Source: Subtercola sp. | Lineage (GTDB): Bacteria > Actinomycetota > Actinomycetes > Actinomycetales > Microbacteriaceae | Length of the DNA: 62,530 nt | Direction of reading: 5' to 3' | Assembly: GCA_025463765.1 (NCBI GenBank) | Contig: JAODBC010000041.1 | Span: forward strand, 1-62,530 | Shown here: positions 1 to 62,530 of the stretch, piece by piece | How the letters are laid out: the number at the start of each line of letters is the position of its first letter | Numbering within the stretch: position 1 is the stretch's first letter | Made by a program: the position numbers and the translations under genes | The notes under the pieces: generated by a model | Told to the model about the DNA's origin: nothing | The model's input: the letters and a program-made list of their open reading frames with translations, nothing else | The model's database searches: none

Positions 1-1621
1 GCACTGCGACGTGCCGGGCCTCGTCGACCTGCACCGATACCTCGATGGGGCTGTCAGACGGCGTGAAACGCAGTGCGTTACCGATGAGGTTCGCGACGAC
101 TTGGCGGATCTTGTTCTCATCGGCCATGACGATCGGTGCAAGACCGTCACGCGGGTCGGAATCGATGTTCGACAAGGCGAGGTCGGTGGCCGTGATCTCG
201 CCGGACTCGGCGTCGTCGAACGTCTTCACGGAACCGGTGCTGGTGGTGGCCGTCGGCTGCTCGGCCGTGCCGCCGGCGGCGCCGGCCGTGCCCGACGTGC
301 CGGCCGTGCTCGATGTGCCGGCCGTGCCGGCCGTGCGCGGCCGCCGACGCAGTCGCGCGAGCGTCGCTCCGGCGAACCCGATCGGCCCCGTGGCATTGCC
401 GCCCCCGCTCTTGTCGTCGAGCCCGGCCACGGGCGTGCCGGCTTGCGCTTCAAGGCCGGCCGAGAGCAGCAATTGCGCTGCCGTCGCGCCGAGTGATGCG
501 TCTACTGCCGGCGCGAAACTCACCGGCTGCGACGAGCGCGGCAGGATGATCGAAACCACTCGTTCGGGGCTGGAGGCCCGGGCATCCAGAGCCGCATCGA
601 CCGCGATGGGAACCAGATCGATACGAGTCAGGTTGAGCGGCTTGGTCTCATCGAGCCGAGCCAGCTCGAGCAGGTCTTCGACCAGCGCCCCCATGCGGAT
701 CGCTTCTTTTTCGATGCGGTCCATGGCCTTTGCGACCTCTTCGGGCGTGGTCAGCGCGCCCATACGGTAGAGCTCGGCGTAGCCGCGCACCGACACCAGC
801 GGAGTGCGCAGTTCGTGGCTGGCGTCGCCGACGAAGCGCCGCATCTGGTCGATGGTCTTCGCGCGATCTCGAAAAGCGCTGTCGATTCGGCTCAGCATGG
901 TGTTCAGCGAACGGTTGAGTCTGCCGACCTCCGTATTCGGCGTGCCGTCGGCCATGCGCTGGCTGAAGTCGCCGTTGGCGATCTCGGCGGCCGTTTTCTC
1001 GACCGCGCGCAGCGGAGCGAAAGTGCTTGTCACGAGCAACCGCGTGAGCATGGCGCCGAGGATGACCACGCCGATGCTGAAGGCGAGAAAGATCGACAGG
1101 TACGTGGTCGTGATGCGGTCGGTGTTGTCGAGCGACGACGCGATGACCAGCGTGCCCGAGGAGTTGTCGGCGAAGTTCACCGACTGCACGATGGCGTGCC
1201 ACTCCGACTTGTTGCCCGTCGAACTGACCGAGTAGATGGGCTTCTTCGCCACCTCGGCCGATGTAGGGGACAGGGGGATGTTCGTGAGATTCGGCTGCTC
1301 TGCGACGGGTTGCGAGCCCCAGTTACTGGCGGCGAGCGTGCCGTCAGAGGTCAGCAGGCCCACGTAGTACTCCTGCGGCGCACTCGTGACGTCGCTCAGC
1401 AGAAAGGTCGTGCGTGTCGCCGTCGGCCCCATGAACGACGAGTAGTCGTCGTAGGCCGTCGAGAGCGACGAATCGATCTGGTTGAGCAGGTACGACCGCA
1501 GCACGGTCATCGTTCCGACCCCGGCGACGACGAGACCCAGCGTCAGAAGAAGCACTGTGACACCGGTGATTTTGGTGCGCAGTGAAATCGAGTTCCAGAA
1601 CGTGGAGGGTGTGACGGCCAT
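1..1621 (-). CDS. Sensor histidine kinase, HAMP type (partial, C-terminus beyond window)
   Basis: Membrane sensor kinase read from an ATG at 1621; the frame is still open at base 1, so the end of the ATPase domain lies outside the window. In order it shows an N-terminal transmembrane helix, an extracytoplasmic sensor region of about 130 residues, a second helix, a HAMP linker, an H-box (DASHELRTPL) with the phospho-accepting histidine, and the start of an ATPase domain whose N-box (NLIGNALRFTP) is visible near base 90. Between H-box and N-box lies a long Ala/Gly/Thr/Ser-rich insertion (about 260-350 on the DNA) made of degenerate repeats, which is unusual in this fold. It follows the response regulator with a 28-bp gap, so the two form one transcription unit. 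The pair resembles PhoP/PhoR or TcrA-type systems; the stimulus is unknown. Confidence 0.9.
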   Translation of the reverse strand, partial: MAVTPSTFWNSISLRTKITGVTVLLLTLGLVVAGVGTMTVLRSYLLNQIDSSLSTAYDDYSSFMGPTATRTTFLLSDVTSAPQEYYVGLLTSDGTLAASNWGSQPVAEQPNLTNIPLSPTSAEVAKKPIYSVSSTGNKSEWHAIVQSVNFADNSSGTLVIASSLDNTDRITTTYLSIFLAFSIGVVILGAMLTRLLVTSTFAPLRAVEKTAAEIANGDFSQRMADGTPNTEVGRLNRSLNTMLSRIDSAFRDRAKTIDQMRRFVGDASHELRTPLVSVRGYAELYRMGALTTPEEVAKAMDRIEKEAIRMGALVEDLLELARLDETKPLNLTRIDLVPIAVDAALDARASSPERVVSIILPRSSQPVSFAPAVDASLGATAAQLLLSAGLEAQAGTPVAGLDDKSGGGNATGPIGFAGATLARLRRRPRTAGTAGTSSTAGTSGTAGAAGGTAEQPTATTSTGSVKTFDDAESGEITATDLALSNIDSDPRDGLAPIVMADENKIRQVVANLIGNALRFTPSDSPIEVSVQVDEARHVAV

Positions 1622-1649
1622 GAGTGGTTACAACAGTACGGCTACCGCC

Positions 1650-2339
1650 TTACGCCTTGCTGACCTTCAGCATGTAGCCGAAGCCGCGCTTGGTCTGGAT
1701 GAGCGACTCTTCGCTGTACTGGTCGAGCTTGCGCCGCAGGTACGAAATGTACGACTCCACGATGCCGGCGTCGCCGTTGAAGTCGTATTCCCACACGTGG
1801 TCGAGAATCTGTGCCTTCGAGAGCACGCGGTTGGGGTTCAGCATGAGGTAACGCAGCAGCTTGAACTCGGTGGGGCTGAGCTCGATGGCGGTATCGGCGA
1901 CGAAGACCTCGTGGGTGTCTTGGTCCATGGTGAGTTCGCCTGCACGGATGATCGCGTCTTCGTCGGCCTGCATGGTGCGGCGCAGAATGGCCTTGATGCG
2001 TGCGACGATCTCGTCGAGGCTGAACGGCTTGGTGACGTAGTCGTCGCCGCCCACGGTGAGACCGGTGATCTTGTCTTCGGTGTCGTCTTTCGCCGTGAGA
2101 AAGAGAATCGGGGCGGTGTACCCTGCGGCGCGCAGCCGCTTGGTGACGCCGAAACCGTTCATGTCGGGCAGCATCACGTCGAGAATGATGAGGTCGGGCT
2201 CTTCTTCGAGCACGGCAGAGATCGTCTGCGCTCCATTGCTCACCGCGCGCACAGCGAAGCCGGCAAAACGCAGGCTGGTGGTGAGCAGGTCGCGGATGTT
2301 GGGCTCGTCGTCGACGATGAGAATGCGAGGTCCGGTCAT
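1650..2339 (-). CDS. OmpR/PhoP-family response regulator
   Basis: A 229-aa two-domain regulator. The receiver domain (1-120) has the acidic pair D10/D11, phospho-acceptor D54 in the motif ILDVMLPDM, T82 and K104 in TKPFS. The C-terminal winged-helix DNA-binding domain (about 135-228) has the family motifs LSPTEFKLLRYL and YISYLRRKLD. Overall it is closest in feel to mycobacterial PhoP (shared GGDDYVTKPFS, ILDHVW, VESY). The kinase gene follows directly, so this is its cognate output. Family members bind direct repeats spaced about 11 bp, which is relevant to the paired GTTAC-type sites near the cell-wall hydrolases, but no link to this particular regulator can be shown from sequence. Confidence 0.95.
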   Translation of the reverse strand: MTGPRILIVDDEPNIRDLLTTSLRFAGFAVRAVSNGAQTISAVLEEEPDLIILDVMLPDMNGFGVTKRLRAAGYTAPILFLTAKDDTEDKITGLTVGGDDYVTKPFSLDEIVARIKAILRRTMQADEDAIIRAGELTMDQDTHEVFVADTAIELSPTEFKLLRYLMLNPNRVLSKAQILDHVWEYDFNGDAGIVESYISYLRRKLDQYSEESLIQTKRGFGYMLKVSKA

Positions 2340-2464
2340 GACACCATTATCTGCGGGTTCGCTGGGTGCACGCTGAGAGTCAGGTCAAGGTGGCTCGTGC
2401 GCCGCATCGGTGCGCGCCGTACACCGCGCCGCCGCTGCAGCCCGGTGCGGCACGCAGCCGTGTG

Positions 2465-4105
2465 TCAGGCGGCGACGTGCTCGGCGTCGAGAATGGTGTA
2501 GCTGTAGCCCTGCTCGGCCAGAAAGCGCTGCCGGTTCTGTGCGAAGTCTTGATCGACGGTGTCACGCGCCACGAGGGTGTAGAAGTTGGCGGAGAGACCG
2601 GATTGCTTCGGGCGCAGCAGCCGCCCGAGACGCTGGGCCTCTTCTTGGCGAGACCCGAACGACCCTGAGACCTGAATGGCGACCGTCGCCTCGGGCAGAT
2701 CGACCGAGAAGTTCGCGACCTTGCTCACCACGAGAATGGGCTCGTCGCCGTCACGGAACGCCTGATACAGCCGCTCCCGCTCTGCGATGGGAGTCGAGCC
2801 GGTGAGCTCGGGCACCCGCAGTTCGGCGGCCAGAGCATCCAGTTGGTCGAGGTATTGCCCGATGACGAGGATGCGCTCGCCCGCGTGCTTGGCGATGAGT
2901 TCTTTCACGACCTCGAGTTTGGCGGGTGCGGTGGCCGCGAGCCGATAGCGTTCGTCGTCGCTGGCCGCGGCGTAGACGAGACGTTCGTTGTAGGGCAGGT
3001 CGATTCGTACCTCGAAGCACTCGGCGGGCGAGATGAAGCCCTGCGCCTCGATCTCTTTCCATGGTGCGTCGAAGCGCTTCGGCCCGATCAGGCTGAACAC
3101 GTCGCCCTCCCGCCCGTCTTCGCGAACGAGCGTCGCGGTGAGACCGAGCCGGCGGCGGGCCTGCAGCTCGGCGGTCAGCTTGAACACCGGCGCCGGCAAC
3201 AGGTGCACTTCGTCGTAGATCACCAGGCCCCAGTCGAGGGCGTCGAGCAGCTCGAGGTGGGCGTAGGCGCCGCCACGCTTGGCTGTGAGAATCTGGTACG
3301 TCGCGATGGTGACGGGCTTCACCTCTTTGACCTGACCCGAGTATTCGCCGATCTCGTCTTCGGTGAGGGAGGTGCGCTTGAGCAGCTCGCTGCGCCATTG
3401 CCGGGCAGAGACGGTGTTCGTGACGAGGATGAGCGTGTTGGTCTTCGCGGTGGCCATGGCTCCGGCGCCGACCAGCGTCTTGCCCGCACCACAGGGCAGC
3501 ACGACCACGCCCGAACCGCGTTCGAAGAAGTTGTCGATGGCTTTCTGCTGGTAATCACGCAGCGCCCAGCCGTCTTCGAACAGCGTGATCTCGTGCGGGG
3601 TGCCGGGTGTGTAACCCGCGTGATCTTCGGCGGGCCAGCCGAGCTTCACGAGTTCTTGCTTGAGCTGCCCTCGTGCCCACGGTTCGATGACGTAGGTGTC
3701 GGCATCCAGTTTCGAGGGCAGCAGGGGTGCGATGCGCTTTCCTTTGACGATCTCGGTGAGAACCGCGGTGTCGGTGGCGCGCAGGGTCAGCACGCCGTCG
3801 GGCCGGCGTTCGATGACGAGTCGGCCATAGCGGGCGACCGTTTCAGCGATGTCGATGGTGACCGACTGCGGAATGGCGAACTTCGAATACCGTTCGAGCG
3901 TGCCGAGAATCTCTTCAGAGGCGTGGCCCGCGGCGCGAGCGTTCCACAGGCCGAGCCGGGTGATGCGGTAGGTGTGGATGTGCTCAGGCGCCCGCTCGAG
4001 TTCGGCGAACACCGCCAGCTCGTGGCGGGCATTGTCGGCGTCGGGGTGCGCCACTTCGAGCAGAACAGTGCGGTCGCTTTGAACGATCAGGGGGCCATCG
4101 GGCAT
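2465..4105 (-). CDS. XPB/Ssl2-type DNA repair helicase
   Basis: A 546-aa SF2 helicase of the bacterial XPB (Ercc3) type, the usual length for actinobacterial homologues. The start is set at the ATG at 4105 (MPDGPLIVQSD), because sequence further upstream in the frame is Arg/His-rich and not protein-like. An N-terminal damage-recognition-like region is followed by the helicase core: Walker A (PCGAGKT), a DEVH box (YDEVHLLPA), TGLTATL-type motif III (RRLGLTATL), and motif VI (QRLGRLLRPK). Bacterial XPB unwinds DNA 3' to 5' with ATP and is implicated in nucleotide excision repair. It lies 56 bp downstream of a helicase-associated protein, the same order as Rv0862c-Rv0861c of Mycobacterium tuberculosis. 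Confidence 0.95.
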   Translation of the reverse strand: MPDGPLIVQSDRTVLLEVAHPDADNARHELAVFAELERAPEHIHTYRITRLGLWNARAAGHASEEILGTLERYSKFAIPQSVTIDIAETVARYGRLVIERRPDGVLTLRATDTAVLTEIVKGKRIAPLLPSKLDADTYVIEPWARGQLKQELVKLGWPAEDHAGYTPGTPHEITLFEDGWALRDYQQKAIDNFFERGSGVVVLPCGAGKTLVGAGAMATAKTNTLILVTNTVSARQWRSELLKRTSLTEDEIGEYSGQVKEVKPVTIATYQILTAKRGGAYAHLELLDALDWGLVIYDEVHLLPAPVFKLTAELQARRRLGLTATLVREDGREGDVFSLIGPKRFDAPWKEIEAQGFISPAECFEVRIDLPYNERLVYAAASDDERYRLAATAPAKLEVVKELIAKHAGERILVIGQYLDQLDALAAELRVPELTGSTPIAERERLYQAFRDGDEPILVVSKVANFSVDLPEATVAIQVSGSFGSRQEEAQRLGRLLRPKQSGLSANFYTLVARDTVDQDFAQNRQRFLAEQGYSYTILDAEHVAA

Positions 4106-4161
4106 AACTGTCAAGTTTACCGGGCGCTTCGGGGTGCTTGCCCCGGCGCTCAAGAACCTGG

Positions 4162-5988
4162 TTACGAAACCGAGCTGGCGGCCGCCACCTGCGTGATGCT
4201 GGCCAGGGGCAGCGTGCGTTCGACGCCGGCCTTCTGGTCGGTGCCGCGCATTCGTCCGCTTGCGACGCTCGTGGGCACCATCGGAAAGACGACTTCGGTG
4301 CCATTGGGCATCGTGACGGTGACGAGAACGGTCGACTTGTTCTTCACCGCGGCGTCGAGCTGACGCACGAGCCACGCCTCCTCGGTGTCTGCGTTGCCTT
4401 GCACTCCGCTGCCGCGCAGGCGATTGACGAGCTCCGCGACGGTGTGCGTGGGCTGCGCGGGTGCCGGAGGTGCCGGCTGCGACCGAGTGAGGGTGGTCGG
4501 ATGCCCGGATTCGGCCTCGGCGATGACCGGGTAGCGGGCATCCGCGAGCATCCAGTAAACCGTCTCGAGCTCGAACCGGCTCACGAGTCGAAGCGGATTC
4601 ACGAACACCAGCCCCAGCGAACTCAGACTCTGATCGACGGCCACGGTGTGCAGCAGCGAGCGGTCGTCTGAGCGAATGTAGCTGCCGGCCTGTTCACCCG
4701 ACTCGGCGACGATGCGCCCGGCCCGAAGCAGCCCGTATCGCGCGCTCGATTCGGCGATGAGGTACTCGAGCGGCTGTGGAATGCCCGTGACCGAGATCTC
4801 TGCGAGAAAGCTGCGGATGCTCTCGGCCGAGTACCCCGCACCGAGCGCCTTGGCGATCGACCCCGACGAGAAGCGGTACGACGAGGCCACCTGGTGGCTC
4901 TCGATCTGGGTCATGGCGCGCAGCGTGGCGTCGAGATCGGGGCGCAGCGGGCCGGGTGCGACCACGGTGAGGTCGTGCTGGAGATACACCGTGCTCACCT
5001 CGGGCGGCAGTTCGCGCCGCATGATCTCGACTGCTGCGGCCTCGCCGTCGACGAGCAGCGCGTTGCCCGCAGCGCTGGTGCGATTCATTGCCGTCTCTGT
5101 GTCGGCGCCGGTGATGCCCAGGCGGTCGGCGTCGTCGAGCAGGTGGTGTGTCTCAGAGAGCAGCGCTTCGCCACCGGCGGGGTACAGCCAGCGCAGGTAG
5201 TCGACGACGTTCTGCGCCCAGTACGAGTCGTTCATGCCGCGCAGCACGCCGGCGATCTCGGTCGGCAGCGCATGCAGCCAGGCGGCCGCCAACTGCCCCC
5301 ACCTCTCGGCGAGCGGCAGCATCACCCAGCGCCGAGCGTGCGCGGTGCCGTGCCAGCTCAGCCCGTCGCGCTGCGCCAGTCCGGCGAGCCGGGCGAGACG
5401 GATGATCGCGTTCACCTCGTCGGCCGCGAGCCCGGTGGCTGCCGAGAGCCGCTTCGCATCGGGAACAGCCACGCCGCCTTTCGCGAGTTCGCGGGCTGGA
5501 GTCGTCTCCAGGGCGATCACCAGCTCGGTGACGGCGACGGTCGTGGCCAGGGCGCGTTCCGCGCTCACCCGATCGACCACGGCACGCTGCTCGGTCGACG
5601 AGGGCGCCGGAACCTCCGGAGCTGAGACGCTCGACAGCTCTGCCACGCTCGGCAGGCCGAGCTTGGGCCACGAATCCAGCACAGAGACCACGGAGTCGTA
5701 GGGAGCAACCCGGGCGTCGACGACGTGGGCGAGCATGAGGGCTACGGCCCCGGTCAGCGCGCTCGAGGCGGTCGACGCGGGAGTGTCGCCGGCGGCCAGA
5801 GCGGCGAGGGTGGGCCGGTCGAGTTTCGACAGGGCATCCTGAATCGAATCGGGCGTGAGCAGAGCGTCGGCGAGATCGAAGAAGTCGCGCAGGTCTCGCC
5901 GGGCGAGATGGCGCGCCGATAGCAACCAGACGAGAGCATCGTCGCTCTCGAGCTGCAACCGGCCGGCCAGTGCGAGCGTGTCGCTCAT
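4162..5988 (-). CDS. Helicase-associated protein (XPB/Ssl2 N-terminal-like domain)
   Basis: A 608-aa protein equivalent in position and size to Rv0862c. The N-terminus (LQLESDDALVWLLSARHLAR) is typical of the family. Residues roughly 330-480 match the 'helicase conserved C-terminal / XPB-Ssl2 N-terminal' domain, including VYLQHDLTVVAPGPL and a 'QSLSSLGLVFVNPLRLVSRF' region. It has no Walker motifs and is not itself a helicase. It lies immediately upstream of XPB on the same strand and overlaps the small membrane protein by 4 bp (ATGA), so the three are co-translated. The likely role is as a partner of XPB in DNA repair, inferred from conserved neighbourhood; no biochemical role is established. 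Confidence 0.85.
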   Translation of the reverse strand: MSDTLALAGRLQLESDDALVWLLSARHLARRDLRDFFDLADALLTPDSIQDALSKLDRPTLAALAAGDTPASTASSALTGAVALMLAHVVDARVAPYDSVVSVLDSWPKLGLPSVAELSSVSAPEVPAPSSTEQRAVVDRVSAERALATTVAVTELVIALETTPARELAKGGVAVPDAKRLSAATGLAADEVNAIIRLARLAGLAQRDGLSWHGTAHARRWVMLPLAERWGQLAAAWLHALPTEIAGVLRGMNDSYWAQNVVDYLRWLYPAGGEALLSETHHLLDDADRLGITGADTETAMNRTSAAGNALLVDGEAAAVEIMRRELPPEVSTVYLQHDLTVVAPGPLRPDLDATLRAMTQIESHQVASSYRFSSGSIAKALGAGYSAESIRSFLAEISVTGIPQPLEYLIAESSARYGLLRAGRIVAESGEQAGSYIRSDDRSLLHTVAVDQSLSSLGLVFVNPLRLVSRFELETVYWMLADARYPVIAEAESGHPTTLTRSQPAPPAPAQPTHTVAELVNRLRGSGVQGNADTEEAWLVRQLDAAVKNKSTVLVTVTMPNGTEVVFPMVPTSVASGRMRGTDQKAGVERTLPLASITQVAAASSVS

Positions 5989-6233
5989 CCGGCGTTACGA
6001 GCCTCGCGGGATCGACGGATGGCGTAGATGACGACTAAGACGACGATGAGCAAGACTCCGATCGGCAGGCCGATGAGCGGAAAGATCAGAATCACGGGCA
6101 GCAGAGTGAAGTGAGCGAGCTGCGAGACGAACGCGGCGATCATGCACAGGATCGACAGCCCGATGATGCTCGCGATCATGAACGTGAGCGATCGCTCCGC
6201 CCGATGTATCACGGGTTTATTTGCATTGGTCAC
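5985..6233 (-). CDS. Small two-helix membrane protein
   Basis: About 82 residues from a GTG at 6233 (VTNANKPVIHRAER). Longer versions of the frame would run into the promoter and start of the cold-shock gene and look non-coding. It contains two hydrophobic segments (IASIIGLSILCMIAAFVSQLA and a second one around LLPVILIFPLIGLPIGVLLI) and ends in a basic tail (RRSREARNAG), suggesting an inner-membrane protein with its C-terminus in the cytoplasm. The stop codon overlaps the start of the downstream helicase-associated gene. Similar small proteins occur in other Microbacteriaceae and are sometimes labelled as transporter-related without evidence. The function is unknown. Confidence 0.65.
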   Translation of the reverse strand: MTNANKPVIHRAERSLTFMIASIIGLSILCMIAAFVSQLAHFTLLPVILIFPLIGLPIGVLLIVVLVVIYAIRRSREARNAG

Positions 6234-6324
6234 GACTCCAACAATACGGCCAGTGCGGTGAGCGAATAGGCTTACCTGTGGCCGAAGCGCTCTTTTTCGG
6301 CAAATCACTTGAGGAGATTCACAA

Positions 6325-6705
6325 ATGCCAACCGGCAAGGTCAAGTTCTACGACGACGAGAAAGGCTTCGGCTTCATCAGTTCCGATGACGGTCAGGAGG
6401 TCTTTCTGCACGCGTCAGCCCTGCCCGCTGGGGCCACCGTCAAGGCGGGAACCAAGCTGGAGTTCGGCATCGCCGACGGCAAGCGCGGCGTGCAGGCCCT
6501 TTCGGTGCGCGTGCTCGAAGCGCCGCCCAGCATGGTCAAGCTGAGCCGCAAGCCCGCCGACGACATGGCGATCATCATCGAAGACCTGGTGAAGGTGCTC
6601 GACGGCATCGGCACGAACCTCAAGCGCGGTCGGTACCCCGAGGCGTCGCACAGCAGAAAGATCGCTGCGCTGCTGCGTAAGGTCGCCGACGAACTGGATG
6701 CGTAA
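6325..6705 (+). CDS. cspB: Cold-shock domain protein, CspB-like
   Basis: A 126-aa protein with an N-terminal cold-shock domain (1-65) holding RNP1 (KGFGFIS) and RNP2 (VFLHAS), which bind single-stranded RNA or DNA. It also has a C-terminal helical extension (about 70-126) not found in short Csp proteins; the combination matches mycobacterial CspB (Rv0871), which also sits near the XPB locus. A good ribosome-binding site (GAGGAG) lies 9 bases before the ATG. Its last codons overlap the start of the DUF3027 gene by 8 bp, so the two are probably co-translated. The expected role is an RNA chaperone. Confidence 0.93.
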   Translation: MPTGKVKFYDDEKGFGFISSDDGQEVFLHASALPAGATVKAGTKLEFGIADGKRGVQALSVRVLEAPPSMVKLSRKPADDMAIIIEDLVKVLDGIGTNLKRGRYPEASHSRKIAALLRKVADELDA

Positions 6706-8011
6706 GGGTTTGTCAGACGCTCACGTTTTCGAAGACGGGCCGGCTGAACCTCGGGTGGAGCCGGCTGCCGAGTCTGGTGCCGAGCAGGCAGCCGAGTCTG
6801 GTGCCGAGCCGACGGCCGAGTACGGTGCCGAGCCGACCGCCGAGTCTGGTGCCCATCCGACCGCCGTACTGGCGGCCGAGTCTGGTGCCGAGCCGACCGC
6901 CGAACTGGCGCCCGAACTGACGACCGAGTACGGTACCGAGCCGGCCGCCGAACTGGTCGAAGAGATTATCGCTGTCAAGGCGGTGACGGCCGACGCTGAG
7001 TTCGTGGAGGTCTCGACCGAGCCGCACGCGCAGCCCGAGGCGAGCTCGACCGCGCCCGACGCGGAGCCTTCTGCGCCCGACGTCGACGCTCCCGATTTCG
7101 ACGCGACCGATTTCGACGCATACGTGCCCGAGGCGGATTCGGTCGCGGTCGATTCTGACTCGGTCGTGCCCGGTTCGGATTCGGTCACGCCCGAAGGCGA
7201 CACCGAGTACGAGGTCGCCGAGGTCGTCGAGCCCGACGGTTCGATCGCCGAGGTGGTCTACGAGGCCGACCCCGTGCTGCTTGCCGCCGTCGATCAGGCT
7301 CGGGCAGCGCTCGCAGAGGTGACCCCCGCCTCGTCGATCGGCGAGCTGATCGGGCATATCGTCGAGGGCGAGCACGTACTGAGCCTGCTGTTCGAGTCGA
7401 AACTCTCCGGGTATCCCGACTGGCACTGGACCGCGACCCTCTCGCGCACCGGTACAGAAGGAGAAGGCGGCGAACCGAACGTGCTGGAGGTCGAACTGCT
7501 TCCGGGCGAGGGCTCGATTCTCTCGCCGGCGTGGGTGCCGTGGGCCGACCGTGTCACGCCGGAGTCGCTCATCGACGACTCCGAGAACGAGTTCGCGGAC
7601 GACGACGTGGATGACGATGACGCCGACGACTCCGACGATGCGCATGCGGACTCTGACGACGACGACGACGATGACTCTGACGATGATGACCGTGACTCTG
7701 ACGACGACGACGATGACCCCGACGACGACGATGACGACGACGACGATGACGATCACGATGATGACGACGTCGCTCCCGAAATGGTCGCCGCGTTAGCGCT
7801 GCGCCGCGACCGCGACGGAATCGATATCGACACCATCGCCGAAGAGGGCCTCGACATCGACGGTCTCGACGAGGGAGAACTCGACAGCCAGCGCCTGATC
7901 GAGAAGCTCGATGACGCGGTCGAACTCAGCGACGAGGCCCTCGGCGTAGAAACCGACTTCGACGAGGCGCCCTCTGACGACCCCGAAACCGAGATCGACC
8001 GCACCTACTGA
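6698..8011 (+). CDS. DUF3027 protein with repeat-rich N-terminus and extreme acidic tract
   Basis: A 437-aa protein. The recognisable DUF3027 core is at about residues 190-290 (IGELIGHIVEGEHV, YPDWHWT, LLPGEG, PAWVPWADR). It is preceded by about 90 residues of near-repeats of AESGAEPT/ELAPEL type encoded at 6755-6960, and followed by a region of almost pure Asp (7590-7770), giving a very acidic linker before a conserved-looking acidic C-terminus. The protein is strongly negatively charged and has no membrane segment or signal peptide. Overlap with cspB suggests joint expression and perhaps a nucleic-acid-related role. The N-terminal repeats and long Asp run look like slippage expansions of a shorter ancestral protein. 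Function unknown. Confidence 0.85.
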   Translation: MRKGLSDAHVFEDGPAEPRVEPAAESGAEQAAESGAEPTAEYGAEPTAESGAHPTAVLAAESGAEPTAELAPELTTEYGTEPAAELVEEIIAVKAVTADAEFVEVSTEPHAQPEASSTAPDAEPSAPDVDAPDFDATDFDAYVPEADSVAVDSDSVVPGSDSVTPEGDTEYEVAEVVEPDGSIAEVVYEADPVLLAAVDQARAALAEVTPASSIGELIGHIVEGEHVLSLLFESKLSGYPDWHWTATLSRTGTEGEGGEPNVLEVELLPGEGSILSPAWVPWADRVTPESLIDDSENEFADDDVDDDDADDSDDAHADSDDDDDDDSDDDDRDSDDDDDDPDDDDDDDDDDDHDDDDVAPEMVAALALRRDRDGIDIDTIAEEGLDIDGLDEGELDSQRLIEKLDDAVELSDEALGVETDFDEAPSDDPETEIDRTY

Positions 8012-8047
8012 CCCGTAGCCGCGCAATCTGACCCGTTGCCGCGCAAT
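8008..8047. repeat. 20-bp tandem duplication spanning the stop codon of the DUF3027 gene
   Basis: Two copies of ctgacccgtagccgcgcaat (one mismatch) lie back to back, the first containing the TGA stop of the upstream gene. It directly abuts the palindromic element that follows. Confidence 0.9.
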
Positions 8048-8104
8048 CGACTTTGCAAAAAGTGCCCCAAGAATCGAATCTTGGGGCACTTTTCGCAAAG
8101 TCGC
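8046..8104. repeat. Dispersed palindromic element, copy 1 (probable bidirectional terminator)
   Basis: A near-perfect inverted repeat of about 59 bp. The left arm cgactttgcaaaaagtgccc pairs with a right arm ending gcaaagtcg, centred on ccccaaga/tcttgggg. It lies between the convergent DUF3027 and serC genes and has A- and T-runs flanking the GC-rich stem on both strands, as expected of a bidirectional terminator. Related copies are at 25870-25930 and 48777-48838. Confidence 0.85.
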
Positions 8105-8150
8105 TCGAGCGGACGGCGAGCAGACGGCGCGCGGGCGGGTCAGGGGCGGG

Positions 8151-9311
<1,161 letters not shown>

Positions 9312-9390
9312 TCATACTGCGAAGTGCCGTAGCAACCACGCGGAACAGTAGGCTTGTGATCTACGTGCGCAACAAAGCAGGGAGCGGCCG

Positions 9391-10083
9391 TTGGCGGATT
9401 TGATCGACACCACCGAGATGTATCTCCGAACGATTCTCGAACTCGAAGAGGAGAACATCACGCCCCTGCGCGCCCGCATCTCAGAGCGCCTCGGACACTC
9501 GGGCCCCACCGTGTCGCAGACCGTCGGCCGCATGGAGCGCGACGGCCTCGTTGTGGTCTCAGCCGACCGTCACCTCGAACTCACTGTGCCCGGCCGTCGT
9601 AAGGCCGTGCACGTGATGCGCAAGCACCGGCTCGCCGAGCGGCTGCTGAGCGACGTGATCGGGCTCGACTGGGAGTATGTGCACGAAGAAGCATGCCGCT
9701 GGGAGCATGTGATGAGCGAGCAGGTCGAACGCCGCATTCTCGAGATGCTCGACCATCCCACGGAGTCGCCCTACGGCAACCCCATCCCCGGGCTCGAAGA
9801 GCTGGGCGATACCGAAGCGATTCCCTTCACTCGCGGCGTCGTGAACATCGTCACGCTCGTACACGGTGCCGTCGGCCCGCAGACGAAGACCATCCGCCGG
9901 CTCGGCGAACCTGCGCAGGTCGACCCTGAACTGCTGCTGCAGCTGAAGCAGTCAGGCGTCGTGCCCGGCAACAGCGCTGCCTTCTCGTCGGCCGGCTCCT
10001 ATGTTCTCGTCGAGGTCGAAGGCTTCACTCAGGGCCTCGAGTTGCCCAACGAGGTTGCGAGCCACATCTTCGTGGGCATTTGA
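9391..10083 (+). CDS. Metal-dependent repressor, DtxR/IdeR family
   Basis: A 230-aa regulator with an N-terminal winged helix (1-70, recognition segment SGPTVSQTVGRMER), a dimerisation domain, and a C-terminal SH3-like domain. All residues of both DtxR metal sites are present: ancillary site H79, E83, H98, E173, Q176 and primary site M10, C102, E105, H106. The Cys and two Met/His ligands favour an iron sensor (IdeR/DtxR) over the manganese-sensing MntR branch. The start is a TTG at 9391; residue numbering then matches DtxR exactly, supporting this choice. It probably controls iron uptake and storage. No clear 19-bp DtxR box was found in this window. Confidence 0.95.
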   Translation: MADLIDTTEMYLRTILELEEENITPLRARISERLGHSGPTVSQTVGRMERDGLVVVSADRHLELTVPGRRKAVHVMRKHRLAERLLSDVIGLDWEYVHEEACRWEHVMSEQVERRILEMLDHPTESPYGNPIPGLEELGDTEAIPFTRGVVNIVTLVHGAVGPQTKTIRRLGEPAQVDPELLLQLKQSGVVPGNSAAFSSAGSYVLVEVEGFTQGLELPNEVASHIFVGI

Positions 10084-10090
10084 ACTCGTT

Positions 10091-10117
10091 TGTGCGCCGC
10101 CGCTTCTGCGGCGCACA
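10091..10117 (+). terminator. Hairpin after the DtxR-type repressor gene
   Basis: A perfect 10-bp stem (tgtgcgccgc / gcggcgcaca) with a 7-nt loop, 8 bp after the stop codon. No T-run follows, so termination is likely but not certain. Confidence 0.6.
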
Positions 10118-10158
10118 TTGCGGCTGGCGACACAACAGCACTGTTGGCCGCTACCGAC

Positions 10159-10192
10159 ACGAAACGCGACGAGCGCGGTCGTCGCGTTTCGT
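10159..10192. other. Perfect 14-bp hairpin in a 424-bp non-coding region
   Basis: The arms acgaaacgcgacga and tcgtcgcgtttcgt are perfectly complementary around a 6-nt loop (gcgcgg). It sits in the gap 10084-10507, which has no gene but holds the terminator hairpin at 10091, this hairpin, a promoter region at 10301-10361 and a leader of about 140 nt with a further GGGGCG/CGCCCC hairpin near 10375. No T-run follows, so it may be a terminator of another type, a protein site or part of a small RNA. Confidence 0.6.
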
Positions 10193-10300
10193 TGATGCCG
10201 CTTTCCGATGGCGACCCTCGTCTGGGGGGCATTCGACCCACATTTAGTGGAGAGATGGTTCGGGGACCACAACCAATTGTTAATGAGCGCGACATTTCCC

Positions 10301-10361
10301 GTTACCAATTTGTTGCAAAAGGGCGTTTCAGGGTGACAAAACACGAGCCCTCCCGTATTCT
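10301..10361 (+). promoter_or_regulatory. Promoter with paired GTTAC-type sites, NlpC/P60 gene 1
   Basis: TGACAA (10334-10339) and TATTCT (10356-10361) are separated by 16 bp. The same two hexamers at the same spacing precede the second NlpC/P60 gene. Upstream, GTTAC (10301) and GTTGC (10312) are exactly 11 bp apart, the spacing of OmpR-family direct repeats; a further GTTAA lies 22 bp before. Confidence 0.55.
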
Positions 10362-10507
10362 CTAACGAGTCCGAGGGGCGTGAAATCGCCCCCACGAAGC
10401 AATATCAAGACACAGACAAACCCGTACGGCACGCATCCTTACCCAGTGCGACCCGCCGTTCGGGGTGGCACTTTTCGTTGCCGCACACCGTGCCGGAGGA
10501 ATACATT

Positions 10508-11572
10508 TTGCCCTTTTCGAGCGAAACGCCCGACTCACCCGAGTCGCAGCACAACCCGAAAACCCCAGACAGTGCCACCACCCCGGTACACCCGACCCGG
10601 CGATCGCTTCGTGAGGCGCAAGCCCGAAGCGAAGCGCAGGCGCCCAGCACCGCTGCTATAGCGGCCAATGCCGCGACCGTGACGGGCGCCGCGACCGTGA
10701 CCGGTGCCGCAGCGGAAAGCGCGGCTGCCGTTGTCGCGACGGGCACTGCAGTCGAGCTGAAGAAGCCGGCTCCTGTCGCCACTGCTTCAACAACGGTGGC
10801 CTCCGCCGCGAAGGCCATCAAGCCCGTACCTCCCGTCGCTTCGAAGCCCCGCTTCACGCGCCCCACGCGGCGCGGAATCATCAGCACCGTCGTCATGACC
10901 GCAGCCGCAGCTCTCGTGGCGACCATGGCTCTGCCGGCCTACGCTTTCTCGACGAACGGCGCGTTCGACCCGAGCGCATCCACTCAGTCGATCACCACCG
11001 GTCAGCAGTCGCTCGCGGTCGACGCCTCTGCCGCCAACGCGACCGTGAGCCGCGACAATTACCAAGCTCCCACCAAAGACGAGCTCGCCGCCCAGCAGCA
11101 GGCTGCCGCGGCAGCAGCTGCCGCCGCGGCTGCCCAGGCCGCAGCGTTGAAGGTGACGGCTGTGGTTTCAGCGGCATCGAGTGGCGCCTCGGCAGCTGTC
11201 GTCGATAACGCCCCGGTTCAGCCGTACGACGGCAACGCCGTGGTCGCGTACGCCAAGCAGTTCGTCGGCGTCGTGCCCTACGGCAACGGCAACAGCCCCG
11301 ACACGAGCTTCAGTTGCGACGGCCTCGTACAGTACGTGATGAAGCACTTCGGCATCAACCTGCCGCGCACCGTCAGCAACCAGGCCGCCATGGGTGTGCG
11401 CATCCCCGCTTCCGAGGCGCAGCCAGGCGACGTGATGATCTACCCCATCGGTCACACGGAGATCTACGCCGGCAACGGCATGGCGGTGACGGCACCCGAC
11501 TGGGGCCGTATGGTCGAGTTCGACCCAGTGTGGGGCAGTTACTACTTCGTTCGGTACTACCCGAACTCGTAA
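10508..11572 (+). CDS. Secreted NlpC/P60 (C40) peptidoglycan peptidase 1
   Basis: About 354 residues from a TTG at 10508, chosen because GGAGGA lies 7 bases upstream; an in-frame TTG at 10478 has no such site. The order is a long Ala/Thr-rich cytoplasmic region, a signal-anchor segment ending in ALPAYAFS, then a short conserved module AFSTNGAFDPS...VSRDNYQAPT, a poly-Ala helix, and a C-terminal NlpC/P60 domain. The catalytic Cys is in FSCDGLVQYV and the His in GHTEIYAG; the usual DCSG context is replaced by SCDG. Such enzymes cut peptide stems of peptidoglycan during division or growth. It is first of three genes sharing the N-terminal module. A 15-bp tandem duplication follows the stop. Confidence 0.88.
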   Translation: MPFSSETPDSPESQHNPKTPDSATTPVHPTRRSLREAQARSEAQAPSTAAIAANAATVTGAATVTGAAAESAAAVVATGTAVELKKPAPVATASTTVASAAKAIKPVPPVASKPRFTRPTRRGIISTVVMTAAAALVATMALPAYAFSTNGAFDPSASTQSITTGQQSLAVDASAANATVSRDNYQAPTKDELAAQQQAAAAAAAAAAAQAAALKVTAVVSAASSGASAAVVDNAPVQPYDGNAVVAYAKQFVGVVPYGNGNSPDTSFSCDGLVQYVMKHFGINLPRTVSNQAAMGVRIPASEAQPGDVMIYPIGHTEIYAGNGMAVTAPDWGRMVEFDPVWGSYYFVRYYPNS

Positions 11573-11579
11573 CAGGCCT

Positions 11580-11609
11580 GGGCTGACTCGAGCTGGGCTG
11601 ACTCGAGCT
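11580..11609. repeat. 15-bp tandem duplication after a stop codon
   Basis: Two exact copies of gggctgactcgagct begin 7 bp after the TAA of NlpC/P60 gene 1. Confidence 0.9.
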
Positions 11610-11627
11610 GGCGACCCGACCCGCGTC

Positions 11628-11667
11628 GTTACGCGAATGTGACAAATGATGAAAGCTCGCGTATTCT
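11628..11667 (+). promoter_or_regulatory. Promoter with paired GTTAC/GTGAC sites, NlpC/P60 gene 2
   Basis: TGACAA (11640-11645), 16-bp spacer, TATTCT (11662-11667), identical in layout to the promoter of gene 1. GTTAC (11628) and GTGAC (11639) are 11 bp apart, and the second half-site overlaps the -35 region. Confidence 0.55.
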
Positions 11668-11706
11668 TTTGATGTGCCTTTATTTCGGCACACGAAAGAA
11701 GACGTC

Positions 11707-12459
11707 TTGCCTACACCAGCCCGTTTCGCCCGTCGCGGAGTCGTCAGCGCCATTGTCGTTGCAGCTGTAGGCGCGCTCGTTGCAACCATGGCGCTGCCGG
11801 CATTCGCCTTCTCGACAACCGGAGCGTTCGACCCGGCGAGCTCCGGTCGCGCGCTCGCCGCAGGTCAGCAGTCGCTGCAGAGCGACGCGAACGCCGCCGT
11901 AGCGCCGGTCGGCCGCGACGAATACCTCGCTCCCACAGAAGAAGATCTAGCCGCAGCCAGGGCCAAGGCGGCCGCCGAAGCTGCGGCCGCTGCGGCAGCG
12001 GCTGCCGCGCAGGCTGCGGCGCTTCGGGTCACGACGGTCACGAGTGCCGCCGCGAGTGGTGCGAGCACCCCTGTCGCCGTCAATCCGCCTTCGGGGCCGT
12101 ACAGCGGTCAGGCCGTCGTCGACTATGCGATGCAGTTCGTCGGCAAAGTGCCGTACGGCGCGGGCGCCAGCCCCGACACGAGTTTCGGCTGCGACGGTCT
12201 CACGCAATACGTCTTCGGGCAGTTCGGCATCTCTCTGCCGCGTACTGTGAGCAGACAGGCGGCCCTGGGTACCCGAATCGCTCCCGAAGACGCGCAACCG
12301 GGCGATCTCATGATCTACCCGATCGGGCACGTCGGAATATACGCGGGGGTCGATTCGACAACGGGTCGCCAGATGATGATCCATTCGCCCGACTGGGGCC
12401 GCTGTGTCGAATACGACCCGGTGTGGGGTAGCTACTACTTCGTGCGACTGGGTATCTGA
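11707..12459 (+). CDS. Secreted NlpC/P60 (C40) peptidoglycan peptidase 2
   Basis: About 250 residues from a TTG at 11707, giving a classic signal peptide ending in ALPAFAFS. A GTG at 11674, 6 bases after the -10 box, would make a leaderless message adding 11 residues and cannot be excluded. The mature part starts with the shared module (FSTTGAFDPAS...VGRDEYLAPT), then a poly-Ala helix and an NlpC/P60 domain with the catalytic Cys in FGCDGLTQYV, His in GHVGIYAG and a conserved SPDWGR near the end. It is a tandem paralogue of the gene upstream, without the long cytoplasmic extension. Role: peptidoglycan stem-peptide cleavage outside the cell. The 3' end is triplicated. Confidence 0.87.
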   Translation: MPTPARFARRGVVSAIVVAAVGALVATMALPAFAFSTTGAFDPASSGRALAAGQQSLQSDANAAVAPVGRDEYLAPTEEDLAAARAKAAAEAAAAAAAAAAQAAALRVTTVTSAAASGASTPVAVNPPSGPYSGQAVVDYAMQFVGKVPYGAGASPDTSFGCDGLTQYVFGQFGISLPRTVSRQAALGTRIAPEDAQPGDLMIYPIGHVGIYAGVDSTTGRQMMIHSPDWGRCVEYDPVWGSYYFVRLGI

Positions 12460-12494
12460 GGCGACTGGGTATCTGAGGCGACTGGGTATCTGAG
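12444..12494. repeat. 17-bp triplication carrying the stop codon of NlpC/P60 gene 2
   Basis: Three exact copies of gcgactgggtatctgag lie head to tail; the first contains the last codons and TGA of the gene, and a decayed fourth copy follows. Each copy contains the same TGA. Confidence 0.95.
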
Positions 12495-12684
12495 ACGGTG
12501 GGCATCTGACGCGGCGGGCAGCCGAGAGCAGTGCATTTGCTGCGTGAGGAGACATGCGACTAGGCATGCGGGCGTGTTGATGAGAAACTGAGTACTTGAT
12601 CAGTTCTCCTTCTTCCCCTCTCGGCCAGCGCCAGCGCCATCGTGGTCAGCGCCATGACGGCCAGTGCCCCCTCGGCGGTGACGC

Positions 12685-13530
12685 GTGAAAGCCCCGTCGA
12701 GGCGCCTGGCTCAGGTGCTTGTCATGACCGCCGCTCTGGGGCTCATCGCCACCATGGCGATTCCGGCCTACGCGTTCAGCACGAGTGGGGCGTTCGATCC
12801 GTCGATGCAGGAGGCTATCGGCGGCGCGCAGTCGGTGACGAGCGATGAGCTTCAGGCGGCGCCGAATGTGAGTCGCGATGCATACGATGCGACGACGGAG
12901 GCTGAACTCGACGCCCAGAAAGCAGCCGCTGCGGCAGCGGCAGCGGCCGCCGCGCAGGCCGCGCTGCTCAAACTCTCTTCGAGCAGCGCCGTAGCCGCGT
13001 CGACGTACCCGTCGACGGTGTCGCCCGAGGTGCAGGCGCTGGCGCAGCAGATCATGGCGGCGGTCGGCACGGGTCAGCTGGTGGGCTCGAGGCCCGACCA
13101 CATCAAAGAGATCAATTACCTCGCGCAAGGCCAGGTCGTGCCCAGTTGCGGCGTCGACTACCGTATTCTGCAGACCATCAAGGTCGCTCTCGACAACTTC
13201 AGCAAGGTCGGCGTGAGCGACATCAACAGGGCGTGCACGGGGCAACTCGAGGGTGCCGGATCCATCTCTCCGCACAACCGCAACGGGGGCGGTCACGCGG
13301 TCGACTTCTACATTCTGAACGGGCACAGCCTGACCGGCGGCGACTCCGACTCCATGAAACTCTTGCGAATACTCGACCCGCTGGTGCCGCCCAACTCCGA
13401 CGTCGGCCAGAGCGAATGCCGGGCATCCGGTTCGGGCTTCGTGAATCTCTCGGAGTTCAACGACTCGTGTTCGCATCTGCATATCGACTTCATCAGCGCG
13501 CGCGGCGCTTCTTTGCTGCCCGAACAGTAG
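12685..13530 (+). CDS. Secreted LAS-like (M15-type) wall peptidase candidate 1
   Basis: A 281-aa secreted protein. The GTG at 12685 is the first start after an in-frame TGA two codons upstream, and gives a good signal peptide (...ATMAIPAYAFS). It shares the N-terminal module of the two upstream NlpC/P60 proteins (FSTSGAFDPS...VSRDAYDATT, poly-Ala helix) but carries a different C-terminal domain. The motifs GGGHAVDFY and CSHLHIDF provide a His...Asp...HxH set resembling zinc peptidases of the LAS/M15 group, plus conserved Cys and RACTGQLEGAG. The same catalytic domain recurs at 16059-17414 with another N-terminus. A D,D- or L,D-peptidase role is inferred from motif geometry only. Confidence 0.8.
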   Translation: MKAPSRRLAQVLVMTAALGLIATMAIPAYAFSTSGAFDPSMQEAIGGAQSVTSDELQAAPNVSRDAYDATTEAELDAQKAAAAAAAAAAAQAALLKLSSSSAVAASTYPSTVSPEVQALAQQIMAAVGTGQLVGSRPDHIKEINYLAQGQVVPSCGVDYRILQTIKVALDNFSKVGVSDINRACTGQLEGAGSISPHNRNGGGHAVDFYILNGHSLTGGDSDSMKLLRILDPLVPPNSDVGQSECRASGSGFVNLSEFNDSCSHLHIDFISARGASLLPEQ

Positions 13531-13581
13531 CCTCGGCGACTCCCGGCACCGTCGACAGCGGATGCCCGGGCGCGCGCCTTT

Positions 13582-13643
13582 GTGAACAATCGGTTACAGC
13601 TTGCCGAAACTCCCGCCCGGAAAATATGCGCACGCAATATTCT
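13582..13643 (+). promoter_or_regulatory. Putative promoter of the small transcription unit
   Basis: GTGAA (13582) and GTTAC (13593) are 11 bp apart, followed 40 bp later by TATTCT (13638-13643). This matches the arrangement upstream of NlpC/P60 gene 1 (39 bp), suggesting shared control. No clear -35 was seen. Confidence 0.4.
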
Positions 13644-13691
13644 TTGTTAGCCTGATGCCCTGATATTCATCGAAGTGCCCAAGGAGAGCTT

Positions 13692-13805
13692 GTGATCGAG
13701 CCAGGCAGCATCCCCACCAGGGGTGAGCGCCTGCTTCGCGCGCGAATACTCACCGGCATGCATTCGCATCGGATACACACCGTTCGCACCCTTGTGCGTT
13801 CGTGA
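13692..13805 (+). CDS. Small ORF, 37 aa, in its own transcription unit
   Basis: The GTG at 13692 has a strong ribosome-binding site (AAGGAGAG) 2-3 bases upstream of a short spacer. The 37 codons encode a basic, His/Arg-rich peptide (start MIEPGSIPTRGER, end RTLVRS). Its TGA overlaps the first base of a strong Rho-independent terminator, and a promoter-like TATTCT lies about 50 bp before the start. It could be a real small protein or the translated part of a roughly 190-nt small RNA. No similarity is recognised. Confidence 0.5.
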   Translation: MIEPGSIPTRGERLLRARILTGMHSHRIHTVRTLVRS

Positions 13806-13836
13806 AGGCGTTGTCATTGTGACAACGCCTTTTTTT
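13805..13836 (+). terminator. Rho-independent terminator
   Basis: An 11-bp perfect stem (aggcgttgtca / tgacaacgcct) with a 3-nt loop followed by seven T residues, immediately after the small ORF. Confidence 0.92.
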
Positions 13837-13935
13837 GTGCATTCGCGGCCCATGCCCGCCGACCCTGCAGCACTCGACGACTATCTCCGCACATCGAATA
13901 CTTGGTAGCCGACCAGGCATTGCGAAAGGATAAAG

Positions 13936-14433
13936 ATGCGAACGCTGGTGCTGAACGCGGGGTACGAACCGCTGGGTGTTGTCTCATATCGTCGAGCGCT
14001 GGTGCTCGTCATGAACGACAAAGCGAAGATCGTCGAGGCCGACGACGATGATCCGGTGTGGGCGACGTCTGGCGCCTACGATCGGCCGTCGGTCATCCTG
14101 CTCACGCGCTATGTGAAGATTCCCTCGTCGCGGCAGGTGCCGGTGAGTCGTCGGGGAGTGCTGCGCCGCGACAACCAGCGGTGCGTCTACTGCGGGGCGA
14201 ACGCCACGACGGTCGACCACGTGCAGCCGCGGTCGCGCGGCGGAAAAGACACCTGGGAGAACCTCGTGGCCTGCTGCCTGAAGTGCAATAACGTGAAGAG
14301 CGACAAGACGCCGGCGGAGATGGGCTGGAAGCTGAAGAACCCGCCGCGCATGCCGCACCACGCCGGATGGTTCGTTCGCGGCGTGGAACGGGCTCAGCCC
14401 GAGTGGGAGAACTACCTGCAGGCGGCCGCCTGA
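13936..14433 (+). CDS. HNH endonuclease family protein
   Basis: A 165-aa protein beginning MRTLVLNAGYEPLGV, the common start of the stand-alone HNH family widespread in actinobacteria. The HNH core lies at about 75-125: CVYCG and CLKC form two zinc-binding pairs, VDHVQPRSRGG carries the catalytic DH, and ENLVACC supplies the N. Neighbouring genes are wall hydrolases and not phage or restriction genes, so a housekeeping DNA- or RNA-processing role is more likely than defence; the substrate is unknown. The start ATG has AAAGGA upstream. Confidence 0.9.
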   Translation: MRTLVLNAGYEPLGVVSYRRALVLVMNDKAKIVEADDDDPVWATSGAYDRPSVILLTRYVKIPSSRQVPVSRRGVLRRDNQRCVYCGANATTVDHVQPRSRGGKDTWENLVACCLKCNNVKSDKTPAEMGWKLKNPPRMPHHAGWFVRGVERAQPEWENYLQAAA

Positions 14434-14504
14434 GCATCAGCTGGCGGGTAGCGGATGCTCGCCGGCGGTTCGCACGTGTCACCGGCGTCGCCCGCTCGCG
14501 ACTG

Positions 14505-15896
14505 CTACACGATGCGAATGAAGATGTATGAGCCCCAGAGGCCCGGGTTGTGGGTGACATAACGACCCCAGTCGGGGGAGTGGATGACGCCGCCGTTGCC
14601 GTCGTAGATGCCGATGTGCTGGTTCGGCCACACCACGAGGTCTCCGGCGCGAACCTCAGAGGATGACACCTGGATTCCCATGGCGGTCTGGCGGCTCACG
14701 AGGCGGGGCAGCGAGATTCCGAAGTGGCCGTACACCCATTGGGTGAGCCCGTCACAGCCGAAGCCGGCGCTGGGTGAGGCGCCAGCGCTGTAGGGAACGA
14801 CGCCGACGTACTGTTCGGCGTAGGCGACCACGGCGTCGCCGTTGAACTGTTGCGTGGGGGCATCGTTGACGGCGCCCGACGAACCGCTGCCGGAGTCGCT
14901 GCTTCCGCCGCTTGAACTGGAGCCGGAGCTGTCGGATGAGCCGCTCGAGCTGCCCGAACTACCTGAGTCGCCCGAATTGCCTGAGCTGCCCGAATTGCCC
15001 GAATCGCCCGACGAACTCTGGCTCGGTGCCGGGTTCGCCGCGGCCTGTGCCGCAGCGGCAGCGTCGGCTGCGGCCTGTGCGGCGGCTGCAGCCTGTTCGG
15101 CCGCAACCTGTGCCTCACGAGCCGCTTCGACGCCGGCGTTGTAGTCGGCTTCGGTCTTCATTGCAGTGTCGGTGAGCGCGGCAAGCTGAACGGTGAGCTC
15201 GGCCTGGTGGCCGTCTTGCTCGAGCAGCGCACTCTTCAGGGTCTGCTGCGCGCCCACAGCGCTGTTGAGGGAGGCTTGTGCGGCATCCGCCAGCGACGAC
15301 AGGGCCGCCTCGGCCGTGTCGGCCTGGGCGCTCAGCGAAGCAGCGTCGTTGGCGTCTTTGGTGGCTTGGGCGAAGATCTTCGACGAGGTCTCGCTGAGCT
15401 TGCTCATTGCGCCGAGCTGGTAGAGCAGGTCTGAACTCTTGTCGCCGCCGACGAGCAGCTGCATCGAGAGGTCGCCCCCTCCGGCCGAGCGAGCGAATTG
15501 GGCGGTGAGCGCCGTGGCCTGCTTGCGTGAGGCGTCGGCCTGCGTCTGGGCTGCAGTAGCCTGCTGCCGTAACTGGTCGGCCTTGAGCTTACCGGCGTTC
15601 AGGGCATCCTGAGCCGCCTGGTTCTCGGCCCACGCCTTGTCGGCGGCGGCTTGGGCGGCGTCGACCTGTTGCTGCAGGCCGGCGATGAGCGACTGCAGCT
15701 GCGACATCTCGGTGGCGGTCGCCGCCGCGTTGCCGCGTGCCGCGACCACGTCGTTCCAGCTCGGGTAGTTCGTGGCGTAGACGGGGCTACCGGGGGTGAT
15801 AGCGGCAGTCAGCGCGACCGCGACGATGGTGGCCGTGACCACGAGGGCTCGCCAGCGCCTGCTCACACGGGGCTCGCGGGGAATCGTGGACTGCAT
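14505..15896 (-). CDS. Secreted coiled-coil NlpC/P60 peptidase (CwlO/RipA-like)
   Basis: A 463-aa secreted protein with a signal peptide (to about residue 42), a long coiled coil (45-270, heptad-rich with many Ala/Gln), a Gly/Ser/Asp linker (280-340) and a C-terminal NlpC/P60 domain. The catalytic Cys is in FGCDGLTQWV, with His in NQHIGIYDGNGG and a terminal SPDWGRYV. This is the layout of CwlO/RipA-type D,L-endopeptidases whose coiled coil holds the enzyme inactive until FtsEX-like activation. Its coiled coil is paralogous to that of the gene upstream (16059-17414), which has a different catalytic domain. The gene is preceded by nine 9-bp phased repeats. Confidence 0.9.
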   Translation of the reverse strand: MQSTIPREPRVSRRWRALVVTATIVAVALTAAITPGSPVYATNYPSWNDVVAARGNAAATATEMSQLQSLIAGLQQQVDAAQAAADKAWAENQAAQDALNAGKLKADQLRQQATAAQTQADASRKQATALTAQFARSAGGGDLSMQLLVGGDKSSDLLYQLGAMSKLSETSSKIFAQATKDANDAASLSAQADTAEAALSSLADAAQASLNSAVGAQQTLKSALLEQDGHQAELTVQLAALTDTAMKTEADYNAGVEAAREAQVAAEQAAAAAQAAADAAAAAQAAANPAPSQSSSGDSGNSGSSGNSGDSGSSGSSSGSSDSSGSSSSGGSSDSGSGSSGAVNDAPTQQFNGDAVVAYAEQYVGVVPYSAGASPSAGFGCDGLTQWVYGHFGISLPRLVSRQTAMGIQVSSSEVRAGDLVVWPNQHIGIYDGNGGVIHSPDWGRYVTHNPGLWGSYIFIRIV

Positions 15897-15908
15897 GAAT
15901 TACCTCTG

Positions 15909-15989
15909 ACTGTTAACTCTCGTAACAGGGGTAACACACGCAACGCGAGTCACACCTATAACACCAACAACAGAAATAACAGTAGCAAC
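15909..15989. repeat. Nine tandem 9-bp phased repeats (NNNNRYAAC) upstream of a wall hydrolase gene
   Basis: The 81 bp divide exactly into nine 9-mers ending in AAC (CAC once), each preceded by purine-pyrimidine; examples are actgttaac, tctcgtaac, aggggtaac and acctataac. On the gene's strand the core reads GTTRY every 9 bp. The array ends 12 bp before the ATG at 15896, abutting its AGAGG ribosome-binding site. It resembles an extended series of 9-mer sites like those described for mycobacterial MtrA. Confidence 0.9.
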
Positions 15990-16058
15990 ACACCGGCGTT
16001 TCGCGAACAAAAGTTTGCGCGACCGAAACATGGGCGCCGGCAGCGACCGCGCGGCGCG

Positions 16059-17414
16059 CTAGAAGTCGTCCACGTGCAGGTGGTCGCAGGTGTCGGAGAA
16101 GCCCGAGAAGTTCTTCGTGCTCACCGAGGTTCCCGCGGATGCTCGGCACTCGCTCTGGCCGAGGCCCGAGCCGTACGGCATCATCGGGTCGAGCGTCTTG
16201 ATGAGCGCGATGGAGGCGTTGTTCGCGCCGTCGAGGCGCATGCCGCCCACCGAGGTGAAGTCGACTGCGTGCCCGCCGCCGTTCTTGTAGTGGTTGGAAT
16301 AGATGCCGGCGCCCTCGATCTGGCCGGTGCAGCGGCGGTTGATGTCGCTCACACCAGCGCTGCCGAACGCGCGCACGGCCGTGACGAGGGCCTGCAGAAT
16401 GACCACGTCGATGCCGCAGTTCTGCACCTGCTTGCCCTGGGCGATGTAGGCGATCTCGAAGATGTGGTCAGGGGTCGACCCGTGGAAGGTTCCGTCGGCG
16501 ACATCGCCCATCAGCTCCTCTGCCAGAGCCTGCGCGTCTGACCCGACGTTTCCGACCACGACGGCGCCCCCGCTGCCACGCGCTGCGGCCGCCGCAGCTG
16601 CTGCGGCTGCCGCGGCCGCAGCAGCGGCAGCAGCGCGTGCAGCGACTCCGGCCTGATACTGAGCCTCGGTCGTGGCCAGGTTCTGCTGCAGCGAGGCGAG
16701 CTGCGCGTTCAGCTCGTCTTGGTGCGCGGTCTGCTCTTGCAGTGCGGCGATCATCGCTTGTTGCGCCTGGGCTGCTGCCTGCAGTGCGGCCTGGGCCGCC
16801 GCCGCAAGGCCGGCCAGGGCATCCTTCGCCACCTGCGCCTGCTGGCTGACCGAAGCGGCCTCGTTGCTGTCTTGCTTGGCCTGGTTGTAGATGTCGGTGA
16901 CGGTCTGCGTCAGCTTGCCCATGGAGCTGAGCTGCGAAAGCAGGTCGCTCTGCTGCTGAGAACTGCCGCCGAGCAGCAGGCTCGTAATGTTGTTGCCGCC
17001 GCCGGATCGCGCTAGTTGTGCCGCGATCAGTGCCGCCTGACGGCTCGAGGCGTCGGCCTTCGTCTTCCAGCTCGCTGCGCTGGCCGCAAGCGAGTCGGCC
17101 TTGCTCTGGCCCGCCGCGAGGGCGGCTTCGGCCTTGTCGTCTTCGTCGGTGCGCTGCGCGACGAGCTGTTGCGCCGCGACGACCTTCGCCTGCAGATCGC
17201 TGATGATGTTGTTGATCTTGGTGATCTCGTCTTGCTTGGCCGACTCGTTCGCCTGCGCGGCTTGCACGTCGGCCCAGCTCGGGTAGTCGTCGGCAGAGGC
17301 TGCCGGCGCCGCGATGGTGGCGGTCGTCACGACGAGCGCGGTCGCCAAGAGGCCGACCCCGATCATCCGGAGTCGGGAAAAAAGGCCGCGCTGGGTACTG
17401 GATGGTCTCGTCAT
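16059..17414 (-). CDS. Secreted coiled-coil LAS-like wall peptidase candidate 2
   Basis: A 451-aa protein from the ATG at 17414 (MTRPSSTQRGLF), chosen because a signal peptide (...APAASADDYPSW) follows at once. Residues about 45-265 form a coiled coil clearly related to that of the NlpC/P60 protein downstream (shared YPSW-DV, ADASSRQA, LARSGGG). A 15-residue poly-Ala stretch precedes the C-terminal domain, which is homologous to that of 12685-13530: VSDINRRCTGQ, NGGGHAVDF, LGQSECRAS and CDHLHVDDF. The His/Asp/HxH set suggests a zinc-dependent peptidase. No NlpC/P60 domain is present. No strong ribosome-binding site is visible; the message may be short-leadered. Confidence 0.8.
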   Translation of the reverse strand: MTRPSSTQRGLFSRLRMIGVGLLATALVVTTATIAAPAASADDYPSWADVQAAQANESAKQDEITKINNIISDLQAKVVAAQQLVAQRTDEDDKAEAALAAGQSKADSLAASAASWKTKADASSRQAALIAAQLARSGGGNNITSLLLGGSSQQQSDLLSQLSSMGKLTQTVTDIYNQAKQDSNEAASVSQQAQVAKDALAGLAAAAQAALQAAAQAQQAMIAALQEQTAHQDELNAQLASLQQNLATTEAQYQAGVAARAAAAAAAAAAAAAAAAAARGSGGAVVVGNVGSDAQALAEELMGDVADGTFHGSTPDHIFEIAYIAQGKQVQNCGIDVVILQALVTAVRAFGSAGVSDINRRCTGQIEGAGIYSNHYKNGGGHAVDFTSVGGMRLDGANNASIALIKTLDPMMPYGSGLGQSECRASAGTSVSTKNFSGFSDTCDHLHVDDF

Positions 17415-17678
17415 GACTGTGCCATGTCTAACATCCGGCCTGCGTGTCACCCGGTTGGGGTGGCGGCGTTGCGTGAAGCTGGTCGACTGCTGTGTGCGGG
17501 GTGTGCGGCCATGCGGCACGGGGTGTTTGATCGGATGCCCGCTGGGCGTTTCGGCGGAGGTGGACGTGCATGCCCCCAATACGTCGACACATCGGCTCTG
17601 CTCCGCCCGAAGTCCCGTTCGGGCATGAAGGGGCGGTTCGAACAGGAGCCGCTCGCTCTTGCTAAACTCGTGCGGTCA

Positions 17679-17753
17679 GCCTCTGTAGCTCAATGGAAGA
17701 GCAAGTCCGTCCTAAGGATTAGGTTGGGGGTTCGAGTCCCTCCAGGGGCACCA
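17679..17753 (+). tRNA. tRNA-Arg(CCU)
   Basis: Cloverleaf: acceptor GCCTCTG/CAGGGGC, D-arm GCTC/GAGC, anticodon loop GTCCTAA giving anticodon CCT, T-loop TTCGAGT, and an encoded CCA at 17751-17753. It would read AGG codons, rare in this genome. No attachment-site duplicate or integrase is seen nearby. Confidence 0.95.
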
Positions 17754-17796
17754 GAAGGTCACGCCTCTCGCGGCACCCGGTGCTACGCTCGCCCGT

Positions 17797-18222
17797 ATGA
17801 AGGCAACGCCGGCTGACATCGCGCTGATCTGTGACGAGCTGCCCGAGGTCGAGCTCGGCACCTCGTGGGGCGGGCGGCCGACGTACAAGGTGCCGCGCGG
17901 GCCGAAGGGCAAGGGGTTCGTCATCTATCGCGCGCCCGGCAAGACGGCCATCGACCCGTCGAATGGTGAACCGTTCACCGACCTGCTGGTGATCTCGGTG
18001 GCCGACGAAGACGCCAAGCTGGCGTTGGTTCAGGATGACCGGCTGCCGTTTTTCACCATCGATCACTTCAGCGGATACAACGCCGTGCTGGTGCAGCTGA
18101 GCAGACTGGGCGAGATCGATCGTGACCAGCTGGCCGAGATTCTTGCGGAGGCGTGGGCGGCTAAGGCGCCGAAGAAGCTTGTGGACGAGTACTTCGCGCA
18201 CGACCGAACCGCCGGCCGCTGA
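17797..18222 (+). CDS. MmcQ/YjbR-like protein
   Basis: A 141-aa protein of the MmcQ/YjbR family: a compact alpha/beta fold with a CyaY-like shape, often described as DNA-binding although the function is not firmly known. Seen here are the conserved early segment LPEVELGTSWGGRPTYKV, a central strand region LLVISVADEDAKLAL, and the late segment LAEILAEAWAAKAPKKLVDEY typical of the family. It lies just after tRNA-Arg and 5 bp before the esterase gene, suggesting co-transcription with it. Confidence 0.85.
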   Translation: MKATPADIALICDELPEVELGTSWGGRPTYKVPRGPKGKGFVIYRAPGKTAIDPSNGEPFTDLLVISVADEDAKLALVQDDRLPFFTIDHFSGYNAVLVQLSRLGEIDRDQLAEILAEAWAAKAPKKLVDEYFAHDRTAGR

Positions 18223-18227
18223 GCGCG

Positions 18228-19727
18228 ATGACGGCTCAGGAGACGACGACGCAGACGTCGTCGGGTGCGGTGAAGGGAACCGCGCGCGATGACGGCACGC
18301 TCGAGTTTCTCGGCGTTCCGTTCGCCGAGCCGCCCGTCGGTGAGCTGCGGTTTCAGCCGCCCGCGCTGCGTGCGCCCTGGAGCGGAGTGCGCGAAGCGAC
18401 CGGGTATGGGCCGACCGCCCCGCAGCCCGCCGGTGAGGGGCCCGTGGGCGAGCTGCTGCCGAATCGCATTGAGGTCGGTGACGACTATCTGAACCTGAAC
18501 GTCTGGAGCCCCGGGCTGGGCGGTGCGGCGCCGGTCATGGTGTTCATCCACGGTGGTGCCTTCAGTACGGGGTCGGGCTCGGTGTCGACGTACAACGGGG
18601 AGGCGTTCGCCCGCGACGGCGTTGTACTCGTGACAATCAACTACCGGCTCGGGGCCGACGGCTTCTTCTGGGTGGGGGAGGGCGTGCCGAACCTCGGGCT
18701 GCTCGACCAGGTCGCTGCGCTCGAATGGGTGCGCGACAACATCGCCGCGTTCGGCGGTGACCCCGCGAACGTGACCGTTTTCGGCGAATCCGCCGGCGCC
18801 ATGAGCGTCGTCACGCTGATGGCGATGCCACGCGCGAAGGGGCTGTTCCATCGCGCGATCGCCGAATCAGGCGCGGGCGTGTCGGTGATCAGCCCGGGTT
18901 CTGCGAAGAAGGTGGCCGCTCGGATGGGCGAGATTCTCGGCGTCGAGCCCACTCGTGCCGCGATCGCCGATGTGCCGCACGACGTGCTGCTCGCTGCGGC
19001 CGCACAGCTGGGCGCCGAGATCTCGAAACGCCCGCGCAAGAAACTCTGGGGCGACGTCGCCCGCAACCTGATGACGTTCGAGCCGATCGTCGACGGCGAC
19101 GTGCTGCCGGGCATCCCCGAAGACCTGATCGCTGCAGGGGCGAGCAATGACGTCGCACTGCTCATCGGAACGAACGCCGACGAAGCCAACCTGTTCTTCG
19201 TGCCGACCGGCGCCGCTCAGTCCATGTCGCCGATCGTGGCCCGGCTCTTCGCGTGGGTCTACGGCGCCCGGCGCCCGGGCACGGTGCGGCGGTACAAGCG
19301 AAACCGGCCCGGAGCGAACGGCGGCACGCTCGCGTCGGCCATTCTGACCGACGGCTTCTACCGCATGCCCGCCCTGCGCCTGGCAGAGGCTCACCCCGAC
19401 GCCTACGTCTACGAGTTCGCGTGGCAGTCGCCGGCGTTCGATGGCCGGCTCGGCGCGAGCCACGCGATGGAATTGCCGTTCGTCTTCGACACCCTCGACG
19501 ACCCCGCCGCAGCGGCCATGCTCGCGGGCCGGCATCCGCACGAACTCGCGACCGAGATGCACGCGACCTGGGTGCGTTTTGCGAAGACCGGCGACCCGGG
19601 CTGGCCGCACTACACCGCGCAGAGCCGCGCCAGTATGCGGTTCGACTCGTCGTCTCGGCTGACAGTGGATGATCGTGCCGACGAGCGCGTTCTCTGGCCC
19701 ACGAGGTCACGCGCCGCGCGAGGGTGA
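18228..19727 (+). CDS. Type-B carboxylesterase/lipase family protein
   Basis: A 499-aa alpha/beta-hydrolase of the carboxylesterase type. The oxyanion-hole motif IHGGAFSTGS is near residue 108 and the nucleophile S188 lies in GESAGAMSV. The acidic partner is probably the Glu in TNADEANLF, and the catalytic His is in GASHAMELPFVF. There is no signal peptide, so it is cytoplasmic. Relatives hydrolyse carboxylic esters such as p-nitrobenzyl esters or xenobiotics; the natural substrate cannot be assigned. Length and domain order are normal. Confidence 0.92.
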   Translation: MTAQETTTQTSSGAVKGTARDDGTLEFLGVPFAEPPVGELRFQPPALRAPWSGVREATGYGPTAPQPAGEGPVGELLPNRIEVGDDYLNLNVWSPGLGGAAPVMVFIHGGAFSTGSGSVSTYNGEAFARDGVVLVTINYRLGADGFFWVGEGVPNLGLLDQVAALEWVRDNIAAFGGDPANVTVFGESAGAMSVVTLMAMPRAKGLFHRAIAESGAGVSVISPGSAKKVAARMGEILGVEPTRAAIADVPHDVLLAAAAQLGAEISKRPRKKLWGDVARNLMTFEPIVDGDVLPGIPEDLIAAGASNDVALLIGTNADEANLFFVPTGAAQSMSPIVARLFAWVYGARRPGTVRRYKRNRPGANGGTLASAILTDGFYRMPALRLAEAHPDAYVYEFAWQSPAFDGRLGASHAMELPFVFDTLDDPAAAAMLAGRHPHELATEMHATWVRFAKTGDPGWPHYTAQSRASMRFDSSSRLTVDDRADERVLWPTRSRAARG

Positions 19728-19850
19728 TTCTTGCCATCTGCTGAGCGTTCGGTAAGAATGTGTCTCATAGCCCATCGCACCGCCGCCATCGGCCGCGATG
19801 AGGGCCCCCGGGCGCGCAGTTGCAGCGGAGCGGTTTCTTCGTGGAGACCC

Positions 19851-20912
19851 ATGCCAGCCGATTCCCCCCTCACCGCGAAGATCGCGCCCCTTTTGCGCGT
19901 CGCCGACGCCACGGCACAGGAGGGGCGAACGGATGCGGCGGCCAACGCTTTTGCCGAGCTGGCGCTGCTCAGCCTTCGCAGAGGCGACTGGAACCAAGCG
20001 GAGGCCTTTGCCGCGCGAGCGACCGAGCTGGCACGGCTCGCCCCTAAGGGGCCAGCCGAATCTGCCGCACTTCTCGCATCGGCCCTCGTGCCGGCGGGCC
20101 GCGGCGAGTTGTCGACCGCCTTCGGCGCGCTGGACTCGGTGAAGGGTCGGCCTGTCGGCACGAATGCGACCATCGTCGAACCGCTCGCTCTGCACATTCA
20201 CCTCATCGTGCTGATCGGGCTGAACGACTGGTTCGAGCTGGGGCGGCTGACCGAGCGGTCGGAGGGCACGCCCGTGACGCGATACTTTCAGCGCAACGAG
20301 TGGCTGGCGCTGCGTCTTCTCGCGGCGTGGCACCTGAACGACGTGGTGCTCTCCGATGCCATTCTCACGGAGTGGGGCGACGCCCTCGACGTCGGCTCAG
20401 ACCCGTACTTTCACACGTTTCGCGGGCTGCTGCTGGATCGGGATGGCCGTCACGTCGAAGCGATCGCGGCCATCCGTCGTTCGATCGAGCTCGTCGGGCC
20501 CGCCGAAGACCCGCTGGGCCGCACCTGGATTCGCCTCGTGGCAGGCAGCGCCCTCACGCGGCGCGGCGACACTCCCGAAGAAGGGCTGGGCCTGTACCGG
20601 GAGGCGCGCGAAGAGCTCGACCGGCTCGGGGCCCGCGTGTTCGTCGCACGCTGCGACTCCATCATGGCGACGTCGCTGAGGCGGCTCGGGGCGCTCGGGG
20701 TGTCGGTGGCGCAGAATCCGCTTTCGACGCTGAGTCCGCACCAGCACCGCGTGGCGACGCTGGTCGCCGATGGTCACACGAATCGAGAGATCGGGCAGAT
20801 GCTGAGCGTCAGCACGAAGACCGTCGACTTTCACGTCGGCAACATTCTGGCGCGGCTGAGCCTGCCCAGTCGGCGGCACATTCGCGATCTGATACACCGT
20901 TCGCACCAGTAA
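19851..20912 (+). CDS. LuxR-family regulator with TPR-like sensor region
   Basis: About 353 aa from the ATG at 19851, preceded by GTGGAG at 5-base spacing; a longer frame exists but is Arg/Gly-rich and overlaps a likely promoter (TTGCCA...TAAGAA near 19735-19760). Residues 1-280 are helical and repeat-like (TPR type). A LuxR helix-turn-helix (about 290-350) carries LSPHQHRVATLVADGHTNRE and STKTVDFHVGNILARL. No receiver or ATPase domain is present. It is convergent with the MFS exporter gene. The ligand and target genes are unknown. Confidence 0.88.
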   Translation: MPADSPLTAKIAPLLRVADATAQEGRTDAAANAFAELALLSLRRGDWNQAEAFAARATELARLAPKGPAESAALLASALVPAGRGELSTAFGALDSVKGRPVGTNATIVEPLALHIHLIVLIGLNDWFELGRLTERSEGTPVTRYFQRNEWLALRLLAAWHLNDVVLSDAILTEWGDALDVGSDPYFHTFRGLLLDRDGRHVEAIAAIRRSIELVGPAEDPLGRTWIRLVAGSALTRRGDTPEEGLGLYREAREELDRLGARVFVARCDSIMATSLRRLGALGVSVAQNPLSTLSPHQHRVATLVADGHTNREIGQMLSVSTKTVDFHVGNILARLSLPSRRHIRDLIHRSHQ

Positions 20913-20945
20913 CTTCTCGCACCGATGAAGGAGGGTGTAGCTCCG

Positions 20946-22520
20946 CTACTCGCCATGCACGCCGCGCTCATCGACGCGCGCCGTTGACGCGGGCTCCGCA
21001 TCCTCGTCTTCGACGGGAAGCTCGGCTGCGACGGGAAGCTCGTCTGCGGTGCCGCGACTGCGGGCGATCGCCCAACCCACCAGCGCCGCCGAGACGACGG
21101 TGAGAACCAGCGCTGAGAGGGTGACCGCTGACTGGAACTGAACCGTCTGTTCGCTGCTCCAGTTCGAGGTGGCGATGTTGCCAGTGAAGAGCGCGGCAAT
21201 GATGGTGCCGGCCACGGCGATGCCGACGCCAGAAGACACCTCGGTCGCGGTGTCGGTGAGCGCCGCACCGATCGAGGTGCGGTTCTTGGGCAGGCCGGTG
21301 ATCACGTTCATGGCGGCGACGACTCCGACGACACGCAGCCCGGCAGCGACGAGGGCGAGAGCAATGGCGATATAGACGTAGCCGTAGCTGTTCAGTACCG
21401 CATAGACGCCGAGCCCGACGACGACCGTTGCCCCGCTCATCCATGCGGCCTTCTTCAGCCCGACGCGCTGCACGAACGGATTCACCAACGGGCCTGCCCC
21501 GAGCAGCACGACGACCTGCGGCAGCATGCCGAGAGCGGCGAGCGCGGGCGGCCAGCCCCAGTCGAGCTGCAATTGCAGAGTGACGAGGTAGCCGAGCCCC
21601 GCGGTCGCCAGCCCGGCGGCGGCCTTGATGGCGAGTCCGCTCGAGACAAGAGGCCGGGCGACAAGCGCGAGGTCGAGAAGTGGATGCTCGGCGAAACGCT
21701 CACGCAGAACGAACGCGATGGCAGAGGCGGCGGCCGCCGCGGTCGCCGCCCAGGGCGCCCAAGAAGTGGGCCCGTCGTCGACGAAGAGCGTCGGTGTGAC
21801 GAGGGCGAGCACGATGGTCGCGGTGCCCAGAACGGCGCCCAGAACATCCACTGGGTCGCGGTGCAGCTCGGCGGGGTCGTCGGTGGCGACGCCGAAACGG
21901 ATGCCGATGATGGCGAACGCGGCGATCGGCACGTTGATCAGAAGCAGAACCTGCCACGGCGCGACAGCGAGCACGAGGCCGCCGACGGTCGGGCCGATGG
22001 CGAGACCGACGAGTCCGACGGTCGAGATGAGGGTGATCGCACGAACGCGCAGGCTCTCGCTGCCGAACAGGCGAAAGGCGAGGGCCATCGAGAGCGGCGT
22101 GGTCATCGCAGCTGCGAGACCCATGAGGGCGCGAACGACGATCAGTTGTTCTGCCGTCGTGACGAAGGCCGTCGCGAGGCTCGCGAGGCCGAGCAGTACG
22201 AGGCCGATGAGCATGATGCGGCGCCGGCCGAACCGGTCGGCGATGGCGCCGAACACCAGCATCAGGCCGCCGAAGACGACCGCATACGCTCCGGTGACCC
22301 ACTGCAGAGAGACGGTGGAGGCGTGCAGGTCGTGACCGATGGTGGGCAGCGCAACGTTCAAGATCGAGTTGTCGAGCATCTCGAAGAGAAAGATGGCGGA
22401 GAGCCCGGCGAGGGCGACCCAGGCCTCGCGCAGAGTGGCGGGAGAGCGGGACGGCTCGCGGGGGCCGAGAGGCCGGGGCAAGTCCGGGGGAGAGCTAGAC
22501 GAACGCTGTTCGATATTCAC
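20946..22520 (-). CDS. MFS drug exporter, DHA2/EmrB-QacA type (14 TM)
   Basis: A 524-aa major facilitator with about 14 hydrophobic helices. Seen motifs include the helix-1 segment ALSAIFLFEMLDNSILNVALP (motif D1 of DHA2 carriers), the loop GAIADRFGRRRIML (motif A), and TVGLVGLAIGPTVGG (motif C of antiporters). Proton-coupled export of hydrophobic or cationic compounds is expected. The C-terminal tail is acidic. It is divergent from a TetR-type repressor, with palindromic sites between the two, the classic arrangement for an inducible efflux pump. Confidence 0.93.
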   Translation of the reverse strand: MNIEQRSSSSPPDLPRPLGPREPSRSPATLREAWVALAGLSAIFLFEMLDNSILNVALPTIGHDLHASTVSLQWVTGAYAVVFGGLMLVFGAIADRFGRRRIMLIGLVLLGLASLATAFVTTAEQLIVVRALMGLAAAMTTPLSMALAFRLFGSESLRVRAITLISTVGLVGLAIGPTVGGLVLAVAPWQVLLLINVPIAAFAIIGIRFGVATDDPAELHRDPVDVLGAVLGTATIVLALVTPTLFVDDGPTSWAPWAATAAAAASAIAFVLRERFAEHPLLDLALVARPLVSSGLAIKAAAGLATAGLGYLVTLQLQLDWGWPPALAALGMLPQVVVLLGAGPLVNPFVQRVGLKKAAWMSGATVVVGLGVYAVLNSYGYVYIAIALALVAAGLRVVGVVAAMNVITGLPKNRTSIGAALTDTATEVSSGVGIAVAGTIIAALFTGNIATSNWSSEQTVQFQSAVTLSALVLTVVSAALVGWAIARSRGTADELPVAAELPVEDEDAEPASTARVDERGVHGE

Positions 22521-22553
22521 GAACTAAGTTATACGGTAGGAACAATGTTCGTG
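22501..22553. promoter_or_regulatory. Probable TetR operator region between exporter and repressor
   Basis: GAACAATGTTC (22540-22550) is a perfect odd-centred palindrome and GAACGCTGTTC (22501-22511) a second copy of the pattern GAACNNTGTTC. In addition, CACGAAC (22518-22524) and GTTCGTG (22547-22553) form an inverted repeat framing the intergenic region. Confidence 0.65.
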
Positions 22554-22571
22554 TCAAGCTAGGATTGGGCC

Positions 22572-23294
22572 ATGTCCGTCGATCCGAAGCAGCGCCGAGC
22601 CGCTCGGCATGCCCCTCCCGTTCTCGCGACCGCGGAGCCTGTTCCGCGCAAGGCGCCCATCACCGTTGAACGCATCACCGATGCAGCACTCGAGATCGTG
22701 GCGACACAGGGTTACGACGCCCTGACGATGCGCAGCGTGGCGGCTCTTCTCGACACCGGCCCCGCCTCGCTCTATGCGCACGTGGTGAACAAGGCCGATA
22801 TCGATGAGCTGATCATCGGGCGGCTCTGCGCACGGCTCGTGCTGCCCGAACCCGATCCGCTCAGCTGGCGAGAGCAGATCTTCGATGTCTGCGCTCAGCT
22901 GCGCGATCAGTATCTGGCGTACCCGGGCGTCTCGCGTGCTGCGATGGCGATGGTGGTGACGAATCTCGATGTGCTGCGGCTGAACGAGGGGATGCTTGCG
23001 ATAGTGCTCGCCGGCGGCATTCCCGCTCAGACCGCCGCCTGGGCGATCGACGCCCTCACGCTGTACGTCGGCGCCTACACGCTCGAGATCTCGTTGAAGA
23101 CTCGTCGCGCGAGCCAAGGAGACGACGAGTGGCTGGTCGGCAGAGAGGAGCGCGACGAGGTGATCCGTCGTTTCGAGGCCCTGCCTGCCGACCAGTTTCC
23201 GCAGACTCGGCGTTATGCGGCCGAGCTGACCTCGGGTACCGGCCACGAGCGCTTCGACTTCGCCATCGGCCAGATCATCGGCACCCTGGAATAG
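22572..23294 (+). CDS. TetR/AcrR-family repressor
   Basis: A 240-aa regulator. The N-terminal helix-turn-helix (about 30-75) reads ITDAALEIVATQGYDALTMR followed by a turn and TGPASLYAHVVNKADIDELI, the typical recognition segment. The C-terminal helical ligand-binding domain (80-240) resembles the tetracycline-repressor-like C-terminal families. An unusual 20-residue Arg/Pro-rich arm precedes the DNA-binding domain. It is divergently transcribed from the MFS exporter, with operator-like palindromes in the 51-bp gap, so it most likely represses the exporter and itself until a drug-like ligand binds. Confidence 0.92.
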   Translation: MSVDPKQRRAARHAPPVLATAEPVPRKAPITVERITDAALEIVATQGYDALTMRSVAALLDTGPASLYAHVVNKADIDELIIGRLCARLVLPEPDPLSWREQIFDVCAQLRDQYLAYPGVSRAAMAMVVTNLDVLRLNEGMLAIVLAGGIPAQTAAWAIDALTLYVGAYTLEISLKTRRASQGDDEWLVGREERDEVIRRFEALPADQFPQTRRYAAELTSGTGHERFDFAIGQIIGTLE

Positions 23295-23308
23295 ACGCTC
23301 TTCTTACA

Positions 23309-23328
23309 ATGGTTATAGGCATAACCAT
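23309..23328. promoter_or_regulatory. Perfect 8+4+8 inverted repeat (atggttat-aggc-ataaccat)
   Basis: Located 15 bp after the TetR stop codon and 200 bp before the FUSC gene. It has no T-run and low GC for this genome, so it looks more like a protein-binding site than a terminator. The rest of the gap holds the GGGGC repeats below. Confidence 0.5.
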
Positions 23329-23420
23329 CGCGAAGAACATAGCTTTGGCACAGCTGGGGAGAGACGCCGGGCGAAACTCGCGACTCATTGGACGACGTGA
23401 TCAGTTTCGCCGTCGTACGC

Positions 23421-23449
23421 GGGGCGGGGCGGGGCGGGGCGGGGCGGGC
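23421..23449. repeat. GGGGC pentanucleotide repeat (5 copies plus a partial one)
   Basis: Five perfect ggggc units followed by gggc, upstream of the FUSC gene. Runs of this kind can form G-quadruplexes and are prone to slippage. Confidence 0.9.
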
Positions 23450-23530
23450 GAAGCGTCGCCGCTAATTCTGTGCGGCTAACTCTGTGCGGCGAACTACGAT
23501 GCCGGTAGCAGGCTGACGGGGGGAGGTGAC

Positions 23531-25843
23531 GTGCGGTTCTGGAGTTGGTTGGGGCGGCGCGACCCGGTATACGCGGCGCTGCGACGCGCGACGCGCACGG
23601 CGATCATCATGCCCACGCTGTTCGCGGTCGGCGCGCGGGTGATCGGCGACGCAGAGGTCGCCACGTTCGCCGCCTTCGGATCGTTTGCGATGCTGTTGCT
23701 GGTGGATTTCAGTGGCCCGATGTGGCAGCGCATCGAGGCGCAGATCGCCTTGGCCGTCACGGGAGCGGTACTCGTCGTGCTCGGCACGCTCGCGTCGTCT
23801 CCGGTGTGGCTAGCCGCCATCGCGATGGCGGCGGTGACGTTCGCGGTGCTCTTCGTGGGCACGGTGAGTTCGGTGCTGGCGTCGGCGAGCACGTCGTTGC
23901 TGCTCGCGTTCATTCTGCCTGTCACGCTGCCGGGTGGTGTCGAGCAGATTCTGCCTCGACTGGCCGGCTGGGGGCTCGCCTCGGTGGTCGGTGTGCTGGC
24001 CATCGCGTTGCTCTGGCCTGCTCCGGTGCGCGAACCGTTGCGCAAGGGAGCCGCACACGCGTGCCAGGCCGTGGCCGCGCGGCTGCGAGCCGACGTCGAG
24101 TTCATTCTGAGCGGCCGTGATCCGCAGCTCGGTGCCGAATACGACCGGGCGATCGTGCACTCTGACGAGGCCGTCGCCGCTTTGCACAAGCTCTTTCTCG
24201 CCACCCCCTACCGCCCGACGGGCTTGAGCACTTCGGCTCGCACGGTCGTGCGGCTCATCGACGAGCTGAACTGGCTGCAGGCGATCGTCGCCGAGTCACC
24301 CCGCTACGATCCGTCGGCACCCGATGCGGCTCGCAGCGCTCACGTGACCGCCTGCCGGGTGAAGTCGGCCGCCGCAGCCGTGCTCGAGACCGGCGCCGAG
24401 CTTCTACTGCAGACCGGTGGCGCTCCGGCCGAGCTCGAGGCGGCGCTGGCGCGGCTGACGGATGCCCGCAGGGCGGTCGAGGCGAGTGCAACCGTGCAGG
24501 TTCCGGTGCCGCGGGCGTCGGCGTCGGGTGACTCGTCAGATGCCGACCCCGTGCACGACTTCATCTCGGCCCTCGACCCGCGCTTTCGCGCCCAGGAACT
24601 CAGCTACGCGGTCTCGCAGATCGGCGGAAACATCGCCCTCACCGCCGAGGCCGAACGCCGAACGTGGTGGCAGCGGCTGCTCGGGCGGCAGCCGGGCAAC
24701 CTCGTGGGTACGTTCAGCGCCGGGGCGCAGCGGGCGGCGGCGCAATTCGAGTGGCATTCGGTGTGGTTGCACAACAGCATCCGCGGTGCAGCCGCCCTCG
24801 GCATCGCCGTCTCGCTGGCCGACGTGAGCGGTCTGCAGCACTCGTTCTGGATCGTGCTCGGCACCCTCTCGGTGCTGCGCTCGAACGCCCTGAGCACCGG
24901 GCAGAACGCTTTGCGCGGCGTGCTCGGCACCGTGATCGGAGTGGCGATCGGCGCGGTCGTGCTGTTCGCGATCGGGCCGAACACCACCCTGCTCTGGGTC
25001 TTGCTGCCGCTGGCGATTCTCGTCGCCGGTGTGGCGCCGACGGTGATCTCGTTCGCGGCCGGGCAGGCCGGCTTCACCGTCACCCTCGTGTTGCTGTTCA
25101 ACATCATCTCGCCGACCGGGTGGAGCGTCGGGTTGTTCCGCATCGAAGACATCGTGCTCGGTTGCGCAGTCAGCCTGCTGGTGGGGCTGTTGTTCTGGCC
25201 GCGCGGGGCGGCGGCTGCACTGCGCACAGCGCTCGCCGATGCCTACGCCGAAACCGTCACGTATCTCACCGCCGCCGTCGCGTTCGGGGTCGGTCGATGC
25301 GACACGAGCGCCGTGGCCCGGCCCGCGCCGAGCGCGCAGGCTCAGCGTGCGGCGGCTGCCTCACGGCGACTGGATGACACGTTCCGCACGTATCTCGCAG
25401 AGCGCGGCCCGAAGCAGGCTCCGCTCGCTCAAGTCACGGCGGCCGTTGCGGGGGTCGCGGCAATGCGGCTCGCCAGTGACGCGATCCTCGACGTCTGGCA
25501 GGGCGAGAACACCCCCACCGAAGCCGAGCGGTCGATGGCCCGCATCGCGCTCGAAATGACGACGGATGAAGTGAAGGAGTGGTTCCGCGACTTCGGCGAG
25601 AAGCTCGTCGCGCGCGAGCCGCTTCCTGCTCCGCTCGGGCGCGATCCCGCGGCCGATGGCCGACTCGCTGATGCGGTTCGCCACGACCTCAGCGATACGT
25701 CGGGCAACGCGACGGCCACGGCGGTGCGCATCATCTGGACCGGCGACTACCTCGACGTCGTGCGCCGCATCGAGCCCGTCATCGTCGCCGGCGACCTCTC
25801 TCTGCCCGTGCCACTACCTCTCCCCGTGCCTCACGCGCGCTAA
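23531..25843 (+). CDS. FUSC-family membrane protein (putative aromatic acid exporter)
   Basis: A 770-aa protein from a GTG at 23531. It has two blocks of membrane helices (about residues 15-165 and 415-560) separated and followed by cytoplasmic helical domains, the layout of FUSC/YccS/AaeB-type proteins. The second block includes the family-like segments SFWIVLGTLSVLRSNALSTG and LRGVLGTVIGVAIGAVVLF. Members export aromatic carboxylic acids or fusaric acid; the substrate here is not predictable. It has its own upstream region with an inverted repeat and GGGGC repeats and is followed by a palindromic element. Confidence 0.88.
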   Translation: MRFWSWLGRRDPVYAALRRATRTAIIMPTLFAVGARVIGDAEVATFAAFGSFAMLLLVDFSGPMWQRIEAQIALAVTGAVLVVLGTLASSPVWLAAIAMAAVTFAVLFVGTVSSVLASASTSLLLAFILPVTLPGGVEQILPRLAGWGLASVVGVLAIALLWPAPVREPLRKGAAHACQAVAARLRADVEFILSGRDPQLGAEYDRAIVHSDEAVAALHKLFLATPYRPTGLSTSARTVVRLIDELNWLQAIVAESPRYDPSAPDAARSAHVTACRVKSAAAAVLETGAELLLQTGGAPAELEAALARLTDARRAVEASATVQVPVPRASASGDSSDADPVHDFISALDPRFRAQELSYAVSQIGGNIALTAEAERRTWWQRLLGRQPGNLVGTFSAGAQRAAAQFEWHSVWLHNSIRGAAALGIAVSLADVSGLQHSFWIVLGTLSVLRSNALSTGQNALRGVLGTVIGVAIGAVVLFAIGPNTTLLWVLLPLAILVAGVAPTVISFAAGQAGFTVTLVLLFNIISPTGWSVGLFRIEDIVLGCAVSLLVGLLFWPRGAAAALRTALADAYAETVTYLTAAVAFGVGRCDTSAVARPAPSAQAQRAAAASRRLDDTFRTYLAERGPKQAPLAQVTAAVAGVAAMRLASDAILDVWQGENTPTEAERSMARIALEMTTDEVKEWFRDFGEKLVAREPLPAPLGRDPAADGRLADAVRHDLSDTSGNATATAVRIIWTGDYLDVVRRIEPVIVAGDLSLPVPLPLPVPHAR

Positions 25844-25869
25844 TCTCCTGCTCCTGCCCCCGCCCACGA

Positions 25870-25930
25870 AATCGACTATTCGAATTGTGCTGAAAACCTG
25901 TGATCTTGGGGGCTTTTTCGCAAAGTCGAT
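25870..25930. repeat. Dispersed palindromic element, copy 2
   Basis: The right half (cttgggggctttttcgcaaa then gtcgat) matches the consensus of copies 1 and 3; the left half is degenerate in the middle but keeps atcgac...cgaa at its outer end. It lies between the FUSC gene and a small acetyltransferase gene, both on the plus strand. Confidence 0.75.
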
Positions 25931-25985
25931 GGCGAGGAGTGGGATCACGAGGGGTGCGGTGAGCGGGCAGACGTAGCATGGAGGC

Positions 25986-26270
25986 ATGGCGAAGGAACTG
26001 ATCCATGACACCGGTAAGAAGCGGTACCTGCTGCGTGTCGACGGAGCCCTGGTGAGTGCCGCCGACTACGTGCTCAGCCCCGAGAGCATCTCATTCACGC
26101 ACACGTTCACCGACCCGAAGCTGCGCGGCCACGGTTATGCCGGGGAGGTCGTGGATTTCGCCATCGACGACGTGGAGCAGAACACCGCGTACCGCGTCAT
26201 TCCGATGTGCTGGTATGTCGGCCAGTGGTTCGACGAGCATCCGGAGCGGGCCGGGCTGCTGACCCGCTGA
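25986..26270 (+). CDS. GCN5-like N-acetyltransferase, small YjdJ type
   Basis: A 94-aa single-domain protein of the small GNAT group. The beta-strand segment SISFTHTFTDPKLRGHGYAG holds the acetyl-CoA pyrophosphate loop (LRGHGYAG), and YRVIPMCWYVGQWFDEHPE is the conserved C-terminal block with invariant Cys-Trp-Tyr. Such minimal GNATs acetylate small amines or protein N-termini, but no substrate is known. It stands alone; its stop region is triplicated. Confidence 0.88.
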   Translation: MAKELIHDTGKKRYLLRVDGALVSAADYVLSPESISFTHTFTDPKLRGHGYAGEVVDFAIDDVEQNTAYRVIPMCWYVGQWFDEHPERAGLLTR

Positions 26271-26296
26271 GCACCTGCTGAGGCACCCGCTGAGGC
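26262..26296. repeat. 11-12-bp triplication carrying the stop codon of the small acetyltransferase
   Basis: Three near-identical units of acccgctgag(g)c, each containing TGA; the first holds the real stop at 26268-26270. Confidence 0.85.
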
Positions 26297-26404
26297 CGCG
26301 GCAAAAGCCGTGAGAGGGCCCGTAACGGGCGCGTAACTCAGACCCACTATGGTGTGATCAGCGGGCGATGGTGACCGACCGATCTTTCGAGGAGTTGAGT
26401 ACCC

Positions 26405-27163
26405 GTGCCAGCCGATGATGCTTCACCGTTCGACCCGATCAAGGCTGTGCTCTTCGACCTCGACGGTGTGCTGACACCGACCGTCGACATCCATGTGCTG
26501 GCCTGGTCGCGCCTGTTCGCGCCGTACCTGGCCGAGCGGGGCATCGAGCCCGCGTACAGCGACGACGACTACTTCGCCTACATCGACGGCCGCCCTCGCG
26601 TCGACGGGGTGCGTGCTCTGCTGGCCTCGCGCGACATCGTGGTTCCTGAGGGAACTCCCGACGATGAGCCTGGCAGCAACACGGTGTGGGGCCTCGGCTT
26701 GCGTAAGAACGACGAGTTCTTCGCGACGCTCGAAGCCGACGGGGTGATCGCCTACCCGGGTTCGGTCGATTTTCTCGACGCCTCGATTCGCTCGGGCCGC
26801 CAGGTCGCCGTCGTTTCGAGTTCGCGCAACGCCGTCAGTGTGCTGGCCGCGGCCGCGCTCAATGACCGGTTCACCGTAGTGGTCGACGGTCTGGTGGCGA
26901 CCGATGCCGGCCTGCCCGGTAAGCCGGCCCCCGACACGTTCGTGTACGCCGCCGAGCTGCTCGGCCTCACGCCGGCCGAGTGCGCGGTGATCGAAGACGC
27001 ACACTCCGGCGTGCAGGCGGCGCGTGAAGGGGCGTTCGGCCTCGTGGTCGGCGTCGACCGGGGCGTGGGTGCGGATGGTCTGCTCGCCTCCGGGGCCGAT
27101 ATTGTTGTTTCCGACCTGGCCGAGCTGGTCGACGATGTCGTCACCCCGTGCCGAAGTAGCTGA
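26405..27163 (+). CDS. HAD hydrolase, beta-phosphoglucomutase-like
   Basis: A 252-aa HAD protein from a GTG at 26405 with GAGGAG upstream. Motif I is FDLDGVLTPT (nucleophile and acid/base Asp), followed by a helical cap domain (about 30-110), motif II VVSSSRNAV, motif III lysine in GLPGKPAPD, and motif IV VIEDAHSGVQAAREGAFG. This is the beta-phosphoglucomutase pattern: beta-glucose-1-phosphate to glucose-6-phosphate. The next gene, 73 bp downstream, is a GH65 phosphorylase that releases beta-glucose-1-phosphate, so the two form a disaccharide-degradation pair. Confidence 0.92.
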   Translation: MPADDASPFDPIKAVLFDLDGVLTPTVDIHVLAWSRLFAPYLAERGIEPAYSDDDYFAYIDGRPRVDGVRALLASRDIVVPEGTPDDEPGSNTVWGLGLRKNDEFFATLEADGVIAYPGSVDFLDASIRSGRQVAVVSSSRNAVSVLAAAALNDRFTVVVDGLVATDAGLPGKPAPDTFVYAAELLGLTPAECAVIEDAHSGVQAAREGAFGLVVGVDRGVGADGLLASGADIVVSDLAELVDDVVTPCRSS

Positions 27164-27236
27164 ACCGCTTACACCCGCCCAGACCCCGCGGAGCAGCCGA
27201 GCATCCACTTGCCTGACGTTCGAAAAGAGGCCTTCC

Positions 27237-29744
27237 ATGAACCCCGTCAGCTCTGACCCCTTAGACCGGTACCGCTTTCCGCTCGACGAGTGGGCCCTCA
27301 CCGAGTCGCAGTTCGATGCGGGTGACCAGGGGCACACCGAGACGCTGTTCTCGGTGGGCAACGGCTATCTGGGCATGCGCGGCATTGCCGAAGAGGGCTA
27401 TGGCGGCTACTCGAACGGCACGTTCATCAACGGCTACCACGACACCTGGGCCATTCGTCACGCCGAAGAGGCCTACGGTTTCGCGCGGGTCGGCCAGACG
27501 ATCGTGAACGTTCCGGATGCGAAGCTGATTCGGCTGTACGTCGACGACGAGCCGTTCATTCTCGCCGAGGCCGACTGTGTGAGCTACGAACGCCGGCTCG
27601 ATTTCAAGACCGGAGTGCTTGCGCGCGAACTCGTGTGGCGGGCCCCGTCGGGCAAGCGCGTGCTGATCAGGTCGCGCCGGCTGACGTCGTTCACCGACCG
27701 CCACCTCGCCGTTGTCGAGTATGAGGTGACAATGCTCGACGCCGACGCGTCGATCGTGCTGTCGAGCCAGATTCTCAACCGGCAAGACTGGGTCGACGAG
27801 TACGCGGCCGCGGCCGCCTCCGAGCATCCGATCGACGACCCGCGACGCGCGGCCGCCTTCTCTGACCGAGTGCTGCAGCCGCGCTTCAAGAGCGCGCACG
27901 ACGGCCGGTTCATTCTGGGGTATCGTGCAGCGAATTCGGGAATGACGCTCGCAGTCGGGGCGCAGCACACACTCGAAACCGAGAACGAGTCGATCGAGCA
28001 TTCGGAGATCGACGACGATCTCGCCAAGCAGGTGTACAGCATCACCGCGCAGGCAGGCGTGCCCATTCGCCTGGTGAAGACCATCGCCTATCACACGTCG
28101 AAAGCCGTGCCGACGCGGGGGCTGGCCGACCGGTGCGACCGAACGCTCGACCGCATAGCCGCGTCACCGATCGAAGACGTTTTCGACCGGCAGCGCGAGT
28201 GGCTCGACGCGTTCTGGCAGCGGTCGGATGTTCGGGTGCCCGGCCAGCCGGCGATTCAGCAGGCGACACGGTGGAACATCTTTCAGCTCGCGCAGGCGAC
28301 GGCTCGAACCGACGGCGGCGGAATCGCGGCGAAGGGCGTTTCGGGCTCTGGTTACGGCGGGCACTACTTCTGGGACACCGAGATCTACGTGCTGCCCTTT
28401 CTCACCTACACGTCACCCCAGGTCGCCCGCAACGCACTGCGTTTTCGGCACGGGATGCTCGACCTCGCCCGTGAGCGGGCGCGTGAACTGAATCAGCGCG
28501 GAGCTCTCTTTCCCTGGCGCACCATCAACGGGCTCGAAGCGGGCGCGTACTACGCGGCCGGAACGGCGCAGTACCATATCGACGCCGACATCTCGCATGC
28601 GCTTTCGCAGTACGTCTCGGCGACCGGTGACGTGGACTTTCTGATCGCCGGCGGCGCGATCGACATTCTCGTCGAGACGGCACGCATGTGGGCCGATCTG
28701 GGGTTCTGGCGCGGCAACAAGAACAGGTCGTTCCACATCCACGGTGTGACGGGCCCCGACGAGTACACGACGGTGGTCAACGACAACCTGTTCACGAACG
28801 TCATGGCCCGCGCGAACCTGCGCGCGGCAGTGCGGCGGCTGCGAGCGGTGCAGCAGACCGATCCCGCGGAGTTCGAGCGTCTCGCCCTGAGGCTCGACCT
28901 GCGCGAAGACGAGATCGTGGAGTGGGCCGACGCCAGCGAGGCGATGCATATTCTCTTCGACGAAGAGCTGGGCATCCACCCGCAGGATTCGCAGTTTCTC
29001 GAAAAAGAGCTCTGGGATCTCGAGAACACTCCCGCCTCGCAGCATCCGTTGCTGCTGCACTACCACCCGCTGGTGATCTACCGCTTTCAAGTGATCAAGC
29101 AGGCCGACGTGGTACTGGCACTGCTGCTGCAGGGCGACGAGTTCACCGAAGAAGAGAAGCGCAAGAACTTCGAGTACTACGACGCCCTCACGACCGGCGA
29201 TTCGACGCTGTCGGCGTCGACTCAGTCGATCGTGGCGGCCGAGGTCGGGTACCGCGATCTTGCTCTGGAGTACTTCACAACCGCTCTTTTCGTCGACCTC
29301 GGCGACCTGCATAACAACAGCGCTGACGGCGTGCATGTCGCGTCTACCGGCGGGGTGTGGAGCGCGCTCGTGTTCGGGTTCGGCGGAATGCGCGACTACC
29401 TCGGCACGTTCACCTTCGACCCGCGCCTGCCCGAAGAATGGGAGACGCTCGAGTTCACGGTGACCATTCTGGGCGCGCGTCTGCACGTGACGGTGTGCGC
29501 CGACGTGATGACGTTCGAGGTCGAAGAGGGCGAGTCGGTGCTGGTCTACGTGCGCGAGAAGCGGGTGCAGGTCGTGGCCGGAACGGTCTCCACGGTCAAG
29601 CTCCTCGATGACGGCCCGGTGCTCGAAGGGGCCCCGACGACGAGCGACATCGAGGGCAGCCTGCGGGCCGACGGGTCGGTGATCACGGCGACGATTCCGA
29701 CGCTCGACGAGGAGTTCGTGAGCGACGCTATCGCGTACGACTGA
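27237..29744 (+). CDS. Glycoside hydrolase family 65 disaccharide phosphorylase
   Basis: An 835-aa enzyme from the ATG at 27237 (AAAGAGG upstream); an earlier in-frame start overlaps the previous gene and is not protein-like. An N-terminal beta-sandwich domain (SVGNGYLGMRG, a family hallmark) is followed by an (alpha/alpha)6 barrel with GHYFWDTEIYVLPF and HGVTGPDEYTTVVNDN, where E509 is the expected general acid, then the C-terminal beta domains. GH65 enzymes phosphorolyse maltose, trehalose, kojibiose or nigerose to beta-glucose-1-phosphate and glucose. The specificity cannot be read by eye. The adjacent beta-phosphoglucomutase would feed the product into glycolysis. Confidence 0.95.
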   Translation: MNPVSSDPLDRYRFPLDEWALTESQFDAGDQGHTETLFSVGNGYLGMRGIAEEGYGGYSNGTFINGYHDTWAIRHAEEAYGFARVGQTIVNVPDAKLIRLYVDDEPFILAEADCVSYERRLDFKTGVLARELVWRAPSGKRVLIRSRRLTSFTDRHLAVVEYEVTMLDADASIVLSSQILNRQDWVDEYAAAAASEHPIDDPRRAAAFSDRVLQPRFKSAHDGRFILGYRAANSGMTLAVGAQHTLETENESIEHSEIDDDLAKQVYSITAQAGVPIRLVKTIAYHTSKAVPTRGLADRCDRTLDRIAASPIEDVFDRQREWLDAFWQRSDVRVPGQPAIQQATRWNIFQLAQATARTDGGGIAAKGVSGSGYGGHYFWDTEIYVLPFLTYTSPQVARNALRFRHGMLDLARERARELNQRGALFPWRTINGLEAGAYYAAGTAQYHIDADISHALSQYVSATGDVDFLIAGGAIDILVETARMWADLGFWRGNKNRSFHIHGVTGPDEYTTVVNDNLFTNVMARANLRAAVRRLRAVQQTDPAEFERLALRLDLREDEIVEWADASEAMHILFDEELGIHPQDSQFLEKELWDLENTPASQHPLLLHYHPLVIYRFQVIKQADVVLALLLQGDEFTEEEKRKNFEYYDALTTGDSTLSASTQSIVAAEVGYRDLALEYFTTALFVDLGDLHNNSADGVHVASTGGVWSALVFGFGGMRDYLGTFTFDPRLPEEWETLEFTVTILGARLHVTVCADVMTFEVEEGESVLVYVREKRVQVVAGTVSTVKLLDDGPVLEGAPTTSDIEGSLRADGSVITATIPTLDEEFVSDAIAYD

Positions 29745-29758
29745 TCGTCGGTTTCGCG

Positions 29759-29830
29759 CTACCAGGCCACGGTGCTTTTGCTCGGCCCTACCAGGCCGAC
29801 GGTGCTTTTGCTCGGCCTACCAGGCCGACG
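29759..29830. repeat. 29-bp tandem repeat (2.5 copies) duplicating a gene end
   Basis: Units beginning ctaccaggccgacggtgctt recur at 29759, 29788 and, partially, 29817. The last one contains the stop codon and final codons (SAW-stop) of the minus-strand gene 29817-30659, so the gene's end has been copied twice beyond its stop. Confidence 0.9.
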
Positions 29831-30659
29831 AATCAGCGGCGACGATCGGCACGTCGACGCCGTGCCAGATGCTGCCGTACCCGTAGTGCGAGCTCGCCCA
29901 GGGCGACGCTTCGATGGCCGAGACGGTGGTTGCGACCGGGGCAGAAGCGGCGAAGTCCGCGATGATCTGCGAGTAGACGGAGTTCGTGCCCAGGTTCAGC
30001 GCCGCGTCGCGAGCGGCCGTGACGAGCTCGGGGTAACTGCCGAAGCCTGCGCCGCCGCCTGATCCGTAGCCGTTGTTCAGCGGATTGTTGCGCAGCCACC
30101 AGCTCTGCGGGCTGTTCTCCGAGTCCATCCACTGCAGAATCACGGTGACATTGTTGTCGGAGGCGGGCCAGCCGCCGTCGACCAGCACCAGCGCCGCCCA
30201 GTCTTTGTTCGTCGAGCTGCCGGGCGCGATCGTCGCCTCGGTGGGCTTGTTCACGGTGTACCCGTCGCGGTCGGCCGACACGCCGCCGACGGATGCACCT
30301 GCTGCCAGCACCTGAGACATGCTCGGCCCGGGGGCGAGAGAGGCGGCGGCACGGGCATCCGGTTCGCCCGCGTTCGCGGCGGGCGCGATGAGAAACACGG
30401 GCAGCAGACTGAAGCACGCTATGGCCGCGGCGAACACGGGCCGCTTCTCGCGCCGCGCTGCCGCTCGCCGAGTGGATGCTCGCCGAGTGGATGCTCGAAG
30501 GTCGGATGCTCGCAGCACCTCAGACTCGGTGACACCGGTGCCCGGAGCGGCCGAGGCGGCCACCCTCAACCGGGCGGCCGTCGAGGGCTCACGCTTCGAG
30601 GGCGTCGGGGCCGCAGGAGTGGCTTGAGGGGCGGGAGCTTGGTACGTAGAGCGGCGCAA
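29817..30659 (-). CDS. Secreted glucosaminidase/lysozyme-like wall protein
   Basis: A 280-aa protein with a long basic Ala-rich cytoplasmic start (including a repeated RASTRRA), a signal-anchor helix ending in APAANAGE, a short module VSADRDGYTVNKPTEA comparable to that of the NlpC/P60 proteins at 10.5-12.5 kb, and a C-terminal domain containing GGWPASDNNVTVILQWMDSE followed by WWLRNNPLNNG. The WPxxxNN...W...E...NPLN pattern is found in phage-like lysozyme/glucosaminidase domains. The likely role is cleavage of glycan strands, but the catalytic Glu is not certain. Its 3' end is tandemly duplicated. Confidence 0.72.
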   Translation of the reverse strand: MRRSTYQAPAPQATPAAPTPSKREPSTAARLRVAASAAPGTGVTESEVLRASDLRASTRRASTRRAAARREKRPVFAAAIACFSLLPVFLIAPAANAGEPDARAAASLAPGPSMSQVLAAGASVGGVSADRDGYTVNKPTEATIAPGSSTNKDWAALVLVDGGWPASDNNVTVILQWMDSENSPQSWWLRNNPLNNGYGSGGGAGFGSYPELVTAARDAALNLGTNSVYSQIIADFAASAPVATTVSAIEASPWASSHYGYGSIWHGVDVPIVAADSSAW

Positions 30660-30740
30660 ATCTGCTTTTCGGGTTCAGGGTGCGTTCGGGTGTCGCTTCG
30701 GCAACTCGAAAAACGCTACCCGCCCGACCTGACTACAACC

Positions 30741-31301
30741 TCAAAGAGTGGCGTAACGCATGAAGACGACGCCGTTGGTGAAGGGGCGCGTCTCGAGGAG
30801 GGTGAGGGGCACCCGGGCGTCGGCCGGAAAGAAGGGGGTGCCGCCGCCGACGGCGAGAGGGGAGTAGAAGAGCTGGTACTCATCGACGAGCCCGGCGCGG
30901 ATGGCCGATGCGGCCAGGCCCGGGCCGCCGATCGAGAGGTCGAGGTCGGAACTGGATTTGAGTGCGCGAATCTCTTCTGTGTCGAAGCTTCTCGCGAGCA
31001 GGGTGCGCGGAGTCGAGATGTCGGAGGCGTCGAGTGTGCTCGAGTAGACCCGTTTGTCGGCACGGCGCCAGAGGTTCGCGAAGTCGGCGATGACAGGCGG
31101 TTCGTTCGTTGTGTCCCACGTCTGCCACACCGACATCACCCCGTACATGCGCCGCCCATAGAGGTAGGTGCCCACGGAGCGTTGCAGATCGTTGACGAAG
31201 GCGTGCACTTCTTCGTCGGGTGCGCTCCAGTCGAATGCTCCCGAGGTGTCGGCGGTGAATCCATCGACCGACATGATGCTCGAATAGATGAGTCTGCCCA
31301 T
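30741..31301 (-). CDS. Dihydrofolate reductase/RibD C-terminal family protein
   Basis: A 186-aa protein of the RibD_C/DHFR-like superfamily. The N-terminal strand IYSSIMSVDGFTAD, YLYGRRMYGVM and the C-terminal SIGGPGLAASAIRAGLVDEYQ are typical; the last is the NADPH-binding glycine-rich segment. Stand-alone members of this type are common in actinobacteria and have no established substrate; they are not the folate-pathway DHFR. It is transcribed alone, convergent with nothing on this strand and divergent from the cyclase operon. Confidence 0.9.
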   Translation of the reverse strand: MGRLIYSSIMSVDGFTADTSGAFDWSAPDEEVHAFVNDLQRSVGTYLYGRRMYGVMSVWQTWDTTNEPPVIADFANLWRRADKRVYSSTLDASDISTPRTLLARSFDTEEIRALKSSSDLDLSIGGPGLAASAIRAGLVDEYQLFYSPLAVGGGTPFFPADARVPLTLLETRPFTNGVVFMRYATL

Positions 31302-31476
31302 TTGAGAGATTCTCGCAGCCGCATCACTGCTTGTCGAGAGAACTCATCCACGCGCCCCATTCGGGGGTGACAACGGGCAGAGCATCGGTACGCCATAATC
31401 AGAAGAAGTACGCGGCCGCGACACCCGTCACACCTGGCACAGGCGCAGCGGCCGCTCGTGGGGGAAGGCAGCTCTT

Positions 31477-33606
31477 TTGGCGAACCGCTTGGCTACGGGA
31501 GTGTCGTCGGATTCGAGGCGACCGGGGTTCAGCATCCAGTCGAAGCTGCTCGTAATGCTGCTCGCGGTGAGCATCGGGTCGTCGCTCGTCGTCGGGCTCG
31601 TGGGCTACACGTCTGGCTCTGATTCGCTTCGACAGGCCGCCTTCGACCGCGTGACCGAGATGCGCCAGTCGAAAGCCACGCAGATCACCGACTTCTTCAC
31701 GACCACCGAAAACTCACTCGTCGTGTACACCCGAGGCACGACGGCGATCAACGCCGTGAAGGCATTCACCGCCGGCTACGACGAGCTGCAGGCCAAGCCG
31801 GCGAGCGCGGCCGATACGTCGACGGTAGATGCCCTCTACACCAACACCTTCGCACCGCAGTTAGCCCAGCGAACCGGTGCCGACACTGACCCCGCGGCGT
31901 TCATTCCGGCAAACCCGGCCGAGGTGTACCTGCAGTCGCACTACACCGACCCCGGTCTCGACGGCACGAAAGCGCTCGCCACCGAAGACGCCGCCGACGG
32001 CAGCGCGTGGTCGGCGGCAAACGCCACCTATCAGGACTACTTTCGGGAGATCATCCAGCGTTTCGGCTACGGCGATGCTCTGCTGATGGATACCGACGGG
32101 CACGTGGTCTACTCGGCGAAGAAGAACGTCGACCTCGGAACCAACCTCGACTCTGGCCCGTACAAGGGAACCAGCCTCGCCACCGGCTATCAAGAGGCTC
32201 TGCACTCCAATGAGGTCGACTACGTCGGCATCACCGACTTCGAGCGATACCAGCCCTCGCTCGGTGCTCCGGTGGCGTGGATCATGTCGCCCGTCGGCGA
32301 GAACGGCGTCACCAGCGGCGTCATGGCGCTGCAGGTGCCGATCGCGTCGATCAACGCCATTATGACCTCCGACCAGAACTGGGCCGAGAGCGGCATGGGG
32401 CAGACCGGCGAGGTGTATCTCGCCGGGCCCGACCAGCTCATGCGCTCGGTGTCGCGTGAACTCATCGAGAACCCCGAGCAGTACCAGAAAGACGCGATCG
32501 CGGCGGGCACTCCGCCCGAGGTTGCGGCTCGTGCCGTGCAGGTGAAGGGCAGCATCCTCATTCAACCGGTGCGCACGATGGCGGTGCAGAATGCTCTGGC
32601 CGGCGAAACCGGAACCCTCATCAACACCGGGTACTTAGGCAGCGAGAACATCGTCGCCTACGCACCGCTGGACATTCCGGGGCTGCAGTGGGTGATTGTC
32701 GCGCGCATCGACACCAGTGAGGCGTTTGCCGCGGTGAACGACTTCACGCGCAACCTGATCCTCTCGATCGTGGCGCTCATTCTCGTGGTCTCGCTGCTCT
32801 CGCTGGTACTCGCCCAGGTGTTCGCCCGCCCGGTTCGGCGCCTGGTGAGTGCCGTGCGACAGGTCGCTGCGGGAGACCTCGCGGTCGAAGTTCCGCAGGG
32901 CGCGCGAGACGAATTCGGCGATCTGGGCAACGCCTTCAACGACATGTCGCGGTCGCTGCGCATCAAACAGGCGCTCATCGACGAGCAGTCGAGCGAGAAC
33001 GAGAAGCTGTTGAGCACGCTGATGCCGGCTGCGGTCGCCAAGCGTTACAAAGAAGGTGAGGAGACCATCACCGACGTGCACCAAGACGTCTCTGTGCTGT
33101 TCGCCGACCTCATCGGCTACAACGACTTTGCCGCGAATCTCGGGGCGGAGCGCGAGTTGTCGCTGCTGAATGGCATCGTCGCCAGCTTCGACGATGCCGC
33201 CGCTCGCATGGGCGTCGAGACGGTTCGTACACTGCGCGAGGGCTACCTGGCCAGCTGCGGACTCGTGGTGCCCCGGGTCGACAACGTGAGACGCATGGTG
33301 GAGTTCGCCCTCGAGATTCGCAAGATCATCGAGCGATTCAACGCCCAGCACGAAACCGAGCTGAGCCTGCGCATCGGCATCGACGCCGGAACCGTCTCGA
33401 GCGGTCTGGTGGGCCGCACGAGCCTCGCGTACGACATGTGGGGCGAGGCGGTGAACCTGGCGAATCGGGTTCGCCGGGCATCCGGTGCCGCGGGCATCTT
33501 CGTGAGCCAGGCCGTGCGCGACCAGATGCGCGACGCCGTCGGCTTCATCGAGGCCGGCACCGTCGATACGGCAGACGGCGTTCAGACCGTGTGGAAGATT
33601 CAGTAG
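31477..33606 (+). CDS. Membrane sensor class III nucleotide cyclase with altered active-site motif
   Basis: A 709-aa protein from a TTG at 31477. TM1 is at about 24-46, a large extracytoplasmic Cache-like sensor region at 50-425, TM2 at 427-449, HAMP at 452-495, a short coiled segment, then a class III cyclase domain (535-700). Present are the first metal Asp (LFADLIGY), the purine-side Asp (YDMWGEAVN) and the transition-state Asn/Arg (VNLANR). The segment normally reading IKTIGDAYMA reads VRTLREGYLA, so the substrate Lys is Arg and the second metal Asp is Glu. It is either a divergent cyclase or an inactive one. The downstream channel with a cyclic-nucleotide-binding domain starts 9 bp after the stop. 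Confidence 0.9.
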   Translation: MANRLATGVSSDSRRPGFSIQSKLLVMLLAVSIGSSLVVGLVGYTSGSDSLRQAAFDRVTEMRQSKATQITDFFTTTENSLVVYTRGTTAINAVKAFTAGYDELQAKPASAADTSTVDALYTNTFAPQLAQRTGADTDPAAFIPANPAEVYLQSHYTDPGLDGTKALATEDAADGSAWSAANATYQDYFREIIQRFGYGDALLMDTDGHVVYSAKKNVDLGTNLDSGPYKGTSLATGYQEALHSNEVDYVGITDFERYQPSLGAPVAWIMSPVGENGVTSGVMALQVPIASINAIMTSDQNWAESGMGQTGEVYLAGPDQLMRSVSRELIENPEQYQKDAIAAGTPPEVAARAVQVKGSILIQPVRTMAVQNALAGETGTLINTGYLGSENIVAYAPLDIPGLQWVIVARIDTSEAFAAVNDFTRNLILSIVALILVVSLLSLVLAQVFARPVRRLVSAVRQVAAGDLAVEVPQGARDEFGDLGNAFNDMSRSLRIKQALIDEQSSENEKLLSTLMPAAVAKRYKEGEETITDVHQDVSVLFADLIGYNDFAANLGAERELSLLNGIVASFDDAAARMGVETVRTLREGYLASCGLVVPRVDNVRRMVEFALEIRKIIERFNAQHETELSLRIGIDAGTVSSGLVGRTSLAYDMWGEAVNLANRVRRASGAAGIFVSQAVRDQMRDAVGFIEAGTVDTADGVQTVWKIQ

Positions 33607-33614
33607 CGGCGATC

Positions 33615-35036
33615 ATGGCACAGATCTGGAATGAACCGTGGTTCGGCCTCGCACTGACCATCGCCATCGGGCTGCCGATTCTTCTGGTGATTCTCACGGA
33701 GGTGCTGGCGTGGCTGGTGCGGCGCGAGCATCCGGCCGCCAAGCCGGTGCGCTTGCTGCGCAACCTCGTGCTGCCGGTCGGCGCGCTGCTCGCTCTGCTG
33801 AGCCTCGCCTCGAACAGCACCGTCGAGCTCACGTGGACCCGCGTGGTGGCGACCGCGTTCGGATTCCTGGTGATTCTGCTCGTGTTGTCGAGCGTGAACG
33901 TAGTGCTCTTCGGCAACCCCGAAGAGGGCAGCTGGCGAGAGCGGTTGCCGTCGATCTTCATCGATCTGGCCCGCCTCGGCCTTATTCTCGTGGGCCTCGC
34001 GCTGCTGTTCTCGTGGGTGTGGGATGCCGACGTCGGCGGGCTGATCACGGCGCTCGGCGTGACCTCGATCGTCATCGGTCTCGCCTTACAGAACGCGGTG
34101 GGCTCGGTCATCTCCGGGCTGTTGCTGCTGTTCGAACAGCCGTTCAAACTCGGGGACTGGCTCGACACCGGCGCTGTCGTCGGTCGCGTCGTCGAGGTGA
34201 ACTGGCGCGCCGTGCACATCGACACGGGCAACGGCATTCAGATCGTTCCGAACGCCTCGCTAGCCGGGTCGTCGTTCACGAACCTCAGCCAGGCGCCGGG
34301 AGCGTTCTTGGCGGAGGCGACTGTGAAGTTCTCGACCGACGATCCGCCGCACCAGGTGCTCGATCTGATGCAGAAGGTCGCGGCCGGCCTGCCGATGCGG
34401 CAGCGTTCGCAACCGATCGAATCGTCGTACGCCGGCAGTGCTACTTACTCGATCTCGATTCCGGTCACCGGGCCGGCAGAAGCGCCGCCGGCGGCAGCTC
34501 TGTTTCTGGCGTGGCTCTGGTACGCGGCCCGCCGCGCCGGGCTCGCGCTCGACGGCGACGCGACCGACCCGGTGCAGACGCCAGAACGGCTCGAAGCGGC
34601 CATCGCGGCCGTGAGTGCTCGGCTGCAACTCACCGTCGCAGACGACTCGTGGCTGCCGGCCGAGTGTCGGCTCGAGCAGTACGGCCACGGTGAGATCATC
34701 CACGTTCCGGGCACGATACCCGACGCTTTTCGGTTCGTCATCGACGGCGCTGTGCGGCTGTCGGCGCCCACTCCGTTCGGCGACGTGGGGTACCTCACGC
34801 TCGCCGCCGACGAGTTCTTCGGGCTCATGGCGCTCAGCCGTCAGGTCGACCCCGGTTCGGTCGTCGCCGACGGAACCACCACTGTGCTGCGCATCACGAC
34901 GAGCGCGGTCGACAGGCTCATCAGCGAGCATCCGGCGCTGGCCCGGCAAATCGGGCGGGTGATCGATCTGCGCATGCAGACGGCCCGTGAGGCGGTTGCG
35001 GCGCTCGGTATCGAGAGCGGTGCTGCCGGGGCGTGA
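33615..35036 (+). CDS. MscS-family channel with C-terminal cyclic-nucleotide-binding-like domain
   Basis: A 473-aa protein from the ATG at 33615. Five hydrophobic helices precede the pore helix and MscS beta domain (SVISGLLLLFEQPFKLGDWL, then IVPNASLAGSSFTNLS). A C-terminal domain (about 355-465) has the CNB jelly-roll pattern (YGHGEIIHVPG, FRFVIDGAVRLS, FFGLMALSRQ). The phosphate-binding cassette normally reading FGE(x)AL...PRSA lacks both the Glu (FGLMAL) and the Arg (PGSV). Known bacterial CNG channels of the MscS superfamily open with cAMP. The tight operon with a sensor cyclase makes a ligand-sensing, channel-gating pair likely; the altered pocket suggests an unusual ligand or none. Confidence 0.9.
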   Translation: MAQIWNEPWFGLALTIAIGLPILLVILTEVLAWLVRREHPAAKPVRLLRNLVLPVGALLALLSLASNSTVELTWTRVVATAFGFLVILLVLSSVNVVLFGNPEEGSWRERLPSIFIDLARLGLILVGLALLFSWVWDADVGGLITALGVTSIVIGLALQNAVGSVISGLLLLFEQPFKLGDWLDTGAVVGRVVEVNWRAVHIDTGNGIQIVPNASLAGSSFTNLSQAPGAFLAEATVKFSTDDPPHQVLDLMQKVAAGLPMRQRSQPIESSYAGSATYSISIPVTGPAEAPPAAALFLAWLWYAARRAGLALDGDATDPVQTPERLEAAIAAVSARLQLTVADDSWLPAECRLEQYGHGEIIHVPGTIPDAFRFVIDGAVRLSAPTPFGDVGYLTLAADEFFGLMALSRQVDPGSVVADGTTTVLRITTSAVDRLISEHPALARQIGRVIDLRMQTAREAVAALGIESGAAGA

Positions 35037-35158
35037 GCAGCGGGCGGTGGATGCTCGCGGCCGGGGCTCCGGCTTCGGTATCGGTATCGGCGGCCGTGGC
35101 GGCGTCGGGGTCAGCGGCGGCGTCGGCGTGAGCGGCGGCGCCGGGGCAAGCGGCGGCG

Positions 35159-35776
35159 TCAGCGAGCTGTGAAGTCGACGATCACGTCGGCGAGCGAGGC
35201 GGGGTCTTCGCGCGCGAGAAAAGCGTCTTCTTGCGCGGCCCACATCTCCCAGTGGGGTTCGTACGCCGCACCATCACGGCCGAGCGCCCGTCGCCTGCGG
35301 GAGTCGTCGTCGAGTTCGAGCCACACGGCGAAGGTGGCGGCCACCGCATTCGCCCGGCTCAGGCTTCCGATGCCTTCGATCACGAGTGGCAGGCCCGGGT
35401 CGACGGATGCCCATTCCGCGGGCTGCTCGTTCGCCCAATCCCAGCGCTGCCAGCGTGCAGTCGCGCCGGTGAGCAGCTCATCGTGCACGTGCCGACTGGC
35501 GGCGTCGAGGCCGTTCCAGCCCGGATAGATGTCGTCGAGGTGCACCAGCTGCGCGTCGAGGGCGGCGGCGAGGGCGGTCGCCAGCGCGGTCTTACCCGAT
35601 CCGGATCGGCCGTCGATCAGCAGCACGGGGCCCGCGAAGGCGTGGGCGGGCGCGGCCCGCTCGGCGGTGGATGCCCGGGTGTGGGCCTCTGCGATGAGGG
35701 GGAGCAGGGCATCCACTGCCTCGCTGGTGCTGTCTAAGCGGAGTACTCGCTGGGGTGCGGGGCGCGATCGGTGCAC
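35159..35776 (-). CDS. Uridine kinase-like P-loop ATPase
   Basis: A 205-aa P-loop protein from a GTG at 35776. The Walker A motif GRSGSGKT (about 55-62) is followed by the kinase-type segment LVHLDDIYPGWNGLD, where the Asp pair is expected to bind magnesium and substrate, and a lid region DDDSRRRRALGRDG. The layout matches small nucleoside/uridine-kinase-like ATP-binding proteins of Microbacteriaceae. The substrate is unassigned. A Gly-rich coding-like stretch (35070-35160) separates it from the channel gene, with which it converges. Confidence 0.8.
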   Translation of the reverse strand: MHRSRPAPQRVLRLDSTSEAVDALLPLIAEAHTRASTAERAAPAHAFAGPVLLIDGRSGSGKTALATALAAALDAQLVHLDDIYPGWNGLDAASRHVHDELLTGATARWQRWDWANEQPAEWASVDPGLPLVIEGIGSLSRANAVAATFAVWLELDDDSRRRRALGRDGAAYEPHWEMWAAQEDAFLAREDPASLADVIVDFTAR

Positions 35777-35848
35777 GTTTGCCCTCCGAACGGGGGCCCT
35801 CTAAAAAGGGGACTGACAAGTGACGATGATTCGGGCAAGATTGTCGGA

Positions 35849-36040
35849 ATGCCTACAACTACCCCCCAGACACAGTATCCGACTCGGCGCAGTATGAGAC
35901 CGAAAGACTTCTCCCGGCCCGAGTTGACAAGCGGGTGGCAGAAGTTCAGCCGAAACATTGCCGTTCGGGTGGGCGCTGCAGTGGTGCTGCTGGGCGGCAC
36001 GGGCGCGCTCGTGGTGGCGGCGGTCAGCCTGGCTCAGTGA
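35849..36040 (+). CDS. Small single-helix membrane protein
   Basis: About 63 aa from the ATG at 35849 (MPTTTPQTQYPTRRS), with a basic N-terminal half and one C-terminal hydrophobic helix (RVGAAVVLLGGTGALVVAAVSLA). No ribosome-binding site is visible and a weak -10-like sequence (caagat) lies just upstream, so the transcript may be leaderless. A longer frame exists but reads into the divergent kinase gene's start. No family recognised. Confidence 0.55.
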   Translation: MPTTTPQTQYPTRRSMRPKDFSRPELTSGWQKFSRNIAVRVGAAVVLLGGTGALVVAAVSLAQ

Positions 36041-36069
36041 GGCCAGGCGCGTAGTTGTGCGTCGCCGTC

Positions 36070-36624
36070 TCAGGCGTCGAACAGGCCGCTCGTGGCCGCC
36101 CACTGCAACAGGATGACCGTCTTGGCGTCGACGATAGTACTGCCGATGGCGGCGAGCGCCTCGTCGAAGTCGAGTTCGATGTTCTCGATGTCTTCGCCCT
36201 CGTGGGCGAGTCCGCCGCCGCGACCGGACTGGTCGGCCGGGGCGAACCGAGCTGCGAAGTAGTGCAGCTTCTCGGTGACGGAGCCCGGGCTCATGTAGAG
36301 GTCGAAGAGATGCCGGGCATCCACGATGGCGAAGCCCGTCTCTTCTGCGGTCTCGCGCACGATCGCCGTGAGGGGGTCGTCGTCGTCGAGCAGGCCGGCG
36401 GGCGCCTCGAGCAGGTACCCGTCGGCGTGGCCGTTGACGTAGGCGGGGTATCGGAACTGCCGGGTGAGCAGCACGGTACGATCCTTGACGTTGTAGAGAA
36501 GCACGACGGCTCCGTCGCCGCGGTCGTAGGTTTCGCGCCGCTCCGTGCTCCAATGGCCGTCTCGGTGCCGAAACTCGAATGTCGTGTTTCGCAGCACGAA
36601 CCAGTTCGACGAGAGCAGTTTCAC
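36070..36624 (-). CDS. nudK: Nudix hydrolase, NudK-like (GDP-mannose or ADP-ribose pyrophosphatase)
   Basis: At least 184 aa from a GTG at 36624. It aligns by eye with E. coli NudK over its length: YDRGDGAVVLLYN, RQFRYPAYVNG, the Nudix box GLLDDDDPLTAIVRETAEETG, and LYMSPGSVTEKLHYF. NudK splits GDP-mannose into mannose-1-phosphate and GMP; ADP-ribose and related substrates are possible. The first strand of the fold (VVVTRVKLLSSNWF) begins before the GTG, and the frame stays open without ATG/GTG/TTG to a CTG at 36816 that overlaps the stop of the upstream DUF1304 gene, so the true start is probably upstream and non-canonical. Confidence 0.88.
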   Translation of the reverse strand: MKLLSSNWFVLRNTTFEFRHRDGHWSTERRETYDRGDGAVVLLYNVKDRTVLLTRQFRYPAYVNGHADGYLLEAPAGLLDDDDPLTAIVRETAEETGFAIVDARHLFDLYMSPGSVTEKLHYFAARFAPADQSGRGGGLAHEGEDIENIELDFDEALAAIGSTIVDAKTVILLQWAATSGLFDA

Positions 36625-36812
36625 GCGTGTGACGACGACGTTCGCGTTCGCGGGCAGGTCTCTGGGAATCGCGTCGAGCCCCGTACGCCCGCGGGCATCG
36701 GGAAGGTCGACGCCCGGGATGCCGGGGGTGGTTGCGCGGCTCGCGCCTGCGGAGTTTGTGCGCTCGGGCGCCGCGGCCGCCGGGTTCGTGCCTGCGGGGG
36801 TGGAGTCGCCGC

Positions 36813-37205
36813 TCAGGGGTGCACCCCTGCGATGAGCAGAAACACGAGCCCGAGCAGGGCAGGCACCCCCTGCAACGCGGCCGCGCGCAGTCGTTCACGC
36901 CCGGTGCTGAGCAGCACGAGGGCGGCGGCGACGATCGAGGCCGAGGCGAAGGCGGCGAGCGCGAACCCCGCCTCGTTTGCGGGGGAGTAGTACAGCACCA
37001 GCCCGAGTGCAGCGCCGATCGCCAGAAACAGGTTGTAGAAGCCCTGGTTGTAGGCGAGCGGCGCGGTCGTGTCGGCGTCGTCCTGGCTGGTGAGCCCGAA
37101 GCGCTTCCAGATGGCCGGAGTGCGCCACCGGATGCTCTCCATTACGAAGATGTACACATGCAGCAGCGCGGTGATGCCGATGAAGACTGTCGCGAGGATC
37201 GCCAT
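36813..37205 (-). CDS. DUF1304 membrane protein
   Basis: A 130-aa integral membrane protein with four hydrophobic helices. Family features are the early HVYIFVMESIRW and AYNQGFYNLFLAIGA, and the closing helix GLVFLLIAGVHP. Members are called DUF1304 or YqjF-like small membrane proteins; no function is established. It directly precedes and overlaps the reading frame of the NudK-like gene, suggesting coupled translation. Confidence 0.92.
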   Translation of the reverse strand: MAILATVFIGITALLHVYIFVMESIRWRTPAIWKRFGLTSQDDADTTAPLAYNQGFYNLFLAIGAALGLVLYYSPANEAGFALAAFASASIVAAALVLLSTGRERLRAAALQGVPALLGLVFLLIAGVHP

Positions 37206-37289
37206 TCGCCCAGTCTAGGGGCGCCGGAGATCACGGTTCAGGATGCTCGGGCCCGCCTCCGACGTGCGCTGCTGGGCTTGTCGCGCTGA

Positions 37290-39938
<2,649 letters not shown>

Positions 39939-39972
39939 GCGCCTTTTGGAACAACCGCGCCCGTTTGGAACA

Positions 39973-39998
39973 TCCGCACCCACTCGAGTAGGTGCGGA
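39973..39998. terminator. Palindromic hairpin between convergent genes
   Basis: tccgcacc and ggtgcgga flank an inner palindrome actcgagt, giving a 26-bp near-perfect dyad. There is no T-run, but its place between two converging genes suggests a bidirectional transcription stop. Confidence 0.6.
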
Positions 39999-40030
39999 TA
40001 CGCCAAAGTGCGCGCCTGCACCATGGGGCC

Positions 40031-40075
40031 CCAGCCCGGAGCGCGCCAGCCCCGAGCGCGCCAGCCCGGAGCGCG
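40031..40075. repeat. 15-bp triplication abutting a stop codon
   Basis: Three units of ccagcccggagcgcg (one mismatch in the middle copy) lie immediately beyond the stop codon of the minus-strand alpha/beta hydrolase gene. Confidence 0.9.
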
Positions 40076-40861
40076 TCAGCGGATGACGCGCGCGACCTCG
40101 CGTGCCAAGGCCGGGCGCACGAAGTGGTCGTTCTTCGGCACCTCGTGCACCGTGACATGCTGCAGCCGCGCCAGGCGCTCGATGCCGTCGCCGACGAGAA
40201 CCTGATCGCGTGAGCCGTACACGACCTCGACCGGTACCGTGATCTGGGCGATGTCGGTGATCGTGGTCTGACCCTCGATGCAGTGCTCCATCGACAGCGC
40301 AAAAGCGCCCCAGTAGCGTTCTTCGATGAGCAGCGCCTTCACCGGAATGAACCGGTGCAGCCACTCGGCCCGACGCATGGTCTGCTCTTTGTTCGAGCGC
40401 AAGAACTTGTACGCGCGCAGGTAGCTCTTCACCACCGTGCGGTCGCCGAACTCGGTGATGTAGGCCTCGTTCGCGTAGATGGGTGGAGCAACGAGCACGA
40501 CTTGGGCGATCTCGCGACGGTAGATCGCCGCATACCGGCTCGAGATGAGAGCGCCGAGGCTGTGCCCGACAAGAGTGAAACGCCCCTTCAGATGAAGTGA
40601 GCGGATGGTCGCATGAAGTGCCGCCACGTGTTCGTCGAGCGTGAAGGTCGCCTCGGCCGGCGCCACAGACTTACCGAACCCGAGCAGGTCGATGGCGATG
40701 ACCCGGTACAGCGGCGAGAGCAGCGGAACCACGTTGACCCAGCTCTCAGAAGACGAGTTGATTCCGTGGATGAGCACGACGATCGGGCCCTGACCTTCGT
40801 CGAGTGCGACGTTCAGTAACGGGGCCGTTCGTGACGGCCAACCGAATCTCGGTTCTCCCAT
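40076..40861 (-). CDS. Alpha/beta-fold hydrolase
   Basis: A 261-aa alpha/beta hydrolase. The oxyanion-hole motif is VVLIHGINSSSESW, the nucleophile Ser is in LVGHSLGALISSRYA, the acid is probably the Asp in VYGSRDQVLVGD and the catalytic His is in VPKNDHFVRPALA. There is no signal peptide, so it is cytoplasmic. This branch includes many hydrolases and dehalogenase-like enzymes without assigned substrate. It is divergent from the repeat-peptide/JmjC operon across 174 bp. Confidence 0.92.
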   Translation of the reverse strand: MGEPRFGWPSRTAPLLNVALDEGQGPIVVLIHGINSSSESWVNVVPLLSPLYRVIAIDLLGFGKSVAPAEATFTLDEHVAALHATIRSLHLKGRFTLVGHSLGALISSRYAAIYRREIAQVVLVAPPIYANEAYITEFGDRTVVKSYLRAYKFLRSNKEQTMRRAEWLHRFIPVKALLIEERYWGAFALSMEHCIEGQTTITDIAQITVPVEVVYGSRDQVLVGDGIERLARLQHVTVHEVPKNDHFVRPALAREVARVIR

Positions 40862-41035
40862 CGACGTCTTCTTTCGCTCGGGGCCTCACATTCATGCTGA
40901 GGCAAGCTCATAATACCTCATTAGCGTGTCTAAAGCTGCGAAACAAGGGGATACGGAGGCTACCTCTCGCCGCGGTGATCGGCGTACGCTCGTAGTGCAC
41001 GCGGCACGCCGCCGTGCAGTACCGAAAGGACGACT

Positions 41036-41287
41036 ATGGCTATCAATGACGACGACATCACCACCGAACAGGGAGCGGGCGGAGAGGGTCCCGCGGATGG
41101 CGGCGCAAACCCGAATGGACACGACGGAGGAGCCGATGGCTCCGCCGGCGAAGGAACTGCCGACGGCGGCGCGAACCCGGGCGGCCACGATGGTGGCGCT
41201 GACGGTTCGGCCGACGAAGGGGAGGGTACCGCTGATGGCGGCGCTAACCCCGGCGGCCACGATGGCGGGGCCGACGGTTCCGCCTGA
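41036..41287 (+). CDS. Repeat peptide, possible substrate of the adjacent JmjC oxygenase
   Basis: An 83-aa peptide with no Cys, aromatic or hydrophobic core. After a 15-residue acidic leader (MAINDDDITTEQ) come three copies of the unit ADGGANPGGHDGGADGSA (first copy NP-N-G), joined by EGT or DEGEGT spacers. At DNA level the three copies differ at most third codon positions while 17 of 18 amino acids stay fixed, which points to selection on the peptide and not recent duplication. AAAGGA precedes the ATG. The stop TGA shares a base with the ATG of the JmjC gene (TGATG). It may be a substrate peptide hydroxylated on Asp, Asn or His, or a metal-binding peptide; neither is proven. Confidence 0.82.
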   Translation: MAINDDDITTEQGAGGEGPADGGANPNGHDGGADGSAGEGTADGGANPGGHDGGADGSADEGEGTADGGANPGGHDGGADGSA

Positions 41288-42546
41288 TGTCTTCATTCGA
41301 GCGCGGGTCGGGCGACCGGCCCGCGCTTTCTCGTTGTGTTGGAACTGACCGCGCCGCGACGTTCGACCGCGACTACTGGGCCGTACGCCCGCTGCTGAGC
41401 ACGGCATCCGAGTTGCCCGCCGGCTTCGACGACCTCTTCAGCGCCGAGGCCGCCGACGATCTCATCTCGCAGCGTGCGCTGCGCACCCCTTTCATGCGCA
41501 TGGCGCTCGAAGGCTCGGTGCTGAACGCCTCGAAATACACCGCTCCGGGCGGCTTCGGCGCCGAAATCGGCGACCAGGTGTCGAGCGAGAAGGTGCTTGC
41601 CGAGTTCGCCGCCGGCGCCACCATCGTGCTGCAGGGCCTGCACCGCACGTGGCCGCCGCTCATCGAGTTCACCCGTGCGCTGGTCGATGAGATCGGGCAT
41701 CCGGTTCAGGTGAACGCCTACATCACACCGGCGAGTTCGCGCGGATTCGACCCGCACTACGACGTGCACGACGTGTTCGTGCTGCAGATCGCGGGCGAGA
41801 AACACTGGAGCATTCACGAGCCCGTGCATCCGTCGCCGCTGCGCAACCAGCCCTGGGGCGACCATCGCGATGCCGTGGCGAAGCGTGCAGAGGGTGAGCC
41901 CTTCATCGACGCGGTCTTTCACCCGGGTGACGCGCTGTACCTGCCGCGCGGCTGGATCCATTCGGCCGAGGCTCTCGGCGGAACATCCATTCACCTCACC
42001 ATCGGCGTCGCCGCCTACACGCGGGCCGACGTGGCCGAAGTCATACTCGCGCGACTCGCCGACACCGAAGCCCTGCGCACAGCGCTGCCATTCGGCATCG
42101 ACTTCACCGACGTCGAGCAGGTGTTGCCCATCGTGCAAGACGTGCTGGCTGAGCTGCAGTCGACGCTGTCGACCGTGGATGATCGCGCCACAGCCGTTGC
42201 CCGTGCCCACGATGTGAGTGCCTCCCTCGCGCGCACGCTCTCGGGCGCGACCCGCCCCGAGCCGGTGTCGCCGATCGCGACTGTCGACGCCATCGCCGCG
42301 CTCGGCGGCTGGAGCGCGGTTCGCTGGCGTGGCTCGCTGCGAGCCACCGTTACGAGCGACGAGAGTTCGGTGCGCATCAGCACCGGCGGCCGCACGGTTG
42401 TGCTGCCCGTGGAGGCCGCCGACGCCGTCGAGCGGCTGCATCAGGGTGACGCGGTTGCTGTCGAAGAGCTGCCCGGTCTCGACCTCGACTCCGCTCTCGT
42501 AGTGGTGCGACGCCTGCTGCGCGAGGCGATCGTCGTTCCGGCGTGA
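41287..42546 (+). CDS. JmjC/cupin-4 2-oxoglutarate Fe(II) oxygenase, ribosomal-oxygenase-like
   Basis: A 419-aa protein of the JmjC (cupin_4, ROX/YcfD-like) family. The iron ligands are H157 and D159 in FDPHYDVHDVFVLQ and H225 in LPRGWIHSAEALGG; K172 in GEKHWSIHEP is placed to bind 2-oxoglutarate. The C-terminal 150 residues form the helical/winged-helix dimerisation part found in ribosomal oxygenases, which hydroxylate Arg or His side chains. Translation is coupled to the repeat peptide upstream (TGATG) and to the ferredoxin-like gene downstream (GTGA). The peptide rich in Asp, Asn and His is therefore the obvious candidate substrate. Confidence 0.92.
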   Translation: MSSFERGSGDRPALSRCVGTDRAATFDRDYWAVRPLLSTASELPAGFDDLFSAEAADDLISQRALRTPFMRMALEGSVLNASKYTAPGGFGAEIGDQVSSEKVLAEFAAGATIVLQGLHRTWPPLIEFTRALVDEIGHPVQVNAYITPASSRGFDPHYDVHDVFVLQIAGEKHWSIHEPVHPSPLRNQPWGDHRDAVAKRAEGEPFIDAVFHPGDALYLPRGWIHSAEALGGTSIHLTIGVAAYTRADVAEVILARLADTEALRTALPFGIDFTDVEQVLPIVQDVLAELQSTLSTVDDRATAVARAHDVSASLARTLSGATRPEPVSPIATVDAIAALGGWSAVRWRGSLRATVTSDESSVRISTGGRTVVLPVEAADAVERLHQGDAVAVEELPGLDLDSALVVVRRLLREAIVVPA

Positions 42547-43550
42547 CGCTTCAGGCCGTCGACTGGGCGCCGTGCAGCAACCGCTCGCGCGAACGCGACG
42601 ACCCCCTCGCGGCGACCGCGTCGCGCGGTCTGCAGTGGTTTCTCGTCGAGATCGAGGGCGCCTGGGGCGCGAACGCGTTCACGTCGGCAGCGCTCGGCCG
42701 TGAGCTCGGGCAGGCCATCGTTCACCGGGTCGAGGCCGCTGGCATGCGGCCCCTGGCGATTCGCCGTGTGGCCCGAGCCGCGCATTCGGCAGGCGGGCGT
42801 TCGGTGGCCCGCCCGCCCCGCTGGCGCTGGGCGTTCGTCGACTCGCGGCCCGGGTTCGAGCAGGTGCGCTGGGGCGAGGTGGATGCTCCGCAGGAGTTGC
42901 TCGATGTTCCGCTCGACGGCTCGACGGGCATCCGCTCGCCAGAGGCGTTGTACTGTGTGTGCACACATGCCAAGCACGACCAGTGCTGCGCCGTACACGG
43001 GCGGCCCGTTGCGCTGGCCCTCGCAGAGACCTACCCCGACCAGACCTGGGAGTGCTCGCACCTCGGCGGCGACCGCTTCGCCGGAACCATGGCGATCTTT
43101 CCCGGCGGGCACTACTACGGTCGCGCCGACGACGCCGAGACGGTCGGCATCGTTCGCGACTACCTCGACGGTCGCGTCGACGAGCGGTACTACCGGGGCC
43201 GCAGCTCGCTCTCGCACCCTGCCCAGGCCGCGCAGCACTACGCTCGCGTGCAGCTCGGCGACGACCGGCTGTCGTCGTTCGCCGTGGTGGGCGAGCGGAT
43301 GCTCGTGGCCGACGGCCCCGCAACAACGGAGGTTCTGCTGGCCGCGCCCGCCCCAGCGCCTGCGCCCGGCCCGGCGGCCGCGCCCGGAGATGGTGCGTTG
43401 CATGCCGCGCCCGAGAGCGCCGCGCCACCCGCGCTCGTGCGTGTCGTCGTCGCGGAGACCCTCTCGCAGCCCCTGCTCAGCACCTGCGCCGCCACCCGCT
43501 TCGGCCGTGTGCGCGAATACGAACTGATCTCGCTCGACCCGCCCCGATAA
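42543..43550 (+). CDS. Sucrase/ferredoxin-like [2Fe-2S] protein
   Basis: A 335-aa protein of the Suc_Fer-like family with a thioredoxin-like [2Fe-2S] fold. Signatures are CSNRSRERDDPLAATAS at the N-terminus, YCVCTHAKHDQCCAVHGRP with the cluster cysteines, WECSHLGGDRFAGTMAIFP and HYYGR. A Pro/Ala/Gly-rich insertion (about residues 265-295) splits the C-terminal part. The GTG start overlaps the stop of the oxygenase gene by 4 bp. It could supply electrons to keep the oxygenase iron reduced or to reduce iron bound by the peptide; this is inferred from gene coupling only. Confidence 0.9.
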   Translation: MTLQAVDWAPCSNRSRERDDPLAATASRGLQWFLVEIEGAWGANAFTSAALGRELGQAIVHRVEAAGMRPLAIRRVARAAHSAGGRSVARPPRWRWAFVDSRPGFEQVRWGEVDAPQELLDVPLDGSTGIRSPEALYCVCTHAKHDQCCAVHGRPVALALAETYPDQTWECSHLGGDRFAGTMAIFPGGHYYGRADDAETVGIVRDYLDGRVDERYYRGRSSLSHPAQAAQHYARVQLGDDRLSSFAVVGERMLVADGPATTEVLLAAPAPAPAPGPAAAPGDGALHAAPESAAPPALVRVVVAETLSQPLLSTCAATRFGRVREYELISLDPPR

Positions 43551-43643
43551 CCCGACCGGCTCCATCGAGCTACGGACTTTTGCGGGTCGGCGTCGTCAGC
43601 ACCCGCACGAATCCGCAGCTCGATCTAGCCTGATGGGTTGTGC

Positions 43644-44846
43644 TCAGTCGAGCTCGTCGAGGAGGGCCCAGAGCCAGCCGGGGCGATGCACGGTGGCCCC
43701 GAGAGCCTCGACGCGCGAGGTGAGTTCGCGGTCGGCCGTCACGACGAACACGCGCGGTGCGAGGGTGTCACCGGCTTCGGCGTACCCTTGCACGATATCG
43801 ACGATCTGCTGGTCGCCGTCGTGCTCGGCCGCGACGATCCGCAGCGAGGCGCCCACCGTGTGGGCGGAGTTCGCGCTACCCGCACCGCCGTCTGGCTCGC
43901 CGCCCGTGCTGGCCGAAGTGCCGTCTGCCGCGCCGCCCGCGGGGGAGCCGTTAGCGCCGCCCAGCGCCGCGTCGCCCATTGCCGCGCCGCCCGTGCTCGA
44001 CGCAGTACCGTCTGCCGCGTCGCCCACCGTAGCCCCGCGCGCCTGACCTTCGACCACGAGCACCGTCTGCGGCCACCACTGTGTGCGCGCCAGCCCGATG
44101 CCGAGCGACTCGCCCGAAAACCCGAGCCGCCCGCGCCGCTGCAGAAGCCCGGCGAAGGTCGACGTCGCGCCGAGGCGGTCTTTCCACCAGCCGTTCGGTC
44201 GCGAACCGACCACGTTGGCCGAATCGACGACCAGCACGAGAGGCCGCGCCAGCTCAGCGCGCAGCTCGCCCCACGCTGCCTCGAAGCCCGGATGCAGCGG
44301 CAGCGCCGCGACCTCGTCGATCGGCACCCAGCGAATCTCGATGCTCTCGGCGTCGGCGACGGCGGCGTCGAACGGCTCAGTGACGTCGACGACGACGGTG
44401 GTGTAGCTCCAGAAGCCGAGGTCGAGTGTCGAGGTGAAGGTGAGCTGCAGGGCATCCGTCGGCACGCCGGCCTCTTCGTTCGCCTCACGAATGGCGCCGT
44501 CCACGGCAGTCTCCCCGGCGTGTTTGGCGCCGCCGGGCAGCCCCCAGGTGCCGCCGAAGTGACTCCAATTGGCGCGATGCTGCAGCAGAATGCTTCCGCC
44601 CCCACCGATACCCGCACCGACGCCCGCACCGACGCCCACACCGACGCCCGCACCGACGCCCGCACCCGCGCCTTCTGCGCCAGCGGATGCCCGGCTCGCG
44701 TCGAACGCAAGCAACCCTGCCGCGCCGTACCGCCCCCAGAACTTGCGCCCCGTACCGTCTTCGACCCACCCGTCACCGCTGTCGCGCGGCCCCACGCGCG
44801 GCGGCGGAACAAAGGAATGGGGTGAACTTTCCGCCGACTCGGCCAT
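43644..44846 (-). CDS. Nudix hydrolase fused to a NYN/PIN-like domain, with two low-complexity insertions
   Basis: A 400-aa two-domain protein. The Nudix domain (about 30-195) has WGLPGGAKHAGET...EANEEAG as its box, interrupted before it by a Gly/Ala/Val repeat (AGVGAGVGVGVGAG) where a short loop is normal. The second domain (200-400) begins LVLVVDSANVVGSRPNGWWKDR, the NYN/PIN-like start with the metal Asp, and ends with VFVVTADRELTSRVEALGA. It is interrupted by a 60-residue Gly/Ala/Asp/Ser repeat region. A fusion of nucleotide-cleaning and RNase-like domains suggests a role in RNA or nucleotide quality control. The insertions look like slippage products in surface loops. Confidence 0.85.
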   Translation of the reverse strand: MAESAESSPHSFVPPPRVGPRDSGDGWVEDGTGRKFWGRYGAAGLLAFDASRASAGAEGAGAGVGAGVGVGVGAGVGAGIGGGGSILLQHRANWSHFGGTWGLPGGAKHAGETAVDGAIREANEEAGVPTDALQLTFTSTLDLGFWSYTTVVVDVTEPFDAAVADAESIEIRWVPIDEVAALPLHPGFEAAWGELRAELARPLVLVVDSANVVGSRPNGWWKDRLGATSTFAGLLQRRGRLGFSGESLGIGLARTQWWPQTVLVVEGQARGATVGDAADGTASSTGGAAMGDAALGGANGSPAGGAADGTSASTGGEPDGGAGSANSAHTVGASLRIVAAEHDGDQQIVDIVQGYAEAGDTLAPRVFVVTADRELTSRVEALGATVHRPGWLWALLDELD

Positions 44847-44943
44847 AGTGCAATCCTATTCGGCACACCTCGGGAGCAATGCACATCGCAAAACTCGGCG
44901 TTGGTTACCAGCATTTGCGCAACGCACCGCATAGGGTGACGGT

Positions 44944-47900
44944 GTGTGGCGCGCCGATAAGAAACGAGATTCAGACTCTGAACTGTCTGAGGCCGACGAA
45001 GCAACGTCGGTGTGGGGCCGCCGAGGCGACTCCGAGGGTGACGATTCTGGTGTGCGTACGGGCCAGGTCTTCTCCACCGACGACCTGATCGAGCCCGCCC
45101 GCGAGCACTGGCGCGAAGAACTCGCACTCATCGGCGGCACCTCCCCGCTCATCCACTTCGACGACGCCCCGCGCAGTCGTGTCGATCTCACCACGACCCA
45201 CCCCAGCGGTCTGGCCCAGTTCATCACGGGCAACGCCACGCTGCTCTCGAGCCTCATCCGCGACGAACTCGCGCTGCGCAGCGCTCGCATCGCCGCCGGA
45301 GCCATCACCGACAAGGGTGTGGAGCTTCGCTCCATTCGCGGCATCGACTCGGTACACCTCGCCATCGGGCTCGCCGAATGGAAGCTCGACGACCAGCCCT
45401 TCGCCGCCCCCGTGCTGCTGCGGCCCTTGAGCATCCGCCGGTACGGCCGCGACTTCGAGCTGAAGCTGCGCGGCAACGCCTTCGTCAACCCTGAGCTCGC
45501 CCGGGCGCTGAAAGACCAGTTTCAGATCACGCTCGACACCGACCAGATGGTGGCCTTGGCCGCCACGAACGGCGTCTTCAAGCCGCAGCCGGTCATCGAC
45601 CACTTGCGCGCGGTCACGTCGCACCTCGCCTGGTTCAGCGTCGCCCCGCGTCTGCTCGTCTCGTCGTTCGCCGACGTGGCTCCGTCGATGGTGGCAGATG
45701 CGCGGCAACTCGATCATCCCGTGCTCGACTCTCTCGCCGGCAGCCTGACCGCCCGGCGCGGTGTGCAGGAGTCGTACCACCCGGTCGAAGCGACAGCTCA
45801 GGATGCCCGTCCGCCGTCGACCGACACGCTGCTGCTCGACGCCGACGCCGAGCAAGAGAACGTCATCGCACAGATCGCCGAAGGCAACTCGCTCGTCGTG
45901 AAGACGCTGCCGGGCACCGGCGGAACCCAGACCATCGTGAACGCGGTGGGCTCCCTCATCGGGCAGAACAAGCGCGTTCTCGTCGTGAGCCCGCGCCGCC
46001 TCAGCCTGCGCGGTATCGCCCGCCGGTTCAACGACGTCGGCCTGCCGGGCGTCGCTGTGTCGCCGCGTACTCTGCGCCGCGACCTCATCCAGTCGATCGG
46101 GCGCAACGAAAAGGCCATGCAGCCGCACGTCGACGACGTCGACGAAGCGCTCGTGCGCCTGCGGCACGTTCTCATCGACTACCGTCAGTCGCTGCAACGG
46201 GTCGACCCGCTGCTCAAGGTCTCGGTACTGGATGCCCTGCGGGAACTCGCTCGCCTGTCGCTGCTCCCGAAACCGCCTGCCACGACCGCGCGCCTGAATC
46301 GCCCGTCGCTGGAGGCCCTGGCGAACGGCCGCAGCTATGCCGCCAAGACGCTGATCAAGGCCGCCGCGCTCGGTGAATTCCGCTACGGACCCGACGATTC
46401 GCCGTGGTACGGCGCCACCTTCGACTCGGCAGACGAGGCCGCCAAGGCGCACGCGATCGCGAAGCGGTTGCACCGAACCGACCTGCCGACGCTGCTCACC
46501 AAGGCCTACGAGCTCGTCGGCCAGACGCACATGCGCCAGTTCACCACGCTCTCTGAACTCGGCTCGTACCTGCGACTGCTGCTCGACCTGCGTGAGACGC
46601 TCGACAAGTTCTTGCCGGTGGTCTTCGACCGCTCGCTCACCGACATCATCGCCGCCACCGGCCCGCGCCGCGACTCCGCGCAGATGACCGGAACGAGCCG
46701 CCGGCGCCTGCGCAGCCTCGCCAAAGAGTACGTGCGCCCCGGCGTGCACATCGGCGACATCAATGCCTCCCTGCGTCGCATTCAGCAACAGCGTGTGCTC
46801 TGGCACCGCTTCGCCGCGGCCGGAATTCCGCCCGAAGTGCCCACGGGTCTCGACGACGTGCAGGTCGCGTTCCAGAGCATGAGCGAAGACCTCGCCCGAC
46901 TCGACCTGCCCCTCGGGCTCGCGGGTACCGCACGTCAGCTGAGCGAACTGCCCATCACCGAACTGATCGAGTTGCTCGAAGGTCTCGCCGCCGACTCCGA
47001 AGTTCTCGCGAACCTCCAAGAGCGCACCGCCCTGCTCGACACTCTGCGCGAACTCGCCCTCGACCCGCTGCTCACCGATCTCTCGCAGCGGCACATCCCC
47101 GAGGGAGCCGTCGCCGACGAGCTCGAACTCGCCTGGTGGCAGTCGGTGCTCGAGCTCATGCTCGCGAACGATCGCGCGCTGCTCGGCGCGAATACGGGCA
47201 TCCTCGACCGTCTCGAATCAGACTTCAAACTCGTCGACGAGGCACACGCTTCGGTGAGCGGCCAATTGCTGGCCTGGCAGCTGGCCGAGACGTGGAGCGT
47301 CGGCCTGGCCGACCACGCCGACGAGGCCGCTGCGCTGAAGGCGCTGTTGCGCACCGACACGGTCGACTCCGTGCGGCTGCATCGAGCCGCGCCGTACCTC
47401 AGCAAGGTGCTGGCGCCGGTCTGGCTCGCCTCGCCGTACGAGGTCGCCGACATCACCGACGACGTCGTGTTCGACGCCGTCATCTTGGTGGATGCCGGTG
47501 CCACCACCCTCGCCGAGAACGCGGCGGCGATCCGTCGTGCCCGCCAAGTGGTCGCATTCGGTGACCCGGTCACCCAGACGCCGTCGTTGTTCGAGATCGC
47601 GGTGCCCGCGATCGTGCAGCCCGCTTCGAGCCGTGCCGTCGAGGCCGATGCCGCCCGCTCGATCGAAGAGCTCGCGAGCGACTCCGCCATGGCACGTCTG
47701 GCCGAACTCGTTCCTACGCTCTCGCTCACGCGCAGCTACCGGGCCGGCGGCGAAGACCTCGCCGAGCTCGTGAACCACCGCTTCTACAACGGCAAGATCG
47801 ACTCGTTGCCCTGGGCCGGAACGTTCCTCGGCCACGGCAGCCTCACCCTGCACTACCTTGACGGGGCCGGCGGGATGCCCGACAGCGAGACAGGCGCCGT

Positions 47901-48696
47901 AGAAAGTGTCGACGCCGAGGTCGAACGCGTCGTGTGGCTCGTCATGGAGCACGCGCAGAAGTACCCGCGCGAGTCTCTCATGGTGATCACCGCGAGCGCC
48001 AAACACGCGGTGCGGGTGCAACAGGCCGTTCTCGCTGCGTTCGCCAAGCGCAGCGACCTGAGCGACTTCATTCTGAAAGACGCGGCCGAGCCGTTCATGG
48101 TGGCGACGCTCGAGCAGTCTGTGGCGCAGAGCCGCGACCGTGTCATCTTCTCTGTCGGTTACGGGCGTACTCCGCACGGCCGTGTGCTCACGAACTTCGG
48201 GGCTCTCGCGAAGCCGGGCGGCGAACGCCTGCTCGCCGTGGGCATGACCCGCGCCCGCCGCTCCATGGATATCGTGAGCTGCTTCAAGCCCAACGACATC
48301 GACGAGGAGCGCATGACCTACGGGGTCGTCGCCCTGCGCCAGATCTTGACCGAGGCCGAGAACGGGCCGACGCCCGACACCTTCTCGAGCCCAGGGGATG
48401 CCCTGCTCATCGATCTCGCCCGCCGACTCGGTGCGCGTGGGCTCGAGGTCGCGTTCGAGCACCGTGGCAAGCTCACGCTCGTCGCCTCGTACGAGGGCCG
48501 GGCCATTGTGGTCGAGACAGATGCGGTGGTTCACTCGATGAGCCTGCGCGAGTCGCTGCGGCTGCGCCCCGACATGCTCAAGCGCCTCGGCTGGCACTAC
48601 CTGCGCGTGCACAGCTTCGAGCTCTTCACCGACCCCGAGGCGGTCGCCCAGCGCATCGCCACTGTCATCGGTGTGCGCCAACTCTCAGCCGTCTGA
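44944..48696 (+). CDS. SF1 helicase-like protein with degenerate ATPase motifs
   Basis: A 1250-aa protein from a GTG at 44944 with SF1 (DNA2/NAM7-like) helicase organisation. Motif Ia-like VLVVSPRRLSLRGIARRF, motif III-like VVAFGDPVTQTPSLF, LTRSYRAGGEDLAELVNHRFY (motif IV) and VGMTRARRSMDIV (motif VI) are visible. Walker A reads LPGTGGTQT, lacking the essential Lys, and Walker B reads ILVDAGATT, lacking the DE pair. A long helical insertion (about 390-780) separates the motifs, and the C-terminus (1150-1250) is nuclease- or Vsr-like in pattern. It is probably not an active translocase but a scaffold or nucleic-acid-binding protein. Transcribed alone. Confidence 0.85.
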   Translation: MWRADKKRDSDSELSEADEATSVWGRRGDSEGDDSGVRTGQVFSTDDLIEPAREHWREELALIGGTSPLIHFDDAPRSRVDLTTTHPSGLAQFITGNATLLSSLIRDELALRSARIAAGAITDKGVELRSIRGIDSVHLAIGLAEWKLDDQPFAAPVLLRPLSIRRYGRDFELKLRGNAFVNPELARALKDQFQITLDTDQMVALAATNGVFKPQPVIDHLRAVTSHLAWFSVAPRLLVSSFADVAPSMVADARQLDHPVLDSLAGSLTARRGVQESYHPVEATAQDARPPSTDTLLLDADAEQENVIAQIAEGNSLVVKTLPGTGGTQTIVNAVGSLIGQNKRVLVVSPRRLSLRGIARRFNDVGLPGVAVSPRTLRRDLIQSIGRNEKAMQPHVDDVDEALVRLRHVLIDYRQSLQRVDPLLKVSVLDALRELARLSLLPKPPATTARLNRPSLEALANGRSYAAKTLIKAAALGEFRYGPDDSPWYGATFDSADEAAKAHAIAKRLHRTDLPTLLTKAYELVGQTHMRQFTTLSELGSYLRLLLDLRETLDKFLPVVFDRSLTDIIAATGPRRDSAQMTGTSRRRLRSLAKEYVRPGVHIGDINASLRRIQQQRVLWHRFAAAGIPPEVPTGLDDVQVAFQSMSEDLARLDLPLGLAGTARQLSELPITELIELLEGLAADSEVLANLQERTALLDTLRELALDPLLTDLSQRHIPEGAVADELELAWWQSVLELMLANDRALLGANTGILDRLESDFKLVDEAHASVSGQLLAWQLAETWSVGLADHADEAAALKALLRTDTVDSVRLHRAAPYLSKVLAPVWLASPYEVADITDDVVFDAVILVDAGATTLAENAAAIRRARQVVAFGDPVTQTPSLFEIAVPAIVQPASSRAVEADAARSIEELASDSAMARLAELVPTLSLTRSYRAGGEDLAELVNHRFYNGKIDSLPWAGTFLGHGSLTLHYLDGAGGMPDSETGAVESVDAEVERVVWLVMEHAQKYPRESLMVITASAKHAVRVQQAVLAAFAKRSDLSDFILKDAAEPFMVATLEQSVAQSRDRVIFSVGYGRTPHGRVLTNFGALAKPGGERLLAVGMTRARRSMDIVSCFKPNDIDEERMTYGVVALRQILTEAENGPTPDTFSSPGDALLIDLARRLGARGLEVAFEHRGKLTLVASYEGRAIVVETDAVVHSMSLRESLRLRPDMLKRLGWHYLRVHSFELFTDPEAVAQRIATVIGVRQLSAV

Positions 48697-48776
48697 ATTT
48701 ATGGCCTTGTGAGCGACACGCGCTCACAAGGCGTCCCGCCCCGCGTCCCGCCCCTCCCGAAAAGCCCCCCAAAATC

Positions 48777-48838
48777 AATCGACTTTGCGAAAGGGCCCCC
48801 AAAACTTCGAGGTTAGGGGCCTATTCGCAAAGTCGATT
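48777..48838. repeat. Dispersed palindromic element, copy 3
   Basis: The left arm aatcgactttgcgaaagggc and the right arm ending ttcgcaaagtcgatt are near-perfect inverted repeats around cccccaa/ttagggg. It lies between two convergent genes. A partial extra left-half (cgaaaagccccccaaaat) directly precedes it at about 48758. Confidence 0.85.
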
Positions 48839-48844
48839 CTGCGC

Positions 48845-49117
48845 TCAGCCCCAGTGCGGGGGTTTGTCTGCGCGGAGGCGGGCGTCGTTGGGGCCTGCGC
48901 CTGAGGGGGGAGCGCCGGAGGAGGGAGCGCCGGAGCCGCGCGCGTCGCGGGGGTCGTCGGAATCTTCGCGAGCCTTCACTACAGCCAGCTCGGGGTGCAG
49001 CGTGGCCTCGGACTGAGGGTGGGCATCCGTGCCGTCGACGGGGTCGGTCTGCACACGACGACGCCCCACGCGCCGAACAGGCAGGCGGGGCGTCGAGGTG
49101 GGGGGGTCTTCGGTCAC
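48845..49117 (-). CDS. Small hypothetical protein (90 aa)
   Basis: A 90-aa polar protein from a GTG at 49117, without membrane segment or signal peptide. It begins acidic/Pro-rich (TEDPPTSTPRLPVRR), has a basic stretch VRRVGRRRVQTDPVDGTD and ends DKPPHWG. Small proteins with this kind of RRVGRRR and terminal PPHW pattern occur near mscL in related genera, by memory only. The 5' end lies within a tandem-repeat region that also carries the mscL stop codon, so the two may share a transcript. Confidence 0.6.
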   Translation of the reverse strand: MTEDPPTSTPRLPVRRVGRRRVQTDPVDGTDAHPQSEATLHPELAVVKAREDSDDPRDARGSGAPSSGAPPSGAGPNDARLRADKPPHWG

Positions 49118-49206
49118 ACTGAGTCTTCGGTCATCGTAGTCTTCGGTCAGTCGTAGTCTCGGTCACTTGTTGTCTCGGTCACTCGTAGTCTCGGTCACTC
49201 GTTGGG
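49107..49206. repeat. Six degenerate 16-17-bp tandem repeats between mscL and the next gene
   Basis: Units of the form tcttcggtcatcgtag or tctcggtcactcgtag run from inside the start of the 90-aa gene (its GTG is in the first unit) to the stop codon of mscL (in the last unit). The last four units are the most alike. Confidence 0.9.
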
Positions 49207-49707
49207 CCAGGGCGGGCCACTCATCTGACCAGCAGAGCTTTGACCAGCAGAGCCCTGACCCGCCGCATCCGGCAGGCCGGGGCTCGGCGACACCGGCGTC
49301 GTGCGCTGTGCGGCGGCGAGCAGGTCGCGAATCTCGGTGAGCAGCTCGAGGTCGGTCGGCGGAGTCTCGGCGACGGCCTCTTCTTGCGGGCTCTGCTTGC
49401 TCTTGAAGAACGACACCTTCTTGAGGTGGTTGATGGGCAGCACGAACACGAAGTACACCACCACGGCGACGAGCAAAAACTGGATGATCGCTGCCAGCAC
49501 GAGCCCGAATTGCAGGGTGCTCGCGCCGATCTGCACCTGGAATGCGTTGCTCAGGTCGCTGGCATCGAAGATCGCCGCGATCAACGGATTGAAGATGCCG
49601 TTGACGATGGAGCCGACGATGGCGGTGAACGCCGCGCCGATGACCACGGCGACGGCCAGATCGATGACGTTGCCGCGCAGAATGAACTCTTTGAAGCCTT
49701 TGATCAC
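49195..49707 (-). CDS. mscL: Large-conductance mechanosensitive channel MscL
   Basis: A 170-aa MscL. The N-terminal amphipathic helix and TM1 read MIKGFKEFILRGNVIDLAVAV then VIGAAFTAIVGSIVNGIFNP; TM2 is QFLLVAVVVYFVFVLPINHLKK. A periplasmic loop of about 30 residues separates them, and the cytoplasmic helix includes TDLELLTEIRDLL. It acts as a pentameric emergency valve for hypo-osmotic shock. The C-terminal extension (Gly/Ser/Pro-rich, repeated GQGSAGQSSAGQ) is longer than usual. It is followed by six tandem repeats. fmdB and 5-FTHF cyclo-ligase lie upstream on the same strand. Confidence 0.95.
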   Translation of the reverse strand: MIKGFKEFILRGNVIDLAVAVVIGAAFTAIVGSIVNGIFNPLIAAIFDASDLSNAFQVQIGASTLQFGLVLAAIIQFLLVAVVVYFVFVLPINHLKKVSFFKSKQSPQEEAVAETPPTDLELLTEIRDLLAAAQRTTPVSPSPGLPDAAGQGSAGQSSAGQMSGPPWPNE

Positions 49708-49713
49708 GTGCTG

Positions 49714-50076
49714 CTACTCCTTCTTGGCTGCTGCCGCTGCGGTGGGCTTCGACGATTCCGACTTCGACGGCGTCGTGCTCGACGAGGTGTCGCCGCCGCT
49801 CTTCGACGAGCCTTCGCCCGAACCGCCCGAACCGCCCGACTTCTCACCGCTCGACTTCTCGCCGCCCGACTTCTTCGGCCCGTCAGACGTGCTCGATGCC
49901 GCGCGCGAGTCGTTGCGGTAGAACCCTGAACCGTTGAACGTCACCCCGACGGCGCCGAACACCTTGCGCAGCTTTCCGCCGCATACCGGGCACTCGGTGA
50001 GGCTGTCGTCGGTGAACGCCTGCTGAATGTCGAAGGCGTTGTCGCACTCGGTGCAGCGATATGAATAAGTGGGCAC
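49714..50076 (-). CDS. fmdB: FmdB-family zinc-ribbon protein
   Basis: A 120-aa protein starting MPTYSYRCTECDNAFDIQQ, with two CxxC pairs (CTEC and CPVC) forming a zinc ribbon and then GVTFNGSGFYRNDSR, all hallmarks of FmdB-like regulators. The remaining half is a Ser/Gly/Lys low-complexity tail. The family is named after a putative regulator of formamidase but its role is unclear. It lies 6 bp upstream of mscL and 36 bp after the cyclo-ligase gene on the same strand, the usual actinobacterial order. Confidence 0.93.
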   Translation of the reverse strand: MPTYSYRCTECDNAFDIQQAFTDDSLTECPVCGGKLRKVFGAVGVTFNGSGFYRNDSRAASSTSDGPKKSGGEKSSGEKSGGSGGSGEGSSKSGGDTSSSTTPSKSESSKPTAAAAAKKE

Positions 50077-50112
50077 AAAAACTCCTGTTGAACAGTGAAA
50101 GAACAGTAAAGA

Positions 50113-50691
50113 TCAAAAAGTGAGGATGCGCGACGGGGTGACGACCCCGTTCACGGGCTGGTCGTGCACCTCGCGCGGCACGGAATCCAGCAACTCATCA
50201 TCGTAGATCACCGCGTAGACCGGCGGGCACTTCTGCATGGATCCGAGGGTTTTGTCGAAGTATCCGCGCCCCCAGCCCATGCGCATTCCGCCTCGATCGA
50301 CGGCGGCAGCAGGAATGACGATGAGGTCGACGTCGTTGATCGCGATCGGCCCGAGCGGTTCTCCGACCACTTCGGGCATGCCGTGCGGACCCTCTGTCTC
50401 GGTCTCGCCGTCACCGTGAGCCCAGTCGAGCAGCCCGTCTTCACGCGAGATCGGCAGCAGTACCTCGACACCGTTCGCCAGCGCCCAGTTCAGAAAGGGC
50501 CGAGTATTCGGCTCGTTCTGACCTGACAGATAACACGCCACTCGCGTGGCGCCGGTCGAGCCGACCAACGACACGAGGTTCGCCGTGAACGCCGCCGTAG
50601 CGGCCTGCCGTTCGGTCGAGGTGCGGGTTCGCCGTCGTTCCCGAAGCTCCGCGCGCAGTGCGCGCTTGATGTTGCTCGTCGAAGACAGCAT
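50113..50691 (-). CDS. 5-formyltetrahydrofolate cyclo-ligase
   Basis: A 192-aa enzyme converting 5-formyl-THF and ATP to 5,10-methenyl-THF. The N-terminal basic helix (NIKRALRAELRERRRTRT) and the conserved C-terminal block DLIVIPAAAVDRGGMRMGWGRGYFDKTL, with the glycine-rich ATP and folate site, identify the family. Length is standard. It is divergent from galU across about 83 bp. Confidence 0.93.
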   Translation of the reverse strand: MLSSTSNIKRALRAELRERRRTRTSTERQAATAAFTANLVSLVGSTGATRVACYLSGQNEPNTRPFLNWALANGVEVLLPISREDGLLDWAHGDGETETEGPHGMPEVVGEPLGPIAINDVDLIVIPAAAVDRGGMRMGWGRGYFDKTLGSMQKCPPVYAVIYDDELLDSVPREVHDQPVNGVVTPSRILTF

Positions 50692-50774
50692 GGGTCGATT
50701 TTACCCTCGTCGTATGTCACCGATGTTTCGGTACCGCCCCAAGAGTGGGGGCATTTTTCGCTAATGTAACCCTT

Positions 50775-51662
50775 ATGACCTCACCTATCACCAAAGTAGT
50801 GATTCCTGCGGCCGGACTCGGCACTCGTTTTCTGCCCGCCACCAAGGCGATGCCGAAAGAAATGCTTCCGGTGGTCGACAAACCGGCCATCCAGTACGTG
50901 GTCGAAGAAGCGGTCGCTGCGGGTCTGGTCGATGTGCTCGTCGTGATCGGGCGCAACAAGAATGCGCTGGCGAACCACTTCGACCGCAACACCGAGCTCG
51001 AGTCGAACCTCGAGGCGAAGGGTGACAATCACCGCCTGAAGATGGTCGACGACGCGTCGAAGCTGGCCGATGTGCATTTCGTGCGCCAGGGTGACCCCAA
51101 GGGCCTCGGCCACGCGGTGCTGCGAGCCAAGATGCACGTGGGCAACCAGCCGTTCGCGGTGATGCTGGGTGACGACCTCATCGATGCTCGCGATATTCTG
51201 CTGAGCCGCATGCTCGACATTCAGAACGACAGGCAAGCCAGCGTGATCGCCCTCATGGAGGTCGAGCCGTCGCAGGCGCACCTGTACGGCATCGCGTCGA
51301 TCGAAGACACCGACGAAGAAGACGTGGTGCGCATCACGGGCCTCGTCGAGAAGCCCGATCCGGGTACCCAGCCGTCGAACTACGCCATCATCGGCCGGTA
51401 CGTGCTGTGCCCCGAGGTGTTCGAGGTGCTCGAGAAGACCGAGCCCGGTAAGGGCGGCGAGATCCAGCTGACGGATGCCCTGCAGACCATGATCGCCGGC
51501 CCCATCGCCGGTGGCGTCTACGGTGTCGTCTTCCGCGGCCGCCGGTACGACACCGGTGACCGGCTGGACTACATCAAGGCGATCATCCGCCTCGCCAGCG
51601 AACGCGAAGACCTCGGCCCAGACCTGCGCCCCTGGATCAAGGAATTCGCAGCCGACCTGTGA
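50775..51662 (+). CDS. galU: UTP-glucose-1-phosphate uridylyltransferase
   Basis: A 295-aa nucleotidyltransferase from the ATG at 50775. The signature VVIPAAGLGTRFLPATKAMPKEMLPVVDKPAIQYVVEE contains the GxGTRxLPxTK nucleotide-binding loop; VMLGDDLID carries the metal Asp, and GLVEKP and KGGEIQLTDAL are typical. It makes UDP-glucose for trehalose, cell-wall and exopolysaccharide synthesis. There is no ribosome-binding site; a -10-like TAATGT ends 7 bases before the ATG, so the message is probably leaderless. Confidence 0.95.
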   Translation: MTSPITKVVIPAAGLGTRFLPATKAMPKEMLPVVDKPAIQYVVEEAVAAGLVDVLVVIGRNKNALANHFDRNTELESNLEAKGDNHRLKMVDDASKLADVHFVRQGDPKGLGHAVLRAKMHVGNQPFAVMLGDDLIDARDILLSRMLDIQNDRQASVIALMEVEPSQAHLYGIASIEDTDEEDVVRITGLVEKPDPGTQPSNYAIIGRYVLCPEVFEVLEKTEPGKGGEIQLTDALQTMIAGPIAGGVYGVVFRGRRYDTGDRLDYIKAIIRLASEREDLGPDLRPWIKEFAADL

Positions 51663-51704
51663 GAATTGCGCTTCTTCGGCTCGTGTAGCTGATTATCATT
51701 GCCT

Positions 51705-52358
51705 ATGTTCGTTCCGAGCCTCGCCGAGGGTGCCATTGGCATTCGTCCCATTCGAATCCGCGATTCAAAGGCACTGGAGAACGAGCTCATCGCCAACCGT
51801 GCGTGGCTGCGCAAGTGGGAGGCCACCAGCCCGAACGCTCCGATGTCGTTCGACACCCGGGCGAGCATCCGGTCGCTGCAGCAGAACGCACGGGCGGGGT
51901 ACGGTCTGCCGTTCGTCATCGAGTACAAGGGTGAGGTCGCGGGTCAGCTGAACGTCTCGTCGATCAGCTACGGGTCGGTGTCGTCGGCGAGCATCGGGTA
52001 CTGGGTCGCTGAGCGGTTCGCGGGGCTGAACATCACCCCGACGGTCGTGGCGCTGGCGACCGACCACTGTTTCTACTCGGTGGGGCTGCACCGCGTGGAG
52101 ATCTGCATTCGCCCCGAGAACGCACCGAGCCTGCGGGTCGTCGAGAAGCTCGGGTTTCGCTACGAAGGGCTGCGGCGGCGCTACATTCACATCAACGGCG
52201 ACTGGCGTGATCATTTCTGTTTCGCTCTGGTGGGGGAGGAGTTGCCCGTCGGTGTGCTGCGGCGCTGGAAAGAGGGCGGCGTGCCGCCCGGGCAGGGCAG
52301 TGTTCCCGAGGCCGATCGGGTCGAGGCGCTGACCCAGATTCCGACGCGCAACCGCTGA
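51705..52358 (+). CDS. GNAT N-acetyltransferase, RimJ/RimL-like
   Basis: About 217 aa from the ATG at 51705 (a TTG two codons earlier is the alternative). The RimJ/L pattern is clear: IGIRPIRIRDSKALENELI, the middle strand GEVAGQLNVSSISYG, the acetyl-CoA region IGYWVAERFAGLNITPTVV, and VEICIRPENAPSLRVVEKLGFRYEG. Members acetylate the N-terminal alanine of ribosomal proteins S5, S18 or L12. The terminal region with DWRDHFCFALVGEE is standard. TATCAT ends 5 bases before the ATG, so the transcript is likely leaderless. It follows galU by 42 bp. Confidence 0.9.
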   Translation: MFVPSLAEGAIGIRPIRIRDSKALENELIANRAWLRKWEATSPNAPMSFDTRASIRSLQQNARAGYGLPFVIEYKGEVAGQLNVSSISYGSVSSASIGYWVAERFAGLNITPTVVALATDHCFYSVGLHRVEICIRPENAPSLRVVEKLGFRYEGLRRRYIHINGDWRDHFCFALVGEELPVGVLRRWKEGGVPPGQGSVPEADRVEALTQIPTRNR

Positions 52359-52532
52359 CGTCGGCACCGCGCGCTTTCTGTAGAGTCGGTCTCCGGCCTG
52401 CGCGTGCGGTTCTAGCCGGGAAAGTGACTCCACGGGGTTCGGGTTCAGGCTCGGGTTGAGGTTCGCCGGGCAGGGGCGACACGCGGCCTCCGGTTGGGCC
52501 GAATAGCGCCGTCGGCCTCATACCGTAGACCC

Positions 52533-53564
52533 ATGACATCAGACTGGCTGGGCGGAGGCCTCATCGTCGGCCTCGCGGCCGTGCTCTGGCTGATCTACCT
52601 GCTGCCGACGTGGTTTCGGCGCAATGAATTCAACGCCAACGAGCGCAATGTCGTGCGGTTACAGCAGACGCTTCGTATTCTCGCCGAGACGGCAGAGGTG
52701 CCAGAAGAAGTGCGTGCCGAGACGAATGCGAAGAGCGTGGCAGAGCACCAGCGGCTGCTTCGTCAAGCGACGATCAAGAGCATTCCTCCCGCGGTACGTG
52801 CGGCGGGCAAGATCCGTCGCGCGCGCGCGGTGACATCGGCGATTCTGCTCGTATCGGTCGGGGTCGCCGTGCTGGGGTCGGTTCAGGTTGCCGTGAACGG
52901 TGCCTGGATCGTGCTCGTGGCCGGCGTACTTGCCGCCGTGCTGTGCGTCACACGGCTCGGCAGGCTGGCGAAACTCGGCCGGGCGCTGAAGCTCCCTGCG
53001 CGCGATGCGAGCACCATCGATTCCTTCGTCATCGTGGGTGCCGGGTCGTCTCTCGACTTCGGCGGCAGTACCTCTCTCGTCGACTCCATCGGAGGCTCCG
53101 GCGTGAGGTTCGAGGCCGACGACGACGAATACGCCGATGCTGACGGCGAGGCAGCGGATGCTCTGGTCGACGACTCCGGCTGGACTCCGGTACCCCTGCC
53201 CAAGCCGCTCTACACCGAGCGCCGCCGCTTGCGTCAGCTGAACATGGGGCAGCCGGTGGCGTCGTCGTTCGGAGCGCCGAGTTCGGTGTCGGTCGGTTTC
53301 GCCGAGCAGACCGCAGAGCACGCCGAGAGCGCGCTGCGAGCTGCGGCGGCATCGTCGGAAGCCGCTTTGCGCGCGAGTTATGCGGCTGCTGATGCCGATT
53401 CCGTTGCAGATGCTGTCGCCACAGCGGATGCCGTCACCGACGTCGCACCGCAAACTACTGCCCCGGTCATTCCAAGCCGTTTCAGCACGATGGGCATCGT
53501 CGACGATCTCGACACCGGCCCGCTCGACGTCGATCGGGTTCTCGCGCGGCGCCGCGCAGGATAG
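52533..53564 (+). CDS. Conserved membrane protein with long cytoplasmic tail
   Basis: About 343 aa from the ATG at 52533. An N-terminal helix (GGLIVGLAAVLWLIYLLPTWF) is followed by a charged helical segment (RRNEFNANERNVVRLQQTLRILAE), two closely spaced TM helices (TSAILLVSVGVAVLGSVQVAV, IVLVAGVLAAVLCV) and a 190-residue acidic cytoplasmic tail containing GWTPVPLPKPLY. The layout matches a family of conserved actinobacterial membrane proteins of unknown role found downstream of galU/acetyltransferase genes. TACCGT ends 6 bases before the ATG, suggesting a leaderless message. It is not SepF or SepH. Confidence 0.82.
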   Translation: MTSDWLGGGLIVGLAAVLWLIYLLPTWFRRNEFNANERNVVRLQQTLRILAETAEVPEEVRAETNAKSVAEHQRLLRQATIKSIPPAVRAAGKIRRARAVTSAILLVSVGVAVLGSVQVAVNGAWIVLVAGVLAAVLCVTRLGRLAKLGRALKLPARDASTIDSFVIVGAGSSLDFGGSTSLVDSIGGSGVRFEADDDEYADADGEAADALVDDSGWTPVPLPKPLYTERRRLRQLNMGQPVASSFGAPSSVSVGFAEQTAEHAESALRAAAASSEAALRASYAAADADSVADAVATADAVTDVAPQTTAPVIPSRFSTMGIVDDLDTGPLDVDRVLARRRAG

Positions 53565-53626
53565 CAATTCTCTTCGCCTCGATCTAGGACGCCTGGGCAT
53601 CCGTTCTCCGGTGTAACGTTTCACCC

Positions 53627-54631
53627 ATGCGCTATAGATACCTCGGCAACAGCGGCCTCAAAGTCTCGGAACTCACCTACGGAAACTGGCTCACGCACGG
53701 TTCGCAAGTCGAAAACGACACGGCGAAAGCCTGCGTTCGTGCGGCCCTCGACGTGGGCATCTCGAGCTTCGATACCGCCGACGTCTACGCAAACACCCAG
53801 GCCGAGGTCGTGCTCGGCGAGGCGCTGAAGGGCGAGCGCCGCGAGTCGCTCGAGATCTTCACGAAGGTCTATGGCCCCACCGGACCCAAGGGCCACAACG
53901 ATACCGGCCTCTCTCGTAAGCACATCACCGAGTCGATCAATGCCTCGCTGAAGCGCCTGCAGACCGACTACGTCGATCTGTATCAGGCACACCGCTACGA
54001 CGTCGAGACTCCGCTCGAAGAGACGATGCAGACGTTCGCCGACCTCGTGCGGGCCGGCAAGGTGCTTTACATCGGAGTGAGCGAGTGGAACGCCCGCCAG
54101 CTTCGCGAGGGGCATGCGCTTGCGCAGCAGCTGGGCATCCAGCTCGTCTCGAACCAGCCGGAATACTCGATGCTCTGGCGGGTGATCGAAGCAGAGGTCG
54201 AGCCGGCCTCGCGCGAACTCGGCATCTCGCAGATCGTCTGGTCGCCTATCGCCCAGGGTGTGCTCACGGGCAAGTACACGGCCGGCGGGCCGCTGCCAAC
54301 GGGGAGTCGCGCGACTGACGAGAGCGGCGGTGCGGCCATGATCAAGCGCTGGCTGCAAGATGACGTGCTCAACGCTGTAGCCGAGCTCGCCCCGATCGCC
54401 GCCGACCTCGGCCTCACCCAGGCCCAGCTGGCCCTGGCGTGGGTGCTGAGCAACGATAACGTCGCCGCGGCGATCATCGGTGCCTCACGGCCGGAACAGG
54501 TCACCTCGAACGCCGAGGCCTCTGGGGTGACGCTCTCGCCCGAGGTTCTCGCGCGCATCGACGAGATCGTCGGGCCGCTGGCTTCGACTGACCCGTCACT
54601 GACGCAGATGCCGCAGGCGCGGCAGGCCTAG
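53627..54631 (+). CDS. Aldo/keto reductase (voltage-gated K+ channel beta-subunit type)
   Basis: A 334-aa AKR. The TIM-barrel catalytic tetrad is visible: D53-type Asp in FDTADVYAN with its Tyr, Lys in EIFTKVYGP and His in YQAHRYD. NADPH-binding residues are in the C-terminal AAIIGASRPEQV. It is closest to the KCNAB/YghZ-like branch, which reduces aldehydes including methylglyoxal. TAACGT ends 7 bases before the ATG, so it is another probable leaderless transcript. Standard length. Confidence 0.93.
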   Translation: MRYRYLGNSGLKVSELTYGNWLTHGSQVENDTAKACVRAALDVGISSFDTADVYANTQAEVVLGEALKGERRESLEIFTKVYGPTGPKGHNDTGLSRKHITESINASLKRLQTDYVDLYQAHRYDVETPLEETMQTFADLVRAGKVLYIGVSEWNARQLREGHALAQQLGIQLVSNQPEYSMLWRVIEAEVEPASRELGISQIVWSPIAQGVLTGKYTAGGPLPTGSRATDESGGAAMIKRWLQDDVLNAVAELAPIAADLGLTQAQLALAWVLSNDNVAAAIIGASRPEQVTSNAEASGVTLSPEVLARIDEIVGPLASTDPSLTQMPQARQA

Positions 54632-54790
54632 CCGGTCGGGCTGGGCGCCACGCGAGAGCGACTCTTGCAGGCGAGATGAGCCGCCGCGCCCGTCGCGTTC
54701 GTGCGAAAGAGTCGTTCTCGGCGCCGGCTTACGGGTTCGGTGGTTTTCTGTCGGAGCAGCTTGCGTGATAGTCTGCGTAAGTTGTTTTGA

Positions 54791-54863
54791 GGGGCTATGG
54801 CGCAGTTGGTAGCGCGCCTCGTTCGCATCGAGGAGGTCAGGAGTTCGAATCTCCTTAGCTCCA
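54791..54863 (+). tRNA. tRNA-Ala(CGC)
   Basis: Acceptor GGGGCTA/TAGCTCC, D-arm GCGC/GCGC, anticodon stem CCTCG/CGAGG with loop TTCGCAT (anticodon CGC), T-loop TTCGAAT. No CCA is encoded. A strong terminator follows. Confidence 0.95.
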
Positions 54864-54872
54864 CAACAACAA

Positions 54873-54905
54873 GAAAGGCCCGCTCATCGAGCGGGCCTTT
54901 CTTTT
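54873..54905 (+). terminator. Rho-independent terminator of tRNA-Ala
   Basis: A 12-bp stem (aaaggcccgctc / gagcgggccttt) with a 3-nt loop followed by cttttg, 10 bp after the tRNA. Confidence 0.92.
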
Positions 54906-55135
54906 GTCGTGATCGGGGCAGCGTGACGAAACTTCACGAGGCTGAGAACGTCAGGGCCACCCTGCGCAACGCGGGTTGTCTCGCGTGCGTCTGAGTAGTG
55001 GCGGCGCCCGAGTGAGTAGTCGCCGAAAAGCTCAGCGTCTCTAGGCGTTACAGTGCGAAGCGAGTCATTTCGCTCCCGTGCACCACCCACCCGCTTCACG
55101 AGCTGCGGTCAGAACCCGCAGGGGGGAATCATCTC

Positions 55136-57802
55136 TTGCGCACACCCATGCGCGCGTCTTCGGCGCGCCGAAAGTTCATTCAGCCCGCGCGGGTTCTGCT
55201 CGCAGCGCTCGCCGTCGGCGTGACCCTCGCGGCGACGCTGCTGGCCCCTGCGACCGCGAACGCGGCGGTCACGGCCACCGCAGAAGCCACCTCGCTGATC
55301 ACCGGCCCCGTGCTGCAGCAGGTCGGCCAGAGCATCCAGTTCGCACGCAAGGGCGATGATCTCGTTCTTCCGGCGAACGATCTGAAGAACTACCGCGTGG
55401 CCCCTAACGGCGACGGCAGTTTCTACCTCGTACTCGACGGTCGATGCGTCACGGCGGGCGGTATCGACGATGACACTCCCGCTACGACACTGCCCGAGTG
55501 TCACGGTATGGCGTCGCAGCGCTTCTTTTTCGTTCCGGTGAATCACACTCCCACCGTCACGGGCGTGGCAGGGGCTGTGAACAACGAATACTTCTACATT
55601 GTGGGCGCCGAGCGTAACCAGTGCCTGACGAGTGAGAAGGGTGGCATGAACTATGTTTCCGGCCAGCGCAGCAACCCTCGAACCACCGTGTGCAGTGAGA
55701 CGGATGTTCGGCAGCAGTACCGCGTCAGCAATGATCGGCAGAGCCAGAGTGGCATCGACCTCGAGTGGCAGAACGTTCTGAACTTGGCCTTGCAGTACGG
55801 AAGTCACCAGTGCGGCATCGTCACCGGGGCGTGCAAGGTCGCGCCTGACGGAGTCGCCGCCGGCGCCATGCTCGAACCCGACGATCCGGCGATCCAGGGT
55901 TATGGCACGATCGGCACGCAGCTGATGGGTTGCGGCGGGCCTTACACCGGCATCGATCCTCCGACCGCCACAGCGAAGTACACGAACATCGGCACGTCGC
56001 CGGCGAGCAAGTCCATCGGCTCGTCGCAGACGTTCACCACAAGCCGCTCGGTTTCCGACAGCCTCGGAGGCAGCGTCTCGTTCGAGAGCACGACCGGTTT
56101 GAAAGACGTCTGGGGTCTCAAGATCTCAGGCAGCTTCAACTACAACCACACAATGGTGTCAGTCGATTCGACGGCATCCACCCGTAACGACGCGGTCAGC
56201 ACTCCGATTCCCGGCGGTTACACCTCGATGAGTTCATGGACGTCGCAGGTCTACACGATTACCGGGCTGTGGAGCATGGATCGAAACCTTTCGGTGACGG
56301 GCTCGGGCACCCTGGCCTGGACGTTCAGAGCGACCAGCAGTTACCCCTTGATCACCAGTGACAAAGGCCCCGGAACCTGGGCCTCGGTCACCACGCTGAA
56401 CGAGAAGAGCTGCATCGCCGGCCCCGCCGCGACGCTCGACGTGAACTCGGCAGACAGTCTGCCTCAGCTCACGAGCGATCTCAGCTCGTGCCCGGCCTTC
56501 CCGGCCCCGGCTGCCAGCCCGGTGCGCCACCCCACGGCGCCGACCGGTGTGGTCGGATCGACCGTGTATGTCTGCCCGGGAAACTGGATCGTTCCCGCGG
56601 CGTCAGCCGGGGCAGCGAACTACCATTACAAGTGGTTCGTGACTGCCGGCTCGAGCCAGGAGAAGCACTACATCTCGAGCGCTGATGCCTACACGATTCA
56701 GTCGGAGACGACAGCCGGTACCACCGGTGCGCTGTATCTCGGGGTCGAAATCGCCGACCTCGGACCGGCCGCCCGTCTCGAGTCGGATTACGTCACAAAC
56801 CTGGCGGACTTTCAGCTCGTGCGGCCTGAACTCGGCGCACCCGAATTCAGCTCCACCTCATTCGTGGGCTACCTGCCGCAGACGCGTGCCGGTGACGTCT
56901 ACCAGACAAAGGTCGTCGAGACTCTGGCTTCGGGTGATGTGGTGAGTGCCGATCCTGCGGCTCCCTTGCCCGACGGCTTGAGTCTTTCGGCTGACGGAGT
57001 GCTGTCGGGAACACTGGATGCTCCGGGCGACTACACCTTCGGCATCCGGTCGACGGGCTCTGCCAGCGTCACGACGTTCACCCTGTCGGTTCTCGCCCAA
57101 CCTGTCGGGTTCAGTGACCAGCAGAACATCACGACAACGGTTGGCGCAGCCGTGTCGACCAGCCTCGTGTCTGACGCACCGAAGGGCATGAACCTGCAGC
57201 TCACGGAGGGCACGCTGCCACCCGGCTTCTCGCTCGACCCGGCGACGGGTGCGCTGACGGGAACCGCGTCGGCATCGGGTTCGTACTCCTTCGCGGTCGG
57301 TAACGCCGGCACTCTCGATACGACGCCCTCGTTCACCGTCACGGTGGCGGATGCGCCGACGCAGTTCATCACCACGGCATACACGGCGGCCCGAGTCGGC
57401 GAGGCCTACTCGGCACCCGTGACAAGCCAGGTTGGAACGGGCGCACTCATCGGGTTGAACGGGCAAGATCAGTCGCTCCCCCCGGGCTTCTTGCTCGACC
57501 CGTCGACCGGAGTGCTGGCCGGAACGCCCACCACGGCGGGTACGTTCACCTTCGCCATCGCAGACCTCACCGACCCCACTAATACTCAGACCGTGGTTCT
57601 GATCGTGAGTTCGGGGTCGTCGACGGCGGTTGCGACGCCCGTTCCGACGGGCGCTGCCGAAGCGTCGACCTCGTCGACACCCGGCAGCCTCGCTGCGACG
57701 GGCGCACCAGTGATCGGGCTGCTCACCGTCGCGGTGCTCGGTTTGCTCGCGGGTGGCTCACTGCTGCTGCTGCGGCGCAAGCGACGCTCGACAACGAGGT
57801 AG
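55136..57802 (+). CDS. Cell-wall-anchored surface protein: beta-trefoil and aerolysin-like regions, Ig-like repeats, LAATG anchor
   Basis: An 888-aa secreted protein; the TTG at 55136 has GGGGGGA 9 bases upstream. A signal peptide (...ATANAAVTA) is followed by a ricin-B-like beta-trefoil region (about 60-200, with VLDGRCVTAG and GAERNQCLTS), then Ser/Thr-rich strands (about 285-400: QTFTTSRSVSDSLGGSVSFE, WGLKISGSFNYNHT) resembling the ETX/MTX2 (aerolysin-type) pore-forming fold. An SPLAP-like Ig unit and three putative Ig domains (LPPGFSLDPATGALTGT type) follow. The C-terminus has LAATGAPVIG, a hydrophobic helix and RRKRR, an LAxTG sortase (class E) signal. A sugar-binding adhesin or toxin-like surface protein is likely; pore formation is speculative. 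Confidence 0.85.
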   Translation: MRTPMRASSARRKFIQPARVLLAALAVGVTLAATLLAPATANAAVTATAEATSLITGPVLQQVGQSIQFARKGDDLVLPANDLKNYRVAPNGDGSFYLVLDGRCVTAGGIDDDTPATTLPECHGMASQRFFFVPVNHTPTVTGVAGAVNNEYFYIVGAERNQCLTSEKGGMNYVSGQRSNPRTTVCSETDVRQQYRVSNDRQSQSGIDLEWQNVLNLALQYGSHQCGIVTGACKVAPDGVAAGAMLEPDDPAIQGYGTIGTQLMGCGGPYTGIDPPTATAKYTNIGTSPASKSIGSSQTFTTSRSVSDSLGGSVSFESTTGLKDVWGLKISGSFNYNHTMVSVDSTASTRNDAVSTPIPGGYTSMSSWTSQVYTITGLWSMDRNLSVTGSGTLAWTFRATSSYPLITSDKGPGTWASVTTLNEKSCIAGPAATLDVNSADSLPQLTSDLSSCPAFPAPAASPVRHPTAPTGVVGSTVYVCPGNWIVPAASAGAANYHYKWFVTAGSSQEKHYISSADAYTIQSETTAGTTGALYLGVEIADLGPAARLESDYVTNLADFQLVRPELGAPEFSSTSFVGYLPQTRAGDVYQTKVVETLASGDVVSADPAAPLPDGLSLSADGVLSGTLDAPGDYTFGIRSTGSASVTTFTLSVLAQPVGFSDQQNITTTVGAAVSTSLVSDAPKGMNLQLTEGTLPPGFSLDPATGALTGTASASGSYSFAVGNAGTLDTTPSFTVTVADAPTQFITTAYTAARVGEAYSAPVTSQVGTGALIGLNGQDQSLPPGFLLDPSTGVLAGTPTTAGTFTFAIADLTDPTNTQTVVLIVSSGSSTAVATPVPTGAAEASTSSTPGSLAATGAPVIGLLTVAVLGLLAGGSLLLLRRKRRSTTR

Positions 57803-57846
57803 CGCCCCGCCCAGGCTCTCGACAGCTGCCGGGGTCGCCACCAGCG

Positions 57847-60582
57847 TCAGCTGTGCGGCGACTCCGTGCGTAGTGCTTCGGCGAGATCCGACCGGCCCGC
57901 AATGCCGAGCTTTCGGTACACCTGGCGAAGATGGTTGTCGACGGTGCGCACCGAGAGACCGAGTTGGGCAGCGATCTCGCTGCTGCGTTCCCGGCGCGCG
58001 GCGGCGACCGCGATCATGCGTTCTCGCTCGGTCAGACCGCCCGTGGGCTTCGCGGTTCGGCTGACCGTACCGACCGCTCGCGTGCCGCTTGAGAGCCTGA
58101 CGATCGACTCGGCCTGGCGAATGATCGATCCTCGCAGCGATCCGCTTGCGCAGTCGATGGCGTGTCGGGCCGCATCGGCGGCACCAGCGAGCATACCGGC
58201 GCCGACAAGCCGTTCTGCTGCGACGAGAAGCGTGACCGGATCACTCGCCGCGGCCGCCTCCGCATGTGCCGTGATTGCGGCGATGAGCTCGGAGTTCGAT
58301 TCTGCCGTCATCGATCGCAACGAGGTGAGCACGGCAGCCGGGCGCCTCAGCCGAACCGCGTAGTGAGCGGTGAGCGCGGCGTACGTCAGGTGCCGGGCCT
58401 CGATTCCGTGGGCGACAGCGCTCGCGATCTCAGCTGCTGCCTGGTCGAGATGACCGAGGTCTGCTTGCAGAAACGCGGTCGCCTCCGCTTCGACGAGATT
58501 TTCTTTCACGTAGGCACGAGCACGGTGAGGAATCGCCTTCAGAGTGCGCAGGGCTTCTTGGTTGTCGCCGAGCTGCGCGGCCACGCTCGCCCGAAGCGCG
58601 ACAGTGACGCCGAGGGTGCCGGAGAAGTCGCTGAGTCTCAACTGATCTTCGGCGCGAGCGCTGAATGCGCGTGCCTCGGGTAGGGCCCCGCGATGAGCGG
58701 CCAGCAGGGCTACGCCGTAGCACCACATTCCAAGAAACGGCGACTCGGGCGCGGCGGCGTGTTGGCGGGCGACGTACAGCGCATCATCGAGCTGCCCCTC
58801 GAGAACAAGCACGAGTAAGCGCGCGAAACCGACGGCGTTGCCGGCATGAGCCACGTAATCGGTCTCGGTCATCAACACCTCGGCGCGAGCGATCGCGGCC
58901 CGCGCTGCGCCGATATCGGCCGCGTACACCGCGGCGATCATCGCATGGATCGTGCTGTTGAGGGCCGTCGCGGCATCGGGCGAACTCTGATGGGGTGCAA
59001 CGGGTTTGACCGTGCCGACCAGGCCCGACATAAGAAGCCACGTGGCACGGTCGGATTCGAGGTAGTCGCGAGCCGCGGAGTCGGGAATGGTGTCGAGGAT
59101 GTGCGTGGCCAGTTCGACTGCCACGTCGAGTCGCTGACCCAGTGTCGCGATCAGCGTTCCCTCGAGGGAGGCGACGACCGCGCGCTCGTCATCGTTCTGA
59201 GCCCGGGCCTTGGCAAGCGAGAAGTCGCGATCGGCCTCCTCTTGCCTGCCCACGGCGATCAGCGAGGCGGCCCGCAGAAGCAGAGTGTCGAGGTGCTTCT
59301 CGAGTCGGTACGACCGAGTGGCCAGATCGATCGCGTCGCGGTGATGATTGTGTGTCGACGCGTGCGCCGCCGCCCACCGCAGATCGGCAGCGTTCGGTTC
59401 GGCGCCTCCGTCTGCAACAGAGGCCACGCGTAAACCGATGCCGCGAAAGCGGTCATCGGTGGTTCCTCTGCTCTCGAGGAGCGCCAGAGCACGCTCTCTG
59501 CTCGCTCGACGTTCTGGGGCCGACATCGTGCCGCTGAGCACCCTGCTGAAAAGTGGATGCGCCAGACTCAACCTGTCTTCAGTAGAGCGGGCGACGAGGC
59601 CCGAACTCTGTAGAGCATCGGCGTCGGCGGGGCTCTGCAGAACATCCCTCGGCAGAAGCGGTGCAACCGCGAGCATCTGCAGCAACGAGAACTGTGCCGG
59701 GGTCAGCTCGGCGAAGCGCGACGTGAGCGAGTGTGTCACCCCATTCGGCAGCACGTGTGTGTCGATCACGACCTCGCCGAACCCGGGCGTCGCAGAGAGC
59801 GACCGAGCGGCAGATGTCGTCACAACGAACTCACGAATGTAGCGGGGGATTCCTCCCGTCAGCTCGACGAGTTGCTCCATACTCGCCCGATCGACCCGGG
59901 CGCCGAGCGCTTTTGTGATGAGCTTTCGCGCGATGGCCGGGGTGAGGGGGCGCAGCTCTGTCTCGTCGACGAAGCCCTCACTGTGCATCCGTTCGATTGT
60001 TCCCGTCAGCATCTGTGCGCTGCGTGCGGTCGCGATGCATCGCACCCCGTAGACGCGTACCAACTGGTAAAGGGCCGCGCCTGACGCTTTGTCGAGCAGC
60101 AAGACGTTGTCGACCAGCAGAACGTGAGGCTGACCGCTGGAGGCGACCTGCGACAACAGCTGGGCCACTCGATCGTCGACGGGGGCGCTGTGAGTGTTTT
60201 TTGCGCCGTTGAGCGTTGGCGCGAACGCTCCGAGCGGCGTGTTCTGCAGTTCAGGAAGCCCCACGACCGACAGAACCACAAATCCGCGAGACCGAAGTGT
60301 GGCTGCTACGCGTTTCGCGAGGGTCGACTTACCCACGCCCTCCACCCCCCGAATCAGCTGAACACGGGCTTCGGGAGCGGCGACGGCGTCAGAGAGGCGC
60401 TTCACCAGCGCGGCGTCGATGGCGATCGGCCACGATTCGTTGTGCCCGCCGACGTCAGGCCGAGCGCCTGTGTCTCGGTTTGTCTGCACAGTACCCATCA
60501 TGGCCGCATTCCGGCGGCGTGCCGGCAAACGAGACGAGGTGCCCGCCGCGTGATCGTTGCCCGCGTCGTCTACGATGTTCAC
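57847..60582 (-). CDS. LAL-type LuxR regulator with AAA ATPase domain
   Basis: About 911 aa from a GTG at 60582 (MNIVDDAGNDH); starts further upstream would overlap the divergent bicupin gene. Order: a short basic arm, a P-loop NTPase domain (about 50-330, Walker A GVEGVGKST, Walker B HVLLVDNV), a long TPR-like helical region (350-830), and a C-terminal LuxR helix-turn-helix (about 845-905, GLTERERMIAVAAARRERSSE and SVRTVDNHLRQVYRKLG). This is the large ATP-binding LuxR (MalT-like) architecture, where ATP and an inducer trigger oligomerisation. Divergence from the bicupin gene suggests it may control it. Confidence 0.92.
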   Translation of the reverse strand: MNIVDDAGNDHAAGTSSRLPARRRNAAMMGTVQTNRDTGARPDVGGHNESWPIAIDAALVKRLSDAVAAPEARVQLIRGVEGVGKSTLAKRVAATLRSRGFVVLSVVGLPELQNTPLGAFAPTLNGAKNTHSAPVDDRVAQLLSQVASSGQPHVLLVDNVLLLDKASGAALYQLVRVYGVRCIATARSAQMLTGTIERMHSEGFVDETELRPLTPAIARKLITKALGARVDRASMEQLVELTGGIPRYIREFVVTTSAARSLSATPGFGEVVIDTHVLPNGVTHSLTSRFAELTPAQFSLLQMLAVAPLLPRDVLQSPADADALQSSGLVARSTEDRLSLAHPLFSRVLSGTMSAPERRASRERALALLESRGTTDDRFRGIGLRVASVADGGAEPNAADLRWAAAHASTHNHHRDAIDLATRSYRLEKHLDTLLLRAASLIAVGRQEEADRDFSLAKARAQNDDERAVVASLEGTLIATLGQRLDVAVELATHILDTIPDSAARDYLESDRATWLLMSGLVGTVKPVAPHQSSPDAATALNSTIHAMIAAVYAADIGAARAAIARAEVLMTETDYVAHAGNAVGFARLLVLVLEGQLDDALYVARQHAAAPESPFLGMWCYGVALLAAHRGALPEARAFSARAEDQLRLSDFSGTLGVTVALRASVAAQLGDNQEALRTLKAIPHRARAYVKENLVEAEATAFLQADLGHLDQAAAEIASAVAHGIEARHLTYAALTAHYAVRLRRPAAVLTSLRSMTAESNSELIAAITAHAEAAAASDPVTLLVAAERLVGAGMLAGAADAARHAIDCASGSLRGSIIRQAESIVRLSSGTRAVGTVSRTAKPTGGLTERERMIAVAAARRERSSEIAAQLGLSVRTVDNHLRQVYRKLGIAGRSDLAEALRTESPHS

Positions 60583-60642
60583 ACTTCTTGCCTCGCCCGC
60601 GGGCCGCTTCGGCCTGGGCGCTCGAAACGAAAGGAAGCCGCC

Positions 60643-61707
60643 ATGACCGAATCGCGTCACGTGCGCTCACTGCAGAGCGGGCTGGTTCAGCACTCGAGCG
60701 AATGGGGGAGCATCCATCGACTCACTGCCGACAACTTTCCGATTCTGCAGCGGCTCTCGATCAAGCGCCTGGTGCTTGCTCGCGGGGCCATTCGCGAACC
60801 GCACTGGCACGCTAACGCTGACGAACTCACGTACTGCCTCTCGGGTGTCGTGCTCGTCTCGACGCTCGATAACGCCGATGTGTTCGCTACGTTCACGGTG
60901 TCGGCCGGCGAGATGTTCCATGTGAAGAGTGGCGCGATCCACCACATCGAGAATGTGGGCGAGACGGATGCCGAGCTGATCGTGGTCTTCTCCAACGAGA
61001 GGCCAGAAGACTTCTCGCTGCACGCGGCGTTCGGCGCGATGAGCGACTCGGTGCTGGGCAACGCCTACGACCTGCCGGCGTCGGCGTTCGCGGCACTCGT
61101 GCGCGACACCACGTCGCCCGACATCGTTGCCGGCAGCGGCCCTGCCGAAATACCAGCCGCCGCCGCGTACCCAGACCCGCACAAGTTCGACGTCGAAGGG
61201 CAGACTCCGCCGCTCTCGTACGAGTACGGCAGTGCGAAACTGGCACGCGATCAGTTCTGGCCGGCGCTTCGAAACCTGTCGATGTATTCGCTGCGCATCG
61301 AAGAAGACGGCATGCGCGAGCCCCATTGGCACCCGGAGACCGCCGAGCTGGGCTATGTGCACGCGGGTTCGGCGCGCATGAGCATCATGGATCCGGGCGG
61401 TTCGGTCGACACCTACCTGCTCGGGCCGGGCGACGTGTACTTCGTGCCGCGTGCCTACCCCCACCAGATCGAAGTCATCGGTGACGAAGAGATTCACTTC
61501 TTGATCTTCTTCGACCAGCCGACGCCGGGCGATATCGGGTATCGGGCGACCGCTTCGGCGTTCTCCCGGCGCGTATTGGCAGCGACGTTCGGCGTCGACG
61601 ACGCCACGTTGCCGACATTTCCGCTTACGCCGGTCGACCCGCTGGTCGTCGCGAAGCTGAATCCTGTCGACCCGCCTTCAGACGGAGCGCTTGCAACGCG
61701 CGACTAG
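60643..61707 (+). CDS. Bicupin, oxalate-decarboxylase-like
   Basis: A 354-aa protein from the ATG at 60643 with AAAGGAAG upstream. It has two germin-type cupin domains. The first has REPHWHANADELTYCLSG and FHVKSGAIHHIENVG; the second REPHWHPETAELGYVHAG and VYFVPRAYPHQIEVIG. Each supplies three His and one Glu as metal ligands, as in manganese oxalate decarboxylases. There is no signal peptide. Whether it decarboxylates oxalate is unknown because the lid residues that decide the activity cannot be judged here. It is divergent from the LAL regulator and followed by a TipA-like regulator. Confidence 0.88.
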   Translation: MTESRHVRSLQSGLVQHSSEWGSIHRLTADNFPILQRLSIKRLVLARGAIREPHWHANADELTYCLSGVVLVSTLDNADVFATFTVSAGEMFHVKSGAIHHIENVGETDAELIVVFSNERPEDFSLHAAFGAMSDSVLGNAYDLPASAFAALVRDTTSPDIVAGSGPAEIPAAAAYPDPHKFDVEGQTPPLSYEYGSAKLARDQFWPALRNLSMYSLRIEEDGMREPHWHPETAELGYVHAGSARMSIMDPGGSVDTYLLGPGDVYFVPRAYPHQIEVIGDEEIHFLIFFDQPTPGDIGYRATASAFSRRVLAATFGVDDATLPTFPLTPVDPLVVAKLNPVDPPSDGALATRD

Positions 61708-61713
61708 AGCGGC

Positions 61714-61743
61714 TTGACCTTGACGTAACGTCAACCCTTATCG
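61714..61743 (+). promoter_or_regulatory. MerR-type promoter/operator of the TipA-like gene
   Basis: The perfect dyad TTGACGTAACGTCAA (61720-61734) lies between TTGACC (61714-61719) and TTATCG (61738-61743), which are 18 bp apart. A dyad in an overlong spacer is the classic MerR-regulated arrangement, implying autoregulation. Confidence 0.75.
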
Positions 61744-61766
61744 TCGTCAGAGAAGGAGGGTTGCTC

Positions 61767-62525
61767 ATGGAGTGGAGCATTCAGCAGATCGCACGGCTGG
61801 CCGGTACGACGAGTCGTACGTTGCGTCACTACGACGACGTCGGGCTCGTGAGCCCGAGCCGGGTGGGTGACAACGGGTATCGCTACTACGATTCCGACGC
61901 GCTCGTGCGGCTGCAGCGGGTGCTGCTGCTGCGCGAGCTCGGGCTCGGCATTCCGGCGATTGCCGGCATTCTGGCGGGGCAGCGCGACGACACCGTCGCG
62001 TTGCGGGCGCACCTCGAGTGGCTCTCCAGTGAGAAGCAGCGCCTCGACCGCCAGCTGGCGAGCGTGGCGCGAACAATCAGCGATTTGGAGAAAGGCGAAG
62101 AACCCATGGCAGAGAAGATGTTCGACGGATTCGACCACACGGCCTACAAAGACGAGGTCGAAGAGCGTTGGGGCAGAGACTCCTACGAGGCGAGCGACAG
62201 GTGGTACACCTCGATGTCGCAGAGCGAGAAAGACGACTTTCTGATGGCGGCGGCCGAACTCGCCTCCGACTGGACGATCGCGGCGAAGAGCGGCACGGCC
62301 GTCGACGGAGTCGAGGCGCAGGCGCTCGCCCAGCGTCAGTGCGACTGGCTGGCCGGTATCCCCGGAGCCCCGAAATCGGTCGACGGGCGCCCGACGAAGC
62401 AGTACTTCACCTGGCTCGGCGACTCGTACGTCGACGACGATCGCTTCGCTGTGAACTACGGCGGAAAGACGGGCGCCGCCTTCGTGCGAGACGCGATGCG
62501 AGTCTTCGCCGACGCGAACCTCTAG
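61767..62525 (+). CDS. MerR-family regulator with TipAS ligand-binding domain
   Basis: About 252 aa from the ATG at 61767, with AAGGAGGG 6 bases upstream. The N-terminal MerR winged helix (1-70) reads WSIQQIARLAGTTSRTLRHYDDVGL, then NGYRYYDSDALVRLQRVLLLRELG, followed by a coiled-coil dimer helix (75-112). The C-terminal TipAS domain (115-252) has the helix pair around FDGFDHTAYKDEVEERWG and the late QYFTWLGDSYVDDDRFAVNYGGKTGAAFVRD. TipA proteins bind thiopeptide-like and other peptide antibiotics and switch on their own promoter. The conserved Cys used for covalent thiostrepton capture was not identified (a Cys occurs in QRQCDWLAG). Confidence 0.92.
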   Translation: MEWSIQQIARLAGTTSRTLRHYDDVGLVSPSRVGDNGYRYYDSDALVRLQRVLLLRELGLGIPAIAGILAGQRDDTVALRAHLEWLSSEKQRLDRQLASVARTISDLEKGEEPMAEKMFDGFDHTAYKDEVEERWGRDSYEASDRWYTSMSQSEKDDFLMAAAELASDWTIAAKSGTAVDGVEAQALAQRQCDWLAGIPGAPKSVDGRPTKQYFTWLGDSYVDDDRFAVNYGGKTGAAFVRDAMRVFADANL

Positions 62526-62530
62526 CGTGG

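Follow-up and report, generated by a model that had tools for sequence, protein, structure and literature searches.

A JmjC oxygenase paired with an aspartate-rich repeat peptide in actinobacteria, a RiPP-like system with a predicted [2Fe-2S] partner

The window, a 62,530-nt stretch of a Subtercola sp. genome, contained a three-gene set in which a small aspartate-rich repeat peptide was followed by a JmjC oxygenase and a Suc_Fer-like protein. Sequence comparison gives good support to a peptide-JmjC pairing that is present in many actinobacteria and is not an oddity of the Subtercola genome. The peptide system appears RiPP-like by architecture, whereas the modification of the core itself is predicted. 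With moderate confidence, the set is read as leader-guided JmjC hydroxylation of the repeat aspartates, whose product would be a metal-binding peptide (the metal being most likely iron); a predicted [2Fe-2S] protein would be the likely redox partner. Searches of open-access PMC papers returned no description of the gene set.

The ORF listing of the window contained three tightly packed ORFs on the + strand (41036-41287, 41287-42546, and 42543-43550). The first, the putative precursor peptide gene (41036..41287, stop codon included), encodes 83 aa from an ATG start and is preceded by a purine-rich AAAGGA at 41025..41030 (+ strand), which is likely its ribosome-binding site. The second (41287..42546, ATG start) encodes a JmjC_2 (PF08007) 2OG/Fe(II) oxygenase of 419 aa, as assigned by Pfam, alignment, and modeling, and the third (42543..43550, GTG start) encodes a Suc_Fer-like protein of 335 aa (PF06999) with a predicted thioredoxin-like [2Fe-2S] domain. 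The peptide and JmjC genes overlap by 1 nt in TGATG (41285-41289) and the JmjC and Suc_Fer genes by 4 nt in GTGA (42543-42546); both overlaps are as given in the initial annotation. The genome contained a single JmjC match, and the nearest named proteins of the oxygenase were from Subtercola and Herbiconiux.

The core of the window peptide consists of three 18-residue units, all on the + strand, that are separated by the spacers GEGT and DEGEGT. They follow a putative acidic leader, MAINDDDITTEQGAGG (41036..41083, + strand), which is likely a recognition sequence. Three units after a short acidic leader had been annotated and were recovered, but unit 1 (41093..41146) reads ADGGANPNGHDGGADGSA, not PGG; units 2 (41159..41212) and 3 (41231..41284) both read ADGGANPGGHDGGADGSA. 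No match to the peptide was found in Pfam or NCBIfam up to an E-value of 1, and profile A4, which contains the window's peptide itself, matched it at 1.1e-34. Among the 396 window ORFs of 40-200 aa, this peptide alone combined at least 12% Asp with at least 55% Asp, Ala, and Gly, so the repeat ORF is not due to chance. Repeat units within 42 loci, anchored on GHDG, diverged with a pS of 0.459 and a pN of 0.037 (ratio 0.081), an anchoring that fixes four residues, which lowers pN somewhat, and drops the units without GHDG; this count replaced a stricter-motif comparison with a ratio of 0.058 (41 loci). Because pS far exceeded pN, protein-level selection maintains the repeats, and by this comparison the units are diverged copies under such selection.

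The start of the precursors mostly retained the pattern L-x-(D/E)(D/E)(D/E)(I/M)-x-T. A simple DDDITT-type motif was found in 69 of 85 precursors and in 3.8% of shuffled ones, and among the 16 precursors without it were EGPADGGA-type peptides, whose start is very short. On the other hand, the core fell into several unrelated repeat types, including ADGGANPxGHDGGADGSA in Microbacteriaceae and mycobacteria, EGPADGGAxGTPGVHDGGADGGA, ADGG runs, DGTDGDATDGD, DPAG, and DADST. Modified ribosomal peptides typically combine a fixed leader with a core that is free to change.

An Asp-rich ORF ended near the oxygenase start in all 33 loci of the set L001-L033, from which the proteobacterial loci L034 and L035 were left out as distant, and a Suc_Fer gene followed downstream in 31 of them (absent in L003 and L026). 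A class-wide sample of 296 genomes yielded 60 ortholog-tier JmjC places, 58 of which were readable (G072 was left out, and G153 was cut by a contig end); by eye, an Asp-rich ORF that was nearly always repetitive preceded JmjC in 56 of the 58, and G137 and G324 harbored an acidic, non-repetitive ORF at this position. In the reciprocal direction, the profile of the window's peptide type matched 20 of the 296 genomes at E ≤1e-8, with one place each, and all 20 places were located within 250 nt upstream of a JmjC gene. In a sample that spanned the phylum, 36 of 246 genomes had matches. Outside the class, 25 loci were taken (the listed place G494 was left out), and an Asp-rich ORF was upstream of JmjC in all 23 readable ones, with L159 and L161 being cut by contig ends; a clear Suc_Fer gene was found in 21 of the 25. 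No Asp-repeat ORF was observed upstream of the control JmjC loci L034 and L035 (proteobacterial), L087, L096, L101, and L105, and the ORF that adjoins JmjC in control L099 is presumably TfuA-like. The neighborhood comparison thus confirmed that JmjC orthologs are consistently preceded by an Asp-rich ORF (33/33, 56/58, and 23/23), and a precursor gene next to its presumed modifying enzyme across genomes, including reciprocally (20/20), is what is expected of RiPPs.

The Suc_Fer gene as third member proved common but not universal. It was located within 5 kb of JmjC at 49 of the 60 ortholog places and at none of 20 contrast places, which were the best 20 of a longer list of lower-scoring JmjC places and were checked by eye, with G285 judged from its 5.2-kb locus L103 (no Suc_Fer). 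All 44 Suc_Fer matches of at least 280 bits were neighbors within 5 kb of an ortholog-tier JmjC gene; this comparison covered 70 rows, consisting of all matches of at least 280 bits and hand-picked lower ones, among them all rows from genomes in which the JmjC gene had no such neighbor.

The JmjC protein matched JmjC_2 (PF08007) at an E-value of 4.6e-28. Its annotated Fe ligands, H157 and D159 (41755..41763, + strand) and H225 (41959..41961, + strand), were intact and invariant in 18 of 18 aligned sequences. The predicted model showed a ribosomal-oxygenase fold over the full length, and the closest structures were the histidyl hydroxylases NO66 and MINA53, with the NO66 alignments extending to the end of the C-terminal domain. 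This domain (aa 344-418; 42316..42540, + strand; mean pLDDT 90) was modeled as strands 344-347, 354-357, 361-365, and 370-374 followed by helices 375-385 and 400-412, a layout shared with the ribosomal-oxygenase winged helix, and is a candidate for leader binding. The JmjC domain, C-terminal winged helix, and HxD...H iron site of a ribosomal oxygenase are therefore all present, the fold being that of the predicted model. The protein resembles NO66, MINA53, and YcfD (PF08007) in this full-length fold and intact iron site. However, the entry titles of those enzymes name His or Arg in ribosomal proteins as the target, whereas the present one is genetically linked to a small peptide of Asp-rich repeats and to a Suc_Fer-like protein.

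The initial annotation regarded the repeats as the substrate and Asp, Asn, and His as the hydroxylation sites. The consistent upstream Asp-rich ORF agrees with the former, which thereby withstood the genomic refutation set for it in that annotation (homologous JmjC/Suc_Fer pairs consistently without a repeat peptide), but only Asp held up as a likely site. Of 83 distinct precursors, none lacked Asp, 15 lacked His, 30 lacked Asn, and all lacked Cys; the His and Asn counts refer to the stretches as called, a few of which were given a start that lies too far inside the precursor (L053, L083, L084, L091, L097, and L098 are examples). The His-free peptides included those with DGTDGDATDGD-type cores. 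Since His and Asn are dispensable and Asp is never absent, Asp rather than His or Asn is the likely hydroxylation target. Hydroxylation of the His (or Asn) of the GHD motif, as performed on His by human ribosomal oxygenases, with Asp as a mere spacer, is unlikely. The closest structures, which are histidyl hydroxylases, would suit it, and DGGADG is most often preceded by His (158 instances), but Ala (141), Gln (13), Ser (12), Gly (8), Thr (3), and single others also occupy this position, and the His-free families (15 of 83 peptides) led to His being dropped as the preferred target. Another oxidation of Asp or its neighbors, to a cross-link or macrocycle with electrons fed by the predicted [2Fe-2S] protein, is distinctly improbable because the Gly/Ala/Asp-rich, Cys-free cores offer few reactive partners, and the cores differ freely in how many repeats they have and how these are spaced, contrary to what a fixed ring would show.

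The same small probability is given to the peptide being an unmodified acidic calcium-/metal-binding or hydrophilic stress peptide, and JmjC a ribosomal-protein hydroxylase that merely shares its operon. The full-length ribosomal-oxygenase fold is compatible with this explanation, as are the cores, which resemble DxDxDG loops. However, the peptide and enzyme genes occurred together in nearly all readable orthologs, the window's peptide type was not detected away from the enzyme in any of the 296 genomes, and the leader is conserved while the core varies. The gene linkage points to the peptide, rather than a ribosomal protein, as the substrate of the oxygenase. Overlapping genes and fixed gene order, together with a Gly-rich His context that presumably resembles the ribosomal substrates of the oxygenase family, could also suggest that the peptide, instead of being a product, occupies the ribosomal oxygenase as a decoy or regulator where a ribosomal protein would otherwise bind, but the many freely expanded repeats and His-free cores are ill-suited to mimicking one ribosomal site, which makes this highly improbable.

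With hydroxylation of the repeat aspartates as the preferred reading, the third gene would supply a redox partner. The Suc_Fer-like protein matched PF06999 at an E-value of 9.8e-18, and its predicted model has a thioredoxin-like [2Fe-2S] fold. The published cluster motif of thioredoxin-like [2Fe-2S] proteins is C-X8-C...H-X-G-G-H (PMC11138216). The predicted cluster cysteines, C140-x8-C149 (42960..42989, + strand), were invariant in alignment A3, and the predicted second half of the site reads H173-L-G-G-D177 (43059..43073, + strand), in which Asp replaces His. The cysteines noted earlier were thus kept, but the second His of the motif is Asp, so that C-x8-C and the first His are present without the full Apd1/Aim32-type motif. 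The last motif position in JmjC-linked Suc_Fer proteins was Asp in 75, Cys in 2, and His in 0 of 77 rows, which include loci taken twice (at least L001/L036, L018/L063, and L017/L067) and exclude a further row without a readable motif (L009). Twenty Suc_Fer proteins located away from a JmjC gene were hand-picked from the Suc_Fer matches. The protein is similar to Apd1/Aim32 (PMC11138216, PMC8482512) in its sucrase/ferredoxin-like family, C-X8-C and H-X-G-G elements, and modeled thioredoxin-like fold, and differs in this replacement of the second His. With Asp as a ligand, the predicted [2Fe-2S] cluster would be an unusual one. Eight genomes whose JmjC gene has no Suc_Fer neighbor harbored Suc_Fer elsewhere, four with the Asp type (G135, G120, G103, and G149) and four with the His type (G305, G137, G324, and G116); a relocated Asp-type partner for JmjC genes without a neighbor was considered and rejected, as it holds for one family only.

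A separate JmjC lineage (family f35) contained a nearly invariant upstream precursor of approximately 35 aa with an end like GGDSDGTDSSSDFI, which was found in 12 of 13 searched stretches (some genomes were searched twice, and L177 starts at the JmjC gene). Within the range taken, a prolyl oligopeptidase gene was present in 7 of 7 f35 loci and an FhuF-like gene in 5 of 7, and some FhuF-type loci contained ABC transporter genes. The best FhuF match was on the contig and strand of JmjC and within 6.4 kb in 15 of 16 f35 genomes with a JmjC match, as compared by eye; G177 was the exception, with the match on a different contig. The FhuF-linked JmjC genes formed one fully supported clade in a 46-row tree, and a supported branch separated this clade from all sampled Suc_Fer-linked genes. 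FhuF and Suc_Fer as partners indicate that JmjC-precursor pairs accompany different proteins of the [2Fe-2S] kind. The FhuF ferric reductase family is comparable to the window's Suc_Fer protein as the partner of a JmjC-precursor lineage, although the Pfam family differs. One of these partners is named for ferric iron reduction in Pfam ('Ferric iron reductase FhuF-like transporter'). FhuF acts as a ferric-siderophore reductase. The FhuF-like partner of this separate lineage is the best support for the iron idea, and it renders an iron-reducing role of Suc_Fer more plausible.

On the other hand, DtxR/IdeR-box scores were not above those of shuffles in the stretches of at most 250 bases that precede 84 precursors, and the iron-responsive regulation of a siderophore or metallophore was thus not observed in this single scan with one 19-base consensus. 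Furthermore, the 12 Suc_Fer-type loci L022-L033 shared no conserved transporter or peptidase within 4 kb. Clustering of their ORFs of at least 120 codons, taken from stop to stop, a size that would miss smaller conserved genes, recovered JmjC, Suc_Fer, long frames over the peptide, and frames overlapping these. Three mycobacterial loci shared neighbors of no evident relation. The lack of a DtxR/IdeR-type box and of conserved uptake or export genes makes an iron-reducing role less plausible and argues against a classical siderophore, and the lack of a conserved transporter or peptidase in the 12 loci suggests a product that is likely intracellular. An intracellular iron-binding peptide fits better than a classical siderophore.

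In the proposed mechanism, the acidic leader is likely the part of the repeat peptide to which the JmjC oxygenase binds; it would dock on the C-terminal winged-helix domain, and the enzyme would hydroxylate the repeat aspartates at the beta carbon. The hydroxylated peptide would chelate a metal, most likely iron, the Suc_Fer protein may reduce the peptide iron or hold the oxygenase iron ferrous, and the product likely acts inside the cell.

Related chemistry has been described in other systems. BipG/PbsQ in biphenomycin clusters are also JmjC/cupin-type oxygenases that act on a ribosomal precursor peptide, but they perform an ornithine step beside MNIO, B12-radical SAM, and arginase enzymes (PMC12707348, PMC12257519), whereas JmjC is the only evident modification enzyme of the present set, and the repeats are Asp-rich. 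The MNIO PesHI of nitrilobacillin shares the Asp beta-hydroxylation in a RiPP precursor that is proposed here; however, it belongs to a different enzyme family from JmjC and, with a partner, acts on one Asp prior to nitrile formation (PMC13060819). In fish and algae, fusions of RRE-like domains to JmjC PF08007 have been reported, together with bacterial homologs that occur in RiPP-like contexts (PMC12710340). This similarly suggests a peptide-binding domain on PF08007 enzymes in RiPP-like neighborhoods, although the passages of that report covered here mention no precursor, organism, or partner like the present ones.

Bacterial JmjC enzymes of this type are labeled in databases only as cupin, L16 Arg81 hydroxylase, or NO66, and the present set provides a candidate substrate, leader, and partner for a large number of them. 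A broader and more doubtful extension is that ribosomal poly-hydroxyaspartate peptides occur phylum-wide as an intracellular iron polymer, which a Cys2-His-Asp [2Fe-2S] ferredoxin would load with iron or release iron from, and that the FhuF lineage evolved the same solution separately. As part of this extension, eukaryotic ribosomal oxygenases of the NO66/MINA53 type may have come from the same peptide-hydroxylase stock. To our knowledge, the metal-binding chemistry of hydroxyaspartate has so far been mainly that of single hydroxyaspartates. If each chain carries many hydroxylated Asp residues, these peptides would represent a polymer with such chemistry that is tunable and encoded in the genome.

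The window also contained a divergent gene for an alpha/beta hydrolase (Abhydrolase_1) on the minus strand at 40076-40861, and no such hydrolase was among the conserved genes of the twelve 9-kb loci that were compared. A large ORF on the plus strand (37308-39938) harbored a signal-like start, a PVTPVTP repeat run, and several hydrophobic stretches, and inspection of the sequence by eye suggests that it encodes a cell-surface or membrane protein.

The JmjC orthologs of loci L077 (genome G137) and L079 (G324) lacked an adjoining Suc_Fer gene and were preceded by an acidic ORF without repeats, which is possibly a drifted substrate; a C-terminal DDPEL-x-GADL-x-EDQ stretch was common to both ORFs. 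L093 (G274) and L098 (G192) contained an additional Suc_Fer match upstream, so that the precursor and JmjC genes were flanked by a Suc_Fer gene on each side. The precursor of L172 (G449) started with ITDNDITSG and contained PTEDDENLDAPGEHSQDTGDE twice; a core of this kind was encountered in this one precursor, and no Suc_Fer was found within the stretch fetched for this locus. The deposited JmjC sequences of L041 (G309) and L082 (G325), which adjoin a precursor and a Suc_Fer gene, were broken (internal TGA; split frame).

Another JmjC lineage (L090, L094, L095, L100, L102-L104, and L174-L179) was associated with a prolyl oligopeptidase, a FhuF-like protein, and a precursor resembling MDPIEVEVEDLAEVTSRDITAGGDSDGTDSSSDFI. 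Some of these loci also harbored ABC transporter genes, membrane proteins of the DUF2306 family, or a protein with pentapeptide repeats. This lineage looks like a further RiPP cluster.
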